This document shows, piece by piece, positions 1 to 53,624 of a stretch of DNA of 53,624 nt. This DNA comes from Candidatus Auribacterota bacterium. Its GTDB lineage: Bacteria; Auribacterota; Tritonobacteria; UBA1439. The DNA is taken from positions 1-53,624 of the forward strand of contig JAPLCX010000067.1 of the NCBI GenBank assembly GCA_026392035.1, given 5' to 3'. Within the stretch, counting starts at the first letter, position 1. The number at the start of each line of letters is the position of its first letter. The notes under the pieces were generated by a model. That model did no database searches. It was not told where the DNA came from and saw only the letters and a list, made by a program, of their open reading frames with translations. The position numbers were made by a program, and so were the translations under genes.

Positions 1-195
1 GGGAGCAGTCTGTGTATATACGCCATCTGCGTGCCTTTTCGGACTACAGATCCTTTCCATCACATCTGCTACAAGGATGGAGGCTTGTTTTCGGCTGCTA
101 AAATGTTTTTTGCAACCTTACTCGCCGATTTCGGGTTTAATAATATAACCCCCATAATTGATCCATGATATTCCACCCCGTCGGTGGAATGTGCC
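1..195. other. Non-coding flank beyond ruvB
   Basis: I see no gene here. A hairpin at 171-191 (ATTCCACC, 5-nt loop, GGTGGAAT) lies just past the ruvB stop and could weakly terminate the leftward operon, but no T-run follows it on the minus strand. Confidence 0.4.
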
Positions 196-1218
196 TCAGA
201 ACATCTCGCCCTGGGATGGGCGGTCTTTCCCCTTCACGCCGAACTGCGCGTATGCCTTATCTGTCGCCATGCGCCCCTGAGACGTCCGCTTGAGGTATCC
301 CTGCTGGATCAGGTAGGGCTCATACACCTCCTCGAGCGTACCCGCCTCCTCCCCCACGGCAACCGCAAGGCTCCCGATCCCCACGGGGCCGCCGCTGAAA
401 TGATGGATGATCGTTCTGATGAGCCGCTTATCCATCTCATCCAGACCATGCTCGTCCACATCGAGCATCGCGAGCGCCGCATCAGCCACCTCGGGCGTGA
501 TCCTGTTCCCCGCCTTCACCTGGGCGTAGTCACGGACGCGGCGCAGGAGATTGTTACCGATGCGGGGAGTCCCGCGCGAGCGGCGGGCGACCTCCGCCGC
601 GCCCTCCTTCGTGATCTCGACGTTCAGGATTCGGGCGCTCCTGAGAATGATCTGCTCCAGGTCCGTCACCGAATAGTAGTCCAGCCGGACCGCCATCCCA
701 AAGCGCGAGCGGAGGGGGGCGCTGAGCAGGCCGCTCCTCGTCGTGGCGCCGATGAGCGTGAAGCGGGCCAGGTTGAGGCGGACGCTCCGCGCGTTCGGCC
801 CCTGGTCGATGATGATATCCAGCGTGAAGTCCTCCATCGCGGGGTAGAGGTATTCCTCAATTACTTTACTCAAGCGGTGTATCTCGTCGATGAAGATGAT
901 ATCGCCCTGCTCAAGATTGGTGAGGAGGCCCGCGAGGTCGCCCGCCTTCTCGATCACCGGCCCCGAGGTCGCCTTGATATTCGCTCCCATCGCTTTCGCG
1001 ATGATATAGGCGAGCGTCGTCTTCCCCAGCCCCGGCGGCCCGGAAAAGAGCGTGTGCTCGAGCGCCTCGCCACGCTCGCGCGCGGCACGTATAAAAATCC
1101 CAAGGCGCTCCTTGATTTTCTCCTGGCCGATGAAATCGTTGAAGTCGGCAGGCCGCAAGGTGAGGTCAAGCTGGACGTCTTTTTCGTGCAGCGCCTTCTG
1201 AATGAACTGCTCAGCCAT
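196..1218 (-). CDS. ruvB: Holliday junction branch migration ATPase RuvB
   Basis: RuvB is the hexameric AAA+ motor that, loaded by RuvA, drives branch migration of Holliday junctions. From the chosen start at 1218 the protein is 340 aa, the usual family length. Visible motifs are Walker A GPPGLGKT (about residues 60-67), Walker B with DEIH (about 111-114), the sensor region GATTRSG and the C-terminal winged helix. An upstream in-frame ATG at 1287 would add 23 residues that do not look like RuvB, so MAEQFIQ is preferred. The start overlaps the stop of the preceding small gene in the string ATGGCTGA, indicating translational coupling. It is the last gene of the yebC-ruvC-ruvA-ruvB series. Confidence 0.97.
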
Positions 1219-1513
1219 TGTCTCCGTGCTCCCCGGGTGTGATCGCACGACCATTATCCATATCCGCGCCGCGCGCATCCTGCGCAATGCCCTCGATCAG
1301 TTCCCGCGCCTCGCCCGCCTGCGCATCAGGGACCAGCACGTGGTAGAGGGAACAGGGCGTGGGCTGGTACATGGCCAGGTGCGGCCCTGACGCAAATGCC
1401 CCGAACGGATCGCGCGCGCGCACGATCGCCGTCAGCCCTTCGGCCGACAGTATATTTCGCACCATCTCCGCCATGGAGAGGTATTTATGAGTGTACACCA
1501 CCACCGGTTCCAT
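1211..1513 (-). CDS. Small DUF2007-type protein between ruvA and ruvB
   Basis: A 100-aa protein starting [18 protein letters not shown]. The N-terminal pattern (hydrophobic strand, helix, then [14 protein letters not shown]) and a later [15 protein letters not shown] helix resemble the small DUF2007 'putative signal transducing protein' fold, a ferredoxin-like domain of unknown role. The start at 1513 is chosen because GAGGGAG lies about 7 bases upstream; a longer reading to 1558 has no clear ribosome site. Its TGA overlaps the ruvB ATG, so the two are probably co-translated. The C-terminal 25 residues are rich in Asp/Gly and look unstructured. Function is unknown; the family assignment is by pattern only. 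Confidence 0.8.
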
Positions 1514-1756
1514 CAGTGCTCCCTCACTCGCCAGATAGGCACGAACTTCCAAATCCAAACCTCAAACTTCAAAACAAATTCCAACTTCCAACATCAAAAT
1601 CCCAATCCAGCATAACCTGATCATCGGCTGCGCATGAATATGTCCTTTCTGATTTTGGATTTGGGTTTTGTTTCGGATTTTGAAGTTTGCGGTTTTGATT
1701 TCCTGTAATGCTTCTTGAGTTATATTGCATATCATACATCTGCTCAGTGCTCTGCC
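1514..1756. repeat. AT-rich low-complexity spacer
   Basis: No gene. The plus strand has purine-poor text (about 1545-1610) made of variants of AACTTCCAA and AAACTTCAAAAC. It is followed by reverse-type text (about 1645-1710) made of TTTTGGATTTGGG variants. The two halves are loosely complementary, so the spacer resembles the other inverted-repeat spacers in the window. Confidence 0.4.
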
Positions 1757-2347
1757 TCACGCCGGTTTCAGCGCCTCGCGGATGAGCTTCTCCACGTCCC
1801 CCGGCGTGCCTATCCTCTGCAGCGCCGCGTGGATCGCCTTCTGCGCTTCTGAGTGCGTGTAGCCGAGCGAAATGAGGGCGCGCACGGCGTCGTCTATCAC
1901 CCGGTCATGGGGAGACACCCCAGGTCTTCCCGCGACGGCCTCCAGTCTTCCGATCTTATCCTTCAGCTCGACGATGAGGCGCTCGGCCTTCTTCCTCCCT
2001 ATCCCGGGCACCACGGCGAGCATGTGAGCGCTGCCCTGGCTCACCGCCGCGCAAAAATTCTGGGGAGAGATGCCGCTCAAAATGCTCATCGCAATCTTCG
2101 GGCCGATCCCCGAAACCCCCAGCAGCAGCCGGAAGAGGCTCCGCTCCTCCTCCGTCATGAAGCCATAGAGCACCATCCCGTCTTCCCTGACGTGGAGGTG
2201 CGTGAGTATCGTGATGCGCTCACCCTTCTTCGGCAAGCGGTCGAAGCTGCTCAGCGGTATCACCAGCTCATAACCGACGCCGTTCACTCCGACGACGATG
2301 CCGGTCGGCTGAGCCCCGAGGAGTTCCCCATGCAAAAACGTTATCAT
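1757..2347 (-). CDS. ruvA: Holliday junction DNA helicase subunit RuvA
   Basis: RuvA binds the four-way junction as a tetramer and recruits RuvB. The 196-aa product has the N-terminal OB domain (MITFLHGELLG), two helix-hairpin-helix motifs (GVSGIGPKIA and VVPGIGRKKA, about residues 70-120) and the mobile C-terminal domain III (VIDDAVRALISLGY...) that contacts RuvB. The start at 2347 follows AAAGGTG; the reading frame stays open further upstream but into repeat sequence. A 192-bp gap to ruvC is filled by an inverted-repeat element (2364-2524), so ruvA may be transcribed through that repeat. Confidence 0.96.
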   Translation of the reverse strand: MITFLHGELLGAQPTGIVVGVNGVGYELVIPLSSFDRLPKKGERITILTHLHVREDGMVLYGFMTEEERSLFRLLLGVSGIGPKIAMSILSGISPQNFCAAVSQGSAHMLAVVPGIGRKKAERLIVELKDKIGRLEAVAGRPGVSPHDRVIDDAVRALISLGYTHSEAQKAIHAALQRIGTPGDVEKLIREALKPA

Positions 2348-2363
2348 GTCACCTTTAACGTGT

Positions 2364-2524
2364 AACCACAGATAAACACGGATGAACACTGATGAACACA
2401 GATCGAAAAACAACTACATCCTTAAGGTCTAATAAGGCGTACGGCACATTGTCTCCTTTGCACTTCCAACTTTACACTTTCAACCGTCGTAAGTATCTGT
2501 GTGTATCTGTGTTCATCTGTGGTT
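2364..2524. repeat. Intergenic inverted-repeat element (AACCACAGAT type)
   Basis: Perfect 10-bp terminal inverted repeats, AACCACAGAT at 2364-2373 and ATCTGTGGTT at 2515-2524. Similarity continues inward as degenerate ACACAGATGAACAC units. It fills the ruvC-ruvA gap. Similar bracketing recurs at 7248-7335, 22640-22770, 39042-39364 and 50961-51040. Confidence 0.65.
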
Positions 2525-2539
2525 AAAATTGCTTATTCC

Positions 2540-3025
2540 TTACCGCGTGGTATGCGCATGGCAGACGGCGAGCGCGAGGGCATCGGCGGCATCAGCGGGA
2601 CGCGGTTCCTCGCGCATGTTCAGGATCTGCTTCACCATGAATTGGACCTGCTGCTTCTGGGCGCCGCCCCTGCCGAGCACTGCCTGCTTCACCCGGCGGG
2701 GGGCGTACTCAAACACCTCAACGCCCTTCTCCGCGGCGACCAGGATGGCGATCCCCCGCGCCTCTCCCAGCTTGAGTGCGGCCTTCACATTCTTGCAGAA
2801 AAAGAGCCCCTCCACCGCCATCTGGTCAGGTGTGTACGACTCGAATACTTTTTTAAGCTCACGATATATCTTTAAAAATCTATCGGGGAGGGGAGTGCCG
2901 CTGCGGTTGTGGATGCAGCCCCCTCCCACGTAGGAGAGCCGGGATCCCTTCCTCTCTATGATCCCGTAGCCTGTCACCAGTGTTCCGGGATCCACGCCGA
3001 TAATTCTCACGTCGCTTCGCTCCAT
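2540..3025 (-). CDS. ruvC: Crossover junction endodeoxyribonuclease RuvC
   Basis: RuvC is the Holliday junction resolvase, a dimeric RNase H-fold nuclease. From the start at 3025 it is 161 aa. The four catalytic acidic residues are all visible: D12 (GVDPGT), E72 (AVEGLFF), D145 and D148 (DAADALA). The first six residues (MERSDV) precede the usual RuvC N-terminus and are encoded by a dispersed 24-bp repeat that also forms the start of the radical SAM gene at 4910. The yebC stop lies 7 bases upstream, so the two genes form an operon. The frame is open up to 3103, but inside yebC. Confidence 0.96.
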   Translation of the reverse strand: MERSDVRIIGVDPGTLVTGYGIIERKGSRLSYVGGGCIHNRSGTPLPDRFLKIYRELKKVFESYTPDQMAVEGLFFCKNVKAALKLGEARGIAILVAAEKGVEVFEYAPRRVKQAVLGRGGAQKQQVQFMVKQILNMREEPRPADAADALALAVCHAHTTR

Positions 3026-3030
3026 TGCAG
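3007..3030. repeat. 24-bp dispersed repeat covering the ruvC start
   Basis: Read on the minus strand it contains CTGCAATGGAGCGAAGC, including the ruvC ATG. It matches 4892-4915, at the start of the radical SAM gene, in 23 of 24 positions. It resembles part of the common TTGCGAGGAGCGAAGC-type repeat also seen at 38017-38103. Confidence 0.7.
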
Positions 3031-3032
3031 TC

Positions 3033-3788
3033 CTACTGCTTCTCCACCTCCTCGAGTATCTCATCGGGAATATCAAAATTCGAAGAGACGCTCTGCACGT
3101 CATCGTGATCTTCGAGCTCCCCCATCAGCTCGAGGAGCTGGTGCGCCTCTTTCCCGGCCACCCGGATGGTGCTCTTGGGCACGAGCGAGATCTCGGCGAC
3201 GGAGTATTTAATCCCTTTCCCATCGAGCGCGCGCTTCACCCCCTCGAGCTTGTCGGGAACCGTGTAGATCTCGAAGACATCCTTCTCCTCAGCGCTGAAA
3301 TCCTCCGCGCCCGCTTCAAGGGCGATCGAGAAGAGCTTTTCCTCATCGATCACCTTTTTGTCCACCGTGATCATCCCCTTCTTAATAAAGTTCCAGGCGA
3401 CGGAACCCGCCCCTCCCATATGCCCGTTCTTCTTGTCAAAGATATTGCGGATTTCCGAGGCGGTGCGGTTTTTATTGTCAGAGAGGCAATTTACCATGAT
3501 CGCCACTCCACCCGGACCGTACCCCTCGTAGGCGACCTCCTCGTAGCTCACGCCAGGCAGCTCGCCGGTCCCTTTTTTGATCGCCTTCTCGACATTGTCG
3601 GAAGGCATATTGACCGCCTTCGCATTGAGGATGACCGCGCGCAGGCGGGGATTGCTGTCGGGGTCGCCGCCGCCGGCCCGCGCCGCCACGGAGATCTCGC
3701 GCACGATCTTTGAGAATATCTGCCCCCGCTTCGCGTCGAGCGCGCCCTTCTTGTGTTTGATGCTCGCCCATTTTGAATGTCCGCTCAT
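3033..3788 (-). CDS. yebC: YebC/PmpR/TACO1 family protein
   Basis: A 251-aa member of the YebC family, recognised by the invariant N-terminus MSGHSKWASIKHKKGALDAKRGQ and the GGGDPDSNPRLR segment. Family members are described as DNA-binding transcriptional regulators and, in mitochondria and more recently in bacteria, as factors helping ribosomes translate polyproline stretches. A clear ribosome site (GGAGGAAGG) lies about 7 bases before the ATG. It is the first gene of the yebC-ruvC-ruvA-ruvB series, an arrangement seen in many bacteria. A translation role would suit this genome, whose window carries a protein with hundreds of Thr-Pro residues; that link is inference. Confidence 0.96.
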   Translation of the reverse strand: MSGHSKWASIKHKKGALDAKRGQIFSKIVREISVAARAGGGDPDSNPRLRAVILNAKAVNMPSDNVEKAIKKGTGELPGVSYEEVAYEGYGPGGVAIMVNCLSDNKNRTASEIRNIFDKKNGHMGGAGSVAWNFIKKGMITVDKKVIDEEKLFSIALEAGAEDFSAEEKDVFEIYTVPDKLEGVKRALDGKGIKYSVAEISLVPKSTIRVAGKEAHQLLELMGELEDHDDVQSVSSNFDIPDEILEEVEKQ

Positions 3789-3929
3789 AATCGCCTTCCT
3801 CCAGTTTGGTGAAAGATCTCTTGATCCTCCAGAATTTTAGCCCATTTCACGCGCCCACAGAAGCAGAATTACGCATCAGCTCTGTGCTGCTCTCTATCAC
3901 CAGAAACCAGTAACCCAAAACTGCTTTTG

Positions 3930-4910
3930 TCACACATTGCCCTCCATCGCCGCTCCTACAAACTGCTCCTCCCCCTCTGCATGGGACCACTCCTGAATCC
4001 ATCCGTTTTCCAACCCGTACATCGCGAGGGCGTCGACCCCCTCGGAAAACTCATCCTCGGTCACCGGCCGCCCCAGCAAGGCATCGCGGGAGGCACGATG
4101 GCACGGTGTGTACTGGCTCATCAGGCTCACCGCCGCCCGGGGAGAAATCTCCTGAGCTATGAACCGAAAGATCTCGGGCGTGCCGCTCAGGTCATTGGGG
4201 AGGACGAGATGCCTGATGATCAATCCCTTCCTGGCAATACCAGACTCATCAGTCGCGAGCCCGCCAACCTGCTCCCACATCTCACGGATGGCGGCTCGGT
4301 TGATCACGGGGTAGTCACGGGCGCCGGAATATCTGGCCGCTCTATCAGGTGAATTATACCGCATATCGGCAAGGTAGATATCCACGCAGCCGTCGAGGAT
4401 GCGGAGTGTTTCGAGTGACTCGTACCCGCTCGTATTGTAAACGATGGGGAGATCAAAACCCTCACCCGCCGCGAGGGCGAGGGCGGAGAGGATCTGCGGC
4501 AAAAAATGCGACGGGGTGACCCAGTTGACGTTGTGGCACCCCTGCTGTTTCAGCGCGAGGAACATCAGGGCGAGCTCCTCTGACGACACCTCGGCGCCTT
4601 CTCCCTCCTGGCTGAATTTATAATTTTGGCAATAGGCGCAGCGCATCGTGCAGCCGCTCAAAAATACCGTACCCGAACCGCCCGATCCCGTGAGGGGCGG
4701 CTCTTCGCCGAAATGCGGCCCGTACCGGAAGACCTTCGCGGCCACGCCAGACCGGCAGAACCCCTTCTCCCCCCTCGCCCGCACCGCTCCGCACCCGCGA
4801 GGGCAGAGGCGGCAGGGAGACTGGAGCTCGCGGGCGTGTTCGAGACGGTGCGCGAGTTCACCCGAGCGATGGAGATTCAGGTAGGAAGGGATCACGTTGC
4901 TTCGCTCCAT
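3930..4910 (-). CDS. Radical SAM protein, PflX/PflA-like
   Basis: A 326-aa radical SAM enzyme. The 4Fe-4S cluster motif CTMRCAYC gives C87, C91 and C94. An additional N-terminal cysteine group (CRLCPRGC at about 33-40, then C52) is typical of the PflX-like branch related to pyruvate formate-lyase activating enzymes. The NWVTPSH segment and the C-terminal YTPCHRA segment also fit. The substrate is unknown; no glycyl radical enzyme lies in this window. The start codon sits in the same dispersed repeat as that of ruvC (4892-4915), so the first residues, MERSNV, may be repeat-derived. It lies 76 bases after the EF-G-like gene on the same strand. Confidence 0.88.
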   Translation of the reverse strand: MERSNVIPSYLNLHRSGELAHRLEHARELQSPCRLCPRGCGAVRARGEKGFCRSGVAAKVFRYGPHFGEEPPLTGSGGSGTVFLSGCTMRCAYCQNYKFSQEGEGAEVSSEELALMFLALKQQGCHNVNWVTPSHFLPQILSALALAAGEGFDLPIVYNTSGYESLETLRILDGCVDIYLADMRYNSPDRAARYSGARDYPVINRAAIREMWEQVGGLATDESGIARKGLIIRHLVLPNDLSGTPEIFRFIAQEISPRAAVSLMSQYTPCHRASRDALLGRPVTEDEFSEGVDALAMYGLENGWIQEWSHAEGEEQFVGAAMEGNV

Positions 4911-4915
4911 TGCAG
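4892..4915. repeat. 24-bp dispersed repeat covering the radical SAM gene start
   Basis: Second copy of the repeat at 3007-3030, with one mismatch. On the minus strand it includes AATGGAGCGAAGC with the start ATG. Confidence 0.7.
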
Positions 4916-4986
4916 ATTGCAGATTGGAAATTTCAAATTTGCACTTTCCAATTTACAATTTACAATTCGGCATCCGAAGGATGCCG

Positions 4987-7020
4987 TTACTTCTCTTCCT
5001 TCTTCGCCTGGAACTGGGCGACAATTCTGGGGATCAGCGCGGAGGGAAGCTCCTCATAGGAGGAGAACTCCATTTCAAACGTGCCGCGCCCGCCGGTGAG
5101 CGACCGGAGCTCCGTGCAGTAGCGGAGCATCTCGGCGAGGGGGACCTGCGCCTTGATCTTCTGAAGTTCACCGATCTGCTCCATCCCCATGATGCGCCCG
5201 CGCTTGCTGTTCAGGTCCCCGGTAATCGCGCCCATGTACTCAGCGGGGACGGTCACCTCGAGATTATAGATCGGCTCGAGGAGGATAGGCCGCGCCTTGG
5301 CCATCCCGTCCTTGAACGCCTTCGACCCCGCGAGCTCGAACGCCATGTTGGACGAGTCGACGTCGTGAAAGGACCCGTCGTAGCAGCTGACGCGGAAGTC
5401 CACGACCGGGAAGCCCGCGACGACCCCGGCCCCCGTCGCCCCCCGCACCCCCTTCTCGATCGCGGGGAGGAAACTCTTCGGGATCGTTCCGCCGACGATG
5501 TCGTCCACGAACTCGAACCCGCTCCCCCTCCCCATCGGCTCGACCTTGAGGAACACCTCGGCGTACTGGCCGCGGCCGCCGGTCTGCTTCTTGTGCCGCT
5601 CGTGCCCCTCGGCGGGTATCATAATGGTTTCCTTGTAGGGGACGGCGGGCGTGCGCAGGTCAACCTCCACCCCGAACTTGTTCTTCAGCCTCTGGACCGC
5701 CGTCTCGATGTGCAGGTCGCCCATCCCCGTCAGGATAAACTCCTTCGTCTCGCTGTTCCGGACTGCCTTGAGCGTCGGATCGTCCTGCGTGATCCGGTGG
5801 AGGCCGGTGGCAATTTTCTCCTCCTCTCCGCGCTTCTTCGAGTAGACCGCGAATGAAATCACCGGCTTCGGCAGCCAGAGCGGAGGGAACTCGACCGGTC
5901 GGCCCTCCGCCGTGAGGCTGTTGCCCACCAATGTATTCTTGAGTTTCGCGACGGCGATGATATCCCCGGGGCCGCCCTCTTCGACGGAGATCTGTTCCTT
6001 CCCCTTGATCAGGTAGAGGTGCCCGAAGCGCTCGCTCTTCTGGACGGAGGCGTTATAGAAGGATGTGTTCGACTGGATCGTGCCGGAATAGATCCTGAAA
6101 TAGGTCAATTGTCCCACGAACGGGTCCGTGACGCTCTTGAACACCAGGGCGCTGAAGGGTTCCTGCGGCGCTGGTTTGATGACGGCCTCACCGACCTTGA
6201 TCTCCCCACTGTCAGCGGGCGAGGGGAGCAGCGTGCAGATGGTGTCGAGGAGCTCCCGAATCCCGGTTTCTTTTTCAGCAGAAACGCAGAGCACGGGGAC
6301 AAGGGAGCCGGCCTGTACCGCCCTCCGCAGAGCAGGGGCCAGTTCCTCCGGCGAGAGGCTGCCCGCCTCGAGGTACTTCTCGAGGAGCGAGTCGTCTGTT
6401 TCCGCCGCCGCCTCCACCAGTTTTTCCTTGATCTTGGCTGCCATTGCCTTCGCGTCGGCATCGAGCGCCTCCGCGCCTTTTCCTGAAAGCAAATCCGCGA
6501 CGCCGCTGAGGGCGCTCTGCTTCCCGACGGGGAAGAAGAGGGGGACGCACTTCTCTCCAAAATTGTGCCTGATGAATTCCAGGCATCTCCCGTAGTCCGC
6601 GTTTTCCTTATCAAGCCTGCTGATCACGATCATCCGCGGCAGGCGGTGCACATCGGCGAATTTCCAGACGCGCATGGTGCCGACATCGACGCCGGACACC
6701 GCGTCAACCACCACCAGCGCCGCGTCGGCGACGCGCAGGCTGCACGCCACGTCCCCGATAAAATCCGCGTACCCGGGCGTGTCGATGATGAAGATACTGT
6801 GTTCCTTCCACGTGCAGTGGAGCGGGTGCGACTGGATGCTGATCTTGCGCGACCGCTCCTCGTCGCTCGTGTCCCCAATGGATGATCCAGCGTCAACCCT
6901 GCCATGGCGATCATGCGCCCCGCTGAGAAACATCATCGCATCCAGGAGGCTCGTTTTTCCGCACCCCCCGTGGCCGATGAGCGTGATCGTCCTGACCTTT
7001 TCTACTGGAACTCCCTTCAT
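4987..7020 (-). CDS. EF-G-like translational GTPase (EF-G2 type)
   Basis: A 677-aa multi-domain GTPase related to elongation factor G, but of the divergent bacterial EF-G-like branch. The start at 7020 (MKGVPVEKVRTITLIG) puts the P-loop GHGGCGKTS at residues 16-24. G3 is DTPGYADF (80-87). The switch I/G2 region reads RKISI where classical EF-G has RGITI. G4, normally NKxD, reads SRLD (134-137), which removes the Asn that normally helps read the guanine base. Domains II to V follow, including the YKETI and GGRGQYAEV segments of domain IV. The canonical EF-G is presumably elsewhere. The role of this branch is not established; ribosome recycling or stress roles are known for some EF-G paralogues. 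Confidence 0.9.
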   Translation of the reverse strand: MKGVPVEKVRTITLIGHGGCGKTSLLDAMMFLSGAHDRHGRVDAGSSIGDTSDEERSRKISIQSHPLHCTWKEHSIFIIDTPGYADFIGDVACSLRVADAALVVVDAVSGVDVGTMRVWKFADVHRLPRMIVISRLDKENADYGRCLEFIRHNFGEKCVPLFFPVGKQSALSGVADLLSGKGAEALDADAKAMAAKIKEKLVEAAAETDDSLLEKYLEAGSLSPEELAPALRRAVQAGSLVPVLCVSAEKETGIRELLDTICTLLPSPADSGEIKVGEAVIKPAPQEPFSALVFKSVTDPFVGQLTYFRIYSGTIQSNTSFYNASVQKSERFGHLYLIKGKEQISVEEGGPGDIIAVAKLKNTLVGNSLTAEGRPVEFPPLWLPKPVISFAVYSKKRGEEEKIATGLHRITQDDPTLKAVRNSETKEFILTGMGDLHIETAVQRLKNKFGVEVDLRTPAVPYKETIMIPAEGHERHKKQTGGRGQYAEVFLKVEPMGRGSGFEFVDDIVGGTIPKSFLPAIEKGVRGATGAGVVAGFPVVDFRVSCYDGSFHDVDSSNMAFELAGSKAFKDGMAKARPILLEPIYNLEVTVPAEYMGAITGDLNSKRGRIMGMEQIGELQKIKAQVPLAEMLRYCTELRSLTGGRGTFEMEFSSYEELPSALIPRIVAQFQAKKEEK

Positions 7021-7516
7021 GAGTAATGTCCTTTCTTTGCTTCTGTCCTGGAATAGCGCAACAATGCCATAGCCGACACATAACTTGTCGGCTACAGAGG
7101 TGCTGCAGTCTCCAGCGCGAGAAAGCCGTACTATATCAGGAAAAAAGTGGATGGACAAGAGGAAACGGAGCGGCAGCTAATGAAGGGAGGAGAACTTCTG
7201 GAACAGGATGCACGCAGATAAACGCAGATTACTCACCAGAAACCAGGAACCACAGAGAGCACAGAGGACACAGAGATTGACGTGTGACACAGATTCACAC
7301 AGATAGACACAGATGAACACAGATTATTCAGTGGTAAAAAGATCATCATGCAGTTTGAAAAACTTTCTCAAATAAAAAAGTTTTACACACTTGTAATACA
7401 GAGTGGACGCGGGTATGTTAAAAGAGCAATCCGCGCAAATCCGCGGCTGTAAATCTACGCTGGCCTTATATAAACGTAGGGCTAGGAACGACGGACCCCG
7501 AGCGATGAGCGGTGTC
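7021..7516. other. Long intergenic region with CACAGAT-type repeats
   Basis: I find no gene. The part 7205-7335 is dense in variants of CACAGA (ACCACAGAGAGCACAGAGGACAC and the like). It is loosely bracketed by AACCACAGAG at 7248 and TTCAGTGGT ending at 7335, like the other AACCAC-type elements. The remainder is unremarkable. Confidence 0.5.
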
Positions 7517-9268
7517 TTATTGCACCGTGAGCGTTTCTCGATCAACCCCATCCACATAGACAAGATTGTTGACAGAGGTCGTCTGCGTCGCGTCCACCGC
7601 GCCTCCCTCGAGGTAGTATGTGCCTTTGGCAAGGGCTGAGAAGTTCGCCGCGAGGGCCAGGTAATTGTAAATCGCCTTGCCGACTGTGAGCGGCTTGTTC
7701 CCGAGATACCCGGCGGGGCCTCTCACAAATCCCTTCCCACGCACGTAGTAGAGCGTCCTCCCGTTCGGCAGGATGACCCTGATGAACGGATAGCATTTTA
7801 TCGAGATCGGCTGCACATTCGCCCTCACCTCGATCCGGTCTTTTGTCGAGAAGACATTCTTGTTCGGAGTGAGATCGATTACGGGGGTCGGCGTGGCTGT
7901 TGGCGTCGGGGTCATGGTCGGCGTCGGCGTGGGGGGAATGAAACGGTTCGCATAGACGCGGCCGTTATTCGACGGATCTCTCTGTGTAAATACCGCGATG
8001 GCGTTGCCCTCTGCATCAGAGGCGATATGCGGATTCGCTGCTTCTTTACCCGTCGCCGCATCTATTATCGCGGCGGTGCCCCAGCCGGAACCAGGCGTGT
8101 AGTATGCCGCATAGACTCGAGAATATGATCCGTCGCTCTGTTTGAATACAGCCAGGGCGTTGCCATACGCATCCATGGCCACCTGCGGGACATCTGCATT
8201 TGCTCCTGTCCCCGCATCTATCACCACCGCCCCTGTCCAGCTTGAGCTTTGAAAGCGGTTGGCGTAAATACGATTGGCCGCGCCAACAATCTGTATAAAA
8301 ACCGCGATTGCGCTTCCATCCGCACTGTATGCAATTTGAGGATAAGATGAATATCCTGCCGAGGGATCGTCTATCCTTTCAAATCCCCCCCAACTCGAGC
8401 TGTCAAAGCGGCTCGCGTATACGTGGTATGCATAGGGGAGGGTATCGCTATCTCTTTGCCAGAAAACTGCGATAAACTCATCGTTCGGACCAGCCGCTAT
8501 CTGGGGATCAAACGCATAACCCTTGCTTCCGTCACTTAGCTGTGCAGGGGGCGTTATCCAACCCCCTCCAGCAACATAACGTGTCGCATTGATTTGCTGT
8601 ACCGCTCCGTGAAGCTGTTCAAATACTGCGACAGCATTACCGCTTGAATTCATTGCCAGTTGAGGCTTATATGCTAAACCCCAGGTGGAATTGTCTATCT
8701 GGACCTGAGGAGCAGGCCAGCTCGAACTTCCCGCATCATAGCGCCTCCCGTACATACGATCTGCAGAAATTGGACCATAGGAGAATACTGCAAGCGCATT
8801 ACCGCTCGCATCAAGGGCGGCATGCGGGGACAATGCCTCCGTACCACCGGCATTCGCATCAATAATGCTCGCTCTGGTCCATGTCCATCCGGACACATAG
8901 TAATTCGCACAGGCGTGGTAATTACCCAATGCTGTGCTCTCTACAAACACGGCCATGGCATTGCCGTTCTGACCTATCGATATCCCGGGGGTGTTTGTAG
9001 ATCCTCCCAGGTTGCTATCTACCGCCACAGGCGTACTCCAGCCTGAGCCGGGAACATAGTGATTCACGTAGATACGATTCCCCGCTCCGTTCCAATCACG
9101 AAAGATTGCTATGGCGCTACCGTTCGGTCCCATCGAGATCTGCGGTAAATTAAAAGGATCACCCGACCCTGGATCAATAGGCTGGGCGCCTTCCCAGACC
9201 TGACACATTCCGCTGCCTGTGAGGATAATCATCGCAACAGCTGCCAATAAAAACCCTTGCATCTTCAT
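7517..9268 (-). CDS. Secreted repeat protein with Thr-Pro linker and C-terminal beta domain
   Basis: A 583-aa exported protein. Residues 1-22 form a signal peptide. A long region of about 420 residues holds imperfect repeats of roughly 50-55 aa, each with a core like PQIAMDASGNALAVF followed by RVYANRY and GSGWGTAAIID. This pattern suggests a beta-propeller of the sialidase/NHL kind. A short Thr-Pro linker follows, then a final domain of about 115 residues containing LPNGRTLYYVRGKGF. That last domain looks related to the C-terminus of the 1075-aa protein at 31747-34974. The ribosome site GAGGAGG lies about 9 bases before the ATG. Function is unknown; extracellular binding is the best guess. 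Confidence 0.85.
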   Translation of the reverse strand: MKMQGFLLAAVAMIILTGSGMCQVWEGAQPIDPGSGDPFNLPQISMGPNGSAIAIFRDWNGAGNRIYVNHYVPGSGWSTPVAVDSNLGGSTNTPGISIGQNGNAMAVFVESTALGNYHACANYYVSGWTWTRASIIDANAGGTEALSPHAALDASGNALAVFSYGPISADRMYGRRYDAGSSSWPAPQVQIDNSTWGLAYKPQLAMNSSGNAVAVFEQLHGAVQQINATRYVAGGGWITPPAQLSDGSKGYAFDPQIAAGPNDEFIAVFWQRDSDTLPYAYHVYASRFDSSSWGGFERIDDPSAGYSSYPQIAYSADGSAIAVFIQIVGAANRIYANRFQSSSWTGAVVIDAGTGANADVPQVAMDAYGNALAVFKQSDGSYSRVYAAYYTPGSGWGTAAIIDAATGKEAANPHIASDAEGNAIAVFTQRDPSNNGRVYANRFIPPTPTPTMTPTPTATPTPVIDLTPNKNVFSTKDRIEVRANVQPISIKCYPFIRVILPNGRTLYYVRGKGFVRGPAGYLGNKPLTVGKAIYNYLALAANFSALAKGTYYLEGGAVDATQTTSVNNLVYVDGVDRETLTVQ

Positions 9269-9483
9269 AGCCGTTCCTCCTCTCTTGTGAGGTTATATTA
9301 TCGCTATACACAATCATTATACCGAGTATAGTTAACAATTCCCAGACATTACGATTATATTCCACAGCGAAATGAGCACGTCAATCACAACATGATATGC
9401 AGAGCGCTCTATCCGCCCCTAATACATTCGCATTGACAGAGATGCCTCTCGTGTTATCCTAATTTCATATCACACTATCACCA
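9269..9483. promoter_or_regulatory. AT-rich divergent intergenic region
   Basis: A 215-base AT-rich gap between two divergently read genes. It must carry promoters for both, but I cannot pick convincing -35/-10 pairs by eye. Confidence 0.35.
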
Positions 9484-11916
9484 ATGAAAATTTGCCGAAC
9501 CGATTTATTTTCTCTAGGGGCACTGCTGATCTTGCAGGCACTCCTCTTCCCGCCCGCCACCTTCACCTCCTCGAACCTGCTGGTTTCAAAATACAGCGAC
9601 GTAATCACGCAGCATCTCCCCCACCAGCTCTTCATCAGGCAATCGCTCTTTCAGGATAAGCGCCTCCCTCTCTGGAATCCCCATGAATGCGCGGGGACTC
9701 CCGCCTTTCCGAACCCGCTCTATCTCACATTCGCCTTTCCGCACCTGCTGCTGATCTGGCTTACTCCCCCCCTGGCAATGAATGTTGGATTCTTTCTACA
9801 TATCTTTCTTGCCGGCGCATTGACTTATGCGTTCGCGCGGCAGATCGGCTGCGCCCGCACCGCGTCGCTCTTCGCCGCACTCGTTTTTTCACTCGGCGCA
9901 AGGAGCCTCTCCCAGGTTCAGGCGGGGGCATATCCCAATGTGGTCTATCTTGCTTACATTCCGCTCTTTTTTATTTGCGCCGAACGATGCATCACCAGCC
10001 CCGACCGGCGCGCGTCATTGACCATGGCGGCATGCATGACGCTCGCACTGCTGACGGGCGAAATACAGATGTATATCTACTCAGTACTATTGGTAATTCT
10101 CTTTTCGCTGCTAAGATGCCGTTGCACCCCCGATCAGATGAGGGCAGTCACTTCACCCGGGAAGGCACTTCGCTCCGTTCTTGTCGGAATGATCCTCTCT
10201 CTCCCGCTCTCCGCATTCTATATCATCCCCGCATGCCATCTCTACCCACTGCTCACGCGATCACTGCCTCTCGGCAAAGCCCAGTTCTCCCTGATGCCGG
10301 CCCTGTCAAACCTGAGTCTTCTGCTCAATCCGTACCTTCTCAGCGATTTCACCCCTTCCACTGAGCTCCCGTGGGAATCCGCTCTCTACGTCGGCCTCGC
10401 GCCGCTCATGGTCATTGCATGGATGCTTTTCCAAAAATCATCACGCCGCGACCTCCGCCTCTGGGGCTCGCTCACCGTCGTCACGCTGCTCTTTTCCCTC
10501 CGGGAGCTGAAACCACTCCACCTCCTCTTGAACATGATCTTCCCCGCGATCACACCGTTCCGCAACCCCGGGCGCATGCTCTTCTTCTTCCCCTTTTTTG
10601 CCGCACTGCTCGCGGGGCGGGGGCTGCACGTTTTCTCCTTCTCCCATTCACCGGGTGAAGGGAGCCGTGCCGCCCGATTCTGGCTCTGCGTTTTACTCAT
10701 CGCCATTATTATGCTGTGCAGTGCATTTGCGCGGCTCTCCCGAGAAGACATAGGCACCCTCATGCACAACTATTGCCAACGATTCTCCAGCTTCTTCGGG
10801 AGCGGGCAGCTCGGCATCCTCGATATGCACACGCTGCGGCGAGAGGCATCTTCTTTCAAAACGGCCATGCTCAGCTCGCTGGTGTTCCAATCTATGATTA
10901 TGACGGTGCTTTCTGCCCTCTTCATCCTCAGGGATAACCGGAGGATACCACTCCATATATTCAGCATTTTCCTGCTCGCGGCTGCATACGCCGATCTTTT
11001 TTACTTCGGGCAACAGTATCTCGAGGTCCACCCCATGGAGGAAATCTACCCCCCTTCCATGCTTTACCGGTCTCTCGAACGGGCAGGGCATACGTCCCGG
11101 CTTCTCGATATGTCCGCGCGGCCCGTAGCGCCCTTCTGGACAGCCCTCCCGTTCTTCCAGAGCACAGGCCTTGGCGTGTCCCGTGTCGACGGATATACGC
11201 CCGTCAATCTCACGTCGTATGTGCGTTATATTGATCTGCTGCGCGGCCGATCAAAGACAGCCTGGCCGAGGTGGGGCATCACGGTCCCCTCCATCCAGCA
11301 TCCATCGCTCCTCTCTCTTCTGAATACGGACTTCTTAATTTCTGAATCACCGCGTGCGCTGACGTCGCTCACGCTCGTCGAGGAGTTCAGGGATGTGCCG
11401 GTGTACAGGCAGTTTCTCGGAGCCGGAGTCCTTCCCCGCCTTTTCCTGTACCGCAACACCGATTCCTTTCCCAATGCATGGCTCGTCCCCGATGCCGAGG
11501 TCTGCGAATCTCCGGAAGAAGACCGACGGATGACCACTCTCGATTTCCGCCAGGAGGTCCTTCTCCCGCGCGGTTCGCGACCACTCAACGGGGGGGAACC
11601 GTACCGCGCTGTTCCGATTTCTCGCCACGGGCCTGACCTGATCAGCATGGAGATGGAAACGCGCCGACCCTCCTACCTGTGCCTGAGCGAGATCTGGGCT
11701 CCCGGATGGAGGGCGACAGACAATGGGGCGAGCGTGGAAGTGGCAAGGATCAATACGACTTTCCGGGGCATCTACCTGGAGCCGGGGAAGCACTCCGTGC
11801 GCCTGAACTATCGGCCGCCGGGGATTGGCGTGGGGCTTGTGGTATCCGCCACGACTGCGGTCGTACTTATCGCAGTTGCTCTGAGTGCAAAAAAGAGGAG
11901 GTTAGGTTCAGTATAA
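9484..11916 (+). CDS. YfhO-like multi-spanning membrane protein
   Basis: An 810-aa integral membrane protein. The N-terminus has a first transmembrane helix followed by a loop with the pattern SDVITQHLPHQLFIRQ...LPLWNPHECAGTPAF. This is characteristic of the YfhO/GT-C-fold family, whose members are linked to glycosylation of lipoteichoic acid or other surface polymers. About 10-12 hydrophobic segments follow. A C-terminal soluble part of about 250 residues (ending in ...ARINTTFRGIYLEPGKHSVRLNYRPP) precedes a final helix, as in YfhO. It would use a polyprenyl-phosphate sugar on the outer side of the membrane, in line with the glycolipid genes at 45.7-52 kb. The start at 9484 has only a weak ribosome site. 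Confidence 0.85.
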   Translation: MKICRTDLFSLGALLILQALLFPPATFTSSNLLVSKYSDVITQHLPHQLFIRQSLFQDKRLPLWNPHECAGTPAFPNPLYLTFAFPHLLLIWLTPPLAMNVGFFLHIFLAGALTYAFARQIGCARTASLFAALVFSLGARSLSQVQAGAYPNVVYLAYIPLFFICAERCITSPDRRASLTMAACMTLALLTGEIQMYIYSVLLVILFSLLRCRCTPDQMRAVTSPGKALRSVLVGMILSLPLSAFYIIPACHLYPLLTRSLPLGKAQFSLMPALSNLSLLLNPYLLSDFTPSTELPWESALYVGLAPLMVIAWMLFQKSSRRDLRLWGSLTVVTLLFSLRELKPLHLLLNMIFPAITPFRNPGRMLFFFPFFAALLAGRGLHVFSFSHSPGEGSRAARFWLCVLLIAIIMLCSAFARLSREDIGTLMHNYCQRFSSFFGSGQLGILDMHTLRREASSFKTAMLSSLVFQSMIMTVLSALFILRDNRRIPLHIFSIFLLAAAYADLFYFGQQYLEVHPMEEIYPPSMLYRSLERAGHTSRLLDMSARPVAPFWTALPFFQSTGLGVSRVDGYTPVNLTSYVRYIDLLRGRSKTAWPRWGITVPSIQHPSLLSLLNTDFLISESPRALTSLTLVEEFRDVPVYRQFLGAGVLPRLFLYRNTDSFPNAWLVPDAEVCESPEEDRRMTTLDFRQEVLLPRGSRPLNGGEPYRAVPISRHGPDLISMEMETRRPSYLCLSEIWAPGWRATDNGASVEVARINTTFRGIYLEPGKHSVRLNYRPPGIGVGLVVSATTAVVLIAVALSAKKRRLGSV

Positions 11917-12021
11917 AAATAAGCCGCGGATTATTGCCGATTGGCGCGGGTTGTCCCCGAGCAGCAATAGTTCACCATAGTACATCCCCGCGTAATGAGT
12001 TGGTTATGCGGGGTGCATATT

Positions 12022-12130
12022 TGTAGGGGTTCGATCCTTCGGCTGCGCTCAGGACAAGTTTTATCGAATTCGGGCCCTTACGGGCAAGCGCGATACCTGC
12101 CCGGCTCCAGACGGGAATCGCGCCCCTACA
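12022..12130. repeat. 109-bp MITE-like element with TGTAGGGG ends
   Basis: Terminal inverted repeats TGTAGGGG (12022-12029) and CCCCTACA (12123-12130) enclose a stretch with TTCGGCTGCGCTCAGGACAAG, a familiar dispersed-repeat text. The same TGTAGGGGC ends border the truncated transposase element at 44372-44622, so this may be a non-autonomous relative. Confidence 0.55.
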
Positions 12131-12185
12131 CCACAACATACTGCACTTTCCCCCATAAGTGACCCAGTACATCCTCGTTTGGCTT

Positions 12186-14553
<2,368 letters not shown>

Positions 14554-14554
14554 G

Positions 14555-15277
14555 TCAGCGTCCTACCCCCAGGCGGAGCGCCAGGAATCTCGGCAGGCCT
14601 GCCGAAATGATCTTATCCTGGGCCTTTTTCACATCATAGGCCACCCGCCTGATCTCAAACCTCATTTTCGCCGCATCGTATATTCCATAGCTCGCCCGTT
14701 GGTCCCCGTCCCTCGGCTGTCCCACGCTCCCCACATTGATAATGTACCGGGCGTCCTTCTCCACGGCCATGTCGCGCGCGCGATAACAGCTGATTGAGCC
14801 TCTCTCCTGAAAGATGACGGGCACGTGTGAATGGCCGATAAAGCACAGTTTGGCCGTGAGGAGTTCAAAGCATCGTTGGGCAGACATGAGATCAATAACG
14901 TACCCCCACTCTTTTGGACTGGAGAGCGAAGAATGTACGATCGCGAAACCGTCATAACCCCTCGTAACCGGAAGATGTTTGAGGTAGGCCGTGTCATCCC
15001 CGCTCAGTCTCCTCGCGGTCCAGGTGACGGCCTCTTTCGCGTATTCGTTAAAGTAGTCCAGGGGCGTGTCGCCCACTGCGGCAGAATCATGGTTCCCCAG
15101 AACAGTCTCGATCCCGCGAGACCGCAGCTCCGCGATACACTTCTCCGGCTCCGCCCCATAGCCCACTACATCCCCCAGGCAAAGATAGCGGTCCGCGCCC
15201 GCGCGCTCAATGTCGGCGAAGACCGCGCTCAGCGCGTCGGTATTGCCGTGGATATCGCCAAATATGGCGTAGCGCAT
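14555..15277 (-). CDS. Calcineurin-like metallophosphoesterase
   Basis: A 240-aa cytoplasmic phosphoesterase of the YfcE/PrpE-like group. The metal-binding motifs are GDIHGN (8-13), GDVVGYG (about 36-42) and GNHD (about 62-65), with later histidines in the IVHSS and IGHSHVP segments. It would hydrolyse a phosphodiester or phosphoprotein; the substrate cannot be told from sequence. The start at 15277 (MRYAIFGDIHGN) is the only sensible one. Confidence 0.9.
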   Translation of the reverse strand: MRYAIFGDIHGNTDALSAVFADIERAGADRYLCLGDVVGYGAEPEKCIAELRSRGIETVLGNHDSAAVGDTPLDYFNEYAKEAVTWTARRLSGDDTAYLKHLPVTRGYDGFAIVHSSLSSPKEWGYVIDLMSAQRCFELLTAKLCFIGHSHVPVIFQERGSISCYRARDMAVEKDARYIINVGSVGQPRDGDQRASYGIYDAAKMRFEIRRVAYDVKKAQDKIISAGLPRFLALRLGVGR

Positions 15278-15351
15278 CGCACTGACCTATTCTTTCTATC
15301 GCTCTGCAGCCAGGAATGTGCCACGCATTAGTTATATCAAATGCGCACGCG

Positions 15352-16440
15352 CTATGGAACGTGAGACATGAACTCCCGCACTCGCTGGCTGATCTCCCCG
15401 GGGCTAAATAAGAAATAGGGAAATTCCCGCTCGGCCAGGTGATCCAGGAGGAATGTCCCGCTCGCCGCAGCATAGGGGGGCGGGCTCTCTTTGAAAAACC
15501 GCTCGATGATCCTGTCCTGGATCCACTCGTAGTTCCAGCCGCCCACGCCATGGATGAAGAAGTCAAACCTGTACAATCGCAGGAAGAGCGTGAGCGCCGC
15601 CGCGCGGGGGAGTATGCCGAGATTTTCCGCACCCGACGCACCCACGTCTTTTTTGAAGCACCTCGCCCGCACGCCCTCGTGAACAACCCAGAAGGGGAGC
15701 TCTTCTTCCCGGAGCTTGGGGAACGGGAAATTCCTGTAGCGGAACCTGAACTCCTCCCTGTATTCATCAAGCGCGCTGTTAAAAACATCCCTGAATCTTT
15801 TTTGATCCACGTAGATCCGCGAGAAAAGATCGCGAAACTCCTTCCCCCCGAGGATGTCCGAGAGAAAATGGCACGGCATCCGCAGCCCGTAATACTCGAT
15901 GAAGCTCTCCGCGAGTATCTCCCTGAGAAGTTTCCTGCCGGTCTTGGCCATGATAATTTCTTTGAACGTCAAAAAGTTGGGAAGGCATTTTTCAAATCCC
16001 CCCTGCGATACCTTCCGGAGCGCCGCCTCAATCCTGCCGAGGAACTCACCACATGAGTCTTCCGAGGGCGCTGGGTAATCGTACAGCAGCCGATCCGTCG
16101 TGATGAACTCCACAACCCCGGGCGCGGCTTCGCCGCTCCACGGGCGCGCCGCATCACGAGGGGCGCGCCAATCGCGGCCGGGGGGGCGCGGCGAAACACA
16201 ACCCGGGACCTTCGCCCCTATACGCACCCGCTCCGTATCCAGAAAGACGATCTCCTTTTTGCCGCGGGGCGCAGCTTCAAGGGCGAGGAATTTAACGGCT
16301 ATCCCGGGGTGAAAAAAATAAGGCTGGTGGGCCACTCCAATTCTGTGTGATTCCGAGACCCGTCCGAAAAATCCCTCCGGCTCAGGCAGAAAAATAATCT
16401 CGCCATTGTTATACGGTGGTTTGAGCAGTCTCTTTTTCAT
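15352..16440 (-). CDS. Unrecognised 362-aa protein
   Basis: I do not recognise this protein firmly. It is soluble with no signal peptide. It has a GVAHQPYFFHPGIAVKFLALE segment near residue 35 and a late FFIHGVGGWNYEWIQDRIIERFF segment. The first faintly recalls the N-terminus of BshC-type bacillithiol enzymes, but I would not name it so. Basic and aromatic residues are frequent. Its ATG at 16440 lies only 2 bases from the terminal inverted repeat of the RAYT element (16443-17173). Whatever leader and ribosome site it had has been replaced by CCCCTTTTT of that repeat, so expression may have changed. Confidence 0.75.
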   Translation of the reverse strand: MKKRLLKPPYNNGEIIFLPEPEGFFGRVSESHRIGVAHQPYFFHPGIAVKFLALEAAPRGKKEIVFLDTERVRIGAKVPGCVSPRPPGRDWRAPRDAARPWSGEAAPGVVEFITTDRLLYDYPAPSEDSCGEFLGRIEAALRKVSQGGFEKCLPNFLTFKEIIMAKTGRKLLREILAESFIEYYGLRMPCHFLSDILGGKEFRDLFSRIYVDQKRFRDVFNSALDEYREEFRFRYRNFPFPKLREEELPFWVVHEGVRARCFKKDVGASGAENLGILPRAAALTLFLRLYRFDFFIHGVGGWNYEWIQDRIIERFFKESPPPYAAASGTFLLDHLAEREFPYFLFSPGEISQRVREFMSHVP

Positions 16441-16442
16441 TA

Positions 16443-17173
16443 AAAAGGGGACAGGCTACTTTATACTTTGCAACACTTTCCCTTACAAGGTCTTCCGAGC
16501 GGCCTAAGCGTGGATTGCAATCTGAATCGCCTGGCCATCTGCTTTTGCCACAACGGCGCTCCAAACGGCGCCTGGCGATTCACGCTGCCGCGGAGTTTGT
16601 TCAGTTCGCCTCCTGTCATCGGCGTATCAACAAATCTCCCCCACTCGCCAGGCAATTTGACAGGCGGTTCGTCCGTAAGACAGCGTGGCTGCTCTCCGAT
16701 TGTCTCCTGATGAGAAGACCACGGCCATTCCCTCGCTGATCGCACAAGGCCCGCGCGCACGGGGTTGCCTTCGACATATCTAAGTACTACAATGAGATGA
16801 TTGTCTTCTTCAATTAAAAAGCTTTTGAACCGTCCCTGCCATATGTGGCCGCTGGATCCATAGTGCTTGTGATACCGTCTCACGTGGCTGGTCATGAGCC
16901 ATTGCATGAATTTGCTCAAGGCCTCGCGCACCGACTGCCTCACAACCATATGAAAGTGCGTCGGCATCACGCAATAGGCAAAGAGCTTGATCGGAAACTT
17001 TTTTTAGCCTCCTTCATTAGATTGATGAATGCTTTGTAATCTTGTTCCTTGTGAAAAATCTCCTGTCCCGCATTTCCACGGTTCAAGACACGATACACAA
17101 TGCCTTCACCTAACCCTCTGGCAATACGTGGCATCGGATTATCCTTTCATAATAAAGTAGCCTGTCCCCTTTT
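16443..17173 (-). mobile_element. RAYT element 1 with perfect 22-bp terminal inverted repeats
   Basis: Perfect 22-bp inverted repeats at 16443-16464 (core GGGGACAGGCTACTTTAT) and 17152-17173 bracket a tyrosine transposase of the REP-associated type. The repeats run into both neighbours. The right one encodes the last eight residues of the glycosyltransferase; the left one stops 2 bases short of the next gene's ATG. The transposase stop codon itself lies inside the left repeat. No target duplication is evident, as expected for the HUH single-strand mechanism. Confidence 0.85.
16461..17134 (-). pseudogene. REP-associated tyrosine transposase, frameshifted
   Basis: The first part starts at 17134 (MPRIARGLGEGIVYRVLNRG) and runs to a TGA at 16967-16969. 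The second frame continues with KLFAYCVMPTHFHMVV and ends at 16461. The HUH motif is THFH, and the catalytic tyrosine is probably in LRYVEGNPVRAG. The frame changes at a run of seven A (plus-strand T 16999-17005). Re-reading one base there joins the halves perfectly (AAAKF...), so either one A has been lost or the gene uses slippage at A AAA AAA G. Full length would be about 224 aa, normal for the family. RAYTs mobilise the small palindromes beside them. Confidence 0.85.
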
Positions 17174-17857
17174 CCGGGATATGACATCAAGATAGTAGAG
17201 GAGTCTCCGCCGTGGATCATCCAGGCCGTCGAGAAAGGCTCGCTGGGGATTCACATAGATTGCCTCAACGGGTATCTCCCTGAAGGGCGTTTTGGTCCTC
17301 ACCAGCTCGATGAGAATCTCCAGTCCCAGCCCGTAGCCGCGCTCCCCCAGGCGCACCTTCTTCAAAAATGAATCCCTGTATCCCCTGAAGCCGCAGAATG
17401 GATCAGTGCACATCACCGAAAATAGTTCCCTCATCAACCCCGCGACGTACCTGTTGATGATGAACCTCTCGGGGGGCGCATCCGCGCGCGCCGCCCCTCT
17501 CATGTAGCGGGAGCCGAGCACCACCTCATGTTCCACCAGCATGCTCAAGAAAACCGCGATCTCCCTGGGATCATGTTGCAGGTCCGCATCGAGGGTGACT
17601 ATGTTCTCGTAATCATTCTTGAGCGCGCACGCAAAGCCGCTGCGCAGCGCCGACCCGTAGCCAATTCTCTCGGGATGCCTGAGCAGGAGCGTCCGGTAAT
17701 CGCACATCCGGCGAAGGATCCGCCCCGAACCGTCGGTTGAGCCGTCATCGACAAAGAGCACGGCCCCGTCATAATGCGCTCTCAATCGCGCATAAAACTT
17801 CTCCAGAAACTCGCGCTCGTTATATACCGGGCACAGCACCAAGCTTTTCCCATTCAT
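17147..17857 (-). CDS. Family 2 glycosyltransferase (polyprenyl-phosphate sugar synthase type)
   Basis: A GT-A fold glycosyltransferase of the dolichyl-phosphate mannosyltransferase type. Motifs are LCPVYNE, FVDDGSTDGS, LDADLQHDP (the DxD region) and the FCGFRGYRDS acceptor region. It lacks C-terminal membrane helices. The start at 17857 (MNGKSLVLCPVYNE) gives 236 aa; an upstream ATG at 17893 would add 12 residues. The last eight residues (KRGQATLL) and the stop are encoded by the terminal inverted repeat of the RAYT element, so the native C-terminus has been replaced or extended. The likely product is a polyprenyl-phosphate hexose. Confidence 0.88.
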   Translation of the reverse strand: MNGKSLVLCPVYNEREFLEKFYARLRAHYDGAVLFVDDGSTDGSGRILRRMCDYRTLLLRHPERIGYGSALRSGFACALKNDYENIVTLDADLQHDPREIAVFLSMLVEHEVVLGSRYMRGAARADAPPERFIINRYVAGLMRELFSVMCTDPFCGFRGYRDSFLKKVRLGERGYGLGLEILIELVRTKTPFREIPVEAIYVNPQRAFLDGLDDPRRRLLYYLDVISRKRGQATLL

Positions 17858-18042
17858 CGCGTCGCCATGATCCATCCGGCATGATTGGTCCATTCATTTA
17901 TATCATAACCATGCTCCCGTTCAACCTGAGAATGGATCACACGGAGTCTGCTCGCTTCTTTAATTTTATATGTTTTTTCGGTCAAATGTTGGTAGACTAT
18001 ACCCAGGCGTTCGCGATTCCGCGCAGAGAAGGAGATCAGGCA

Positions 18043-18453
18043 ATGGGGGCGAACGAAGTTGAGGGGCAGGCTCGGAGGAAGTTCGAGCGGCTCACGACCG
18101 ATCTCCCCGCAACGCTCACCGTCGTTGGGGGGGATGCCGCCGGGGGCGGTGTGATATCTCTTGAGGGGAGGGTCCTCAACCTGAGCATGGACGGGGCGAG
18201 CATCGAGACCTACCGCTCTCAGGAGAGCGAGTTCCTCCGCGGCACGCAGCGCGTCACCGTCGAGATCGCGCTCCCGGCTCATTCGGAACCGCTCAGGTTT
18301 AGCGGCGAGGCGGTGTGGAGCACGGAAATCGCTGATCCGATGAAGCAGATGACCACACTGCGTTTCGGCGTTAAAATCCTGAAGGTCTCACCCCGGCACT
18401 CGGCATGGCTCGCATCATATATCAAAAAAGAACTCGAAGAAGCCTCTTCCTGA
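18043..18453 (+). CDS. PilZ domain protein
   Basis: A 136-aa single-domain protein. The c-di-GMP-binding PilZ signature is visible as RKFER (RxxxR, about residues 12-16) and NLSMDGAS (D/NxSxxG, about 50-56), followed by beta strands ending in a C-terminal helix (WLASYIKKELEEA). It probably binds cyclic di-GMP and acts on a partner protein. The start at 18043 follows AAGGAGA about 8 bases upstream; the frame extends upstream without a better site. No c-di-GMP synthase lies in the window. Confidence 0.88.
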   Translation: MGANEVEGQARRKFERLTTDLPATLTVVGGDAAGGGVISLEGRVLNLSMDGASIETYRSQESEFLRGTQRVTVEIALPAHSEPLRFSGEAVWSTEIADPMKQMTTLRFGVKILKVSPRHSAWLASYIKKELEEASS

Positions 18454-18711
18454 TCTGACACTCACTCACCTCATCCTCTCAATACTGCCCCCTCGCAACT
18501 TGCATGATATGGATGTTCTCTGGGGATCGCGTTTATCACATTCGGATACATCATCCTCCCGGCAACTGTACGTAATGAAAATTAAATTATTCTCTGGATT
18601 TTACAAAGGCCCTGTCGTAGAATGGCCTTCAGAAGAACCCGGAGAATCTCTTGCGTGAGAGAATCTCGAGCGGGGCAGTCACGAGCAACACACATATGAA
18701 GGGAGGGTACC
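18454..18711. other. Upstream region of the histone-fold gene
   Basis: A 258-base AT-richer gap. It must hold the promoter of the short gene at 18712. GGGAGGG lies 5-7 bases before the ATG. I see no other gene. Confidence 0.4.
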
Positions 18712-18888
18712 ATGGCTGATGTGCTCGTAGTGGCAAGTAAGGTGAAGGCGTACATCAAACAGAAGGGATGCAACACATCCGCGGAGAGCATCGAGGAGCT
18801 CAGCAAGCGCGTCCAGATGATTCTCGACATGGCGATCAAGCGCACGGGCGCGAATGGCCGCAAGACCGTGAAGGCGCAGGATCTTTAA
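18712..18888 (+). CDS. Bacterial histone-fold protein (58 aa)
   Basis: A 58-aa basic protein, MADVLVVASKVKAYIKQKG followed by CNTSAESIEELSKRV and ending GANGRKTVKAQDL. The ending matches the loop 2/helix 3 signature of archaeal histones (GRKTIKAEDI). The overall layout of a short helix 1, long helix 2 and short helix 3 with no tails matches the small bacterial histones exemplified by Bdellovibrio Bd0055. It probably dimerises and binds DNA as a nucleoid protein. A strong ribosome site (GGGAGGG) and a strong terminator (18912-18945) suggest a short, abundant transcript. Helix 1 carries SKVK, also typical. The alternative, a DUF1931-type protein, is longer and double-domain. Confidence 0.85.
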   Translation: MADVLVVASKVKAYIKQKGCNTSAESIEELSKRVQMILDMAIKRTGANGRKTVKAQDL

Positions 18889-18911
18889 TACGCGAAGCCG
18901 TTGGGTATGCA

Positions 18912-18945
18912 AGCGAGGTGATGGATCCCATCACCTCGCTTTTTT
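18912..18945 (+). terminator. Rho-independent terminator of the histone-fold gene
   Basis: A perfect 13-bp stem (AGCGAGGTGATGG / CCATCACCTCGCT) with a 3-nt loop, followed by TTTTT. It lies 23 bases after the stop. It overlaps the last codons and stop (18931-18933) of the convergent acetolactate decarboxylase gene. Confidence 0.9.
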
Positions 18946-19734
18946 ATCTTTCGCTTTTCCCGCGCGCTCCGCCGGCGATTGCGCATCCCTCCCAAGCCGC
19001 GCACGATAGAACTCGCCGCTGTGCGGCAACACCATGTGGAACTCTGAAGCACCGTCAATCGCGACCCGCGCATCCTCCAGCCGGCACTCGAGCACGTGCC
19101 CGCCCGCCCTCCTGTCCCTAGTGATAAAATGGAAATGGTAGGCGGGAACATTGATCCCCTTCATATACCCAGGGCAGCGCAACCCCACCAGCGTGCCTTC
19201 CGCGTTGTTGAACTCAAACGTGCGCTGCTTCTTGACCGCCTCGTCGAGCGGTGGATACGGCTTATCCTGGGCGGGAACGCTCCTCGTTTTGACATACGTA
19301 AAGCTCCCCTCTGCCCTGACCGCATAGAAAATATTCTCGGTTGGCAGAAGAGCGTCCAGGGCCCGCTCCAGCCCGTTGAGATCCAGTCTGCCCTTCAGGA
19401 CGGCCGTTCTGTCGGGTCTGAAGAATATCATGGCAGCAAATGGCACCTTCGCGTTGTCATCAGGAATGTGGACACTCCCATCCGCGCATACCTGGTAGAC
19501 GGTGCCATCGGTAACTACCATCTCCCCGTCGAGGCGATCGAAGGTCCCTATGCCGAAATCACCGTGCTCCTTCAACTCCCCGCAGGTGATCTCACCATCG
19601 TAGAGCCCCTGAAGCAATGCATCAATTGTGGACACCTGGTACACGACATCCGTGCGACGCGGAGGGCGGGCGCAACCGCAGAGCGCCTCCGAAACCATTA
19701 GTACATAGAGGATGAAATAGCGTTTCATGTTCAC
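18931..19734 (-). CDS. Exported acetolactate decarboxylase, predicted lipoprotein
   Basis: Acetolactate decarboxylase converts 2-acetolactate to acetoin. The 267-aa protein shows family landmarks: GTFDRLDGEMV with E71, TRSVPAQDKPY with R151, and the zinc ligands H200, H202 and H213 in YHFHFITRDRRAGGH, with the family's spacing. The N-terminus is a hydrophobic signal ending in LCGC, a plausible lipobox with C21 as the lipidated residue, so the enzyme is probably anchored outside the inner membrane. Some Bacillus homologues are also secreted. No acetolactate synthase is nearby. The C-terminal KAKDKKAR tail overlaps the terminator of the convergent gene. The start may be residue 1 or 3. Confidence 0.88.
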   Translation of the reverse strand: MNMKRYFILYVLMVSEALCGCARPPRRTDVVYQVSTIDALLQGLYDGEITCGELKEHGDFGIGTFDRLDGEMVVTDGTVYQVCADGSVHIPDDNAKVPFAAMIFFRPDRTAVLKGRLDLNGLERALDALLPTENIFYAVRAEGSFTYVKTRSVPAQDKPYPPLDEAVKKQRTFEFNNAEGTLVGLRCPGYMKGINVPAYHFHFITRDRRAGGHVLECRLEDARVAIDGASEFHMVLPHSGEFYRARLGRDAQSPAERAGKAKDKKAR

Positions 19735-19761
19735 TTTAAACTTTGCACGTTCAACTTTCTA

Positions 19762-20256
19762 CTATAGTTCCTTCCGCAGCCGCTGATATACCTGGAGATC
19801 GCGTTCAGAAAAACAGAGGTATCGGATTTCGTCAAAGTCCTTTTCATGTTTCCTCCCCGCGGCGAGGGCGATCCTCGTCGCCTCTTCTATGGGATAGCTG
19901 TAAACGCCTGTGCTGATGGCGGGGAAGGCTATGGTTCTCAAACCATTTTCCCTCGCGAGGGAAAAGCTGTTTTCATATGCAGACCTTAAAAGGGCGGGCT
20001 CGCCCGCGCCGCCGCCGCGCCACACCGGCCCGACCGCGTGAATGATCTTCTTCGCCTTCAGCCTCCCCGCATTCGTCACCACCGCGCGCCCCGTGGGGCA
20101 TCCGCCTATCCGGCGGCACTCCTCCAGCACCGTCGGCCCCGCAGCCCGATGGATCGCCCCGTCAACCCCGCCGCCGCCGCACAGGCCTGAGTTCGCCGCG
20201 TTCACAATAACATCAACTTCCTCGCTCGTAATATCCCCCAGCTTTATCGTGATCAT
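19762..20256 (-). CDS. Macro domain protein (YmdB-like ADP-ribose hydrolase)
   Basis: A 164-aa stand-alone macro domain. Diagnostic segments are [33 protein letters not shown] (the ADP-ribose loop), GRAVVTNAG and [12 protein letters not shown]. This group removes ADP-ribose from proteins or deacetylates O-acetyl-ADP-ribose. The gap to the YjbQ gene upstream is 13 bases, so they are co-transcribed. No ADP-ribosyltransferase is visible in the window. Confidence 0.94.
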
Positions 20257-20269
20257 CGCTGAATCCTCC

Positions 20270-20689
20270 CTACTCCCCTATGATCTTCACCAGCACCCTC
20301 TTTCTGCGCTGGCCGTCGAACTCCCCATAGAGAATCTGCTCCCAGGGGCCGAAATCGAGTTTCCCTCCGCTCACCGCCACCACGACCTCACGACCCATGA
20401 TGGTCCTCTTCAGGTGAGCGGAGGCATTGTCTTCCCCGGTCATATTGTGGCGGTAGTGGGACACAGGCTCGTGCGGCGCGATTTTTTCGAGCCACCTCTC
20501 AAAATCTCTGTGGAGACCATCCTCGTCATCATTGATGAATACACTCGAGGTGATGTGCATTGCGTTCACAAGGCATAGCCCTTCCCTGATGCCGCTCCTC
20601 TCAAGACACTCCTCAACTCGCGTGGTGATATTGATAAATTCCCTCTTGTTTTTTGTATTGAACCATAGGTGTTCGGTGAAATATTTCAT
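20270..20689 (-). CDS. YjbQ/UPF0047 family protein
   Basis: A 139-aa protein of the YjbQ family, recognised by the [20 protein letters not shown] start, [18 protein letters not shown] in the middle and [13 protein letters not shown] near the end. Members have weak thiamine-phosphate synthase activity; the physiological role is uncertain. It follows the DUF362 gene by 12 bases and precedes the macro domain gene by 13. Confidence 0.93.
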
Positions 20690-20701
20690 ACCTCTGCCCC
20701 A

Positions 20702-21739
20702 TCATGCACGCGTGTCCTGTCCCCACAGCTTCTGGACCGCGTAGGTAGGATGGCGCTTGAACTGTCTCGCGACACCGGAGACCGGCTCGCCCCTCAGCCC
20801 TTCCAGGCTGTAATCGCCCCACCCTTCCCTATGCAGATAATACAGGTACCCGATCTCCCTGGGATCGAATCCCATGAGCCGCGCGCCGACGCCGTCCGCT
20901 TTCAGGGCGTCCGCCGAAGCCACGGCGGCCCTCAGCTCAACCCGCTCCCCGTCAACGGGACCGTCTCCCTCCATCCCCTCCCACGCGTCAATCACCACGA
21001 GGTCCGGCCACGTGTGCCTCGTGACGCTCACGACGTTATGATGGATCACCCGCACCGCCTCCAGGTACGCGACCGAGTGCCTGAGGAGCGCGTTCACGAC
21101 CCATGGGGCCCTGCGCCTCGTCCGGGCGATCCACGCGGTGGGGATCAGGCTGAAGAGCGAGGGCGCACGCGGAGCGCTCGGCGTTCGGAGGCCGTGAATC
21201 ATAGATTTGTCACGCTGCCACAGCAGCCCCATCATATTTTTTATTCCGAGCGTGGCGATCGCATAGTTGTGCGTCTTCGGGAGGTTGATCGAAATCTTGT
21301 AATCGAAATCGCGCACGATGGCCGCGAGCCCCACCCGCTCCCTGCCGGCGATTGAACGGACCTCAATCTCAATGAACTCAGGGCAATCCTCAAGCGCGAT
21401 GAGCTTGAGATTGGGATACTCCCGCGCCAGCTCCCGGTAGCCGAACGCCGCAAACACATCATGCGTTGAACAGTGCTCGTAGTAGGCGCTCCCGCTCCCC
21501 TCCAGGATAGTGAATGTCTTCTCTGGAAAATCATCCATGTAGGCTGCGCAGAAATCGAGGAGCCCGCGGACGGAGTCGGCGTGGGTGTTCGCGTGCCACA
21601 CCCTCGTCGCCGTGAGATTCGGCTTGATGAGTATGTTCTTTTTTGACCTGAGGGGGGCAAGGTCATCCCTGATCAGGTGGAGCGCGCGCCGCACATTCTC
21701 ACGCCTGTCATCGCCTCTCACCAGCGCAACCGATTTCAT
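20702..21739 (-). CDS. DUF362 family protein
   Basis: A 345-aa protein from the start at 21739 (MKSVALVRGDD); an ATG at 21796 would add 19 residues that look non-native. The DUF362 pattern is visible: ILIKPNLTA near residue 40, ISINLPKTHNYAIATLGIKNMMGLL in the middle and VVIDAWEGMEGDGP near 250. The common C-terminal ferredoxin-like Cys clusters of larger DUF362 proteins are absent. Function is unknown. It lies between murI and the YjbQ gene in a leftward run. Confidence 0.9.
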   Translation of the reverse strand: MKSVALVRGDDRRENVRRALHLIRDDLAPLRSKKNILIKPNLTATRVWHANTHADSVRGLLDFCAAYMDDFPEKTFTILEGSGSAYYEHCSTHDVFAAFGYRELAREYPNLKLIALEDCPEFIEIEVRSIAGRERVGLAAIVRDFDYKISINLPKTHNYAIATLGIKNMMGLLWQRDKSMIHGLRTPSAPRAPSLFSLIPTAWIARTRRRAPWVVNALLRHSVAYLEAVRVIHHNVVSVTRHTWPDLVVIDAWEGMEGDGPVDGERVELRAAVASADALKADGVGARLMGFDPREIGYLYYLHREGWGDYSLEGLRGEPVSGVARQFKRHPTYAVQKLWGQDTRA

Positions 21740-21816
21740 CACTGCGTTCCGTGCCTGCCCCGCCGACCGGGCATATCCGTTGGCCCCCAGCGCCACGCCC
21801 TCAGCGCCGACCGGTA

Positions 21817-22629
21817 TCAGCGCGAGGGCGCCTCGCCTGTCTCTTCAGCGGGTACCACCGTCACCTCATCTATTTCCTCTCTCATGAAGAGCCGACCGAT
21901 CTCCTTGAACCGCTCCGGCATGTCGCTCACATAATAGCTCACCCGTCCACCCGCCAGGCCTCGGCCCCGCGGGGCCATCTCATCGCGCACGGCCTCCGCG
22001 CAGCACCTGCCCGAGTCAACGAGCGACACCCTGTCTCCCATCACGAGCCGTATCGTCTCCCGGAGCACGGGATAGTGCGTGCAGCCGAGGATGAGCACGT
22101 CGATCCCTTCCTTCTTGAGCGGGAGGAGGTATTCCCTCGCGATCTCAACCGTTGCCGGCCTGTCCAGCCAGCCCTCCTCTGCCAGAGGCACGAAGAGCGG
22201 GCATGGTCTGCTGTACACCCTCACGGCATCGGCGAGCTCACGTATCTCTCGCTCATAGGCCCCGCTCCTGACGGTGGCATGCGTGCCGATGACCCCTATC
22301 TTCCCCACGCGGGTGAGCGAGACCGCCTTCCGCGCCCCGGGGGTGATGACATCATAGATGCGCACGCGGTGCTCGCGCCTGAGCGTGCCGAGCGCGAGCG
22401 CTGAGGAGGTATTGCACGCCACGATGATCATCTTGACGTTCTGAGAGATGAGGAAGCGGCAATTCTCCATCGAAAAACGTATGACCGCTTCCGGAGACTT
22501 GCTGCCGTAGGGCACCCGCGCGGTGTCGCCGAAATAGACGATATTCTCCCCGGGGAGGAGCCTGCGAAGCTGCCTCGCCACCGTGAGGCCTCCCAGCCCT
22601 GAATCAAAAACGCCGATCGGTTGTTTCAT
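21817..22629 (-). CDS. murI: Glutamate racemase MurI
   Basis: Supplies D-glutamate for peptidoglycan. The start at 22629 (MKQPIGVFDSGLGG) gives 270 aa. Both catalytic cysteines are visible, in ACNTSSA (about residue 70) and GCTHYP (about 180), along with YFGDTARVPYG and D9/S10 of the substrate pocket. Upstream in-frame codons run into repeat sequence and are not coding. The C-terminal tail EETGEAPSR is a short extension. Confidence 0.96.
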   Translation of the reverse strand: MKQPIGVFDSGLGGLTVARQLRRLLPGENIVYFGDTARVPYGSKSPEAVIRFSMENCRFLISQNVKMIIVACNTSSALALGTLRREHRVRIYDVITPGARKAVSLTRVGKIGVIGTHATVRSGAYEREIRELADAVRVYSRPCPLFVPLAEEGWLDRPATVEIAREYLLPLKKEGIDVLILGCTHYPVLRETIRLVMGDRVSLVDSGRCCAEAVRDEMAPRGRGLAGGRVSYYVSDMPERFKEIGRLFMREEIDEVTVVPAEETGEAPSR

Positions 22630-22639
22630 TTTTCGTTTC

Positions 22640-22770
22640 AACCACTGAAGACACTGAGATGTTACAGAAATGACAACTACCAAAGCACAAATGACAAATA
22701 TCAAGTTTTGTCATTAGAATTTTGTCATTTGTCATTAATTGTTCCAGTGTATTCAGTGCCCTCTGCGGTT
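22640..22770. repeat. Intergenic inverted-repeat element (AACCAC type, degenerate)
   Basis: Imperfect ends: AACCACTGAAGACACTG at 22640-22656 against CAGTGCCCTCTGCGGTT at 22754-22770. They enclose a nested AT-rich inverted repeat built of AAATGACAAA and TTTGTCATTT. It fills the gap between the methyltransferase and murI. Confidence 0.55.
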
Positions 22771-22775
22771 AAAAA

Positions 22776-23360
22776 TCACTTAGGTGCGCGCGGCGGTTCA
22801 GCCGTGTTCTTCGTGCAGACGAAGCAAAACGCCGGAGGGATATTTCGGGGTTCGAAACCTACCTTCACCTTATCGAAAATTCTGCGGAGCGTCTTCAGCA
22901 GGTAGAGAGAGTATTGATACGCGATAAATTTTCCCCCCGGCCTGAGGGCGCTGAGGGTTTCCTTGAGAATGCGCTCGCGCACCGGGGCGGGCAATGTGGT
23001 AAACGGGAGCCCGGAGAAGATATAATCCGCGTCCTCAAACCCGTGTTTATTGAGATACACCCTGACTTTTTCCGCGCTGTCGTTGATGAGCACAAGGCGC
23101 GGGTGAGCGTGATCCCTCTCCAGCAATTCGTAGAACTCCTCGTTTATCTCAAACGCGAACAGGGTCGCCTCCGGGGGAAGCTCCTCGAGGATCTTTCTCG
23201 TAAGACACGCGGTCCCCGGCCCGAATTCAACCACGCAGTTGCAGCGGGACAGAACCGCCGCGCCCACGAGACGCCGGCAGAGCCAGCGGCTGCTGGGAGT
23301 CACTGATCCCACCTGGCGCGGGTGCCTGATAAAATTCCACAGAAAGTGCGCGGGGCTCAA
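22776..23360 (-). CDS. SAM-dependent methyltransferase, PmtA-like
   Basis: A 194-aa class I methyltransferase. The N-terminus FLWNFIRHPRQVGSVTPSSRWL is the pattern of phospholipid N-methyltransferase (PmtA) and related rRNA dimethylase-like enzymes. Motif I is VVEFGPGTACLT, with Ala in place of the usual third Gly. Motif IV is FSGLPFTTLP. The substrate might be phosphatidylethanolamine, but a generic methyltransferase cannot be excluded. Its ATG overlaps the stop of the upstream lipoprotein gene by 4 bases (ATGA). Confidence 0.82.
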   Translation of the reverse strand: MSPAHFLWNFIRHPRQVGSVTPSSRWLCRRLVGAAVLSRCNCVVEFGPGTACLTRKILEELPPEATLFAFEINEEFYELLERDHAHPRLVLINDSAEKVRVYLNKHGFEDADYIFSGLPFTTLPAPVRERILKETLSALRPGGKFIAYQYSLYLLKTLRRIFDKVKVGFEPRNIPPAFCFVCTKNTAEPPRAPK

Positions 23361-25591
23361 CGGTGCTCGCCCTCCTTTTCAAGAACAACATTCACCGCAT
23401 AGCTCACCTCGCCCGGCCTGACCGGGATGGTTACCAGCTTCTCCGCGTAACCCTCCGCGCTCAAACGATAGGCCACCCGGGCTGGCAGCGCGGGGTCTAC
23501 TACCCTGCCCTCGCTGAAATAGACTCCGGTCATACCGTTCCATTGCGGCCTGCCGGGCGACACGTTCCAGGATGCCGCGCCATCCGCCCCCCTCCTTCCG
23601 GTTGCCTCCTCGATCCTGAGCGGCGGCATGATCAATTTGCCGTCTTTCAGATACACCACCTTTTCCCCGGGCGCGAAATATGCGTCCGGATTTTCGTGCG
23701 GATTAACTCCGCCCGCGAAAACTCTCATGAGCGTTCCAAAGCGCCGTATCCGGTAATGGTCCGGCTGCATCTGCGGATTAAGCGCTCCATTGAGAAATGA
23801 GACCACGTAGCGATATGTGGGATGATCCCGCGTATCAACGCGGCATATACTGAAATGCGCGTAGTCGGTATATCTCGCGCGGGCCCCTTTATAACCGATA
23901 TCTTCTCCCGATTGTATCAGGTAGATGTGGTTGAGATTGGCGCTGTAGCTCTTGACCAGGCCGTCATCCTCCTCACTCTGGAGCGAGCCGAAAATTCTTG
24001 CAAGGCCGTCAACCAAAATAATTTTCCATACCTCTCCGAGCTTGACAAAACCCTCTTTATGAGCGAGCGACCGGATCTTGGCCGGATCTCCGATGATGCA
24101 GAGCACGGGGATTTCCCCTGCGCGGAGCCGCTCCACGACCCCCTCATCAGGCCGGGAGGCATCGGGGAGGAAACGGACGAGCGCGGGGGGATCAAACGGA
24201 CACTCCGTATCGAGCCTCCAGAATGAATTGAGGTTCACGGCGCTCCCGATTTGATTTTCCCTCACCTGGATATCGCCATAGCCGGGAACACCGCCGCGGA
24301 ACAGGGGGAGCTTTTTGCGGAAGAGATGCTCTCCGGGGATAAACCGGTCGCCCGCAATGTTCGCGATCTCGCTCCCTGAAAGGGAGCCCGCCACCGAGGT
24401 GAAGCTCTTCACCGCCTGGCGGAACTTTCCACCCGCGTAGGATTTCACGAGCGCGGCTGCCACCTCCTGCGGAACCGCACGGTCAACGCCCTCCAGAAGC
24501 TGATCCACCGCGTAATTCATGTACTTGAGGCCGAGCACCGCGCCGAAGCTGTGACCGATCAGATGGACGCTCTCGACATGCTCGTTTTTGAGGACATCTT
24601 TTATAAAACCGTCGAGCTCCTTTTTAAAACCCTCCACACTCTTGGAATCCTCCACCGTGTCATATGAGAAGACGTACACCTTGAAGTACTTGCCCCCGAG
24701 GTCGGGATTGACCGTATCCTCACGGGCGAGCAGTTCCGGGAATTTTCCCCATGAGCCTCTCGTCTCACTCAGCCCGTGCACGAACACCACCACCTCCTTG
24801 ACCCGCCCATCCGCTCCCCTCTTCCGGTCCAGCGCGCTTTCTTCCTCAACGAGGCGGTGGTACTCGTCAAGATTCCTGGCCCTGTAGAAGGCATTCACCT
24901 CCCCCGCGGGGGGAAGATCGTTCGTGACATACTCCTCTTTGAGGCGTCCAAAGGCGAACTCTGCGCGCCTGCGGGCGAGCCTTCGCTCGCGCGCTTCAGC
25001 CCCGGGGCGCGCCATGAGCTCCAGGTACTCGCGGTCGCGTTCCAGAAAGTCTTTTCGAAAACGATCCGAACGGGATTTCTGGAATGGATACTTGTTGATG
25101 TAGCGGGTCCAGGTATACGGCCACCCCACATAGTAGCGGTGGACCTGCTGGAATATGCTGCGGAGCTTTTCAAGATTTTCAATCGAGGGGCGCCGTTTGT
25201 AATCATACGCGACAGTCGCCTGCTCCCCGGTCCCCTGTTTTTCCTTGACCTCAATCTGCTCCTCGAGGCCGTTCACTCTGACGCACAAGCGGTTGAAATA
25301 GATCTTGAAGGGGTCGCGCACTCTATCGCACAACTGCTTCTCCTCAACAGTCGCGAAGCCGCTCTTCCGGCGGGCGCACTCGCGGCAAAGGTCCTGTATC
25401 TCAAAATAGCGGCGCTGGAGCTCGGGCTCCGTCCACGGGTCATCGATCGCCTCGGCCCATACCCGCTCAGCCTCCGAGAGGCTGTGGTCGAGGACGCGCA
25501 GCCGATCGGCGGCATCAGGCTGGGCGCGCCTGCCCGCTGAGGCGCACCCCGTCAAGAGCAGCGCCAGCGCGAGCGCCAGGAGATTATTCAT
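23357..25591 (-). CDS. Large lipoprotein with alpha/beta hydrolase domain
   Basis: A 744-aa predicted lipoprotein, starting at 25591 with MNNLLALALALLLTGCASAG (lipobox LTGC). The first 270 residues are charged and helical and I do not recognise them. A hydrolase core follows: VVVFVHGLSETRGSW (oxyanion region) and LIGHSFGAVLG with nucleophile Ser near residue 347. The family resembles PGAP1/DUF676-type lipases. The last 150 residues include an Ig-like or PEGA-like end (VAYRLSAEGYAEKLVTIPV). The substrate is probably an envelope lipid or ester. It is divergent from recJ with about 125 bases between them. Confidence 0.8.
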   Translation of the reverse strand: MNNLLALALALLLTGCASAGRRAQPDAADRLRVLDHSLSEAERVWAEAIDDPWTEPELQRRYFEIQDLCRECARRKSGFATVEEKQLCDRVRDPFKIYFNRLCVRVNGLEEQIEVKEKQGTGEQATVAYDYKRRPSIENLEKLRSIFQQVHRYYVGWPYTWTRYINKYPFQKSRSDRFRKDFLERDREYLELMARPGAEARERRLARRRAEFAFGRLKEEYVTNDLPPAGEVNAFYRARNLDEYHRLVEEESALDRKRGADGRVKEVVVFVHGLSETRGSWGKFPELLAREDTVNPDLGGKYFKVYVFSYDTVEDSKSVEGFKKELDGFIKDVLKNEHVESVHLIGHSFGAVLGLKYMNYAVDQLLEGVDRAVPQEVAAALVKSYAGGKFRQAVKSFTSVAGSLSGSEIANIAGDRFIPGEHLFRKKLPLFRGGVPGYGDIQVRENQIGSAVNLNSFWRLDTECPFDPPALVRFLPDASRPDEGVVERLRAGEIPVLCIIGDPAKIRSLAHKEGFVKLGEVWKIILVDGLARIFGSLQSEEDDGLVKSYSANLNHIYLIQSGEDIGYKGARARYTDYAHFSICRVDTRDHPTYRYVVSFLNGALNPQMQPDHYRIRRFGTLMRVFAGGVNPHENPDAYFAPGEKVVYLKDGKLIMPPLRIEEATGRRGADGAASWNVSPGRPQWNGMTGVYFSEGRVVDPALPARVAYRLSAEGYAEKLVTIPVRPGEVSYAVNVVLEKEGEHR

Positions 25592-25716
25592 CTTCACGAT
25601 TTTTGAATTATAGCACAACGGTTTCCACATCGGGCTCCAATTTTGCGCGTGGGCGGAAAATGGCCCGTGACCCTCTCTCCGCAATCCTGTACAATCATGA
25701 GCGGGGGAGCACAATC

Positions 25717-27426
25717 ATGCTGTGGAAAATCTCGGATGCGGATGAGGGCGCGGTCTCGCTGCTCGCGCGCGACATGTCACTGCCGGCGCCGCTCGCGGCC
25801 ATACTCGTGCGGCGGGGGATCACCACCCCCTCCATGGCACGCGTGTTCCTCGATCCGCGCATCTCCGACCTCCACGACCCTTTCCTTATGGACGAGATGG
25901 ACAAGGCGACCGAGCGCCTCCGGACCGCGCGCGAGAGGAGCGAGCGGATCCTCCTCTTCGGAGACTACGACGTGGACGGGGTTACCGCGACGGCGTCGAT
26001 GGGAAAAATACTGGAATGCCTTGGCCTCCGCTATGCCTTCTGCCACCCCGACAGGTTCGCGGAGGGGTACGGTTTCAACCGCCGCGGGGTACGCCTCGCA
26101 AAACAGAGCGGCTCATCGCTCATCATCACCCTCGACTGCGGCACCGAGAGCGCCGGGCCGATCGCAGAGGCGCGCGCCATTGGCATTGATTGCATCGTGA
26201 TTGACCACCACCTGCAGCGTGGGGACCTCCCGCCGGCAACCGCGGTCGTGAACCCGAAGAAAGAGTGCTGCCCCTACCCGTTCGAGGGGCTCGTCAGCGC
26301 GGCGGTCGTCCTCAAGTTCGCCCGCGCGCTCGTTGAAAAGGTCCCGCTCAAGATCCCATGGAGTGAGCTCCTCCAGCTCGCCGCCCTGGGGACCGTCGCC
26401 GATGTGGCAGCGCTCAGGGAGGAGAACCGCATCATCACCCTCCTCGGCCTTGCCGCGATCAACCGCTCTCCGCTGCCGGGCATCCGCGCGCTCGCGCGCG
26501 CGGCGGGCATCGGGGCGGGGAAAATCGGCGCCGGCCATCTCGCGTTTCAGCTCGGGCCCCGCGTGAACGCCGCCGGCCGCATCGGCACGCCGCAGCTCGC
26601 GACGCAGCTCCTGCTCGAATCGGATGAGGGCACATGTCACGCGATCGCCCGCGAGCTGAATCGCCTCAACGGCGAGCGCCAGGCCATGGAAAAATCTATC
26701 GTTGAAGAGGCGGTCGCTCAGATCGAGGGACGGGAGGAAATCGGGGGGCGCACGGTGCTGGTGGTGGCAGGGCATAAGTGGCACCGGGGCGTCGTGGGCA
26801 TCGTCGCGGCGCGCATCCTTGAGCGCTACTACCGCCCTGCGGTGGTCATCGCAATCGAGAACGGGATGGGGCATGGCTCAGCCCGCAGCGTTCCGGAGTT
26901 TGACCTTTTCCGCGGACTCTCGCAGTGCCAGGATCTCTTTTCCTCATTCGGCGGCCACACCCACGCGGCTGGCCTCTCGCTTCCCGAAGCGATGATCGAT
27001 CCCTTCCGTGAACGAATCAACGCGGTGGCCGACGGAGTCCTCTCCGAGGAGGATCTCGTGCCGAAGCTCAGGGTGGATGGGATGGTGCGCCTCGAAGATA
27101 TCACTTTCGACCTCCTGCGCTTGTTTGAAAAACTCGAGCCCTTCGGGGCGGGCAATCCCCGCCCGGTGCTCGCCTCCAAAGGGGTTCGCCTGCTCGGCCA
27201 ACCAAGAATCATCGGCCGCGCCAAGAACCATATCAAACTGACCCTCGGCCCCGCGGGGGGGAGCGGTTCGACGTTCGAATGTGTCGGATGGGGAATGGCG
27301 GGGCGCCTGCCCGCAGCGGGGACGGATCTCTTCGATGTCGCCTTTGTCCCCCAGATCAACGAGTGGAACAACCTTCAGCGCATCCAGCTCGTCCTCAAGG
27401 ACATCCATGAGGGACACTCTTCATAA
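25717..27426 (+). CDS. recJ: Single-stranded-DNA exonuclease RecJ
   Basis: RecJ degrades single-stranded DNA 5' to 3' in recombination and mismatch repair. The 569-aa protein starts at 25717 (MLWKISDADEGAVSLL) after GGGGGAG. DHH-family motifs are visible: LFGDYDVDG (about 83-89), LDCGTES, IDHHLQ (about 161-165) and the DHHA1 region GHKWHRGVVGIVA with SFGGHTHAAG, then the OB-fold end. The last residues (GHSS) and the TAA are supplied by the terminal repeat of RAYT element 2 (27411-27427). The natural C-terminus may therefore have been slightly different. Confidence 0.96.
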   Translation: MLWKISDADEGAVSLLARDMSLPAPLAAILVRRGITTPSMARVFLDPRISDLHDPFLMDEMDKATERLRTARERSERILLFGDYDVDGVTATASMGKILECLGLRYAFCHPDRFAEGYGFNRRGVRLAKQSGSSLIITLDCGTESAGPIAEARAIGIDCIVIDHHLQRGDLPPATAVVNPKKECCPYPFEGLVSAAVVLKFARALVEKVPLKIPWSELLQLAALGTVADVAALREENRIITLLGLAAINRSPLPGIRALARAAGIGAGKIGAGHLAFQLGPRVNAAGRIGTPQLATQLLLESDEGTCHAIARELNRLNGERQAMEKSIVEEAVAQIEGREEIGGRTVLVVAGHKWHRGVVGIVAARILERYYRPAVVIAIENGMGHGSARSVPEFDLFRGLSQCQDLFSSFGGHTHAAGLSLPEAMIDPFRERINAVADGVLSEEDLVPKLRVDGMVRLEDITFDLLRLFEKLEPFGAGNPRPVLASKGVRLLGQPRIIGRAKNHIKLTLGPAGGSGSTFECVGWGMAGRLPAAGTDLFDVAFVPQINEWNNLQRIQLVLKDIHEGHSS

Positions 27427-28184
27427 CTCACTGCTATCGTGAAAGTTGTTATATAATTTAATTCGCTCTGCTGGAGTTAATTATGCCTCGAGTAGCACGA
27501 AGTTTTCAGCTTCGAAAATCCATTACATTCCATGTGCTCAATCGTGGCGTACTGAAACAACCTATTTTCCACGATGAACATGATTATTCAGCATTTCTAA
27601 GGGTATTAAAACGCTACATCAGCAAATTTAATACCAAAGTATACCACTGGTGTCTGATGCCCAATCATTATCATATCGTTATGGAGATGGTAACGCCGGA
27701 GGTGATATCTAAATTCATTGGCGGCATTCAGCAATCGTATGCAATGAAATATCACCGACGATACAAAACAGCAGGACGTCTTTTCCAGAGCAGATTCAAA
27801 AGCCAGGCAATTGACAAAGAATTGTATTTACTTGCTTGCGGCAGGTATGTTGAACGGAATCCGCTAAGGGCAGGTTTATGCCAGAATGCATGCGAATGGC
27901 CTTGGTCAAGTGCAAGATTCTATGCCATGGCCAAGTTAGATTCTGTCACCTCGCCAAATCCCGGTTTAAAAGAAAAATCGCCAGAGCAATATATTGAGTG
28001 GCTAAGCCAAGAGTGCTATTCAGAGGAAGAAATATTGAGAAGTAGCAAGGAAGTAATTGGTTCGCATAGATTTCAAAATGAGCTACTGCGGAAGCACGGC
28101 CGCTTAATACAACATAGGCGGGGAAGAAAACGAAATAATTAGCTATTAATGCACTGCGAATAAATATGTTATAAAGAGTGTCCC
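27411..28184 (+). mobile_element. RAYT element 2 with 17-bp terminal inverted repeats
   Basis: Terminal repeats are GGGACACTCTTCATAAC (27411-27427) and GTTATAAAGAGTGTCCC (28168-28184), matching in 16 of 17 positions. They enclose an intact transposase gene. The interior is clearly more AT-rich than the neighbours, suggesting transfer. The left end lies inside the 3' end of recJ; the right end stops 4 bases before the ATG of the MFS gene. Confidence 0.82.
27483..28142 (+). CDS. REP-associated tyrosine transposase (RAYT)
   Basis: A 219-aa Y1 transposase of the IS200-like domain family. The HUH motif is in MPNHYHIVME (about residues 58-67). The likely catalytic tyrosine is in GRYVERNPLRAG (about 118-129). 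A basic tail (HRRGRKRNN) ends the protein. The reading frame is intact, unlike the copy at 16461-17134. The N-terminal MPRVAR and HVLNRG pattern is shared with that copy. It sits between the terminal inverted repeats of element 2. Confidence 0.9.
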   Translation: MPRVARSFQLRKSITFHVLNRGVLKQPIFHDEHDYSAFLRVLKRYISKFNTKVYHWCLMPNHYHIVMEMVTPEVISKFIGGIQQSYAMKYHRRYKTAGRLFQSRFKSQAIDKELYLLACGRYVERNPLRAGLCQNACEWPWSSARFYAMAKLDSVTSPNPGLKEKSPEQYIEWLSQECYSEEEILRSSKEVIGSHRFQNELLRKHGRLIQHRRGRKRNN

Positions 28185-28188
28185 CCAC

Positions 28189-29367
28189 ATGGAAAGGAAC
28201 AAATTTCTCAATTATTTCATCTATGCGTCCTTCACCTGCATTTATAGCCTCACCGCATTCTTTCTTCCTATTTATCTCATGGGGCTCGGACTGAGCGGCA
28301 GCCGCATCGGGCTGCTCCTCATGGTGTTCACCGCCACCGCCCTCCTGAGCTCTTTCGCGATCGGCCTCCTCGAAGACAGATTCGGCGCGAGGGGGAACAC
28401 TGCCTGCGGGCTCCTCCTGATGGCGATTTTTTACGCGGCCCTTGCTGCGGGCAGGGGGATTCTTGTACTGATCCCGGCTTTTATCCTCGGCGGCTTGGGG
28501 AGCAACATCGTCCGCATCACGATGAACGCGCTCTTCCTCAAGTCTCATGACAGCGACCGGCAGGGGCGTGAGATCGGCTGCTTCAATTTTGTCTATCAAA
28601 TCTTCATGGGGTGCGGCATCATCGCGGGCAGTCTTCTGCTCGTGCGGATAGAGTTCACACCCCTGTTTGCCATGTCATCAGCCCTCGTGCTTCTCCTCAT
28701 CGGATTTGCCCTTTCGCTGCGCCCATCATCCATTCACGTCTCCCCGCTCTCTCACTATGTGCGCGATCTCGCGCAGAAGCGCGTGCTCCTCTTCTCCACC
28801 GCGCTCCTCCTCTTCTATCTCCACTGGGGGGCAGAGATCGCCTGCTACTCGCCGTTCCTCAAGAAGAATCTCGGCCTCAGCACCTCGGGGGCGGGGCTCT
28901 TCATGGGGCTGCCCATCTTCTTCCTCGCCTGCTTCACATATTATTTCGGCCTCAGGCGCGACCGGGGTGAATCGAGCATCCGCCTCGCGGTTGTCGCAAT
29001 CCTCCTATCCGGCACCGGCCTCATTTTCTTCGGGATCTCACGTTATACGATCGTCTCATTTCTCTTCCGCCTCGTCCACGAAACGGGAGATGCCGCGTTC
29101 GTCATCTTCACCTACGTGGGAATCGCTCAACTTTTCCCGCGGGAACGCATCGGGGGGACGAGCGGCTCCATGTACGTGGTGATGATCAGCGCACAATCGG
29201 CAGGCTCATGGCTATTCAGCTGGATGGGCGGAGAATACGGCTATGTGCTCCCCTATGTCATCGCCGGCCTCTGCAGCCTGAGCGCCATCCCCCTGATTCT
29301 CCTTGCCCGCCGCCACTATCAATTCGGGCATGATGGAAGTTCCTCAGCGCGAAATAATGGACCTTAG
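28189..29367 (+). CDS. Major facilitator superfamily transporter
   Basis: A 392-aa protein with about 12 hydrophobic helices and the MFS loop 2-3 motif GLLEDRFGARGN (a variant of GxLaDrxGrr). The substrate is unknown. Its ATG lies 4 bases after the end of RAYT element 2, with no clear ribosome site, so expression may rely on the element or on read-through from recJ. The last residues are polar and variable. Confidence 0.88.
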   Translation: MERNKFLNYFIYASFTCIYSLTAFFLPIYLMGLGLSGSRIGLLLMVFTATALLSSFAIGLLEDRFGARGNTACGLLLMAIFYAALAAGRGILVLIPAFILGGLGSNIVRITMNALFLKSHDSDRQGREIGCFNFVYQIFMGCGIIAGSLLLVRIEFTPLFAMSSALVLLLIGFALSLRPSSIHVSPLSHYVRDLAQKRVLLFSTALLLFYLHWGAEIACYSPFLKKNLGLSTSGAGLFMGLPIFFLACFTYYFGLRRDRGESSIRLAVVAILLSGTGLIFFGISRYTIVSFLFRLVHETGDAAFVIFTYVGIAQLFPRERIGGTSGSMYVVMISAQSAGSWLFSWMGGEYGYVLPYVIAGLCSLSAIPLILLARRHYQFGHDGSSSARNNGP

Positions 29368-29396
29368 TCCCAGGACTTTCCCTAAAAAATCATAGG

Positions 29397-30109
29397 ATGA
29401 ATCCGGAACATTTCAATCATCAGCACAATACGAAAACTGAGAACTGGAATGTATGGAAACCAGCCATAATGTCTTCACCACGGACCCGCATGCCTCCGCC
29501 GGAGCTGCTTCGCGCATGCAGGCTCCGTGATAAAACAGTCATTCCATGTCTAACAAGCGATTTGACGCCAGTAAGAAAGAACGCCGCGCCCGCCCTGGGC
29601 AGAGCCGACGACAAGAAGGCGATCGAGCCCCTTATCGCGGCGCTGCTCGATCCCGATGATGAGGTACGGAAAGCGTCGGCACGAAGCCTCCATGGGCTGA
29701 CAGGACAGCGTGATCTGTACGACGCGCAGAATGCCTCAAAAGATGAGGCGCACCGGGCATGGCAGGAGTGGTGGACGAAGAACCAGGATACATTTACCGT
29801 CACCAAAATGGGTCGAGGCATGGCGCTCTCGACGAGAAGGAGCTGCAAACCGCAATGGACGAAATGATGAAGGGCCGCGAAAGAATAAAAAAAGGCGAAC
29901 CTCTCATCGCGGACGTGCCGATGAAAAAGCTGGACGGAACCGAGGCGAAGCTCGCCGACCTGCTGGGCGGGACGACGCTCATCTACTACTTCCACTACAA
30001 AATCGACACATCAGGCAAGATTGCTGAATTTTACCGGGGGCTTCCCGAGGATACGCGAAATAGGCTCACCAAGAGCCTCAGCCAGTTGACATCGGCGAAA
30101 ACACCGTAG
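29397..30109 (+). pseudogene. Broken HEAT-repeat protein gene
   Basis: The first frame (29397-29867) holds a HEAT-type repeat unit (VRKNAAPALGRADDKKAIEPL then LLDPDDEVRKASARSL) and WQEWWTKNQDTF, then runs into a stop. The second frame, ending at 30109, resumes as ALDEKELQTAMDEMMKGRERI and continues to LTSAKTP. The change of frame falls near 29830 at CGCTCTCGACGAG; removing one TC pair restores ALDEKE. So one gene appears broken by a dinucleotide insertion. The true start is unclear and the N-terminal part may also be damaged. A sequencing error is the alternative. Confidence 0.65.
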
Positions 30110-30220
30110 TAACTTGACGATTGTGTTCGGGGAGAGAGGCCTTTCACTGTGGGCGCCTGCACCATCAAGGCATAGTAGAACAAACCTCACCGCTCATCCG
30201 CCCGGCGTCCCCTGCCTCCC

Positions 30221-31294
30221 CTATCCTGCTGCGAGGAACCACAGCCCCTTGAAGGATTGGAGCCAGAGCCGCGCGAATTCCTCTGACTGTGTGACGTACC
30301 ACCAGAACCAGAAACCCACCCTGCGGTGCGCGCGCGAATCGTAGACAAATTTTCCCGCCGCCATCTCCCTCCCGGCAGGATAGTGCTCATAGCTGACGGG
30401 CTCATCGCTCGGCAGAGGCAGTGCGGCGCGCGGCCCCGCCCACAGCACATAGCTCAGGTTCTTGAGACAGTAGACGTTGAACGGTCTCCCCGACTCGTAC
30501 ACCGCATCGGAGGGAATCTGATCGTAGCGCGTGAGGTATGCCCCATCGCGGAGAAAGTAGTTTCCATTCGGCGCCCGCGAGCGGGGCCTGCTCCAGAGGA
30601 AATTCTTAACCAGGTAGGTCCACGCATTGTAGGGGGCCAGGCCCCTGATAAAAAAGGAGCGGCGCTCGAGGCCGGCGTGCCTCAGCGACCCGATGATGGT
30701 GGTGACGCAGTTGATTTCCATGCGGTAAAATGAATCGTTGCGGTGCTGCTGCCAGTACTCAATGATCTTCGCCTCTTCCTCCTTCGTCGTGGGATATACC
30801 ATCCCCCAGATATTCCTGATATAGAGTGTCCCGTAATCCTGGCCGAGGCCGGACATGTTGAGTCCTTTGTTATAGAGATGAGCGTATTTCTGATTGAAAC
30901 GGGCGAGATCTCTCTCAATATCTTCCCTCCCGACAGCCCGTGGGAGATTTTTTGGATCAAGCCCCCCGTACAAAAACTCGTCGCGGGTCGTGGCGATAAA
31001 AAACTGGTGTGTGAGCTGCCGGTCAACTGTGAGCACTAATCCTCCGGGCTCCCTTTCCCTGCATTGTCGGATTATCCGCTCGTCATCACGAGTTGCACTC
31101 TCAATATAGAGCGCCATATGCCCGAACGGCGTGCCGCGAAACCAGATATCCCCCTCGATGGGCGGTGGTTTCAGACCGACCGTCTGCCCCATGAGGAAGA
31201 TCTCTATCCGGGCGTGCGCGATCGCGGGAATCACGATGGCACACAATATGGACAGTGAGATAATCGTGTTGCGGTAAGTAGTGTATAGTTTCAT
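30221..31294 (-). CDS. Secreted protein of unknown function
   Basis: A 357-aa exported protein with a signal peptide (about 1-29, ending AHA). I do not recognise the family firmly. The segment GDIWFRGTPFGHMALYIESA faintly resembles DUF4105-like proteins, which have a conserved GH in a similar context. Later features are MEINCVTTIIGSLR, in the position of a possible Cys nucleophile, and aromatic-rich stretches near the C-terminus. A Cys/His pair could mean a papain-like or NlpC-type enzyme, but that is speculation. Confidence 0.75.
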   Translation of the reverse strand: MKLYTTYRNTIISLSILCAIVIPAIAHARIEIFLMGQTVGLKPPPIEGDIWFRGTPFGHMALYIESATRDDERIIRQCREREPGGLVLTVDRQLTHQFFIATTRDEFLYGGLDPKNLPRAVGREDIERDLARFNQKYAHLYNKGLNMSGLGQDYGTLYIRNIWGMVYPTTKEEEAKIIEYWQQHRNDSFYRMEINCVTTIIGSLRHAGLERRSFFIRGLAPYNAWTYLVKNFLWSRPRSRAPNGNYFLRDGAYLTRYDQIPSDAVYESGRPFNVYCLKNLSYVLWAGPRAALPLPSDEPVSYEHYPAGREMAAGKFVYDSRAHRRVGFWFWWYVTQSEEFARLWLQSFKGLWFLAAG

Positions 31295-31746
31295 GAAATG
31301 ATCGCGGCGAGCATTGTATCAGATTTTTCTGGTACTAAGGATGCAAATTGATTAGATAAAACTTAATAATCAAGGGCATTGCCGGATGGATTAAGAATGA
31401 GAAAAACGGTTACTCGCCCCATCGCGCATCTCGACGGTGCCGATATAAGTGTGAGCTTTCCAAGATGCCGTAGTGCGCTACAGGGCTTATAAATACCCAC
31501 GCCTTTACAGGCGTGGTACTTGTTGGAACGAGCTTCGCTCGTTCTGTCGTCATTCCTGCGAACACAGGAATCCAGCCTTTCTGATAGGGGTAGGGAGAAT
31601 CAGTTGCCCGATCCCCCCTCCCTCCGAACCGTGCAGGCAGTTCTCTCCCGACATGTCGGGACTCTCCAGTCGGCAGTCCGCTTCTTTTATGCGGTGAATG
31701 GAATTTATCCACTGTCCGCAAAGGGGGGAGGGAATACACCTCAACA
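31295..31746. other. Patch of mobile-element debris and hairpins
   Basis: No gene. In order it holds a hairpin CCACGCCT-TTAC-AGGCGTGG (31497-31516), a hairpin GAACGAGC-TTC-GCTCGTTC (31526-31544), a GTCATTCCTGCGAACACAGG repeat of a common dispersed type (about 31548-31575), and a group II intron-like tail (about 31577-31720, minus strand). Confidence 0.5.
31577..31720 (-). mobile_element. Possible group II intron 3' remnant
   Basis: On the minus strand the text GAGAGAACTGCCTGCACGG, followed by TTCGGAGGGAGGGGG and ending TTCTCCCTACCCCTATC, resembles the 3' part of bacterial group II introns downstream of the maturase gene. No maturase reading frame remains. It is read by resemblance only; folding would be decisive. 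Confidence 0.4.
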
Positions 31747-34700
31747 TTATCTGATTATACTGATCGGCTTCCAATCAAAATCCACCGCGCCCTTAAGCTG
31801 AAGCGGCATACCTGCCGGCATGAGAATCAGTGCGACGGTATAGTCACCCGTTCTTGGCACTTTGCAGACTCTGTGGACGTATAGCACTCGGCAAGAGTGA
31901 TTGGGATTGGCGTACCCTCTGACATAGGGGGATGCCCCTTTCAGTACAACTCCGTCATACCTCACTGAGTAGAAATCCCCAATCGGTGTGCGCACGAGCA
32001 GATAGACGTCAGCGGGTGGCGCGGTGACAGGAGGAATGCATGCGGATATGGTGACATATTCTCCGGACGATGCCTTTTCGTCGCTCAGCTCGACCTGAAG
32101 TGTCTCGCAGAAACAGGGGGTAGGAGTAGGTGTAGTTACTATCAGTGGTGTCACTGTTCCATCAGGGCGTGTCGGCGTCGGGGTTGGTGTTACTGTAGGC
32201 GTCTCAGTCAGCGTCGGGGTTTTGGTCGGGGTCGGGGTTATCGTAGGAGTCTTGGTCGGTGTCTCCGTCGGCGTCTGAGTAGGTGTCTCAGTTGGAGTCT
32301 GGGTCGGTGTTTCTGTCGGTGTCTGAGTCGGCGTCTCGGTCGGTGTCTGAGTCGGCGTTTCAGTCGGAGTCTCTGTCGGGGTCTCAGTCGGCGTGGGCGT
32401 AATGGTTGGTGTCTCTGTCGGTGTCTGAGTGGGCGTTTCAGTCGGAGTCTCTGTCGGTGTCTCAGTCGGCGTGGGCGTAATGGTTGGTGTCTCTGTCGGT
32501 GTCTGAGTAGGCGTTTCGGTCGGAGTCTGAGTCGGCGTCTCTGTGGGTGTCGGCGTTATCGTCGGCGTCTCTGTCGGTGTCTGAGTAGGCGTTTCGGTCG
32601 GAGTCTGAGTCGGCGTCTCAGTCGGCGTGGGCGTTATCGTCGGTGTCTTAGTTGGGGTCGGTGTGATCGTAGGAGTCTTGGTCGGCGTCGGCGTGATCGT
32701 AGGTGTTCTTGTGGGAGTGGGCGTTATCGTTGGCGTATTCGTCGGTGTTGGAGTTATCGTCGGAGTCTTTGTAGGCGTGGGCGTGATCGTCGGAGTCTTG
32801 GTCGGCGTCGGCGTTATCGTGGGTGTATCAGTTGGCGTCGGGGTTACTGTTGGGGTATCTGTCGGCGTGGGTGTAATAGTCGGTGTATCTGTCGGTGTAG
32901 GAGTAATGGTCGGCGTTTTAGTCGGCGTCGGCGTTATCGTCGGGGTCTTGGTCGGAGTGTTAGTCGGCGTCGGCGTGATTGTCGGGGTGTTGGTCGGCGT
33001 CGGCGTTATCGTCGGGGTCTTGGTCGGCGTGTTAGTCGGTGTCGGCGTTATCGTCGGGGTCTTGGTTGGGGTCGGTGTGATCGTCGGCGTAGGGGTCCGC
33101 GTCGGAGTCCGCGTAGGCGTGGGTGTCTTCGTCGGACAATGCACCACTGGTGGATTGACGTATGTCACAGGGAATTCGGCCTGGCTGGAAGCTCCAAGAT
33201 AATTTGTATACGTGACCTCTGATCCCGGGTTGACATCGACCGGCTGATTAAGACAAGTATCCGGATCGCCGGTGATAGTAAATGTAATAGTGCTCACGCT
33301 GTTGATACTCAACAGGCCAAGTTGCCAGGTCAGCGTTTGCCCGTTGATGCTCGGCACCGGAGTGGCTGAATTTGCCACATATTGAACGCACGCCGGTAAT
33401 ATATCCGTCACCACCACGTTCTGACCGGCGATATTCATGATGCTGAACGCGATCGCCTGGTAGATCGCTGCGAGATCGGCGGGAGTGGGAGCCGGGTAAT
33501 AGTCCCCGATCCCTGATGCCATTGTCTGCATCGTGCTTACCGCAAGAGTGACGCACTCCGGGTGGCCTTGCCCTGAAAGATTATTAAGGAAAATTGTGAA
33601 TATAATTGCTCCTGCGGCCTTCGCTGTCGCTGCCTGGGCGATGGCGTCGTCCGTGCAGGCCGTGGCGACCGTGGGCCATGTGGTACAGCCGGATCCAGAG
33701 TGCTTTTCGTTCGCCACGCCGTCCGAAAGCACTATCATCACCGGAAGGGCGTCGGCGCGATGACGACTTGAGGTCAGCTCAGCCTGCGCATCGAACACAC
33801 CGTCTCCGATGTTTGTGGTTCCCCCTGAGGAGAGGCCGTCTATATAAGTCTTAATCGTATTGAAAGTTGTGCTTAACGTGCGAAGCGTACCTGCATCGGT
33901 ACTGTAGGGGACCATCCCCACCTGATCATACGTATTATTCAGCTGGTCGATGAAAAGCTTCGCTGCAGTTTTGCAGTTCGCGAGAGGAGTTCCTTCCATG
34001 CTCCCCGATGTGTCGATCACCATCATCACATCAAGTTTCTTGCGCTCGGTCAGGGGATCTCCCGCCCCGTTCACGGTGAGTGTTATCACCGCAGTTTCGC
34101 AGAGATCGCCCGGTGCCGCCTGTTTTGATGTAGTCAGGTGTGGCGGCACTGGGGTTGGGGTAGGGGTTCCACTAAGGGCCACGAGTTCCAGCGCTGCATA
34201 ATCCTGATAATTCACCCCGACTTGCTTCTCAATGGTCGGGTTTGCGCTGTCCACAACCGAGTAATCACCTGCGGGCAAATCGGTGAACACAACCCGGCCG
34301 TTTGGACCTGTTGTTCCTTCGTCCACAAGTATTTTATCGCCCCCTGTCTTGTCGTATAGTTCATATCTTCTGCCGGGAATCGCTGGTTCCCCCTCATCCC
34401 TGATGCCATTACCGTTTAGATCCTCGAAGCCGACCCCTTCGATGAGAGAGTAGGGAGCACTGCCAAAATCAACAGACCAGTTTGTCCACGGGTAGCTGTC
34501 CGTTCGCTCACAGCTCTGGCTGCGTGGGGTACTGCTCTCCCAGTTTCCCCAGTCATTATTGTCGGTTGCGGTTAGTGTGTAGAGCCCATTGGCTGAGACA
34601 ACGTCAGGGAAGGAGGCATTGCCATCTCCATCAGTCACCGCGGTGTACTGACTTCCGTCCGGAAGTGTCAGTGCAAACTCCCAGCCAGACAGGTTGGGTT

Positions 34701-34974
34701 CATCGCTATCCTGAATACCGTTGAAGTTTATGTCTTCAAACTGGTGGGCGATGAGAGCGTTGATTGCGGACTCCTCATCAAATTCCCCGGCAGCCGCTGG
34801 CGGCACCAGACCAATGGTTCCTAAGAGTGGGGTTCTAACTGGCAGCACAAATGCCGCGATGAGGATGATCGCAAATAGTATGGCGGCGATATACCCCACA
34901 CGGATCCGCGGTATTGTAGAGCACCTTTGAAACCACATTGTATTTTTCACAATCCCTCCCTTATTGAAGTACAT
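31747..34974 (-). CDS. Giant surface protein: SdrD B-like, von Willebrand A, Thr-Pro repeats
   Basis: A 1075-aa exported protein. Order: membrane/signal segment (about 28-63), two SdrD B-like domains (about 78-175 and 180-268), each with an NGI(Q/R)D-type Ca-binding loop, a VWA domain (about 312-515) with an intact MIDAS DTSGS at 321-325, a DUF11-like domain (about 515-610), a Thr-Pro linker of about 325 residues, and a C-terminal beta domain of about 115 residues. The last domain resembles that of the protein at 7517-9268. No LPxTG anchor is visible. Start is uncertain: ATG 34974 follows GGGAGG, and a GTG at residue 9 follows a second GGGAGGG. The role is probably adhesion or metal-dependent binding. 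Confidence 0.88.
32160..33130. repeat. Minisatellite encoding the Thr-Pro linker
   Basis: About 970 bases of tandem imperfect repeats inside the 1075-aa gene. Two periods are seen. One of 30 bases encodes TPTITPTPT plus K, N, D or E. The other of 12-24 bases encodes TPTE and TPTQ. Third-position variation shows that copies are not all recent. Confidence 0.9.
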
Positions 34975-34992
34975 ATGTTCCTCCCTTAATTC

Positions 34993-35391
34993 CTACTTGT
35001 TATGCTCGCGTAAGATTGCTTCCACCTTCTTCCTGACTTCCTCCAGAACCGGGGGCAACTCTTCCAGGAGCGATTCCTTGGGAACGTATGGGAACCCAAG
35101 TCTCGCAGCCTCGCTCATGTTTGATGAATTGTCGTACAAAGTGATAAACACGACCTGCGTCTGCGGGAAGCGCTCCTTCAGTATCCGGGCGAAATCAAAA
35201 CCGTTCATCCCCTTCAGGTGAATATCCACGATCGCCAGGTGAGGAGGCTGCTTCTCCACGACCTTCAGAGCCTCCTCCGCTGAATCCGCTTCGCTGGTCA
35301 CCTGAATGAAATCATAGTGCGATATCATATTCCGGAGAGACTTGCGGAATGTCGGATGATCATCCAGCACAAGTGTGCGCAGTCTATGCAT
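34993..35391 (-). CDS. Receiver-only response regulator
   Basis: A 132-aa CheY-like receiver without an output domain. Acidic pocket D10/D11, phosphorylation site D56 in AIVDIHLKG, FITLYD with the conserved Thr, and the lysine in YVPKES are all present. It lies 18 bases upstream of the giant surface protein gene on the same strand and could be co-transcribed with it. The histidine kinase at 36307 is a candidate partner. Confidence 0.92.
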   Translation of the reverse strand: MHRLRTLVLDDHPTFRKSLRNMISHYDFIQVTSEADSAEEALKVVEKQPPHLAIVDIHLKGMNGFDFARILKERFPQTQVVFITLYDNSSNMSEAARLGFPYVPKESLLEELPPVLEEVRKKVEAILREHNK

Positions 35392-35631
35392 AGCGGGGGG
35401 AATTATAAACCTATCCTGATAAATGTAAATACTGCCCGGAGGGGTAATTTTGACGGAATGAGGGGGGTATTTTTCAAAACAATATGCCGTACATGAGGGC
35501 AGGAATCTACAGCAGTTTCAGCGAGGGGCTGTTCCATTCTGTTACTGCCTGCGGCGCTTTGCCTTACACAAGAGGTACGTGTGGCATTACGACAGGAACA
35601 GATCGGTCATTCCCCGTAATGCAAAGCATCC

Positions 35632-36282
35632 TTACTCAGGTACAGGGCCAAGATGATGCCTGAAAGCAAATTCCACCAGGTCGGAGTGCTTGTGCAGTTT
35701 GAGCTTCGTCATTATATTTTTCCGGTGGGTTTTCACCGTGAGCGCGCTGATGTGGAGCCTCTTTGCAATTTCAGCCCTTCTTGCTCCTCTGACGATCAAG
35801 CTCACGATCTGCCTCTCCCGCCCCGAGAGACTATTTATCTCACTTTTAATCTTCCCAGATCGAGGGGTGGCAAGCTCGTCCGCCACGATATCTGAAAGCG
35901 CCGGACTGAGATACCGCCTCCCGGTCATGATCTTTTCAATGGCAATGATAAGCTCTTCGACTGCTCCGTCCTTGAGAAGATAACCCGATGCCCCCAGGCG
36001 GATGGCTGAAGTGACAAAACGCTTATCCTTGTGAATGGAGAGGACGAGGATTCTAACTTGAGGGAGGAACTTCAAGATCTGGGATATGGCTTCCAGGCCG
36101 TTCAGACCCGGCATACTGATGTCCATTATGATAAGGTCAGGCTTGTGTTGCCGTGCGTGCTCGATCGCTTGAATCCCATCCCCCACCTCGGTGACGACGG
36201 CATGGGGGGTGTATTTCTTAATAATTGCCGCGAGCCCCGCCCTGACTACCGCGTGGTCGTCAGCCAATAATATTGTTTTCAC
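35632..36282 (-). CDS. NarL/FixJ-type response regulator
   Basis: A 216-aa regulator: receiver domain with D8/D9, phosphorylation site D54 (IIMDISMPG) and K104-type lysine in YLLKDG, then a LuxR-type helix-turn-helix (SLSGRERQIVSLIVRG to LTVKTHRKNIMTKL, about 145-200). It starts 24 bases after the stop of the histidine kinase gene, so the two form a two-component pair. The target genes are unknown. Confidence 0.95.
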   Translation of the reverse strand: MKTILLADDHAVVRAGLAAIIKKYTPHAVVTEVGDGIQAIEHARQHKPDLIIMDISMPGLNGLEAISQILKFLPQVRILVLSIHKDKRFVTSAIRLGASGYLLKDGAVEELIIAIEKIMTGRRYLSPALSDIVADELATPRSGKIKSEINSLSGRERQIVSLIVRGARRAEIAKRLHISALTVKTHRKNIMTKLKLHKHSDLVEFAFRHHLGPVPE

Positions 36283-36306
36283 ACATTAATCCCGAGTGTT
36301 GCTGTT

Positions 36307-37914
36307 TCAAGAGGGAACCTCTGCCTCCAGAACAGTCCCCTGGCCAGGATGGGAACTTATTCTCAGGGTTCCACCCACCGAGACAATCCTTTCTTTCATC
36401 CCCAGGAGTCCTAACCGCTGGGGTTTTTTTACCTGAGACATATCAAACCCTCTTCCTTTGTCCCGAATCTTCAAACACACCTTATCGCCCTTCTGGTTGA
36501 AACTCACCTCCGCGTGGGTGACGTTTGCGTGCCTGATGATATTGGTCAAAGCTTCCTGCGTGACACGGTACAGGGCAATTTCTTTTTGATGCGTCAGCTT
36601 GCATTTCAGGTCTTCCCATGTGAATTTGATCGCTATTCCGCTCCGGCTGGCGATGAAGTTTATCTCGTGCTCAATACAGGGTATCAATCCAAAACTATCC
36701 AGCGTCGCCGGCCGCAGCCTATTCGATATTCTGCGGACATCGTCCATGGCCGCATCAAGAAGCTGGACCACCTCTCCCAATTCACGATGCACCGCCCCGT
36801 CAAACTCGGGGTGGTCTTTTTTGATCATCCCCAGGCTCAACTTGATAGCGGTCAATACTTGCCCGATCCCGTCGTGGAGTCCTCGCGCAACCCTTTTTCT
36901 CTCTTCTTCTTGAAATTCGAGCAACCTATTGGAGAGCCTCTCGAGTTGTTCGGCCTCCTCCACGCGCTTGCGATGGGTGATATCCCTGCCATAAATGCGT
37001 ATCCGCGGCGGATCGGTGATATAGTGTATTGTCTGTTCATAGCAGGTATCGTCAATCTTTATCTCTCGAACAAAGAAGTGTCTTTCCGCGCGCGTGACGT
37101 TAGGGATGACCACCGAACAAAAATCCACGAGCCACGGATGCTTCACCCCCGCCGCACGAAGTTCAGGAAAAAACCGCCGGGCCGCGGGATTCGCATAAAG
37201 GATGCGCCCGTCCAGATCTGCTTCACATACGGGATTCGGATTCTGTTCCGGAAAAGATGCCAACCTGGCGATTTCCTCCTCCGCCTTCTTGCGCTCCGTG
37301 ATGTCGCGGATAATCCCTATAGAGCCGAGCAGTTTCTTGTTCTCATCTTTAACATTCCTGAGCCACTCTCCGCATGAATGTATTTCCGCAGGATGATAGT
37401 CCGCCAACGTTCTGCCCTTGCCCCTCACCAGTATCCTGGCTTCTAGGTTTCTCGTGCACCTTTTTCCTGTCCTCCGCTCGTCAAACAGCTTTGGTGAGCC
37501 TGCATCACCGGTCATCCTCCCTTTGTATTTCGGTAATACCTTCAGCCGGCTTAACACCTTAACATCATCAGGGTGCAGCACATATCCGAAGCATTTCCCG
37601 ATAAGCCTATTCGGCTCATATCCCAATTGCCGTATAGCTTCATTGACAAAAACAAATCTTCCATGCGAATCAAGCATGTAGATTATGTCGGGGATTGTCT
37701 GAATGAGTCTCCTGAATAGCTCCTCGTCTAACCTCAGTTCTCTCTCAGAGGCTTCCAGCTTAACTAATCGCCGGCGGAGAGCTCTCACCTCACGCATCAG
37801 TTGCGTCTTTGCTTTGCCGCTATCTTTCATCCTCTTTCTCCGGGCGCTCTCATTATTGCCAATGGTCAGTATGCTCTCCTTCACGCCCATAGTTTGTCTC
37901 TTTGTCAACTGCAC
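36307..37914 (-). CDS. PAS-domain sensor histidine kinase (NarX/DegS type)
   Basis: A 535-aa kinase without obvious transmembrane helices, so probably cytosolic. N-terminal coiled-coil (about 30-65), first PAS domain (about 65-200, with DIIYMLDSHGRFVFVNEA), second PAS domain (about 215-325), then HisKA_3 with the phosphorylated His near residue 347 (ARGLHDGIGQVL) and HATPase_c with LTNIIRHANVTHA, DKGRGFD and GLLGMKERI. It pairs with the NarL-type regulator downstream. The first 30 residues are variable and an internal Met near 29 could be the start. Confidence 0.92.
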   Translation of the reverse strand: MQLTKRQTMGVKESILTIGNNESARRKRMKDSGKAKTQLMREVRALRRRLVKLEASERELRLDEELFRRLIQTIPDIIYMLDSHGRFVFVNEAIRQLGYEPNRLIGKCFGYVLHPDDVKVLSRLKVLPKYKGRMTGDAGSPKLFDERRTGKRCTRNLEARILVRGKGRTLADYHPAEIHSCGEWLRNVKDENKKLLGSIGIIRDITERKKAEEEIARLASFPEQNPNPVCEADLDGRILYANPAARRFFPELRAAGVKHPWLVDFCSVVIPNVTRAERHFFVREIKIDDTCYEQTIHYITDPPRIRIYGRDITHRKRVEEAEQLERLSNRLLEFQEEERKRVARGLHDGIGQVLTAIKLSLGMIKKDHPEFDGAVHRELGEVVQLLDAAMDDVRRISNRLRPATLDSFGLIPCIEHEINFIASRSGIAIKFTWEDLKCKLTHQKEIALYRVTQEALTNIIRHANVTHAEVSFNQKGDKVCLKIRDKGRGFDMSQVKKPQRLGLLGMKERIVSVGGTLRISSHPGQGTVLEAEVPS

Positions 37915-38155
37915 GTAAATATACTATAAGGCCTGTACACTTGACAGCCCTTTTCACAAATAGTCCGGTATCTTGGCCCGGGTAATGCCTCAGTGAAGCA
38001 CTGATACGCACGCTGCTGTCATTGCGGGCGGTGCGAAGCAATCTCAACTCGTTGTAATACAATAGATTGCTTTCCCGGCTCACCGGGACTCCTCGCAATG
38101 ACATGATTATGAAAGTAGCCTTATGCATAACATCCCTGACCATATGCACCGCTCT
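37915..38155. other. Intergenic region containing an 87-bp inverted-repeat element
   Basis: No gene seen. The main content is the repeat at 38017-38103. The rest is unremarkable. Confidence 0.4.
38017..38103. repeat. 87-bp TGTCATTGCG inverted-repeat element
   Basis: Perfect 10-bp ends TGTCATTGCG (38017-38026) and CGCAATGACA (38094-38103), with a second inner pair GAAGCAATCT / AGATTGCTTT. This matches the widely dispersed CATTGCGAG..GAAGCAATCT repeat text seen in many bacterial genomes. The start-codon repeats at 3007 and 4892 are related in sequence. Confidence 0.75.
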
Positions 38156-39031
38156 TCATTGTTGCAGCATGCTGTTCAGACCAAGGATTGGCGCCGCGCC
38201 GACATAATACAGGATAGACTTTCCCATCTGAACAATATTGATGAGCCTGTTCTCTCTCGCGATGTATTCCTCCCCCGCTGCCTCCCCACTCCTGACCGAC
38301 AACGTGGTGTTGAACGTGTAGCGACCATTATATTTCGAATAGGCGAGTTTCTCCTTGCCATCGGGAGAGACAAACTTCTGCCGATGGATCTCACGCCATG
38401 GGACACCGGGGAGACTCTTCCCATCCCAGGCCACTGCCTCGGCTACCCTGTCACCGGGGAAAGAGGGATCAATCCTGACCTTCCACATTTTTGCGTACCA
38501 GTCAGGAGGCGGAGATCCCTGCCTCTTCCATGATCGTGGTCGTTCGCCGGGGCAGTACACGAATCCGGCATAGGCCGTGAGAGGACCCTCTCTTTCCCAT
38601 ATAACACAGGGGAATCCGTAGGAGAGGTAGCCATGATCGAAACCGGGGGGCATCGAGAATCCCCGTTTTTCTCCACTCTTGTAGTTGAGCAGATAGAAAT
38701 CAGGCACTCTATCTTTATTTTTAAAACGCTTCCCCCACGGAGGGGAATAGAGGATGAGCGGGCCGAACGGCGAGACGGAGAACGCGTCGGCCCTCGCGAG
38801 GCGCCGGTGCGTCCTGCGTTCCCTGTCGTAGAGGTAGAGGTCATGCCCCTCTCGAAACCCGAGCAGAAACGGATAGTAGCGCAGCCGATCCTCCTGGTAG
38901 ACCACCCCCATACCATCGCTGGTGAATGCAAAATCATCTACATTCACCTTGTAACGCGGCCCGGGTATGAGGGTCCCACACCCAACGAGGGCAAAAAAAC
39001 TCACAACGAAAAAAGGAAAATATCTCTTCAT
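38156..39031 (-). CDS. Lipoprotein of unknown function
   Basis: A 291-aa predicted lipoprotein; from the start at 39031 it has MKRYFPFFVVSFFALVGCGT with lipobox LVGC. Upstream in-frame codons lie in repeat sequence. The body is rich in Tyr/Trp with YDRERRTHRRLARADAFSVS and a SPDGKEKLAYSKYNG segment, which has the look of WD40/TolB-type beta-propeller blades (SPDG...LAY). Function is unknown. Confidence 0.75.
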   Translation of the reverse strand: MKRYFPFFVVSFFALVGCGTLIPGPRYKVNVDDFAFTSDGMGVVYQEDRLRYYPFLLGFREGHDLYLYDRERRTHRRLARADAFSVSPFGPLILYSPPWGKRFKNKDRVPDFYLLNYKSGEKRGFSMPPGFDHGYLSYGFPCVIWEREGPLTAYAGFVYCPGERPRSWKRQGSPPPDWYAKMWKVRIDPSFPGDRVAEAVAWDGKSLPGVPWREIHRQKFVSPDGKEKLAYSKYNGRYTFNTTLSVRSGEAAGEEYIARENRLINIVQMGKSILYYVGAAPILGLNSMLQQ

Positions 39032-39372
39032 TTTATTTTCCACCACGGACCTGCCCGCCGGCAGGCAGGGACACGGAGAGCACGGAGACATTGTGATGAA
39101 GAAATAAATACAGCCTAAAAATGGCTCTCCTCCACTTTGTGCGGATAATACCAAACAATCCCTTCTATTTATGGCTCATGACGGAATTTTGTGAAAGAAA
39201 TATACGGAAACAGTCTGCATAACATCTGCCAGACACGCTGCATCTTGTTGGCTGGCTTGGGCTTGAGCCTTCGAGGGCTCCGCTCAAGCCAGCCAAAGTA
39301 GGTGAAAAACCCCCCCGCTTATCATTCCTAATTTTTTCCTCCGTGATCTCCGTGCCTCCGTGGTAAGAAATA
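39032..39372. other. Intergenic region bracketed by ACCACGGA inverted repeats
   Basis: No gene. ACCACGGA (39042-39049) and TCCGTGGT (39357-39364) bracket the gap. Inside are the palindrome-like 20-mer at 39050-39069 and a long hairpin at 39250-39294 with GCTCAAGCCAGCC as its right arm and an arm interrupted by five bases on the left. Confidence 0.55.
39050..39069. repeat. 20-bp palindromic repeat, copy 1
   Basis: CCTGCCCGCCGGCAGGCAGG. An identical copy lies at 45632-45651. Related CCTGCC...GCGAGC text occurs around the broken tRNA at 52087-52255. Confidence 0.75.
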
Positions 39373-41079
39373 TTATTTTTCTTCTATCTCTTTCCAGAAC
39401 GACACGCCGTCCAGGTTCAGCCCGCTGATGCGGTCGCCGCAGCCGAGGTAGTCCAGAATCGTCGGCATGATGTCCACAATGCGGACCGTCCCGATTCTCC
39501 CCTTCCTGATGCGCGGCCCGGCGATGACGAGGGGCACCTGCATCTCCCCCTTGAGAAATCCTCCGTGGCTGCTCATGTTGACCTCTTCGAAATCCCATTC
39601 GTCCGCGGCAACGACGAACAGATCGCCTGCGCACGGGCTCTCAAAAAGCGAGGGGAGCTGTGCGACCACATCCGCCTGCGAGAGGTCGCAAGTCGCGTTC
39701 AGCCATCCGCGCGACGGGTGATAATCCCCGTCCATGAGTTTCGCCGCTCGCGGATCACTCCGATATCCCAGCGGATCCTCACCGCTTACGACTCCATACG
39801 CGAATAGTGATCCGCCGCCGGGGCCCTGTGTCCTGATGAGGCTCGCGCCTGCAGCAGAAAAAATGGCAACCTCCCCTTCCCGCGGCTGCCCTATCACGAA
39901 CCTGATGCCCTTTGCGCGCCTTAATTTTTCCACCAGGTCAACCGCGCCCGAAGGAGTCTGGTAATTTCTCAGCTCCTCCCACGTTGGTTTTTCTTCCCAG
40001 GATGGCATGCGCTCGGGCGGGATCCACCGCCCCTCAGGATTGTGCCTGACATACAGGGATGAGTTCCGGCCGTTATTCGCCACGATGACGGAGAATTGCT
40101 TATAGTAGCGCTCCCGCTCCGCCCGCGACTTCGATCGATCCACTCGGGAGGCGTGATCGAGCGCGGAGAGGCCGAGCTCGCGAGCGAAGTATTCTTCCAG
40201 CAGAAGATAATTCTCTTTCTTAAGAAGCATGTGCCCGTGGTCAGCGACGATAATTCGGCATACGCTGTCCAGAATGCCGTTTCGATCAAGCGCTTCCATC
40301 AGCTCACCAATGGCTTTGTCTATCTTCTTCAAATGCGCCCTCGCCTCTCTGGAGAACGAGCCATGGCAGTGAGAGACATGATCGAGACCAGGCAGGTGAA
40401 TAAACGTCAGGCGCGGGAAAACCCCCTCCCTGTTCGCGCACTCCACGACATCGCCGAACTGCTCCAAAAAACTCTCGTCAACCTTCCCCCAGTCCCCGAA
40501 GAGGTAGTTGCGCATGGCGACCAGGTTATAGTACATGGAGATATTATACGTGCTCCCCCTGCTCGATCGGTTGCACACGCTGACGGTCATTTCGTCCCCG
40601 AGAATTTCAAAGATCGTCTTTCGCCGCATGTACTCATTCGGGGTGTAAAAATCGCTGACGGAAAAGACCTCGTTCCGCCGCAGGCCCGCCTGGTCGAACC
40701 AGCGGTTTCCTATGACATCGACATGCCCAGGGTAGGCGCCGCAGATAATCGCGGCAACCGATGCGGTGGTGATCGATGGGACAGTGCTGAGGGCGCATGC
40801 CGCGGAGCTGCCGCGGTCGACAAAATATTTCTTGATCGCGGGCAGGTCACCGGCGCGGACCATCTCGTCGAACAGGTCGGCCCTGCACCCGTCAATGAGC
40901 ACAAGGACAACGTGCCCTCCATCCACGAGGCAGTTGACCCGGAAATCAAACGGGTAGTCGCTCGACCGCACGCGGCCGGACCCCATGCCGCAGCCGGTTA
41001 TCACCATTGCAAGACCGGCGAGCCAGAGGATGTCAGCCAACTGTTTAAATCTCAAATTCCTCATGCCCGACTTGTTCAA
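39373..41079 (-). CDS. Alkaline phosphatase-superfamily phosphodiesterase lipoprotein
   Basis: A 568-aa exported protein with lipobox VITGC (C30). It belongs to the type I phosphodiesterase/nucleotide pyrophosphatase branch: VVLVLIDGCRADLF supplies the first metal ligand and STVPSITTAS the Ser/Thr nucleophile region. FIHLPGLDHVSH gives the Asp/His ligands, IIVADHGHM the next pair and SSHGGF the last His. The substrate may be a phosphodiester of lipid or nucleotide type in the envelope. It lies next to the AsmA gene on the same strand, about 90 bases downstream of it. Confidence 0.88.
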   Translation of the reverse strand: MNKSGMRNLRFKQLADILWLAGLAMVITGCGMGSGRVRSSDYPFDFRVNCLVDGGHVVLVLIDGCRADLFDEMVRAGDLPAIKKYFVDRGSSAACALSTVPSITTASVAAIICGAYPGHVDVIGNRWFDQAGLRRNEVFSVSDFYTPNEYMRRKTIFEILGDEMTVSVCNRSSRGSTYNISMYYNLVAMRNYLFGDWGKVDESFLEQFGDVVECANREGVFPRLTFIHLPGLDHVSHCHGSFSREARAHLKKIDKAIGELMEALDRNGILDSVCRIIVADHGHMLLKKENYLLLEEYFARELGLSALDHASRVDRSKSRAERERYYKQFSVIVANNGRNSSLYVRHNPEGRWIPPERMPSWEEKPTWEELRNYQTPSGAVDLVEKLRRAKGIRFVIGQPREGEVAIFSAAGASLIRTQGPGGGSLFAYGVVSGEDPLGYRSDPRAAKLMDGDYHPSRGWLNATCDLSQADVVAQLPSLFESPCAGDLFVVAADEWDFEEVNMSSHGGFLKGEMQVPLVIAGPRIRKGRIGTVRIVDIMPTILDYLGCGDRISGLNLDGVSFWKEIEEK

Positions 41080-41171
41080 ATCGGCAAAATAGTTGAAGTC
41101 GTTTAAGTCGCTAGGTGTTCTTAAACGTACCGCGATTTGAACGATTCCAACGACTTGAACGACCTTCCCTT

Positions 41172-43928
41172 TTATTGTTTCATCATCTGTTTGAGCAGCT
41201 CTTTTGACGCTCCTTTAAGCATCTCGCGGCCAACATCATCCGCTGCAGGACTTTCGCCTTTCTTCTTCGGTTTGGGTTCGAGGGTCCGCTCAATTTTCTT
41301 CTCGATCTCCTTCCGGAGGCGCAATGCGCCGATCTCGGCGGCAAAGCTCAGGATGCCCGTGCGGGCCGCTTCCAGATCCACCCGTGGGTGGTTCAATGTC
41401 CCTCCGATCGGTATCGGGAATGGCACGGTTATCCATCCAACATCATCCGGGAAATAAGGCTCGAGTTGCTGGTAGCATTCAGTGCCCCGTGCGAACGACG
41501 CCCGGCCGCTGAGATTGAGTGTCCCGGAAAGTCCCATTTCCCCCTTGAGCAGAAGCCGCATGGGGTTGGGCTTTTCAGCGATCTCCAGCAGCATATTCCC
41601 CGTGCCCCAGCGTTCCCCCTCGAAGATGAAATCACCCTCGCACCGGGAGAAGCGCGTTTCCGACGGAGCCTTTTTCAAAAGCTCTCCCAGCGCGAGGAAC
41701 TCCTTGCATTTAGCTTCCTGGCCGAGGACGAGAAAAAGTGGCGCAATCTCTTTGAGGAGACCGACGGTGCGCAGCCTGCCCTCGTGGACAGAGAAACGGC
41801 CCTTCGCGCGGAGAGCCTTCTGTATCGAAGACCATCTCTTCCCCTCCCCCGAGGCGGCGCACTCCAGCGAAAGCCATCCCGAGAGCGCATCTGAATAGCC
41901 GTAGAGGTCGGAGAGCAGCGCCGCGAGATCTACCCGGGCAGCCGTGCCCTCGAGGGCGTAGCGCGGCTCAGGCCCGCTCATGGCGGCGGCCAGCTTGCAC
42001 CCGCTCTCCCCCCCGTAGAGAGGCAGCGAAAACTCTTCCACACTCAAGACGCCTTTCGACAACACGATCTTCCCACGCCCATCGCGTGCCTTCAGCTTCC
42101 CCATCCGCAATTCGCCAATCGCCACTCTCCCCCTCCCCTCCAGTCCCATGATGAGGGGCGGGAGAAAAGGTCCTTCCTCGCGGGATTCCGCGGGCGCCGC
42201 TTCCGCCCCGGCGATAAAAAGGGCGCCACGGGGCAGCGATGCCTCTCCCTGCGCCCGGGAGGCAGCGGCAAAGTCAGCGGTGTCCATGATGGGGAAATTG
42301 AATTCACAGTCGAACGCGGGCCACCTCTTCAGATCGAAGCTCAGATACCCCTCGCCGCAGCTCGAACCCACGCGCACCGTGCTCAATCCGAGCCGCACGT
42401 TCCCCGCGGCGCACGTGCATGCGGCATCATACATGACCGGCTGCCTGAGACCGGCGAAGCGAAACTCACCGCCCGCTACCTTTGCGCTCCCCGAGATGAT
42501 CGTGGAAGTGAGCGGCTGCGCGAGCGATCGCTCCAGGGAGATGTCCGCAGCTCCTCTCCCGGCAGCCGCCACCCCTGGTTTGAGCATACCGCCCAGGCTC
42601 TTCAAATCACATCCATCCGCCTTGAAACGGGCTTTGAGCGCGCGCCCCCCCGCCGTTTCAAGAGAACCCTCCGATGTCAGCTTCAGACCGCCAAGCCGCA
42701 CGACCGCATCCGCCCATCGGATGCTCGTGCCCTCACGGCGGAGAGGGATTTTCAATTCTGCCATGCCGCCCGCGGGCTTCCTGATATGCGTGCCATACGC
42801 CAGACTGCTCCCACGCAGGTCAAGGTCGAGTTTCATACTCATATCTTCTTTTGTCCCCTCTATCGCAGCGCTGAACGCCGAGCTGCCGTCGAGCGAGAGG
42901 TTGGGTATGCTCAGCGTTCCGATGCTCTCCCATGGCAGATTCCGAGCGGAAATTTCCAGCCGCGCCTCCGGATTCCTCCCGAGCCCGAGGAGCGATCCGC
43001 TCGCCCTGAGGCGCCCGCCGAAAAATCCGGCGCTGATTTTCCTGATGTCCCATACCTTTTCCGCGCACGAGCCGTCTCCCTGAACTTCGAGATTCATCGT
43101 CAGTCCCGATTCGGGTGTCTTGTAGCGCCCGCTATATTCAAGGCGAACACCCTCGGCGGCGAGCGTTGACTGGAACTGCACCTTTTCCCCAAGCCACCCC
43201 GTGACCGCCACGGGGCCGGATACCGAACCGCCCTTCAGATTCATGCACCTGAGCTCTTTCACTACACGCGCCAGATCGGCGAGCGGGATCCCCTCAATCC
43301 TCCCCCTCCCGTCGATGTAGGGGAGCGCCCCCTGTGCCATGTCGGCCGCTCTCAGATCCACGTCTTTCATAACCACGGGCCGGCTCCACGCGGGATCAGA
43401 GATAGTGACTGCACCGTTGCTGATGCGAAGGCGAGAGAGAAAGAAACGTCCCGTTGCCCTTTTCTTTGCGGCGCCGGCTCTTCCAGCAGGGGTCTCCCCA
43501 GCGGCTGGCTTTTCTTTTTGCAGCAGTCCTTCCACATTCCACGTGCCGTCTTTGCCGCGCACGAGGCTGAGCCTGGGCCGCGCCATCGAGATCGAGCTCA
43601 GGCTCAAAGACCTCCACAAGAGCGGGAGAATCCGCACCTTGATCAGGATGGTCTCTGCTTGGAGGCATGGGGTATGGCCATCCTTCTCGAAGAGGACTAA
43701 ATCGCGGACGCAGATGCCGGCGCCGTACAGGAGCGATGGAGACAGCGATGAGAATGTCACCTTCCGGTTCAGCCCGCGCTCAAGCTCCATCCTCGCCTGC
43801 CGCAAAAACCATTCAGACCGGACAATAAGGTGCAGTGCGATCACCGCGACGATACAGAGGGCGAAGAGCCAGACGACAATCCTCAGTAAAACCCGTTTTG
43901 GTGGTAGTCTCACCTTGAACCCCCGCAT
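41172..43928 (-). CDS. AsmA family protein
   Basis: A 918-aa protein from the start at 43928 (MRGFKVRLPPKR). One N-terminal membrane helix (VLLRIVVWLFALCIVAVIAL) anchors a long periplasmic beta-groove. AsmA hallmarks are the SEWFLRQARMELERGLNRKVTFSSLSPSLL start, LSLSSISMARPRLSLVRGKDG, and the C-terminal region with FSVHEGRL and VPFPIGGTLNHPRVD. Such proteins form a bridge that carries phospholipids to the outer membrane, so its presence argues for a diderm envelope. The extreme C-terminus is Lys-rich. Confidence 0.9.
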   Translation of the reverse strand: MRGFKVRLPPKRVLLRIVVWLFALCIVAVIALHLIVRSEWFLRQARMELERGLNRKVTFSSLSPSLLYGAGICVRDLVLFEKDGHTPCLQAETILIKVRILPLLWRSLSLSSISMARPRLSLVRGKDGTWNVEGLLQKEKPAAGETPAGRAGAAKKRATGRFFLSRLRISNGAVTISDPAWSRPVVMKDVDLRAADMAQGALPYIDGRGRIEGIPLADLARVVKELRCMNLKGGSVSGPVAVTGWLGEKVQFQSTLAAEGVRLEYSGRYKTPESGLTMNLEVQGDGSCAEKVWDIRKISAGFFGGRLRASGSLLGLGRNPEARLEISARNLPWESIGTLSIPNLSLDGSSAFSAAIEGTKEDMSMKLDLDLRGSSLAYGTHIRKPAGGMAELKIPLRREGTSIRWADAVVRLGGLKLTSEGSLETAGGRALKARFKADGCDLKSLGGMLKPGVAAAGRGAADISLERSLAQPLTSTIISGSAKVAGGEFRFAGLRQPVMYDAACTCAAGNVRLGLSTVRVGSSCGEGYLSFDLKRWPAFDCEFNFPIMDTADFAAASRAQGEASLPRGALFIAGAEAAPAESREEGPFLPPLIMGLEGRGRVAIGELRMGKLKARDGRGKIVLSKGVLSVEEFSLPLYGGESGCKLAAAMSGPEPRYALEGTAARVDLAALLSDLYGYSDALSGWLSLECAASGEGKRWSSIQKALRAKGRFSVHEGRLRTVGLLKEIAPLFLVLGQEAKCKEFLALGELLKKAPSETRFSRCEGDFIFEGERWGTGNMLLEIAEKPNPMRLLLKGEMGLSGTLNLSGRASFARGTECYQQLEPYFPDDVGWITVPFPIPIGGTLNHPRVDLEAARTGILSFAAEIGALRLRKEIEKKIERTLEPKPKKKGESPAADDVGREMLKGASKELLKQMMKQ

Positions 43929-44084
43929 GAAAAAGGTATAATAGAGGACGCACATCATAGCACAAAAGAAGCGCTGATGAGAAGGGCGTGGATGCGAGAG
44001 GTCGTGTTATCTCATGAGTGGTGTCACCCGCCCGCAGATGCACGGCGCTCAATCGAACGAATGCGCAATCAGAGGGTCGATCAC

Positions 44085-44171
<87 letters not shown>

Positions 44172-44365
44172 TAACTACGGTCGAAAGTGTAAAGGTGAAA
44201 GTTCAAAGAACAACGGTTTCCATAAAGCAAATCTTAAGAAACTGCCTTTATGCACTGCCCCTGCTGTTGTGCGCGGCGGGGATAATGCTAAACGGCGTGC
44301 TGCTGATAATCGCGTGTGCGATAATCCTATAGGCCTATTCTCGATGACCCCGGCGGCGTTCGATA

Positions 44366-44572
44366 TCATCCTGTAGGGGCGGGCAGATCACACCAGCAGT
44401 CTTTAACAACCTCACCATACCTATTTAGATTCACCCCCTTCCCTTCAACTGCTCCCCGCACACACTCGCGGTCATGCGTGCAAATAGTGATACAATAGGC
44501 TCCTGCCTTTGAATAGTTGTAATTCCGCAATCGGATGCTTCTGCGGTTGTAGCGGATTGCCACGCCTTTCAT
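44366..44572 (-). pseudogene. N-terminal fragment of a RAYT transposase
   Basis: A 68-codon frame starting MKGVAIRYNRRSIRLRNYNY. Its text matches the N-terminal part of a second RAYT branch (RRSIRL.NYNYS..GAYCITICTHDRE, then a W.DLP motif). It ends at WCDLPAPTG, before the HUH motif, so the catalytic part is missing. The final residues and stop are encoded by the left end of the element. Confidence 0.75.
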
Positions 44573-44622
44573 ATGGAGAATGTATTTATCACGTAGGGGC
44601 AGGTTTTAAACCTGCCCCTACA
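44372..44622 (-). mobile_element. Truncated RAYT element 3 with TGTAGGGGC ends
   Basis: Terminal inverted repeats TGTAGGGGCGGG (44372-44383) and CCTGCCCCTACA (44611-44622), 11 of 12 matching, enclose a transposase fragment. The right end is part of a perfect 14-1-14 palindrome (44593-44621, arms GTAGGGGCAGGTTT). It is 251 bp, much too short for an autonomous element. Confidence 0.7.
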
Positions 44623-44633
44623 ACGCCTATTGA

Positions 44634-45608
44634 TCAAATACCCCCTACCTTCAATTCATCAGGTGAGGGGCACGGGACACGAACTATCTTCCTCTCCCCT
44701 CTCTGCTCGTACTCCACGACGACCATGTCCTCCGGCTTCGCGTCGCTGTAGCGGGCGCATAGCCGGGACGCCTCCATGAGTTCGGTGTCGCTCCCTCCGC
44801 CCGGGATAATGACCGTTGGCCCGGGTATGCCGCGTGGATCCAGGAGTGCGTCTCCCTTTCCTGCCAGCTCTTCCAACTTTTTATTTTCCATTTCATTTCT
44901 GCCGACGATGACCTTGCGCCCGCTGGGGAGGCGGAAATGACGGCCGACCTTCAGGAAATGGATATTCCTTATCTCGCCAAGCCCCTCGTGATCGCGCAGG
45001 TCGCGAAGCCGCCTTGAAAAAGCGGGGTCGGTCAGAAGGCATCCCCCCGCGGGCGAGGGATATTCCGTGATCCCGTACGTCTTGGCCAGAGCCATCTGCG
45101 GCTTGCGAGAACGGCCGCATAAATCAAGCAGCTTATCCCGCATTACCTTCCCCTCCCGCTCGGGCACTGTTTCCTCGAGCAGTTTCGCGCTCAACGGCCT
45201 GAGCAGATAGCCCTCGCAACCGGATCCTTTCTCGACCACTTTGAGGGCGCGCTTGTTTTGCGACATCGGCCTCTCGTTGAGCACCTCACCGGTGAATAAG
45301 AAGTCGAATCCCTCCCCTCTCATTACCGCGCCGGCGGTCTGTACCATGAGCGTGTGGCAATCTATGCACGGATTCATGTTCGATCCAAATCCGTGTTTCG
45401 GCTTCTTCAGCATCGCAAGGTGGGGGACGGTAATATCGTGTACCGCCAGCGGAATATGGAGCGCTTCTGCGGCTCGCTTCGCCCTCTCCGAACCAAAAAA
45501 CGGGGACTCGAAGACAATGCCGCTCACATAAATCCCCTGCTCCTTGAGCACGCACGCAGCCAGAATACTATCCAACCCGCCTGACAACAAACCAAGAGCT
45601 TTTACCAT
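44634..45608 (-). CDS. PP-loop ATPase, ThiI/MnmA-like tRNA thiolation protein
   Basis: A 324-aa protein with an N-type ATP pyrophosphatase P-loop (GLLSGGLDSILA, about residues 6-17), a CxxC (NPCIDC, about 80-85) and a GEVLNERPMSQN segment. This resembles the C-terminal half of ThiI and the MnmA superfamily, often annotated as a tRNA thiouridylase or thiamine-biosynthesis ATPase. The THUMP domain of ThiI is absent. It would activate a uridine or another substrate with ATP for sulfur transfer; the precise substrate is not resolved. The C-terminal 110 residues are a separate domain I do not recognise. Confidence 0.8.
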   Translation of the reverse strand: MVKALGLLSGGLDSILAACVLKEQGIYVSGIVFESPFFGSERAKRAAEALHIPLAVHDITVPHLAMLKKPKHGFGSNMNPCIDCHTLMVQTAGAVMRGEGFDFLFTGEVLNERPMSQNKRALKVVEKGSGCEGYLLRPLSAKLLEETVPEREGKVMRDKLLDLCGRSRKPQMALAKTYGITEYPSPAGGCLLTDPAFSRRLRDLRDHEGLGEIRNIHFLKVGRHFRLPSGRKVIVGRNEMENKKLEELAGKGDALLDPRGIPGPTVIIPGGGSDTELMEASRLCARYSDAKPEDMVVVEYEQRGERKIVRVPCPSPDELKVGGI

Positions 45609-45631
45609 AATGGAACCTTGAATTCAGTGTC

Positions 45632-45651
45632 CCTGCCCGCCGGCAGGCAGG
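45632..45651. repeat. 20-bp palindromic repeat, copy 2
   Basis: Identical to the sequence at 39050-39069. It lies upstream of the PP-loop gene and downstream of the FAD oxidoreductase stop. Confidence 0.75.
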
Positions 45652-45703
45652 TTCAGTTGTAAAATTTGGTTGCGGCCAACGGCCGCGCGGTGAAGATAAT
45701 TGG

Positions 45704-46993
45704 TTAAAGGGTTTGGACGAATTTCTGCCCGAGCGCGGCGCAGTTATTCATGTTCCGGTCATACGGATAGATCTGGCTCGTATTCACCACATAGAGCCGG
45801 TTCAGGGGCGACGCGAAGGGGGGCATTTTCGCGCGGTAGCCGAGGGTATAGACCACCGTGGCGTGGCTCGCGCGGAAGAGGTGCATCTCCTTGACCCACT
45901 CCCTGCGGAATCCCGGATTGACGAGTCTCAGGGACGCCTGATGCGCGGCGAAATATTCTTCAGCGCCCATACGATAGTACGGGTCATCCTCGCTCACGTA
46001 ATTGAACACGTACACTATCCTCCTGCCCCCATACTGTTCGGGGGCAATGAAGTTTGTGTGCTCGATAAGTCCGCCGAATGTCACCGCCGGATCACTGATG
46101 TTGAGCCAATAGATCGGGCTTATGGACTCCCCGCACTCCATCACGAGGCACACCACTGCCTGATAGCGGATCCCCTCGAGTCGAGCGCGGTAATCATCCG
46201 GCAGTGGCGGGACAATCTTGAGGAGCGCCGGAATCGAAACGGTGGACACGACGAGGCCTGAAAATTGCTCGTGACCGCTCACGATAACTCCCTTTGCCGT
46301 ATTCCGTTCCTGTATGATGTATTCAACCGGAGCCCCCTCCACCACCTCGCCCCCGAGCGACGCAATCTCCTCCCGCATCTTCTCGAGCATGAGCTCAAAT
46401 CCGCCCTCCAGATAGCCGAGCTCCTCTCTCATGCCGCCCTTGCTCCTGGAACGCGCGCGGGGATGGATCCGCCCCCAGATCCACGATGCGGGGATGCGGT
46501 CGTGCGCGCCGCCGAACTTGAGGCGAAGGAGGGGCTCCCATACTGTCTCGTAGGCCGCGCGGCTCACGTGTTCAGAGAACCAGTCCTTGCAGGTGACGGA
46601 ATCCAATTCCTCCCAATCTTTCATGCGTTGGAAATGGAGCACGGAGAGGCCGAGCTTTACCCTGTCCGTGAAACAGAGCGGAGAGAACCTGAGGAGTTCA
46701 AGGGGAGTGCCAAAGCGATGTATCGCGCCCTTGTGAAAAAAACCGATAGAAGAAGGCCGCCAGATAAGCCTGCTGCTGAGTCCCAGCTCGTCAATCCAGC
46801 CAAGAATCGCCGTGTCGGTCTTGAAGATGTGGTGGTAGAATCGCTCCAGCCAGGCGTCGCCGACGCGGAATGAACCCGCGAGACCCCCTATCCGGGCTTC
46901 CTTCTCAAAAATCGTTACACGGTAGCCTTTCTTGGCAAGCTCGTAGCCGACGCTCAGACCGGTAATACCCCCCCCAATAATAGCCGCTTTCAT
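45704..46993 (-). CDS. FAD-dependent oxidoreductase (amine oxidase/UGM-like)
   Basis: A 429-aa flavoprotein. The Rossmann motif is GGGITGLSVGYELAKKG (about 7-23), followed by EKEARIGGLAGSF. The family includes phytoene desaturase-like, protoporphyrinogen oxidase-like and UDP-galactopyranose mutase-like enzymes. Later segments are FWLNISDPAVTFGG-type text and RLYVVNTSQIYPYDRNMNNC at the FAD-binding C-terminus. Such genes often sit in polysaccharide or isoprenoid loci. Its ATG overlaps the upstream flippase stop by 4 bases, so it is translationally coupled to the glycolipid cluster. Substrate unknown. Confidence 0.88.
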   Translation of the reverse strand: MKAAIIGGGITGLSVGYELAKKGYRVTIFEKEARIGGLAGSFRVGDAWLERFYHHIFKTDTAILGWIDELGLSSRLIWRPSSIGFFHKGAIHRFGTPLELLRFSPLCFTDRVKLGLSVLHFQRMKDWEELDSVTCKDWFSEHVSRAAYETVWEPLLRLKFGGAHDRIPASWIWGRIHPRARSRSKGGMREELGYLEGGFELMLEKMREEIASLGGEVVEGAPVEYIIQERNTAKGVIVSGHEQFSGLVVSTVSIPALLKIVPPLPDDYRARLEGIRYQAVVCLVMECGESISPIYWLNISDPAVTFGGLIEHTNFIAPEQYGGRRIVYVFNYVSEDDPYYRMGAEEYFAAHQASLRLVNPGFRREWVKEMHLFRASHATVVYTLGYRAKMPPFASPLNRLYVVNTSQIYPYDRNMNNCAALGQKFVQTL

Positions 46994-47970
46994 GTCCCCT
47001 TGACCTCTTCAATCTCCCTCAGGCTCCAGCCGCTCGCGTTCATGAAAAAGAGGCCGAGGGCGGTCACGGAAATGTACTGGAGCGCATGTACGACGATAAT
47101 GTAGCCGATTGCCGCGTTCTTCCCCACGCCGAAGGGCGCGAGGGCGACGACGGCAGGCAGATCAAATGTGCCGACGTACCCGGGCATCGCCGGAACCATG
47201 ATGGCGATGTTGACGATCACGAGTGTGAAAAACGCGGCGTATGCGGGAGCATGGAAGTGGAAGCCCCTCATGATGCACCAGAACACGCACCCCTCGATAC
47301 ACCATATGAGCACCGAGTAGAAAATCACCACCGCCTGCCGCTTCCCCGATGAGAGAAAATGGAGCCCCGGCAGAAACGAGTCCACTAATCTGTCTGCGCG
47401 GCTGTGCAGCGTGCGAGGGAGAATCCTGGTCATGCGCTTGATCATCGCACCTGCCGACTCCTGCCTGAATGCGGCGTACAGCAGCATCCCGAGCGCGCAT
47501 AAGAATATCGGCGCTCCCAACGCGGCATACCGTTTCACCTCCGGCGTGGTTGCGCTGAAAAGCAGCACAAAGACAAAGAGCCCGACGAGTGTCAAACCGT
47601 CATAGACCCTCTCAACAACGATGGTGGCGAATCCCGCGCTGCCGCTTATTCCCTCTTTCCTCTTAAGTGCCCATGCGCGCACGAGTTCACCCATGCGCAG
47701 GGGGAGAATATTGTTGGCCATGAACCCGATCATGACCACGCTGAATGAGTTTTTGAAGCCCACCCTCTTCAGGGGGGCCAGCATGCACTGCCACCGGAAG
47801 CCGCGAAACACAAAACCGGAGAGATAGAGGGCGAGCGCGGGCACCAGGTACAGGTAATCGAAGCTCCGGAGCTCGGCGGCGACCGTGCGCCAGTCGAAGG
47901 TGAAGACAATTACGACCACCACCACAATGCTGACGGCGTAGCCGATGTAGTTACTCTTGCTCACGCTCAA
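46990..47970 (-). CDS. Flippase-like integral membrane protein (LPG-synthase TM domain family)
   Basis: A 326-aa protein with about 8 hydrophobic helices, of the UPF0104/lysylphosphatidylglycerol synthase TM family. The diagnostic text is VVMIGFMANNILPLRMGELVRAWAL and ATIVVERVYDGLTLVGL. It is a paralogue of the C-terminal half of its upstream neighbour (47967-49655), where WMANNVLPVRMGEIVRA and ATIVVERLIDGLTL recur. Members are thought to flip lipid-linked substrates. Overlaps of 4 bases on both sides show tight coupling. Confidence 0.9.
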   Translation of the reverse strand: MSVSKSNYIGYAVSIVVVVVIVFTFDWRTVAAELRSFDYLYLVPALALYLSGFVFRGFRWQCMLAPLKRVGFKNSFSVVMIGFMANNILPLRMGELVRAWALKRKEGISGSAGFATIVVERVYDGLTLVGLFVFVLLFSATTPEVKRYAALGAPIFLCALGMLLYAAFRQESAGAMIKRMTRILPRTLHSRADRLVDSFLPGLHFLSSGKRQAVVIFYSVLIWCIEGCVFWCIMRGFHFHAPAYAAFFTLVIVNIAIMVPAMPGYVGTFDLPAVVALAPFGVGKNAAIGYIIVVHALQYISVTALGLFFMNASGWSLREIEEVKGT

Positions 47971-49655
47971 TCTCCCAGTGCGGTCACTTTGATCTCGTCA
48001 CGCGCTCTCACTACATCGAAGTTGTGCCGGATGAAGAAGATGATTCCCAGTATCGTCACGGGGATGTACTGGGTCGCGTGCAGCGCAACCGCGTACCCCG
48101 TGACGAGGGCGGGGTCGAGCGCAGAGAGCTGGAGGAGGGCAACCTTGCAGAACCACTCGAATGTTCCCACGTATCCTATTGAGGGGACAATCAGGCCGAG
48201 ATTGACGATGCAGAGGATGAAGACGGGGGCGTAGGCCGGGAGGACAAGGTGAAACGCCTTGATAAAGCACGAGTACATGCCCGCTTCGGAACACCATACA
48301 AGGACCGAGAGGCCGAACACCACGCACATCAGCTTCTCATGGAGCAGCACCTCAAGCCCCTTGATGAAATTGCTGATGACGAACTGCCCCTCCGCCTTGA
48401 GGTACTTCTGCCCGAGGTTATCAATGACGCGGTATATACCCATCTGCCTCCCGAGCGCCTTGCCGGCCACGAGATAGAAGAGGATGATGAAGAGAGAAAA
48501 GAAGATGAATATGCCGAGAACGAAAATCTGGTTGATGATCGGTTTGAAGCTCACGAACATGAGGACGATGGCGAGGAACAGGATGAGCGTGAGGCCGTCA
48601 ATGAGCCTCTCCACGACGATCGTGGCGAAGCAAAGGCTTTTTGAGAAGCGGTGCACGCGGCCGAAATCGTACGCCCTGACTATCTCCCCCATCCGGACCG
48701 GGAGCACGTTATTTGCCATCCATCCTATGACAATCCCCGAGAAGAGCTCGCTGATCCTGAATTTTCTCTCGGGGAGGAGGAGCATGCGCCAGCGGATGCT
48801 CCTGAACCAGAAGCTGAGGGCGTAGGCGAGGAGGCCGAGCCAGATATAGCTCCGGTCGGCCTTGCCGATTTCGGCGGCAAAGCTGCGGAAATCGATATTC
48901 CTGACGATGAGCACGATAAAAGCTGCGCTCACGAGGGAACTCAGGATCAGCTTCTTCCAGTTGACTGCGAAGATGTGCACCCAGAGGTGAGAGAGTTCGT
49001 GGATGGTGCGGAAGACATCGCTCGGGGCGACGGAGGATTTTCCCCCCATGCGGGGCAAGTGCGTCACGCCGGTCTCGACAATATTCAACCCGGCCCGCTT
49101 GGCCTTGACGAGGATCTCCGTGTCGATGAGGAACCGCTCCGACTTGATCTCGATACGATCAAACACCGAACGCCTGAAGAGCTTGAAGGCGCAATCGATG
49201 TCGCGCACCCTGAGGCCGAAGACGAGGCGGATAATAAAATTGTAGACGCGGGAAACGAATTTCCTGAGCGGCTTGTCCTTGCGGTCCGCGCGGTAGCCCA
49301 CCACCATGTCCACCCCCTCTTTCATGAGGGGGAGCATCTTCCGGATATCGTTAATGTCAAACTGGTTATCGCCATCGGTATAGAGGACGAGCTCCTTCCG
49401 TGCGCCCGTAAAACCCGTTTTGAGAGCGATGCCGTAGCCGAGATTATGCGGATGGTGGATCACCCGTACGTGACTGTGCTCACGAGCGAGGCGGTCAGCA
49501 ATTTCGGCGGTGCGGTCCGTGGATCCATCGTCAACGATGACGACCTCATAATCATCGGCGATCTCGCTCAGGACCCGATTGACGTCGAGGGTCTGTTTTT
49601 CTACGTTTTCCTCCTCATTGTAGCATGGGAAGAAAACGGTGATGGATGGTTTCAT
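47967..49655 (-). CDS. Glycosyltransferase 2 fused to flippase-like domain
   Basis: A 562-aa fusion. Residues 1-230 are a DPM1-like GT2 domain (FFPCYNEEENVEKQ, VIVDDGSTDRT, LYTDGDNQFD, with IDCAFKLFRRSVFD in the acceptor region). Residues 240-560 are a membrane domain of the UPF0104/LPG-synthase TM type with GWMANNVLPVRMGEIVRA. The fusion suggests that one protein loads a sugar on a polyprenyl phosphate and helps move it across the membrane; this is inference. It is followed by a separate paralogue of the membrane domain (46990-47970), overlapping by 4 bases. Confidence 0.9.
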   Translation of the reverse strand: MKPSITVFFPCYNEEENVEKQTLDVNRVLSEIADDYEVVIVDDGSTDRTAEIADRLAREHSHVRVIHHPHNLGYGIALKTGFTGARKELVLYTDGDNQFDINDIRKMLPLMKEGVDMVVGYRADRKDKPLRKFVSRVYNFIIRLVFGLRVRDIDCAFKLFRRSVFDRIEIKSERFLIDTEILVKAKRAGLNIVETGVTHLPRMGGKSSVAPSDVFRTIHELSHLWVHIFAVNWKKLILSSLVSAAFIVLIVRNIDFRSFAAEIGKADRSYIWLGLLAYALSFWFRSIRWRMLLLPERKFRISELFSGIVIGWMANNVLPVRMGEIVRAYDFGRVHRFSKSLCFATIVVERLIDGLTLILFLAIVLMFVSFKPIINQIFVLGIFIFFSLFIILFYLVAGKALGRQMGIYRVIDNLGQKYLKAEGQFVISNFIKGLEVLLHEKLMCVVFGLSVLVWCSEAGMYSCFIKAFHLVLPAYAPVFILCIVNLGLIVPSIGYVGTFEWFCKVALLQLSALDPALVTGYAVALHATQYIPVTILGIIFFIRHNFDVVRARDEIKVTALGD

Positions 49656-49665
49656 AAATATTCTT

Positions 49666-49733
49666 GCACCTGATTTCCCTGATTAACCTGATGCATTCCC
49701 CTGATATTCAGATAAATCAGAGTAATCAGGTGC
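49666..49733. repeat. Intergenic inverted repeat with GCACCTGATT ends
   Basis: GCACCTGATT (49666-49675) and AATCAGGTGC (49724-49733) are perfect inverses. The interior has further CCTGATT-type copies. It fills the gap between the UXS-like gene and the fused glycosyltransferase gene. Confidence 0.65.
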
Positions 49734-49738
49734 TCATT

Positions 49739-50677
49739 TTATTTTAAAACTTTCCTGAAATACTCTATTGTTTCCCGCAGCCCTTCCTCCAGGCCCACCC
49801 CCGGTTCCCACCGGAGCTCCTTCCTGGCCTTGCTGATATCAGGCTGGCGCACCCTGGGATCATCAACGGGGAGGGGTTTGTGGACGATCGCGCTCCTGCT
49901 CCCGGTGAGGCGCAGGATCTCCCGGGCAAAATCCATAACGGTCATCTCCTGCGGGTTGCCGATATTCACCGGCTCGTTCATGTCCGACATCGCAAGCCGA
50001 TAAATTCCCTCGATCAGGTCTGAAACGTAACAAAAACTGCGCGTCTGCGAGCCGTCGCCGAAAACGGTGAGCGGCTCGCCCCTGAGCGCCTGGCAGATAA
50101 GGGAGGGGACCACCCGCCCGTCATTTGCTCTCATTCGCGGGCCATAGGTATTGAATATTCGGGCGATCTTGGTATCGAGGTGGTGGTACCGGTGATAGGC
50201 CATCGTCATCGCTTCGGCGAATCTCTTCGCCTCGTCATACACCCCGCGCGGCCCGATCGGGTTGACGTTACCCCAGTAGCTCTCGGGTTGCGGGTGAATG
50301 AGCGGATCGCCGTATACCTCCGAGGTGGACGCGAGGAGAAACTTCGCCCCTTTCGATTTTGCGAGGCCGAGGGTCTTGTGCGTGCCGAGCGCTCCCACCT
50401 TGAGGGTGGGGATCGGGAATTCAAGATAGTCGATGGGGCTGGCGGGAGAGGCGAAGTGAAAGATATAAAAAATTTCTCCGGCGATGTAGAGATAGTCCGT
50501 CACGTTTTGCTTGATGAAGGTAAAATTCTCGTTTCCGGAGAGATGCTCTATGTTCCTGACGCTCCCCGTCAAAAGGTTATCGAGGCACACGACGGCGTGG
50601 CCTTCATCGAGTAAACGGTCGCACAAATGAGAACCGAGGAACCCCGCCCCGCCCGTCACCACACATGTCTTTTCCAT
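49739..50677 (-). CDS. UDP-glucuronate decarboxylase-like NAD-dependent epimerase
   Basis: A 312-aa short-chain dehydrogenase of the extended type. The NAD-binding motif is [10 protein letters not shown] (about 9-18). The catalytic Ser/Thr region is [11 protein letters not shown] and the YxxxK is [27 protein letters not shown] and [22 protein letters not shown] are characteristic of UDP-xylose synthases (UXS), which convert UDP-glucuronate to UDP-xylose. The start at 50677 ([15 protein letters not shown]) is preferred over 50764, since upstream codons lie in low-complexity text. It would supply a pentose donor for the neighbouring glycosyltransferase. Confidence 0.9.
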
Positions 50678-51086
50678 CTCGCTCCTGTAAGGTGAGACGT
50701 AAAACGTGAGAGGTAAGACGTAAGAGGTGAGACGATTTTCCCTATTCCATCTTCCGTCTCCCATCTCTCATCTTTCGTCTCTCGTCTTCCGTCTTTCATC
50801 TTCCCTCTTTCGTCTCACGATGGTAATGTCAAAAGATATTGTAAAGCAACCACAGATTTCTCTGATTATTTATGCCTTTTCCGAGTAAATCAGTGGTGAT
50901 TCATTTGTGGTAACATCCATATAAAAGCCGCTGTATAGAAATTCTTTTCTTTCTCCATCTACCACAGATTTATTCACCACAGATTGACGCAGACTTCCTC
51001 CCCCCCAAAAATCTTCACAACTATCTGTGCAATCTGTGGTTGCATTCAGCTCTTTCATAGAACTTTTAACACTACCCTCACGATCA
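50678..51086. other. Long low-complexity intergenic region
   Basis: No gene. 50690-50735 is built of GTGAGACGTAAAACGTGAGAG-like units. 50750-50818 is built of TCTTCCGTCTCCCATCTC-like units. The two are loosely complementary. 50848-50911 and 50961-51040 are AACCACAGAT-type elements. Confidence 0.55.
50961..51040. repeat. Intergenic inverted-repeat element (ACCACAGATT type)
   Basis: Perfect 10-bp ends ACCACAGATT (50961-50970) and AATCTGTGGT (51031-51040), with an internal further ACCACAGATT copy at about 50977. A weaker neighbour covers 50848-50911. Confidence 0.6.
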
Positions 51087-51953
51087 TTACTTAATCAAGA
51101 GTATCAACCCCACCGATACCGCCCAGAGTATGAGATCAACCATCAGCGGCCTGTCAGAGAGCAGCGTGAGTTCAGGGCTTCCGCCCCCCTCCTTATGGTG
51201 CACCAGCCACAAGTACCTGAAAATACCGTAGAGCACGAAAGGGATTGTTAAGTACAATTTGTCGCTCACATCATGCAGGGTGCGCGGGGAGAGTGTGTAG
51301 AGCACATAGGCCATCAGCGTGGATGAGGTCACCACCGCGATCATCTGGTCGAGGAGATAGGTTGAGTACTCCTCAAGAATGGGCCTGTGTTGCGGGGCAT
51401 CCCCCTCAAGGAGGACGAGTTCGTGCCTGCGTTTGCTCAGTGCGAGAAAGAGCGCGAGGAGGATGGTGCAGATGAGGAGCCATGGAGAAACCTCCACGCC
51501 GATCGCCACGCCGCCCGCAACCGCCCTGAGGACAAAACCGACGGCGATCACGAGGACATCGACGATCACCACGTGCTTCAGCAGAAGCGAATAGGAGAGC
51601 AGGAGCAGGAAGTACGCGAGGGACACCACTCCGAGCGCTGTCCCGATGAGAAAGGCGGCAATAATAGACGCGATGGTCATGGACGCCGCCGCGAGGGCAG
51701 CGGTTGCCGGCCTCAGCCTCCCTGAGGCGATCGGCCGCGCCCGCTTGAGCTCATGGCATCTGTCTTCATCGATATCGACGATATCGTTAATGAGATAAAT
51801 CGAGCCGGAAAGAGCGCAGAAGATCACGAATGCCATGCACACGGTCACCACGTCCTGCACGTTTGAAAATCTTCTGGAAAAGAGGAGGCCGGCGAAGATG
51901 ATCAGGTTCTTCATCCACTGTCGCGGCCTCATCGCCTCCAAGATCAAAACCAT
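51087..51953 (-). CDS. UbiA prenyltransferase, decaprenyl-phosphate phosphoribosyltransferase-like
   Basis: A 288-aa integral membrane prenyltransferase with about 8-9 helices. The first Asp-rich motif is LINDIVDIDEDRCHELK (NDxxDxxxD) and RPIASGRL follows. The N-terminal RPRQWMKNLIIFAGLLFS matches the branch that includes mycobacterial DPPR synthase (Rv3806c), which makes polyprenyl-phosphoryl-ribose, a precursor of lipid-linked arabinose. With the UXS-like, GT2 and flippase-like genes, it suggests a pentose-lipid route. The start at 51953 may be MVLILEAM or the Met at residue 8. Confidence 0.9.
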   Translation of the reverse strand: MVLILEAMRPRQWMKNLIIFAGLLFSRRFSNVQDVVTVCMAFVIFCALSGSIYLINDIVDIDEDRCHELKRARPIASGRLRPATAALAAASMTIASIIAAFLIGTALGVVSLAYFLLLLSYSLLLKHVVIVDVLVIAVGFVLRAVAGGVAIGVEVSPWLLICTILLALFLALSKRRHELVLLEGDAPQHRPILEEYSTYLLDQMIAVVTSSTLMAYVLYTLSPRTLHDVSDKLYLTIPFVLYGIFRYLWLVHHKEGGGSPELTLLSDRPLMVDLILWAVSVGLILLIK

Positions 51954-52025
51954 GTGAACCCTCCCTCTCCCGATAATGCCCTATGCTTCTCCCTTATCCC
52001 TTTTCACTCTTCACTGTAGTAATGG

Positions 52026-52064
52026 TGGAGCAGACGGGATTCGAACCCGCGACCCCCACGTTGT
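52026..52064 (-). pseudogene. 3' half of a disrupted tRNA gene
   Basis: Reads ACAACGTGGGGGTC, then T arm GCGGG-TTCGAAT-CCCGT, then CTGCTCC-A-CCA. CGTGG would be the 3' strand of an anticodon stem. No matching D arm or acceptor precedes it directly; instead a hairpin CCCGCC-ATTC-GGCGGG (52065-52080) lies where the anticodon loop should be. Its acceptor strand pairs with the 5' half at 52250-52275. Confidence 0.7.
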
Positions 52065-52111
52065 CCCGCCATTCGGCGGGATGATGCCCCGCCTGCCAAG
52101 CGAGCAAATAT

Positions 52112-52127
52112 CATATGGCACCATATG
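52112..52127. repeat. 16-bp palindrome between tRNA-Ala and the 3' half tRNA
   Basis: CATATGG-CA-CCATATG, 7-bp perfect arms. It lies inside the sequence separating the half-tRNAs, just 3' of tRNA-Ala. Confidence 0.6.
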
Positions 52128-52134
52128 AGCTCTG

Positions 52135-52207
52135 TGGAGACGATGGGATTTGAACCCACGACCTCGGCGTTGCGAACGCCGCGCTCTCCCAACTGAGCTA
52201 CGTCCCC
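52135..52207 (-). tRNA. tRNA-Ala (anticodon CGC)
   Basis: Full cloverleaf of 73 nt. Acceptor GGGGACG pairs with CGTCTCC, including the G3-U70 wobble that marks alanine tRNAs. D arm GCTC-AGTTGGGA-GAGC. Anticodon arm CGGCG-TTCGCAA-CGCCG, anticodon CGC. T arm GTGGG-TTCAAAT-CCCAT. The 3' end reads ACAG, so CCA is not encoded, unlike tRNA-Leu and the half-tRNA nearby. Confidence 0.95.
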
Positions 52208-52235
52208 ACACAGCTCACATGTAACCCTTTGCTCA

Positions 52236-52275
52236 CCCGGCGAGCGGGCAGGTCTCCCAGCTGAGCTACTGCCCC
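52236..52275 (-). pseudogene. 5' half of a disrupted tRNA gene
   Basis: Reads GGGGCAG-TA-GCTC-AGCTGGGA-GACC, a tRNA acceptor and D arm (with one mismatch at the D stem, C11-C24), then loses tRNA character in CCTGCCCGCTCGCCGGG. Its GGGGCAG can pair with CTGCTCC of the 3' half at 52026-52064, again with G3-U70. Confidence 0.7.
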
Positions 52276-52346
52276 ATCTCTATTCCCGTGAAGCGGGCCT
52301 CGTGAAGCGTATTTCGTACAATGAATGACGATTCACGAACGACGCT

Positions 52347-53177
52347 TCACGCTTCACGTCTTTCTATCAATTTCGCTCCCCACACGCAGATCTCATACAG
52401 CAGCAGCAGCGGCAGCGCCATCGCGATCTGCGAAACCACGTCAGGGCCGGGAGTCATAACCGCCGCCAGAATGAATATGAGAACTATAGCATATCTGCGT
52501 TTCTCGCTCAATACCCTGTAGCTGAGGATGCCCGCCCTGACAAGGAAAAGGATGACGAGAGGGAACTCAAAGACAAGGCCAAAGGCAATCAGCATGCGGC
52601 TCACGAAGGTGACATACTCGTTGATCGTCCACAGATTTCCTATCCCCATGAGCCTGTTGAAACCCCAGAAAAACTGGATCGTCCATGGCAGCGTGGTGAA
52701 GTAACAGAAGGCCATGCCCGCATAAAACATGAGGGCGCCGCCGCACAGGACGGGGCCAAAATAGCGGCGTTCCTTCTGCGTGAGCGCCGGCAAGACAAAA
52801 ATGCCGACGAGATAGAGGAGGATCGGGAGCGAAATAACGAGCGCGGCCTCAGCCGAAACCTTCATCGCGACTGAGATTCCGCCGGCCGGAGAGAGCGTCG
52901 GGAGTATCGCTGCCGCCGCAGGGCTGCTCCCGTCCCGGTCGATGACGAGCATGAGGGGGCGCTTTAAAAGCCCGAGGGTATATCCCCTGAGCGTAAGCGG
53001 GAGGGCTATCAGGAAAGCACATCCGAATACGCACAGCGCCTTGATAATCGTACGCCTCAGGTCTTCAAGATGATCGAGGAAAGGTTTCTCCTCAGGCTTT
53101 TCAGCCTGAGCCGCGGCATGCATTCCATCACGCTTCCCTGCGAGCGCCGCGTCAGGGGGTTGGTGGTTTTTTCTCAT
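52347..53177 (-). CDS. tatC: Sec-independent protein translocase TatC
   Basis: A 276-aa membrane protein with six predicted helices, the receptor for twin-arginine signal peptides. Family landmarks are the N-terminal FLDHLEDLRRTIIKAL, the conserved ALTQKERRYFGPV before helix 3, and FGLVFEFPLVILFLVRAGILSY in the middle. The start at 53177 overlaps tatA by 26 bases; an internal Met at residue 19 (MHAAAQ, position 53123) is an alternative. The first 30 residues are longer than in most TatC proteins, hence the doubt. Confidence 0.95.
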   Translation of the reverse strand: MRKNHQPPDAALAGKRDGMHAAAQAEKPEEKPFLDHLEDLRRTIIKALCVFGCAFLIALPLTLRGYTLGLLKRPLMLVIDRDGSSPAAAAILPTLSPAGGISVAMKVSAEAALVISLPILLYLVGIFVLPALTQKERRYFGPVLCGGALMFYAGMAFCYFTTLPWTIQFFWGFNRLMGIGNLWTINEYVTFVSRMLIAFGLVFEFPLVILFLVRAGILSYRVLSEKRRYAIVLIFILAAVMTPGPDVVSQIAMALPLLLLYEICVWGAKLIERREA

Positions 53178-53364
53178 CCGGCGTGGATTCTTTCTTCCCT
53201 TCGCCCTCCTCCATGCCCTTCTTGAACTCCTTAACTCCCTTCCCGAGACTCTTCATCATCTCAGGGAGTCGCTTGGCGCCGAACAAGAGGAGAATGATAA
53301 ACAGTATGACGATGAGCTCGGGGAGCCCCACATTCTGAAAAAACGCCAGAGGCATGAGCGTCAT
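53152..53364 (-). CDS. tatA: Twin-arginine translocase subunit TatA/E family
   Basis: A 70-aa protein starting at 53364 (MTLMPLAFFQNVGLPELI), with AGGAGGG upstream. One transmembrane helix (LPELIVILFIILLLFGAK), the FGAKRLPE hinge, an amphipathic helix (MMKSLGKGVKEFKKGM) and a charged, disordered tail. It forms the pore-like oligomer of the Tat system. The upstream frame (to 53430) has no ribosome site and is not used. TatA or TatB cannot be separated by sequence alone; a single short copy before tatC favours TatA. Confidence 0.93.
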   Translation of the reverse strand: MTLMPLAFFQNVGLPELIVILFIILLLFGAKRLPEMMKSLGKGVKEFKKGMEEGEGKKESTPDEKKPPTP

Positions 53365-53624
53365 TGACCATCCCTCCTTTCGCCATGGTACGGCCGAAAA
53401 TTCGAGAAACAAGAAACCCGCAACCGGCAACCACAGCTATAATACCACAGCGCCTCAGAAAGCCATACAGAAGATGTCCCAGGATCGTAATGGGTCACCC
53501 ATCAAAGGCGCGGAGTCAATAGACATGATCTGGTCCCTCCCTCGCGCATGCGCGGGTTCAACTGCTTGCTCCGTTCACGCCAGCACTCGTGACTTGCCTG
53601 CTGCTCCATCCCGAGCCCGTTTCC
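53365..53624. other. Window end, upstream of tatA
   Basis: I see no gene or structured feature. It should include the tat promoter, which I cannot locate by eye. Confidence 0.35.

Follow-up and report, generated by a model that had tools for sequence, protein, structure and literature searches.

A tailless bacterial histone of Candidatus Auribacterota, most likely of the face-to-face type

Does a 58-codon gene on a contig of Candidatus Auribacterota encode a true histone and, if so, what kind of histone is it? The window – the whole stretch of DNA analysed here – is 53,624 nucleotides long (GenBank assembly GCA_026392035.1, contig JAPLCX010000067.1), and an earlier note made from its sequence alone proposed that it carries a short, strongly terminated gene for a histone-fold protein of the Bd0055 type. 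Bacterial histones have been described in several phyla (PMC11390915, PMC10627809), and are thus less rare than that note had stated. Among them, the face-to-face (FtF) histones, which are ring tetramers, are classed apart from the 'bacterial dimers' (PMC11390915). The features of the locus are these:

18698..18706, + strand: ribosome binding site AAGGGAGGG, ~5 nt 5' of the ATG (direct reading)
18712..18888, + strand: histone gene, 58 aa, alpha3 class, predicted FtF subtype, tailless (ORF, PDB matches, AF2, Foldseek, codon-position conservation)
18841..18885, + strand: C-terminal end of helix 2, loop 2 and helix 3 (alignment against residues in PMC12701072 and PMC11390915)
18911..18941, + strand: intrinsic terminator hairpin AAGCGAGGTGATGGATCCCATCACCTCGCTT, 14 bp stem, loop of 3, then a T run (folding; three relatives have a hairpin in the matching position)

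The open reading frame starts with ATG and its product, MADVLVVASKVKAYIKQKGCNTSAESIEELSKRVQMILDMAIKRTGANGRKTVKAQDL, ends in GRKTVKAQDL, exactly as first described. Because the frame is open for only about four codons upstream of the ATG (a 62-aa open frame), the histone has no hidden N-terminal tail. The predicted pI is 9.7 and the mass 6.3 kDa, with 11 lysines and arginines against 6 aspartates and glutamates. The good ribosome site and the strong terminator claimed for the gene are both borne out by the sequence, the RNA from 18885 to 18950 folding at -29.7 kcal/mol, where shuffled versions averaged -13.9 (z -5.6; 0/200 shuffles as good), and a T-rich stretch following the hairpin. A search of 18400-19000 gave no sigma-70-like promoter. 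The histones of three same-family relatives are 76-84% identical to the window protein; each of their genes is preceded by a purine-rich ribosome site and followed by a strong hairpin, and the nucleotide differences from the three fall largely at third codon positions (6/4/24, 5/7/22 and 10/8/23 by codon position). The gene is real and under coding constraint, that is, purifying selection.

Tail to tail with the histone gene lies a gene for alpha-acetolactate decarboxylase (PF03306, E 4e-85; 18931-19734, - strand), and both genes may use the symmetrical hairpin that separates them. A weak terminator-like hairpin inside the histone gene (18766-18780, - strand) is probably due to chance. Elsewhere in the window, a REP-associated transposase that is TnpA/RAYT-like by eye (16461-17134, - strand; MPRIARG...YRVLNRGN..., MMPTHFHMVV) is split over two frames, apparently by a frameshift.

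When the product was searched against PDB sequences, the best match was HLp of Leptospira perolatii (9qt0, E 4.4e-12), followed by HBb/Bd0055 of Bdellovibrio (8fvx, 3.9e-11; 8cmp, 4.3e-11) and HTkC of Thermococcus (9f2c, 1.5e-4), with the HLp and HBb matches spanning the full length of the protein. A histone profile search, which the earlier note had put forward as a check, did return the archaeal histone models of Pfam and NCBIfam, but below their cut-offs (PF00808, 16.1 vs 21.4 bits; NF043032, 18.3 vs 50); routine annotation may therefore miss this histone, and by these profiles it does not appear to be an archaeal nucleosomal histone of the HMf type. An AF2 single-chain model with 33 homologues aligned has a pLDDT of 93.2, compared with 68 from the single sequence alone. 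It predicts helices at residues 8-17 and 24-47 plus a three-residue helix at 55-57, and this three-helix arrangement, with helix 2 shortened and helix 3 of one turn, is that of the alpha3 histone fold. In a Foldseek search with the model, HLp ranked first (9qt0/9qt1; E 5.6e-5, TM 0.89, rmsd 1.0 A), with HBb (TM 0.88-0.91, 53% identity over the fold) and HTkC next, and the archaeal nucleosomal histones HMfA/B reached a TM of only ~0.63. The RxTxxxxD motif, which combines the R-D clamp with the DNA-binding threonine, is present as R50-K51-T52 ... D57.

The sub-threshold profile scores and the poor fold obtained from the single sequence might point to a spurious open reading frame, or to some small helical protein, unrelated to histones, in which GRKTVKAQD matches by chance. 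However, both are refuted by the full-length matches to two experimentally solved bacterial histones, the confident model with homologues and its close superposition on HLp, and the purifying selection on the gene, and we regard such a reading as extremely improbable. We conclude that the window protein is a genuine bacterial histone, belonging to the short alpha3 class, and its predicted structure bears out the histone fold first proposed.

The FtF profile is marked by R48, N52, R54, T56 and D61, and bacterial dimers are reported to lack R48 and N52 (PMC11390915); in HLp, R49, N53 and R55 make tetramer contacts (PMC12701072). All five FtF marks align with residues of the window protein (R44, N48, R50, T52 and D57), so that the absence of R48 and N52 characteristic of bacterial dimers is not found here, whereas HBb has Ser and Asp where the window protein has R44 and N48. 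Three of these residues, R44, N48 and R50, the putative tetramer contacts, are encoded by 18841..18885 together with the RKT DNA-binding loop and the R50-D57 clamp. A tree of these short proteins (58 columns, with many forks unresolved) groups the window protein with HLp and with the proteins of Auribacterota and Planctomycetota (94/94); HBb lies apart from this group and joins a Nitrospiria protein (96/94). Because the signature residues are all present, and because of this tree position, the window protein is most likely an FtF histone, a class formally defined by a ring tetramer that is confidently predicted or measured (PMC11390915), and not a dimer of the Bd0055 type. Of the original placement, the short alpha3 class and the clear homology to Bd0055 stand; Bd0055 as the closest subtype is not supported, the nearest solved relative being the tetrameric HLp.

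It is unlikely, in our view, that the protein is instead an HBb-like 'bacterial dimer', a stable dimer that binds and bends ~30 bp and does not form a tetramer. The strong match to HBb would fit such a protein, with 31/58 aligned residues identical (as high as the 27/56 for HLp), and so would the RKTxxxD loop and the HBb N-terminal start MADVLVVxSKVK, both of which are kept, as are eight of the ten main HBb DNA contacts (S9, K10, K12, K16, N21, S23, K51 and T52; the two that differ are T8->A8 and R57->Q56). The helix-1 lysines 11, 13 and 17 of HBb and its loop thus have counterparts in K10, K12, K16 and RKT, although these do not discriminate the dimer type because they are common to many FtF relatives. 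Nor are all HLp tetramer residues kept (S52->A47, T61->Q56, F63->L58), and N48 is not decisive, nor the FtF signature absolute, because HTkC, an archaeal proven tetramer, has E at that position. Conservation of ANGRKTVK among the fetched relatives is partly built in, this peptide having been one of the search seeds. Against a dimer stand the presence of both R44 and N48, the separate position of HBb in the tree, and the ranking of HLp as the closest match by fold and by sequence, albeit with small score differences from HBb.

This histone was found in 4/44 Auribacterota genomes, all in the family of the window genome (the 84% and 76% relatives come from the same-family genomes G004 and G001, as L011 and L012), and was not found, in this 44-genome search of the phylum, in two genomes of genus g4 of the same family. 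In all four carriers the neighbours of the histone are drawn from one series of genes (macro domain - UPF0047 - DUF362 - MurI - methyltransferase), not every one of which is present in each carrier; the locus is conserved, and the histone has thus been inherited in place. The PilZ gene that had been singled out as a notable neighbour was not found near the histone in relatives, and a functional link between the two was rejected on that ground. The acetolactate decarboxylase gene is common to the window and both histone-less g4 genomes, where it too is close to this locus, and was not found at the loci of the other carriers, a pattern compatible with the histone having been lost in g4. The histone gene occurs as a single copy, a second histone in the same genome having been rejected as an insignificant 33% match. 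A viral origin was likewise rejected, with no relative in an IMG/VR scan or in phage records and only insignificant PHROGs matches, and a plasmid origin yielded no match.

Two HU-family genes are present in the window genome, and the same holds for all five family members searched; Leptospira is reported to encode no HU. Because the genome keeps these genes, the histone is an addition to HU and not a replacement. We think it probable that the protein is a general, sequence-independent nucleoid protein, acting as an FtF tetramer that wraps ~60 bp beside HU. Two chains would form a histone handshake dimer, and two dimers would join at both ends into a ring tetramer via the C-terminus and via three residues (R44, N48 and R50) located where helix 2 ends and in loop 2. 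A basic and polar belt (S9, K10, K12, K16, N21-S23, K51-T52, K54) would grip the DNA backbone, and ~60 bp of DNA would wrap round the tetramer, as it does for HLp, which as a tetramer wraps about 60 bp (PMC12701072). Most backbone contacts of HLp and HBb are kept, in helix 1 (S9, K10, K12, K16), loop 1 (N21-S23) and loop 2 (K51-T52), and K54 stands at the place of HLp R59. The histone, which to judge by its homologues may be abundant, would work alongside the two HU-family proteins.

A narrow regulatory or structural role, for a weakly expressed histone-fold protein that is not a major chromatin component, seems improbable. The presence of HU in two copies and the absence of the histone from two same-family relatives would agree with it, and some prokaryotic histones (the ZZ and RdgC types) are weakly expressed (PMC11390915). 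Yet most general DNA-contact residues are conserved, the gene stands by itself as a unit of one gene, having a ribosome site and a terminator of its own, an organization reported as usual for architectural proteins, and the alpha3 histones that have been studied, HBb and the Leptospira histone, are abundant. An RKT loop with Lys, a trait of nucleosomal and dimer histones, is joined here, as judged from the alignment, to FtF tetramer residues. That a tailless FtF histone with such a loop, beside two HU proteins, holds DNA differently from HLp is a speculative and rather doubtful proposal; if true, the difference could be more stable wrapping, for example, or stacking of untailed rings.

The FtF tetramer kind is already known from Leptospira and many archaea. 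A text search of the literature that paired Auribacterota with histone turned up no paper, and the present gene probably takes the FtF histones into a little-studied bacterial phylum, Candidatus Auribacterota, for which the published accounts found do not list them. Auribacterota and Planctomycetota belong to the same PVC superphylum, within which the Auribacterota histone is tied to tailed Planctomycetota versions. Four carriers and two non-carriers in one family, with one locus and HU always in the genome, offer a natural comparison, which could ask what a bacterial histone contributes to a nucleoid already built on HU, and what function the N-terminal tail has.

Other histone-fold proteins occur in the phylum. 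In family f9 (genomes G013 and G031; L075:2996-3385, + strand, and L076 and L077) they are longer, with a C-terminal extension that looks helical, and one matches PF00125 (1.3e-5) and PF00808 (8.6e-5). Their genes lie directly downstream of a gene of ~380 aa, which has no Pfam match and looks by eye like topoisomerase VI subunit A. As far as these two genes go, the arrangement resembles the 'IHF histone' clusters of the literature, in which a topoisomerase VI-like gene is also present and for which Auribacterota is not named.

Among solved histones, HBb/Bd0055 of Bdellovibrio bacteriovorus (PDB 8CMP, 8FVX, 9EZZ, 9F0E), which is dimeric (PMC11317129), is a full-length homologue of the window protein with a similar N-terminus, an RKTV loop and most DNA-contact residues in common, but has one extra residue in loop 1 in addition to the Ser and Asp replacing R44 and N48. 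The Nitrospiria protein that groups with it (L022:5001-5177) has K and D at those two positions, and a histone of the bacterial-dimer type may, on this sequence, occur in a Nitrospirota genome, although this is a metagenome assembly in which contamination is possible. A Chlamydiia protein (L018:1500-1676) keeps the R and has S at the N48 position. HLp (PDB 9QT0-9QT2; PMC12701072) has, like the window protein, a short helix 2 and a short helix 3, and shares with it the R/N/R tetramer residues, the A-S-K motif of helix 1 and the R-D clamp; it differs in having six to seven disordered N-terminal residues, an extension that the window protein lacks, in its RTT as opposed to RKT loop, and in coming from a species reported to have no HU. 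The archaeal FtF histones (HTkC of Thermococcus kodakarensis, PDB 9F2C, and Lokiarchaeota homologues) belong to the same subclass by fold and signature, and like the window protein have short or absent N-terminal extensions; HTkC is identical to it at 23/56 residues, and those of Lokiarchaeota carry two inserted residues close to where helix 2 begins. The closest relatives outside the phylum are the FtF-like histones of Planctomycetota (L013-L016 and L025), which have the same signature residues and, in four of the five, 64-71% identity to the window protein. N-terminal tails are reported to be common in bacterial FtF histones (PMC11390915), and the Planctomycetota proteins carry Lys/Arg-rich ones (e.g. 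MAKKKAKKKGAARKSGKSR), whereas the four Auribacterota proteins are tailless.
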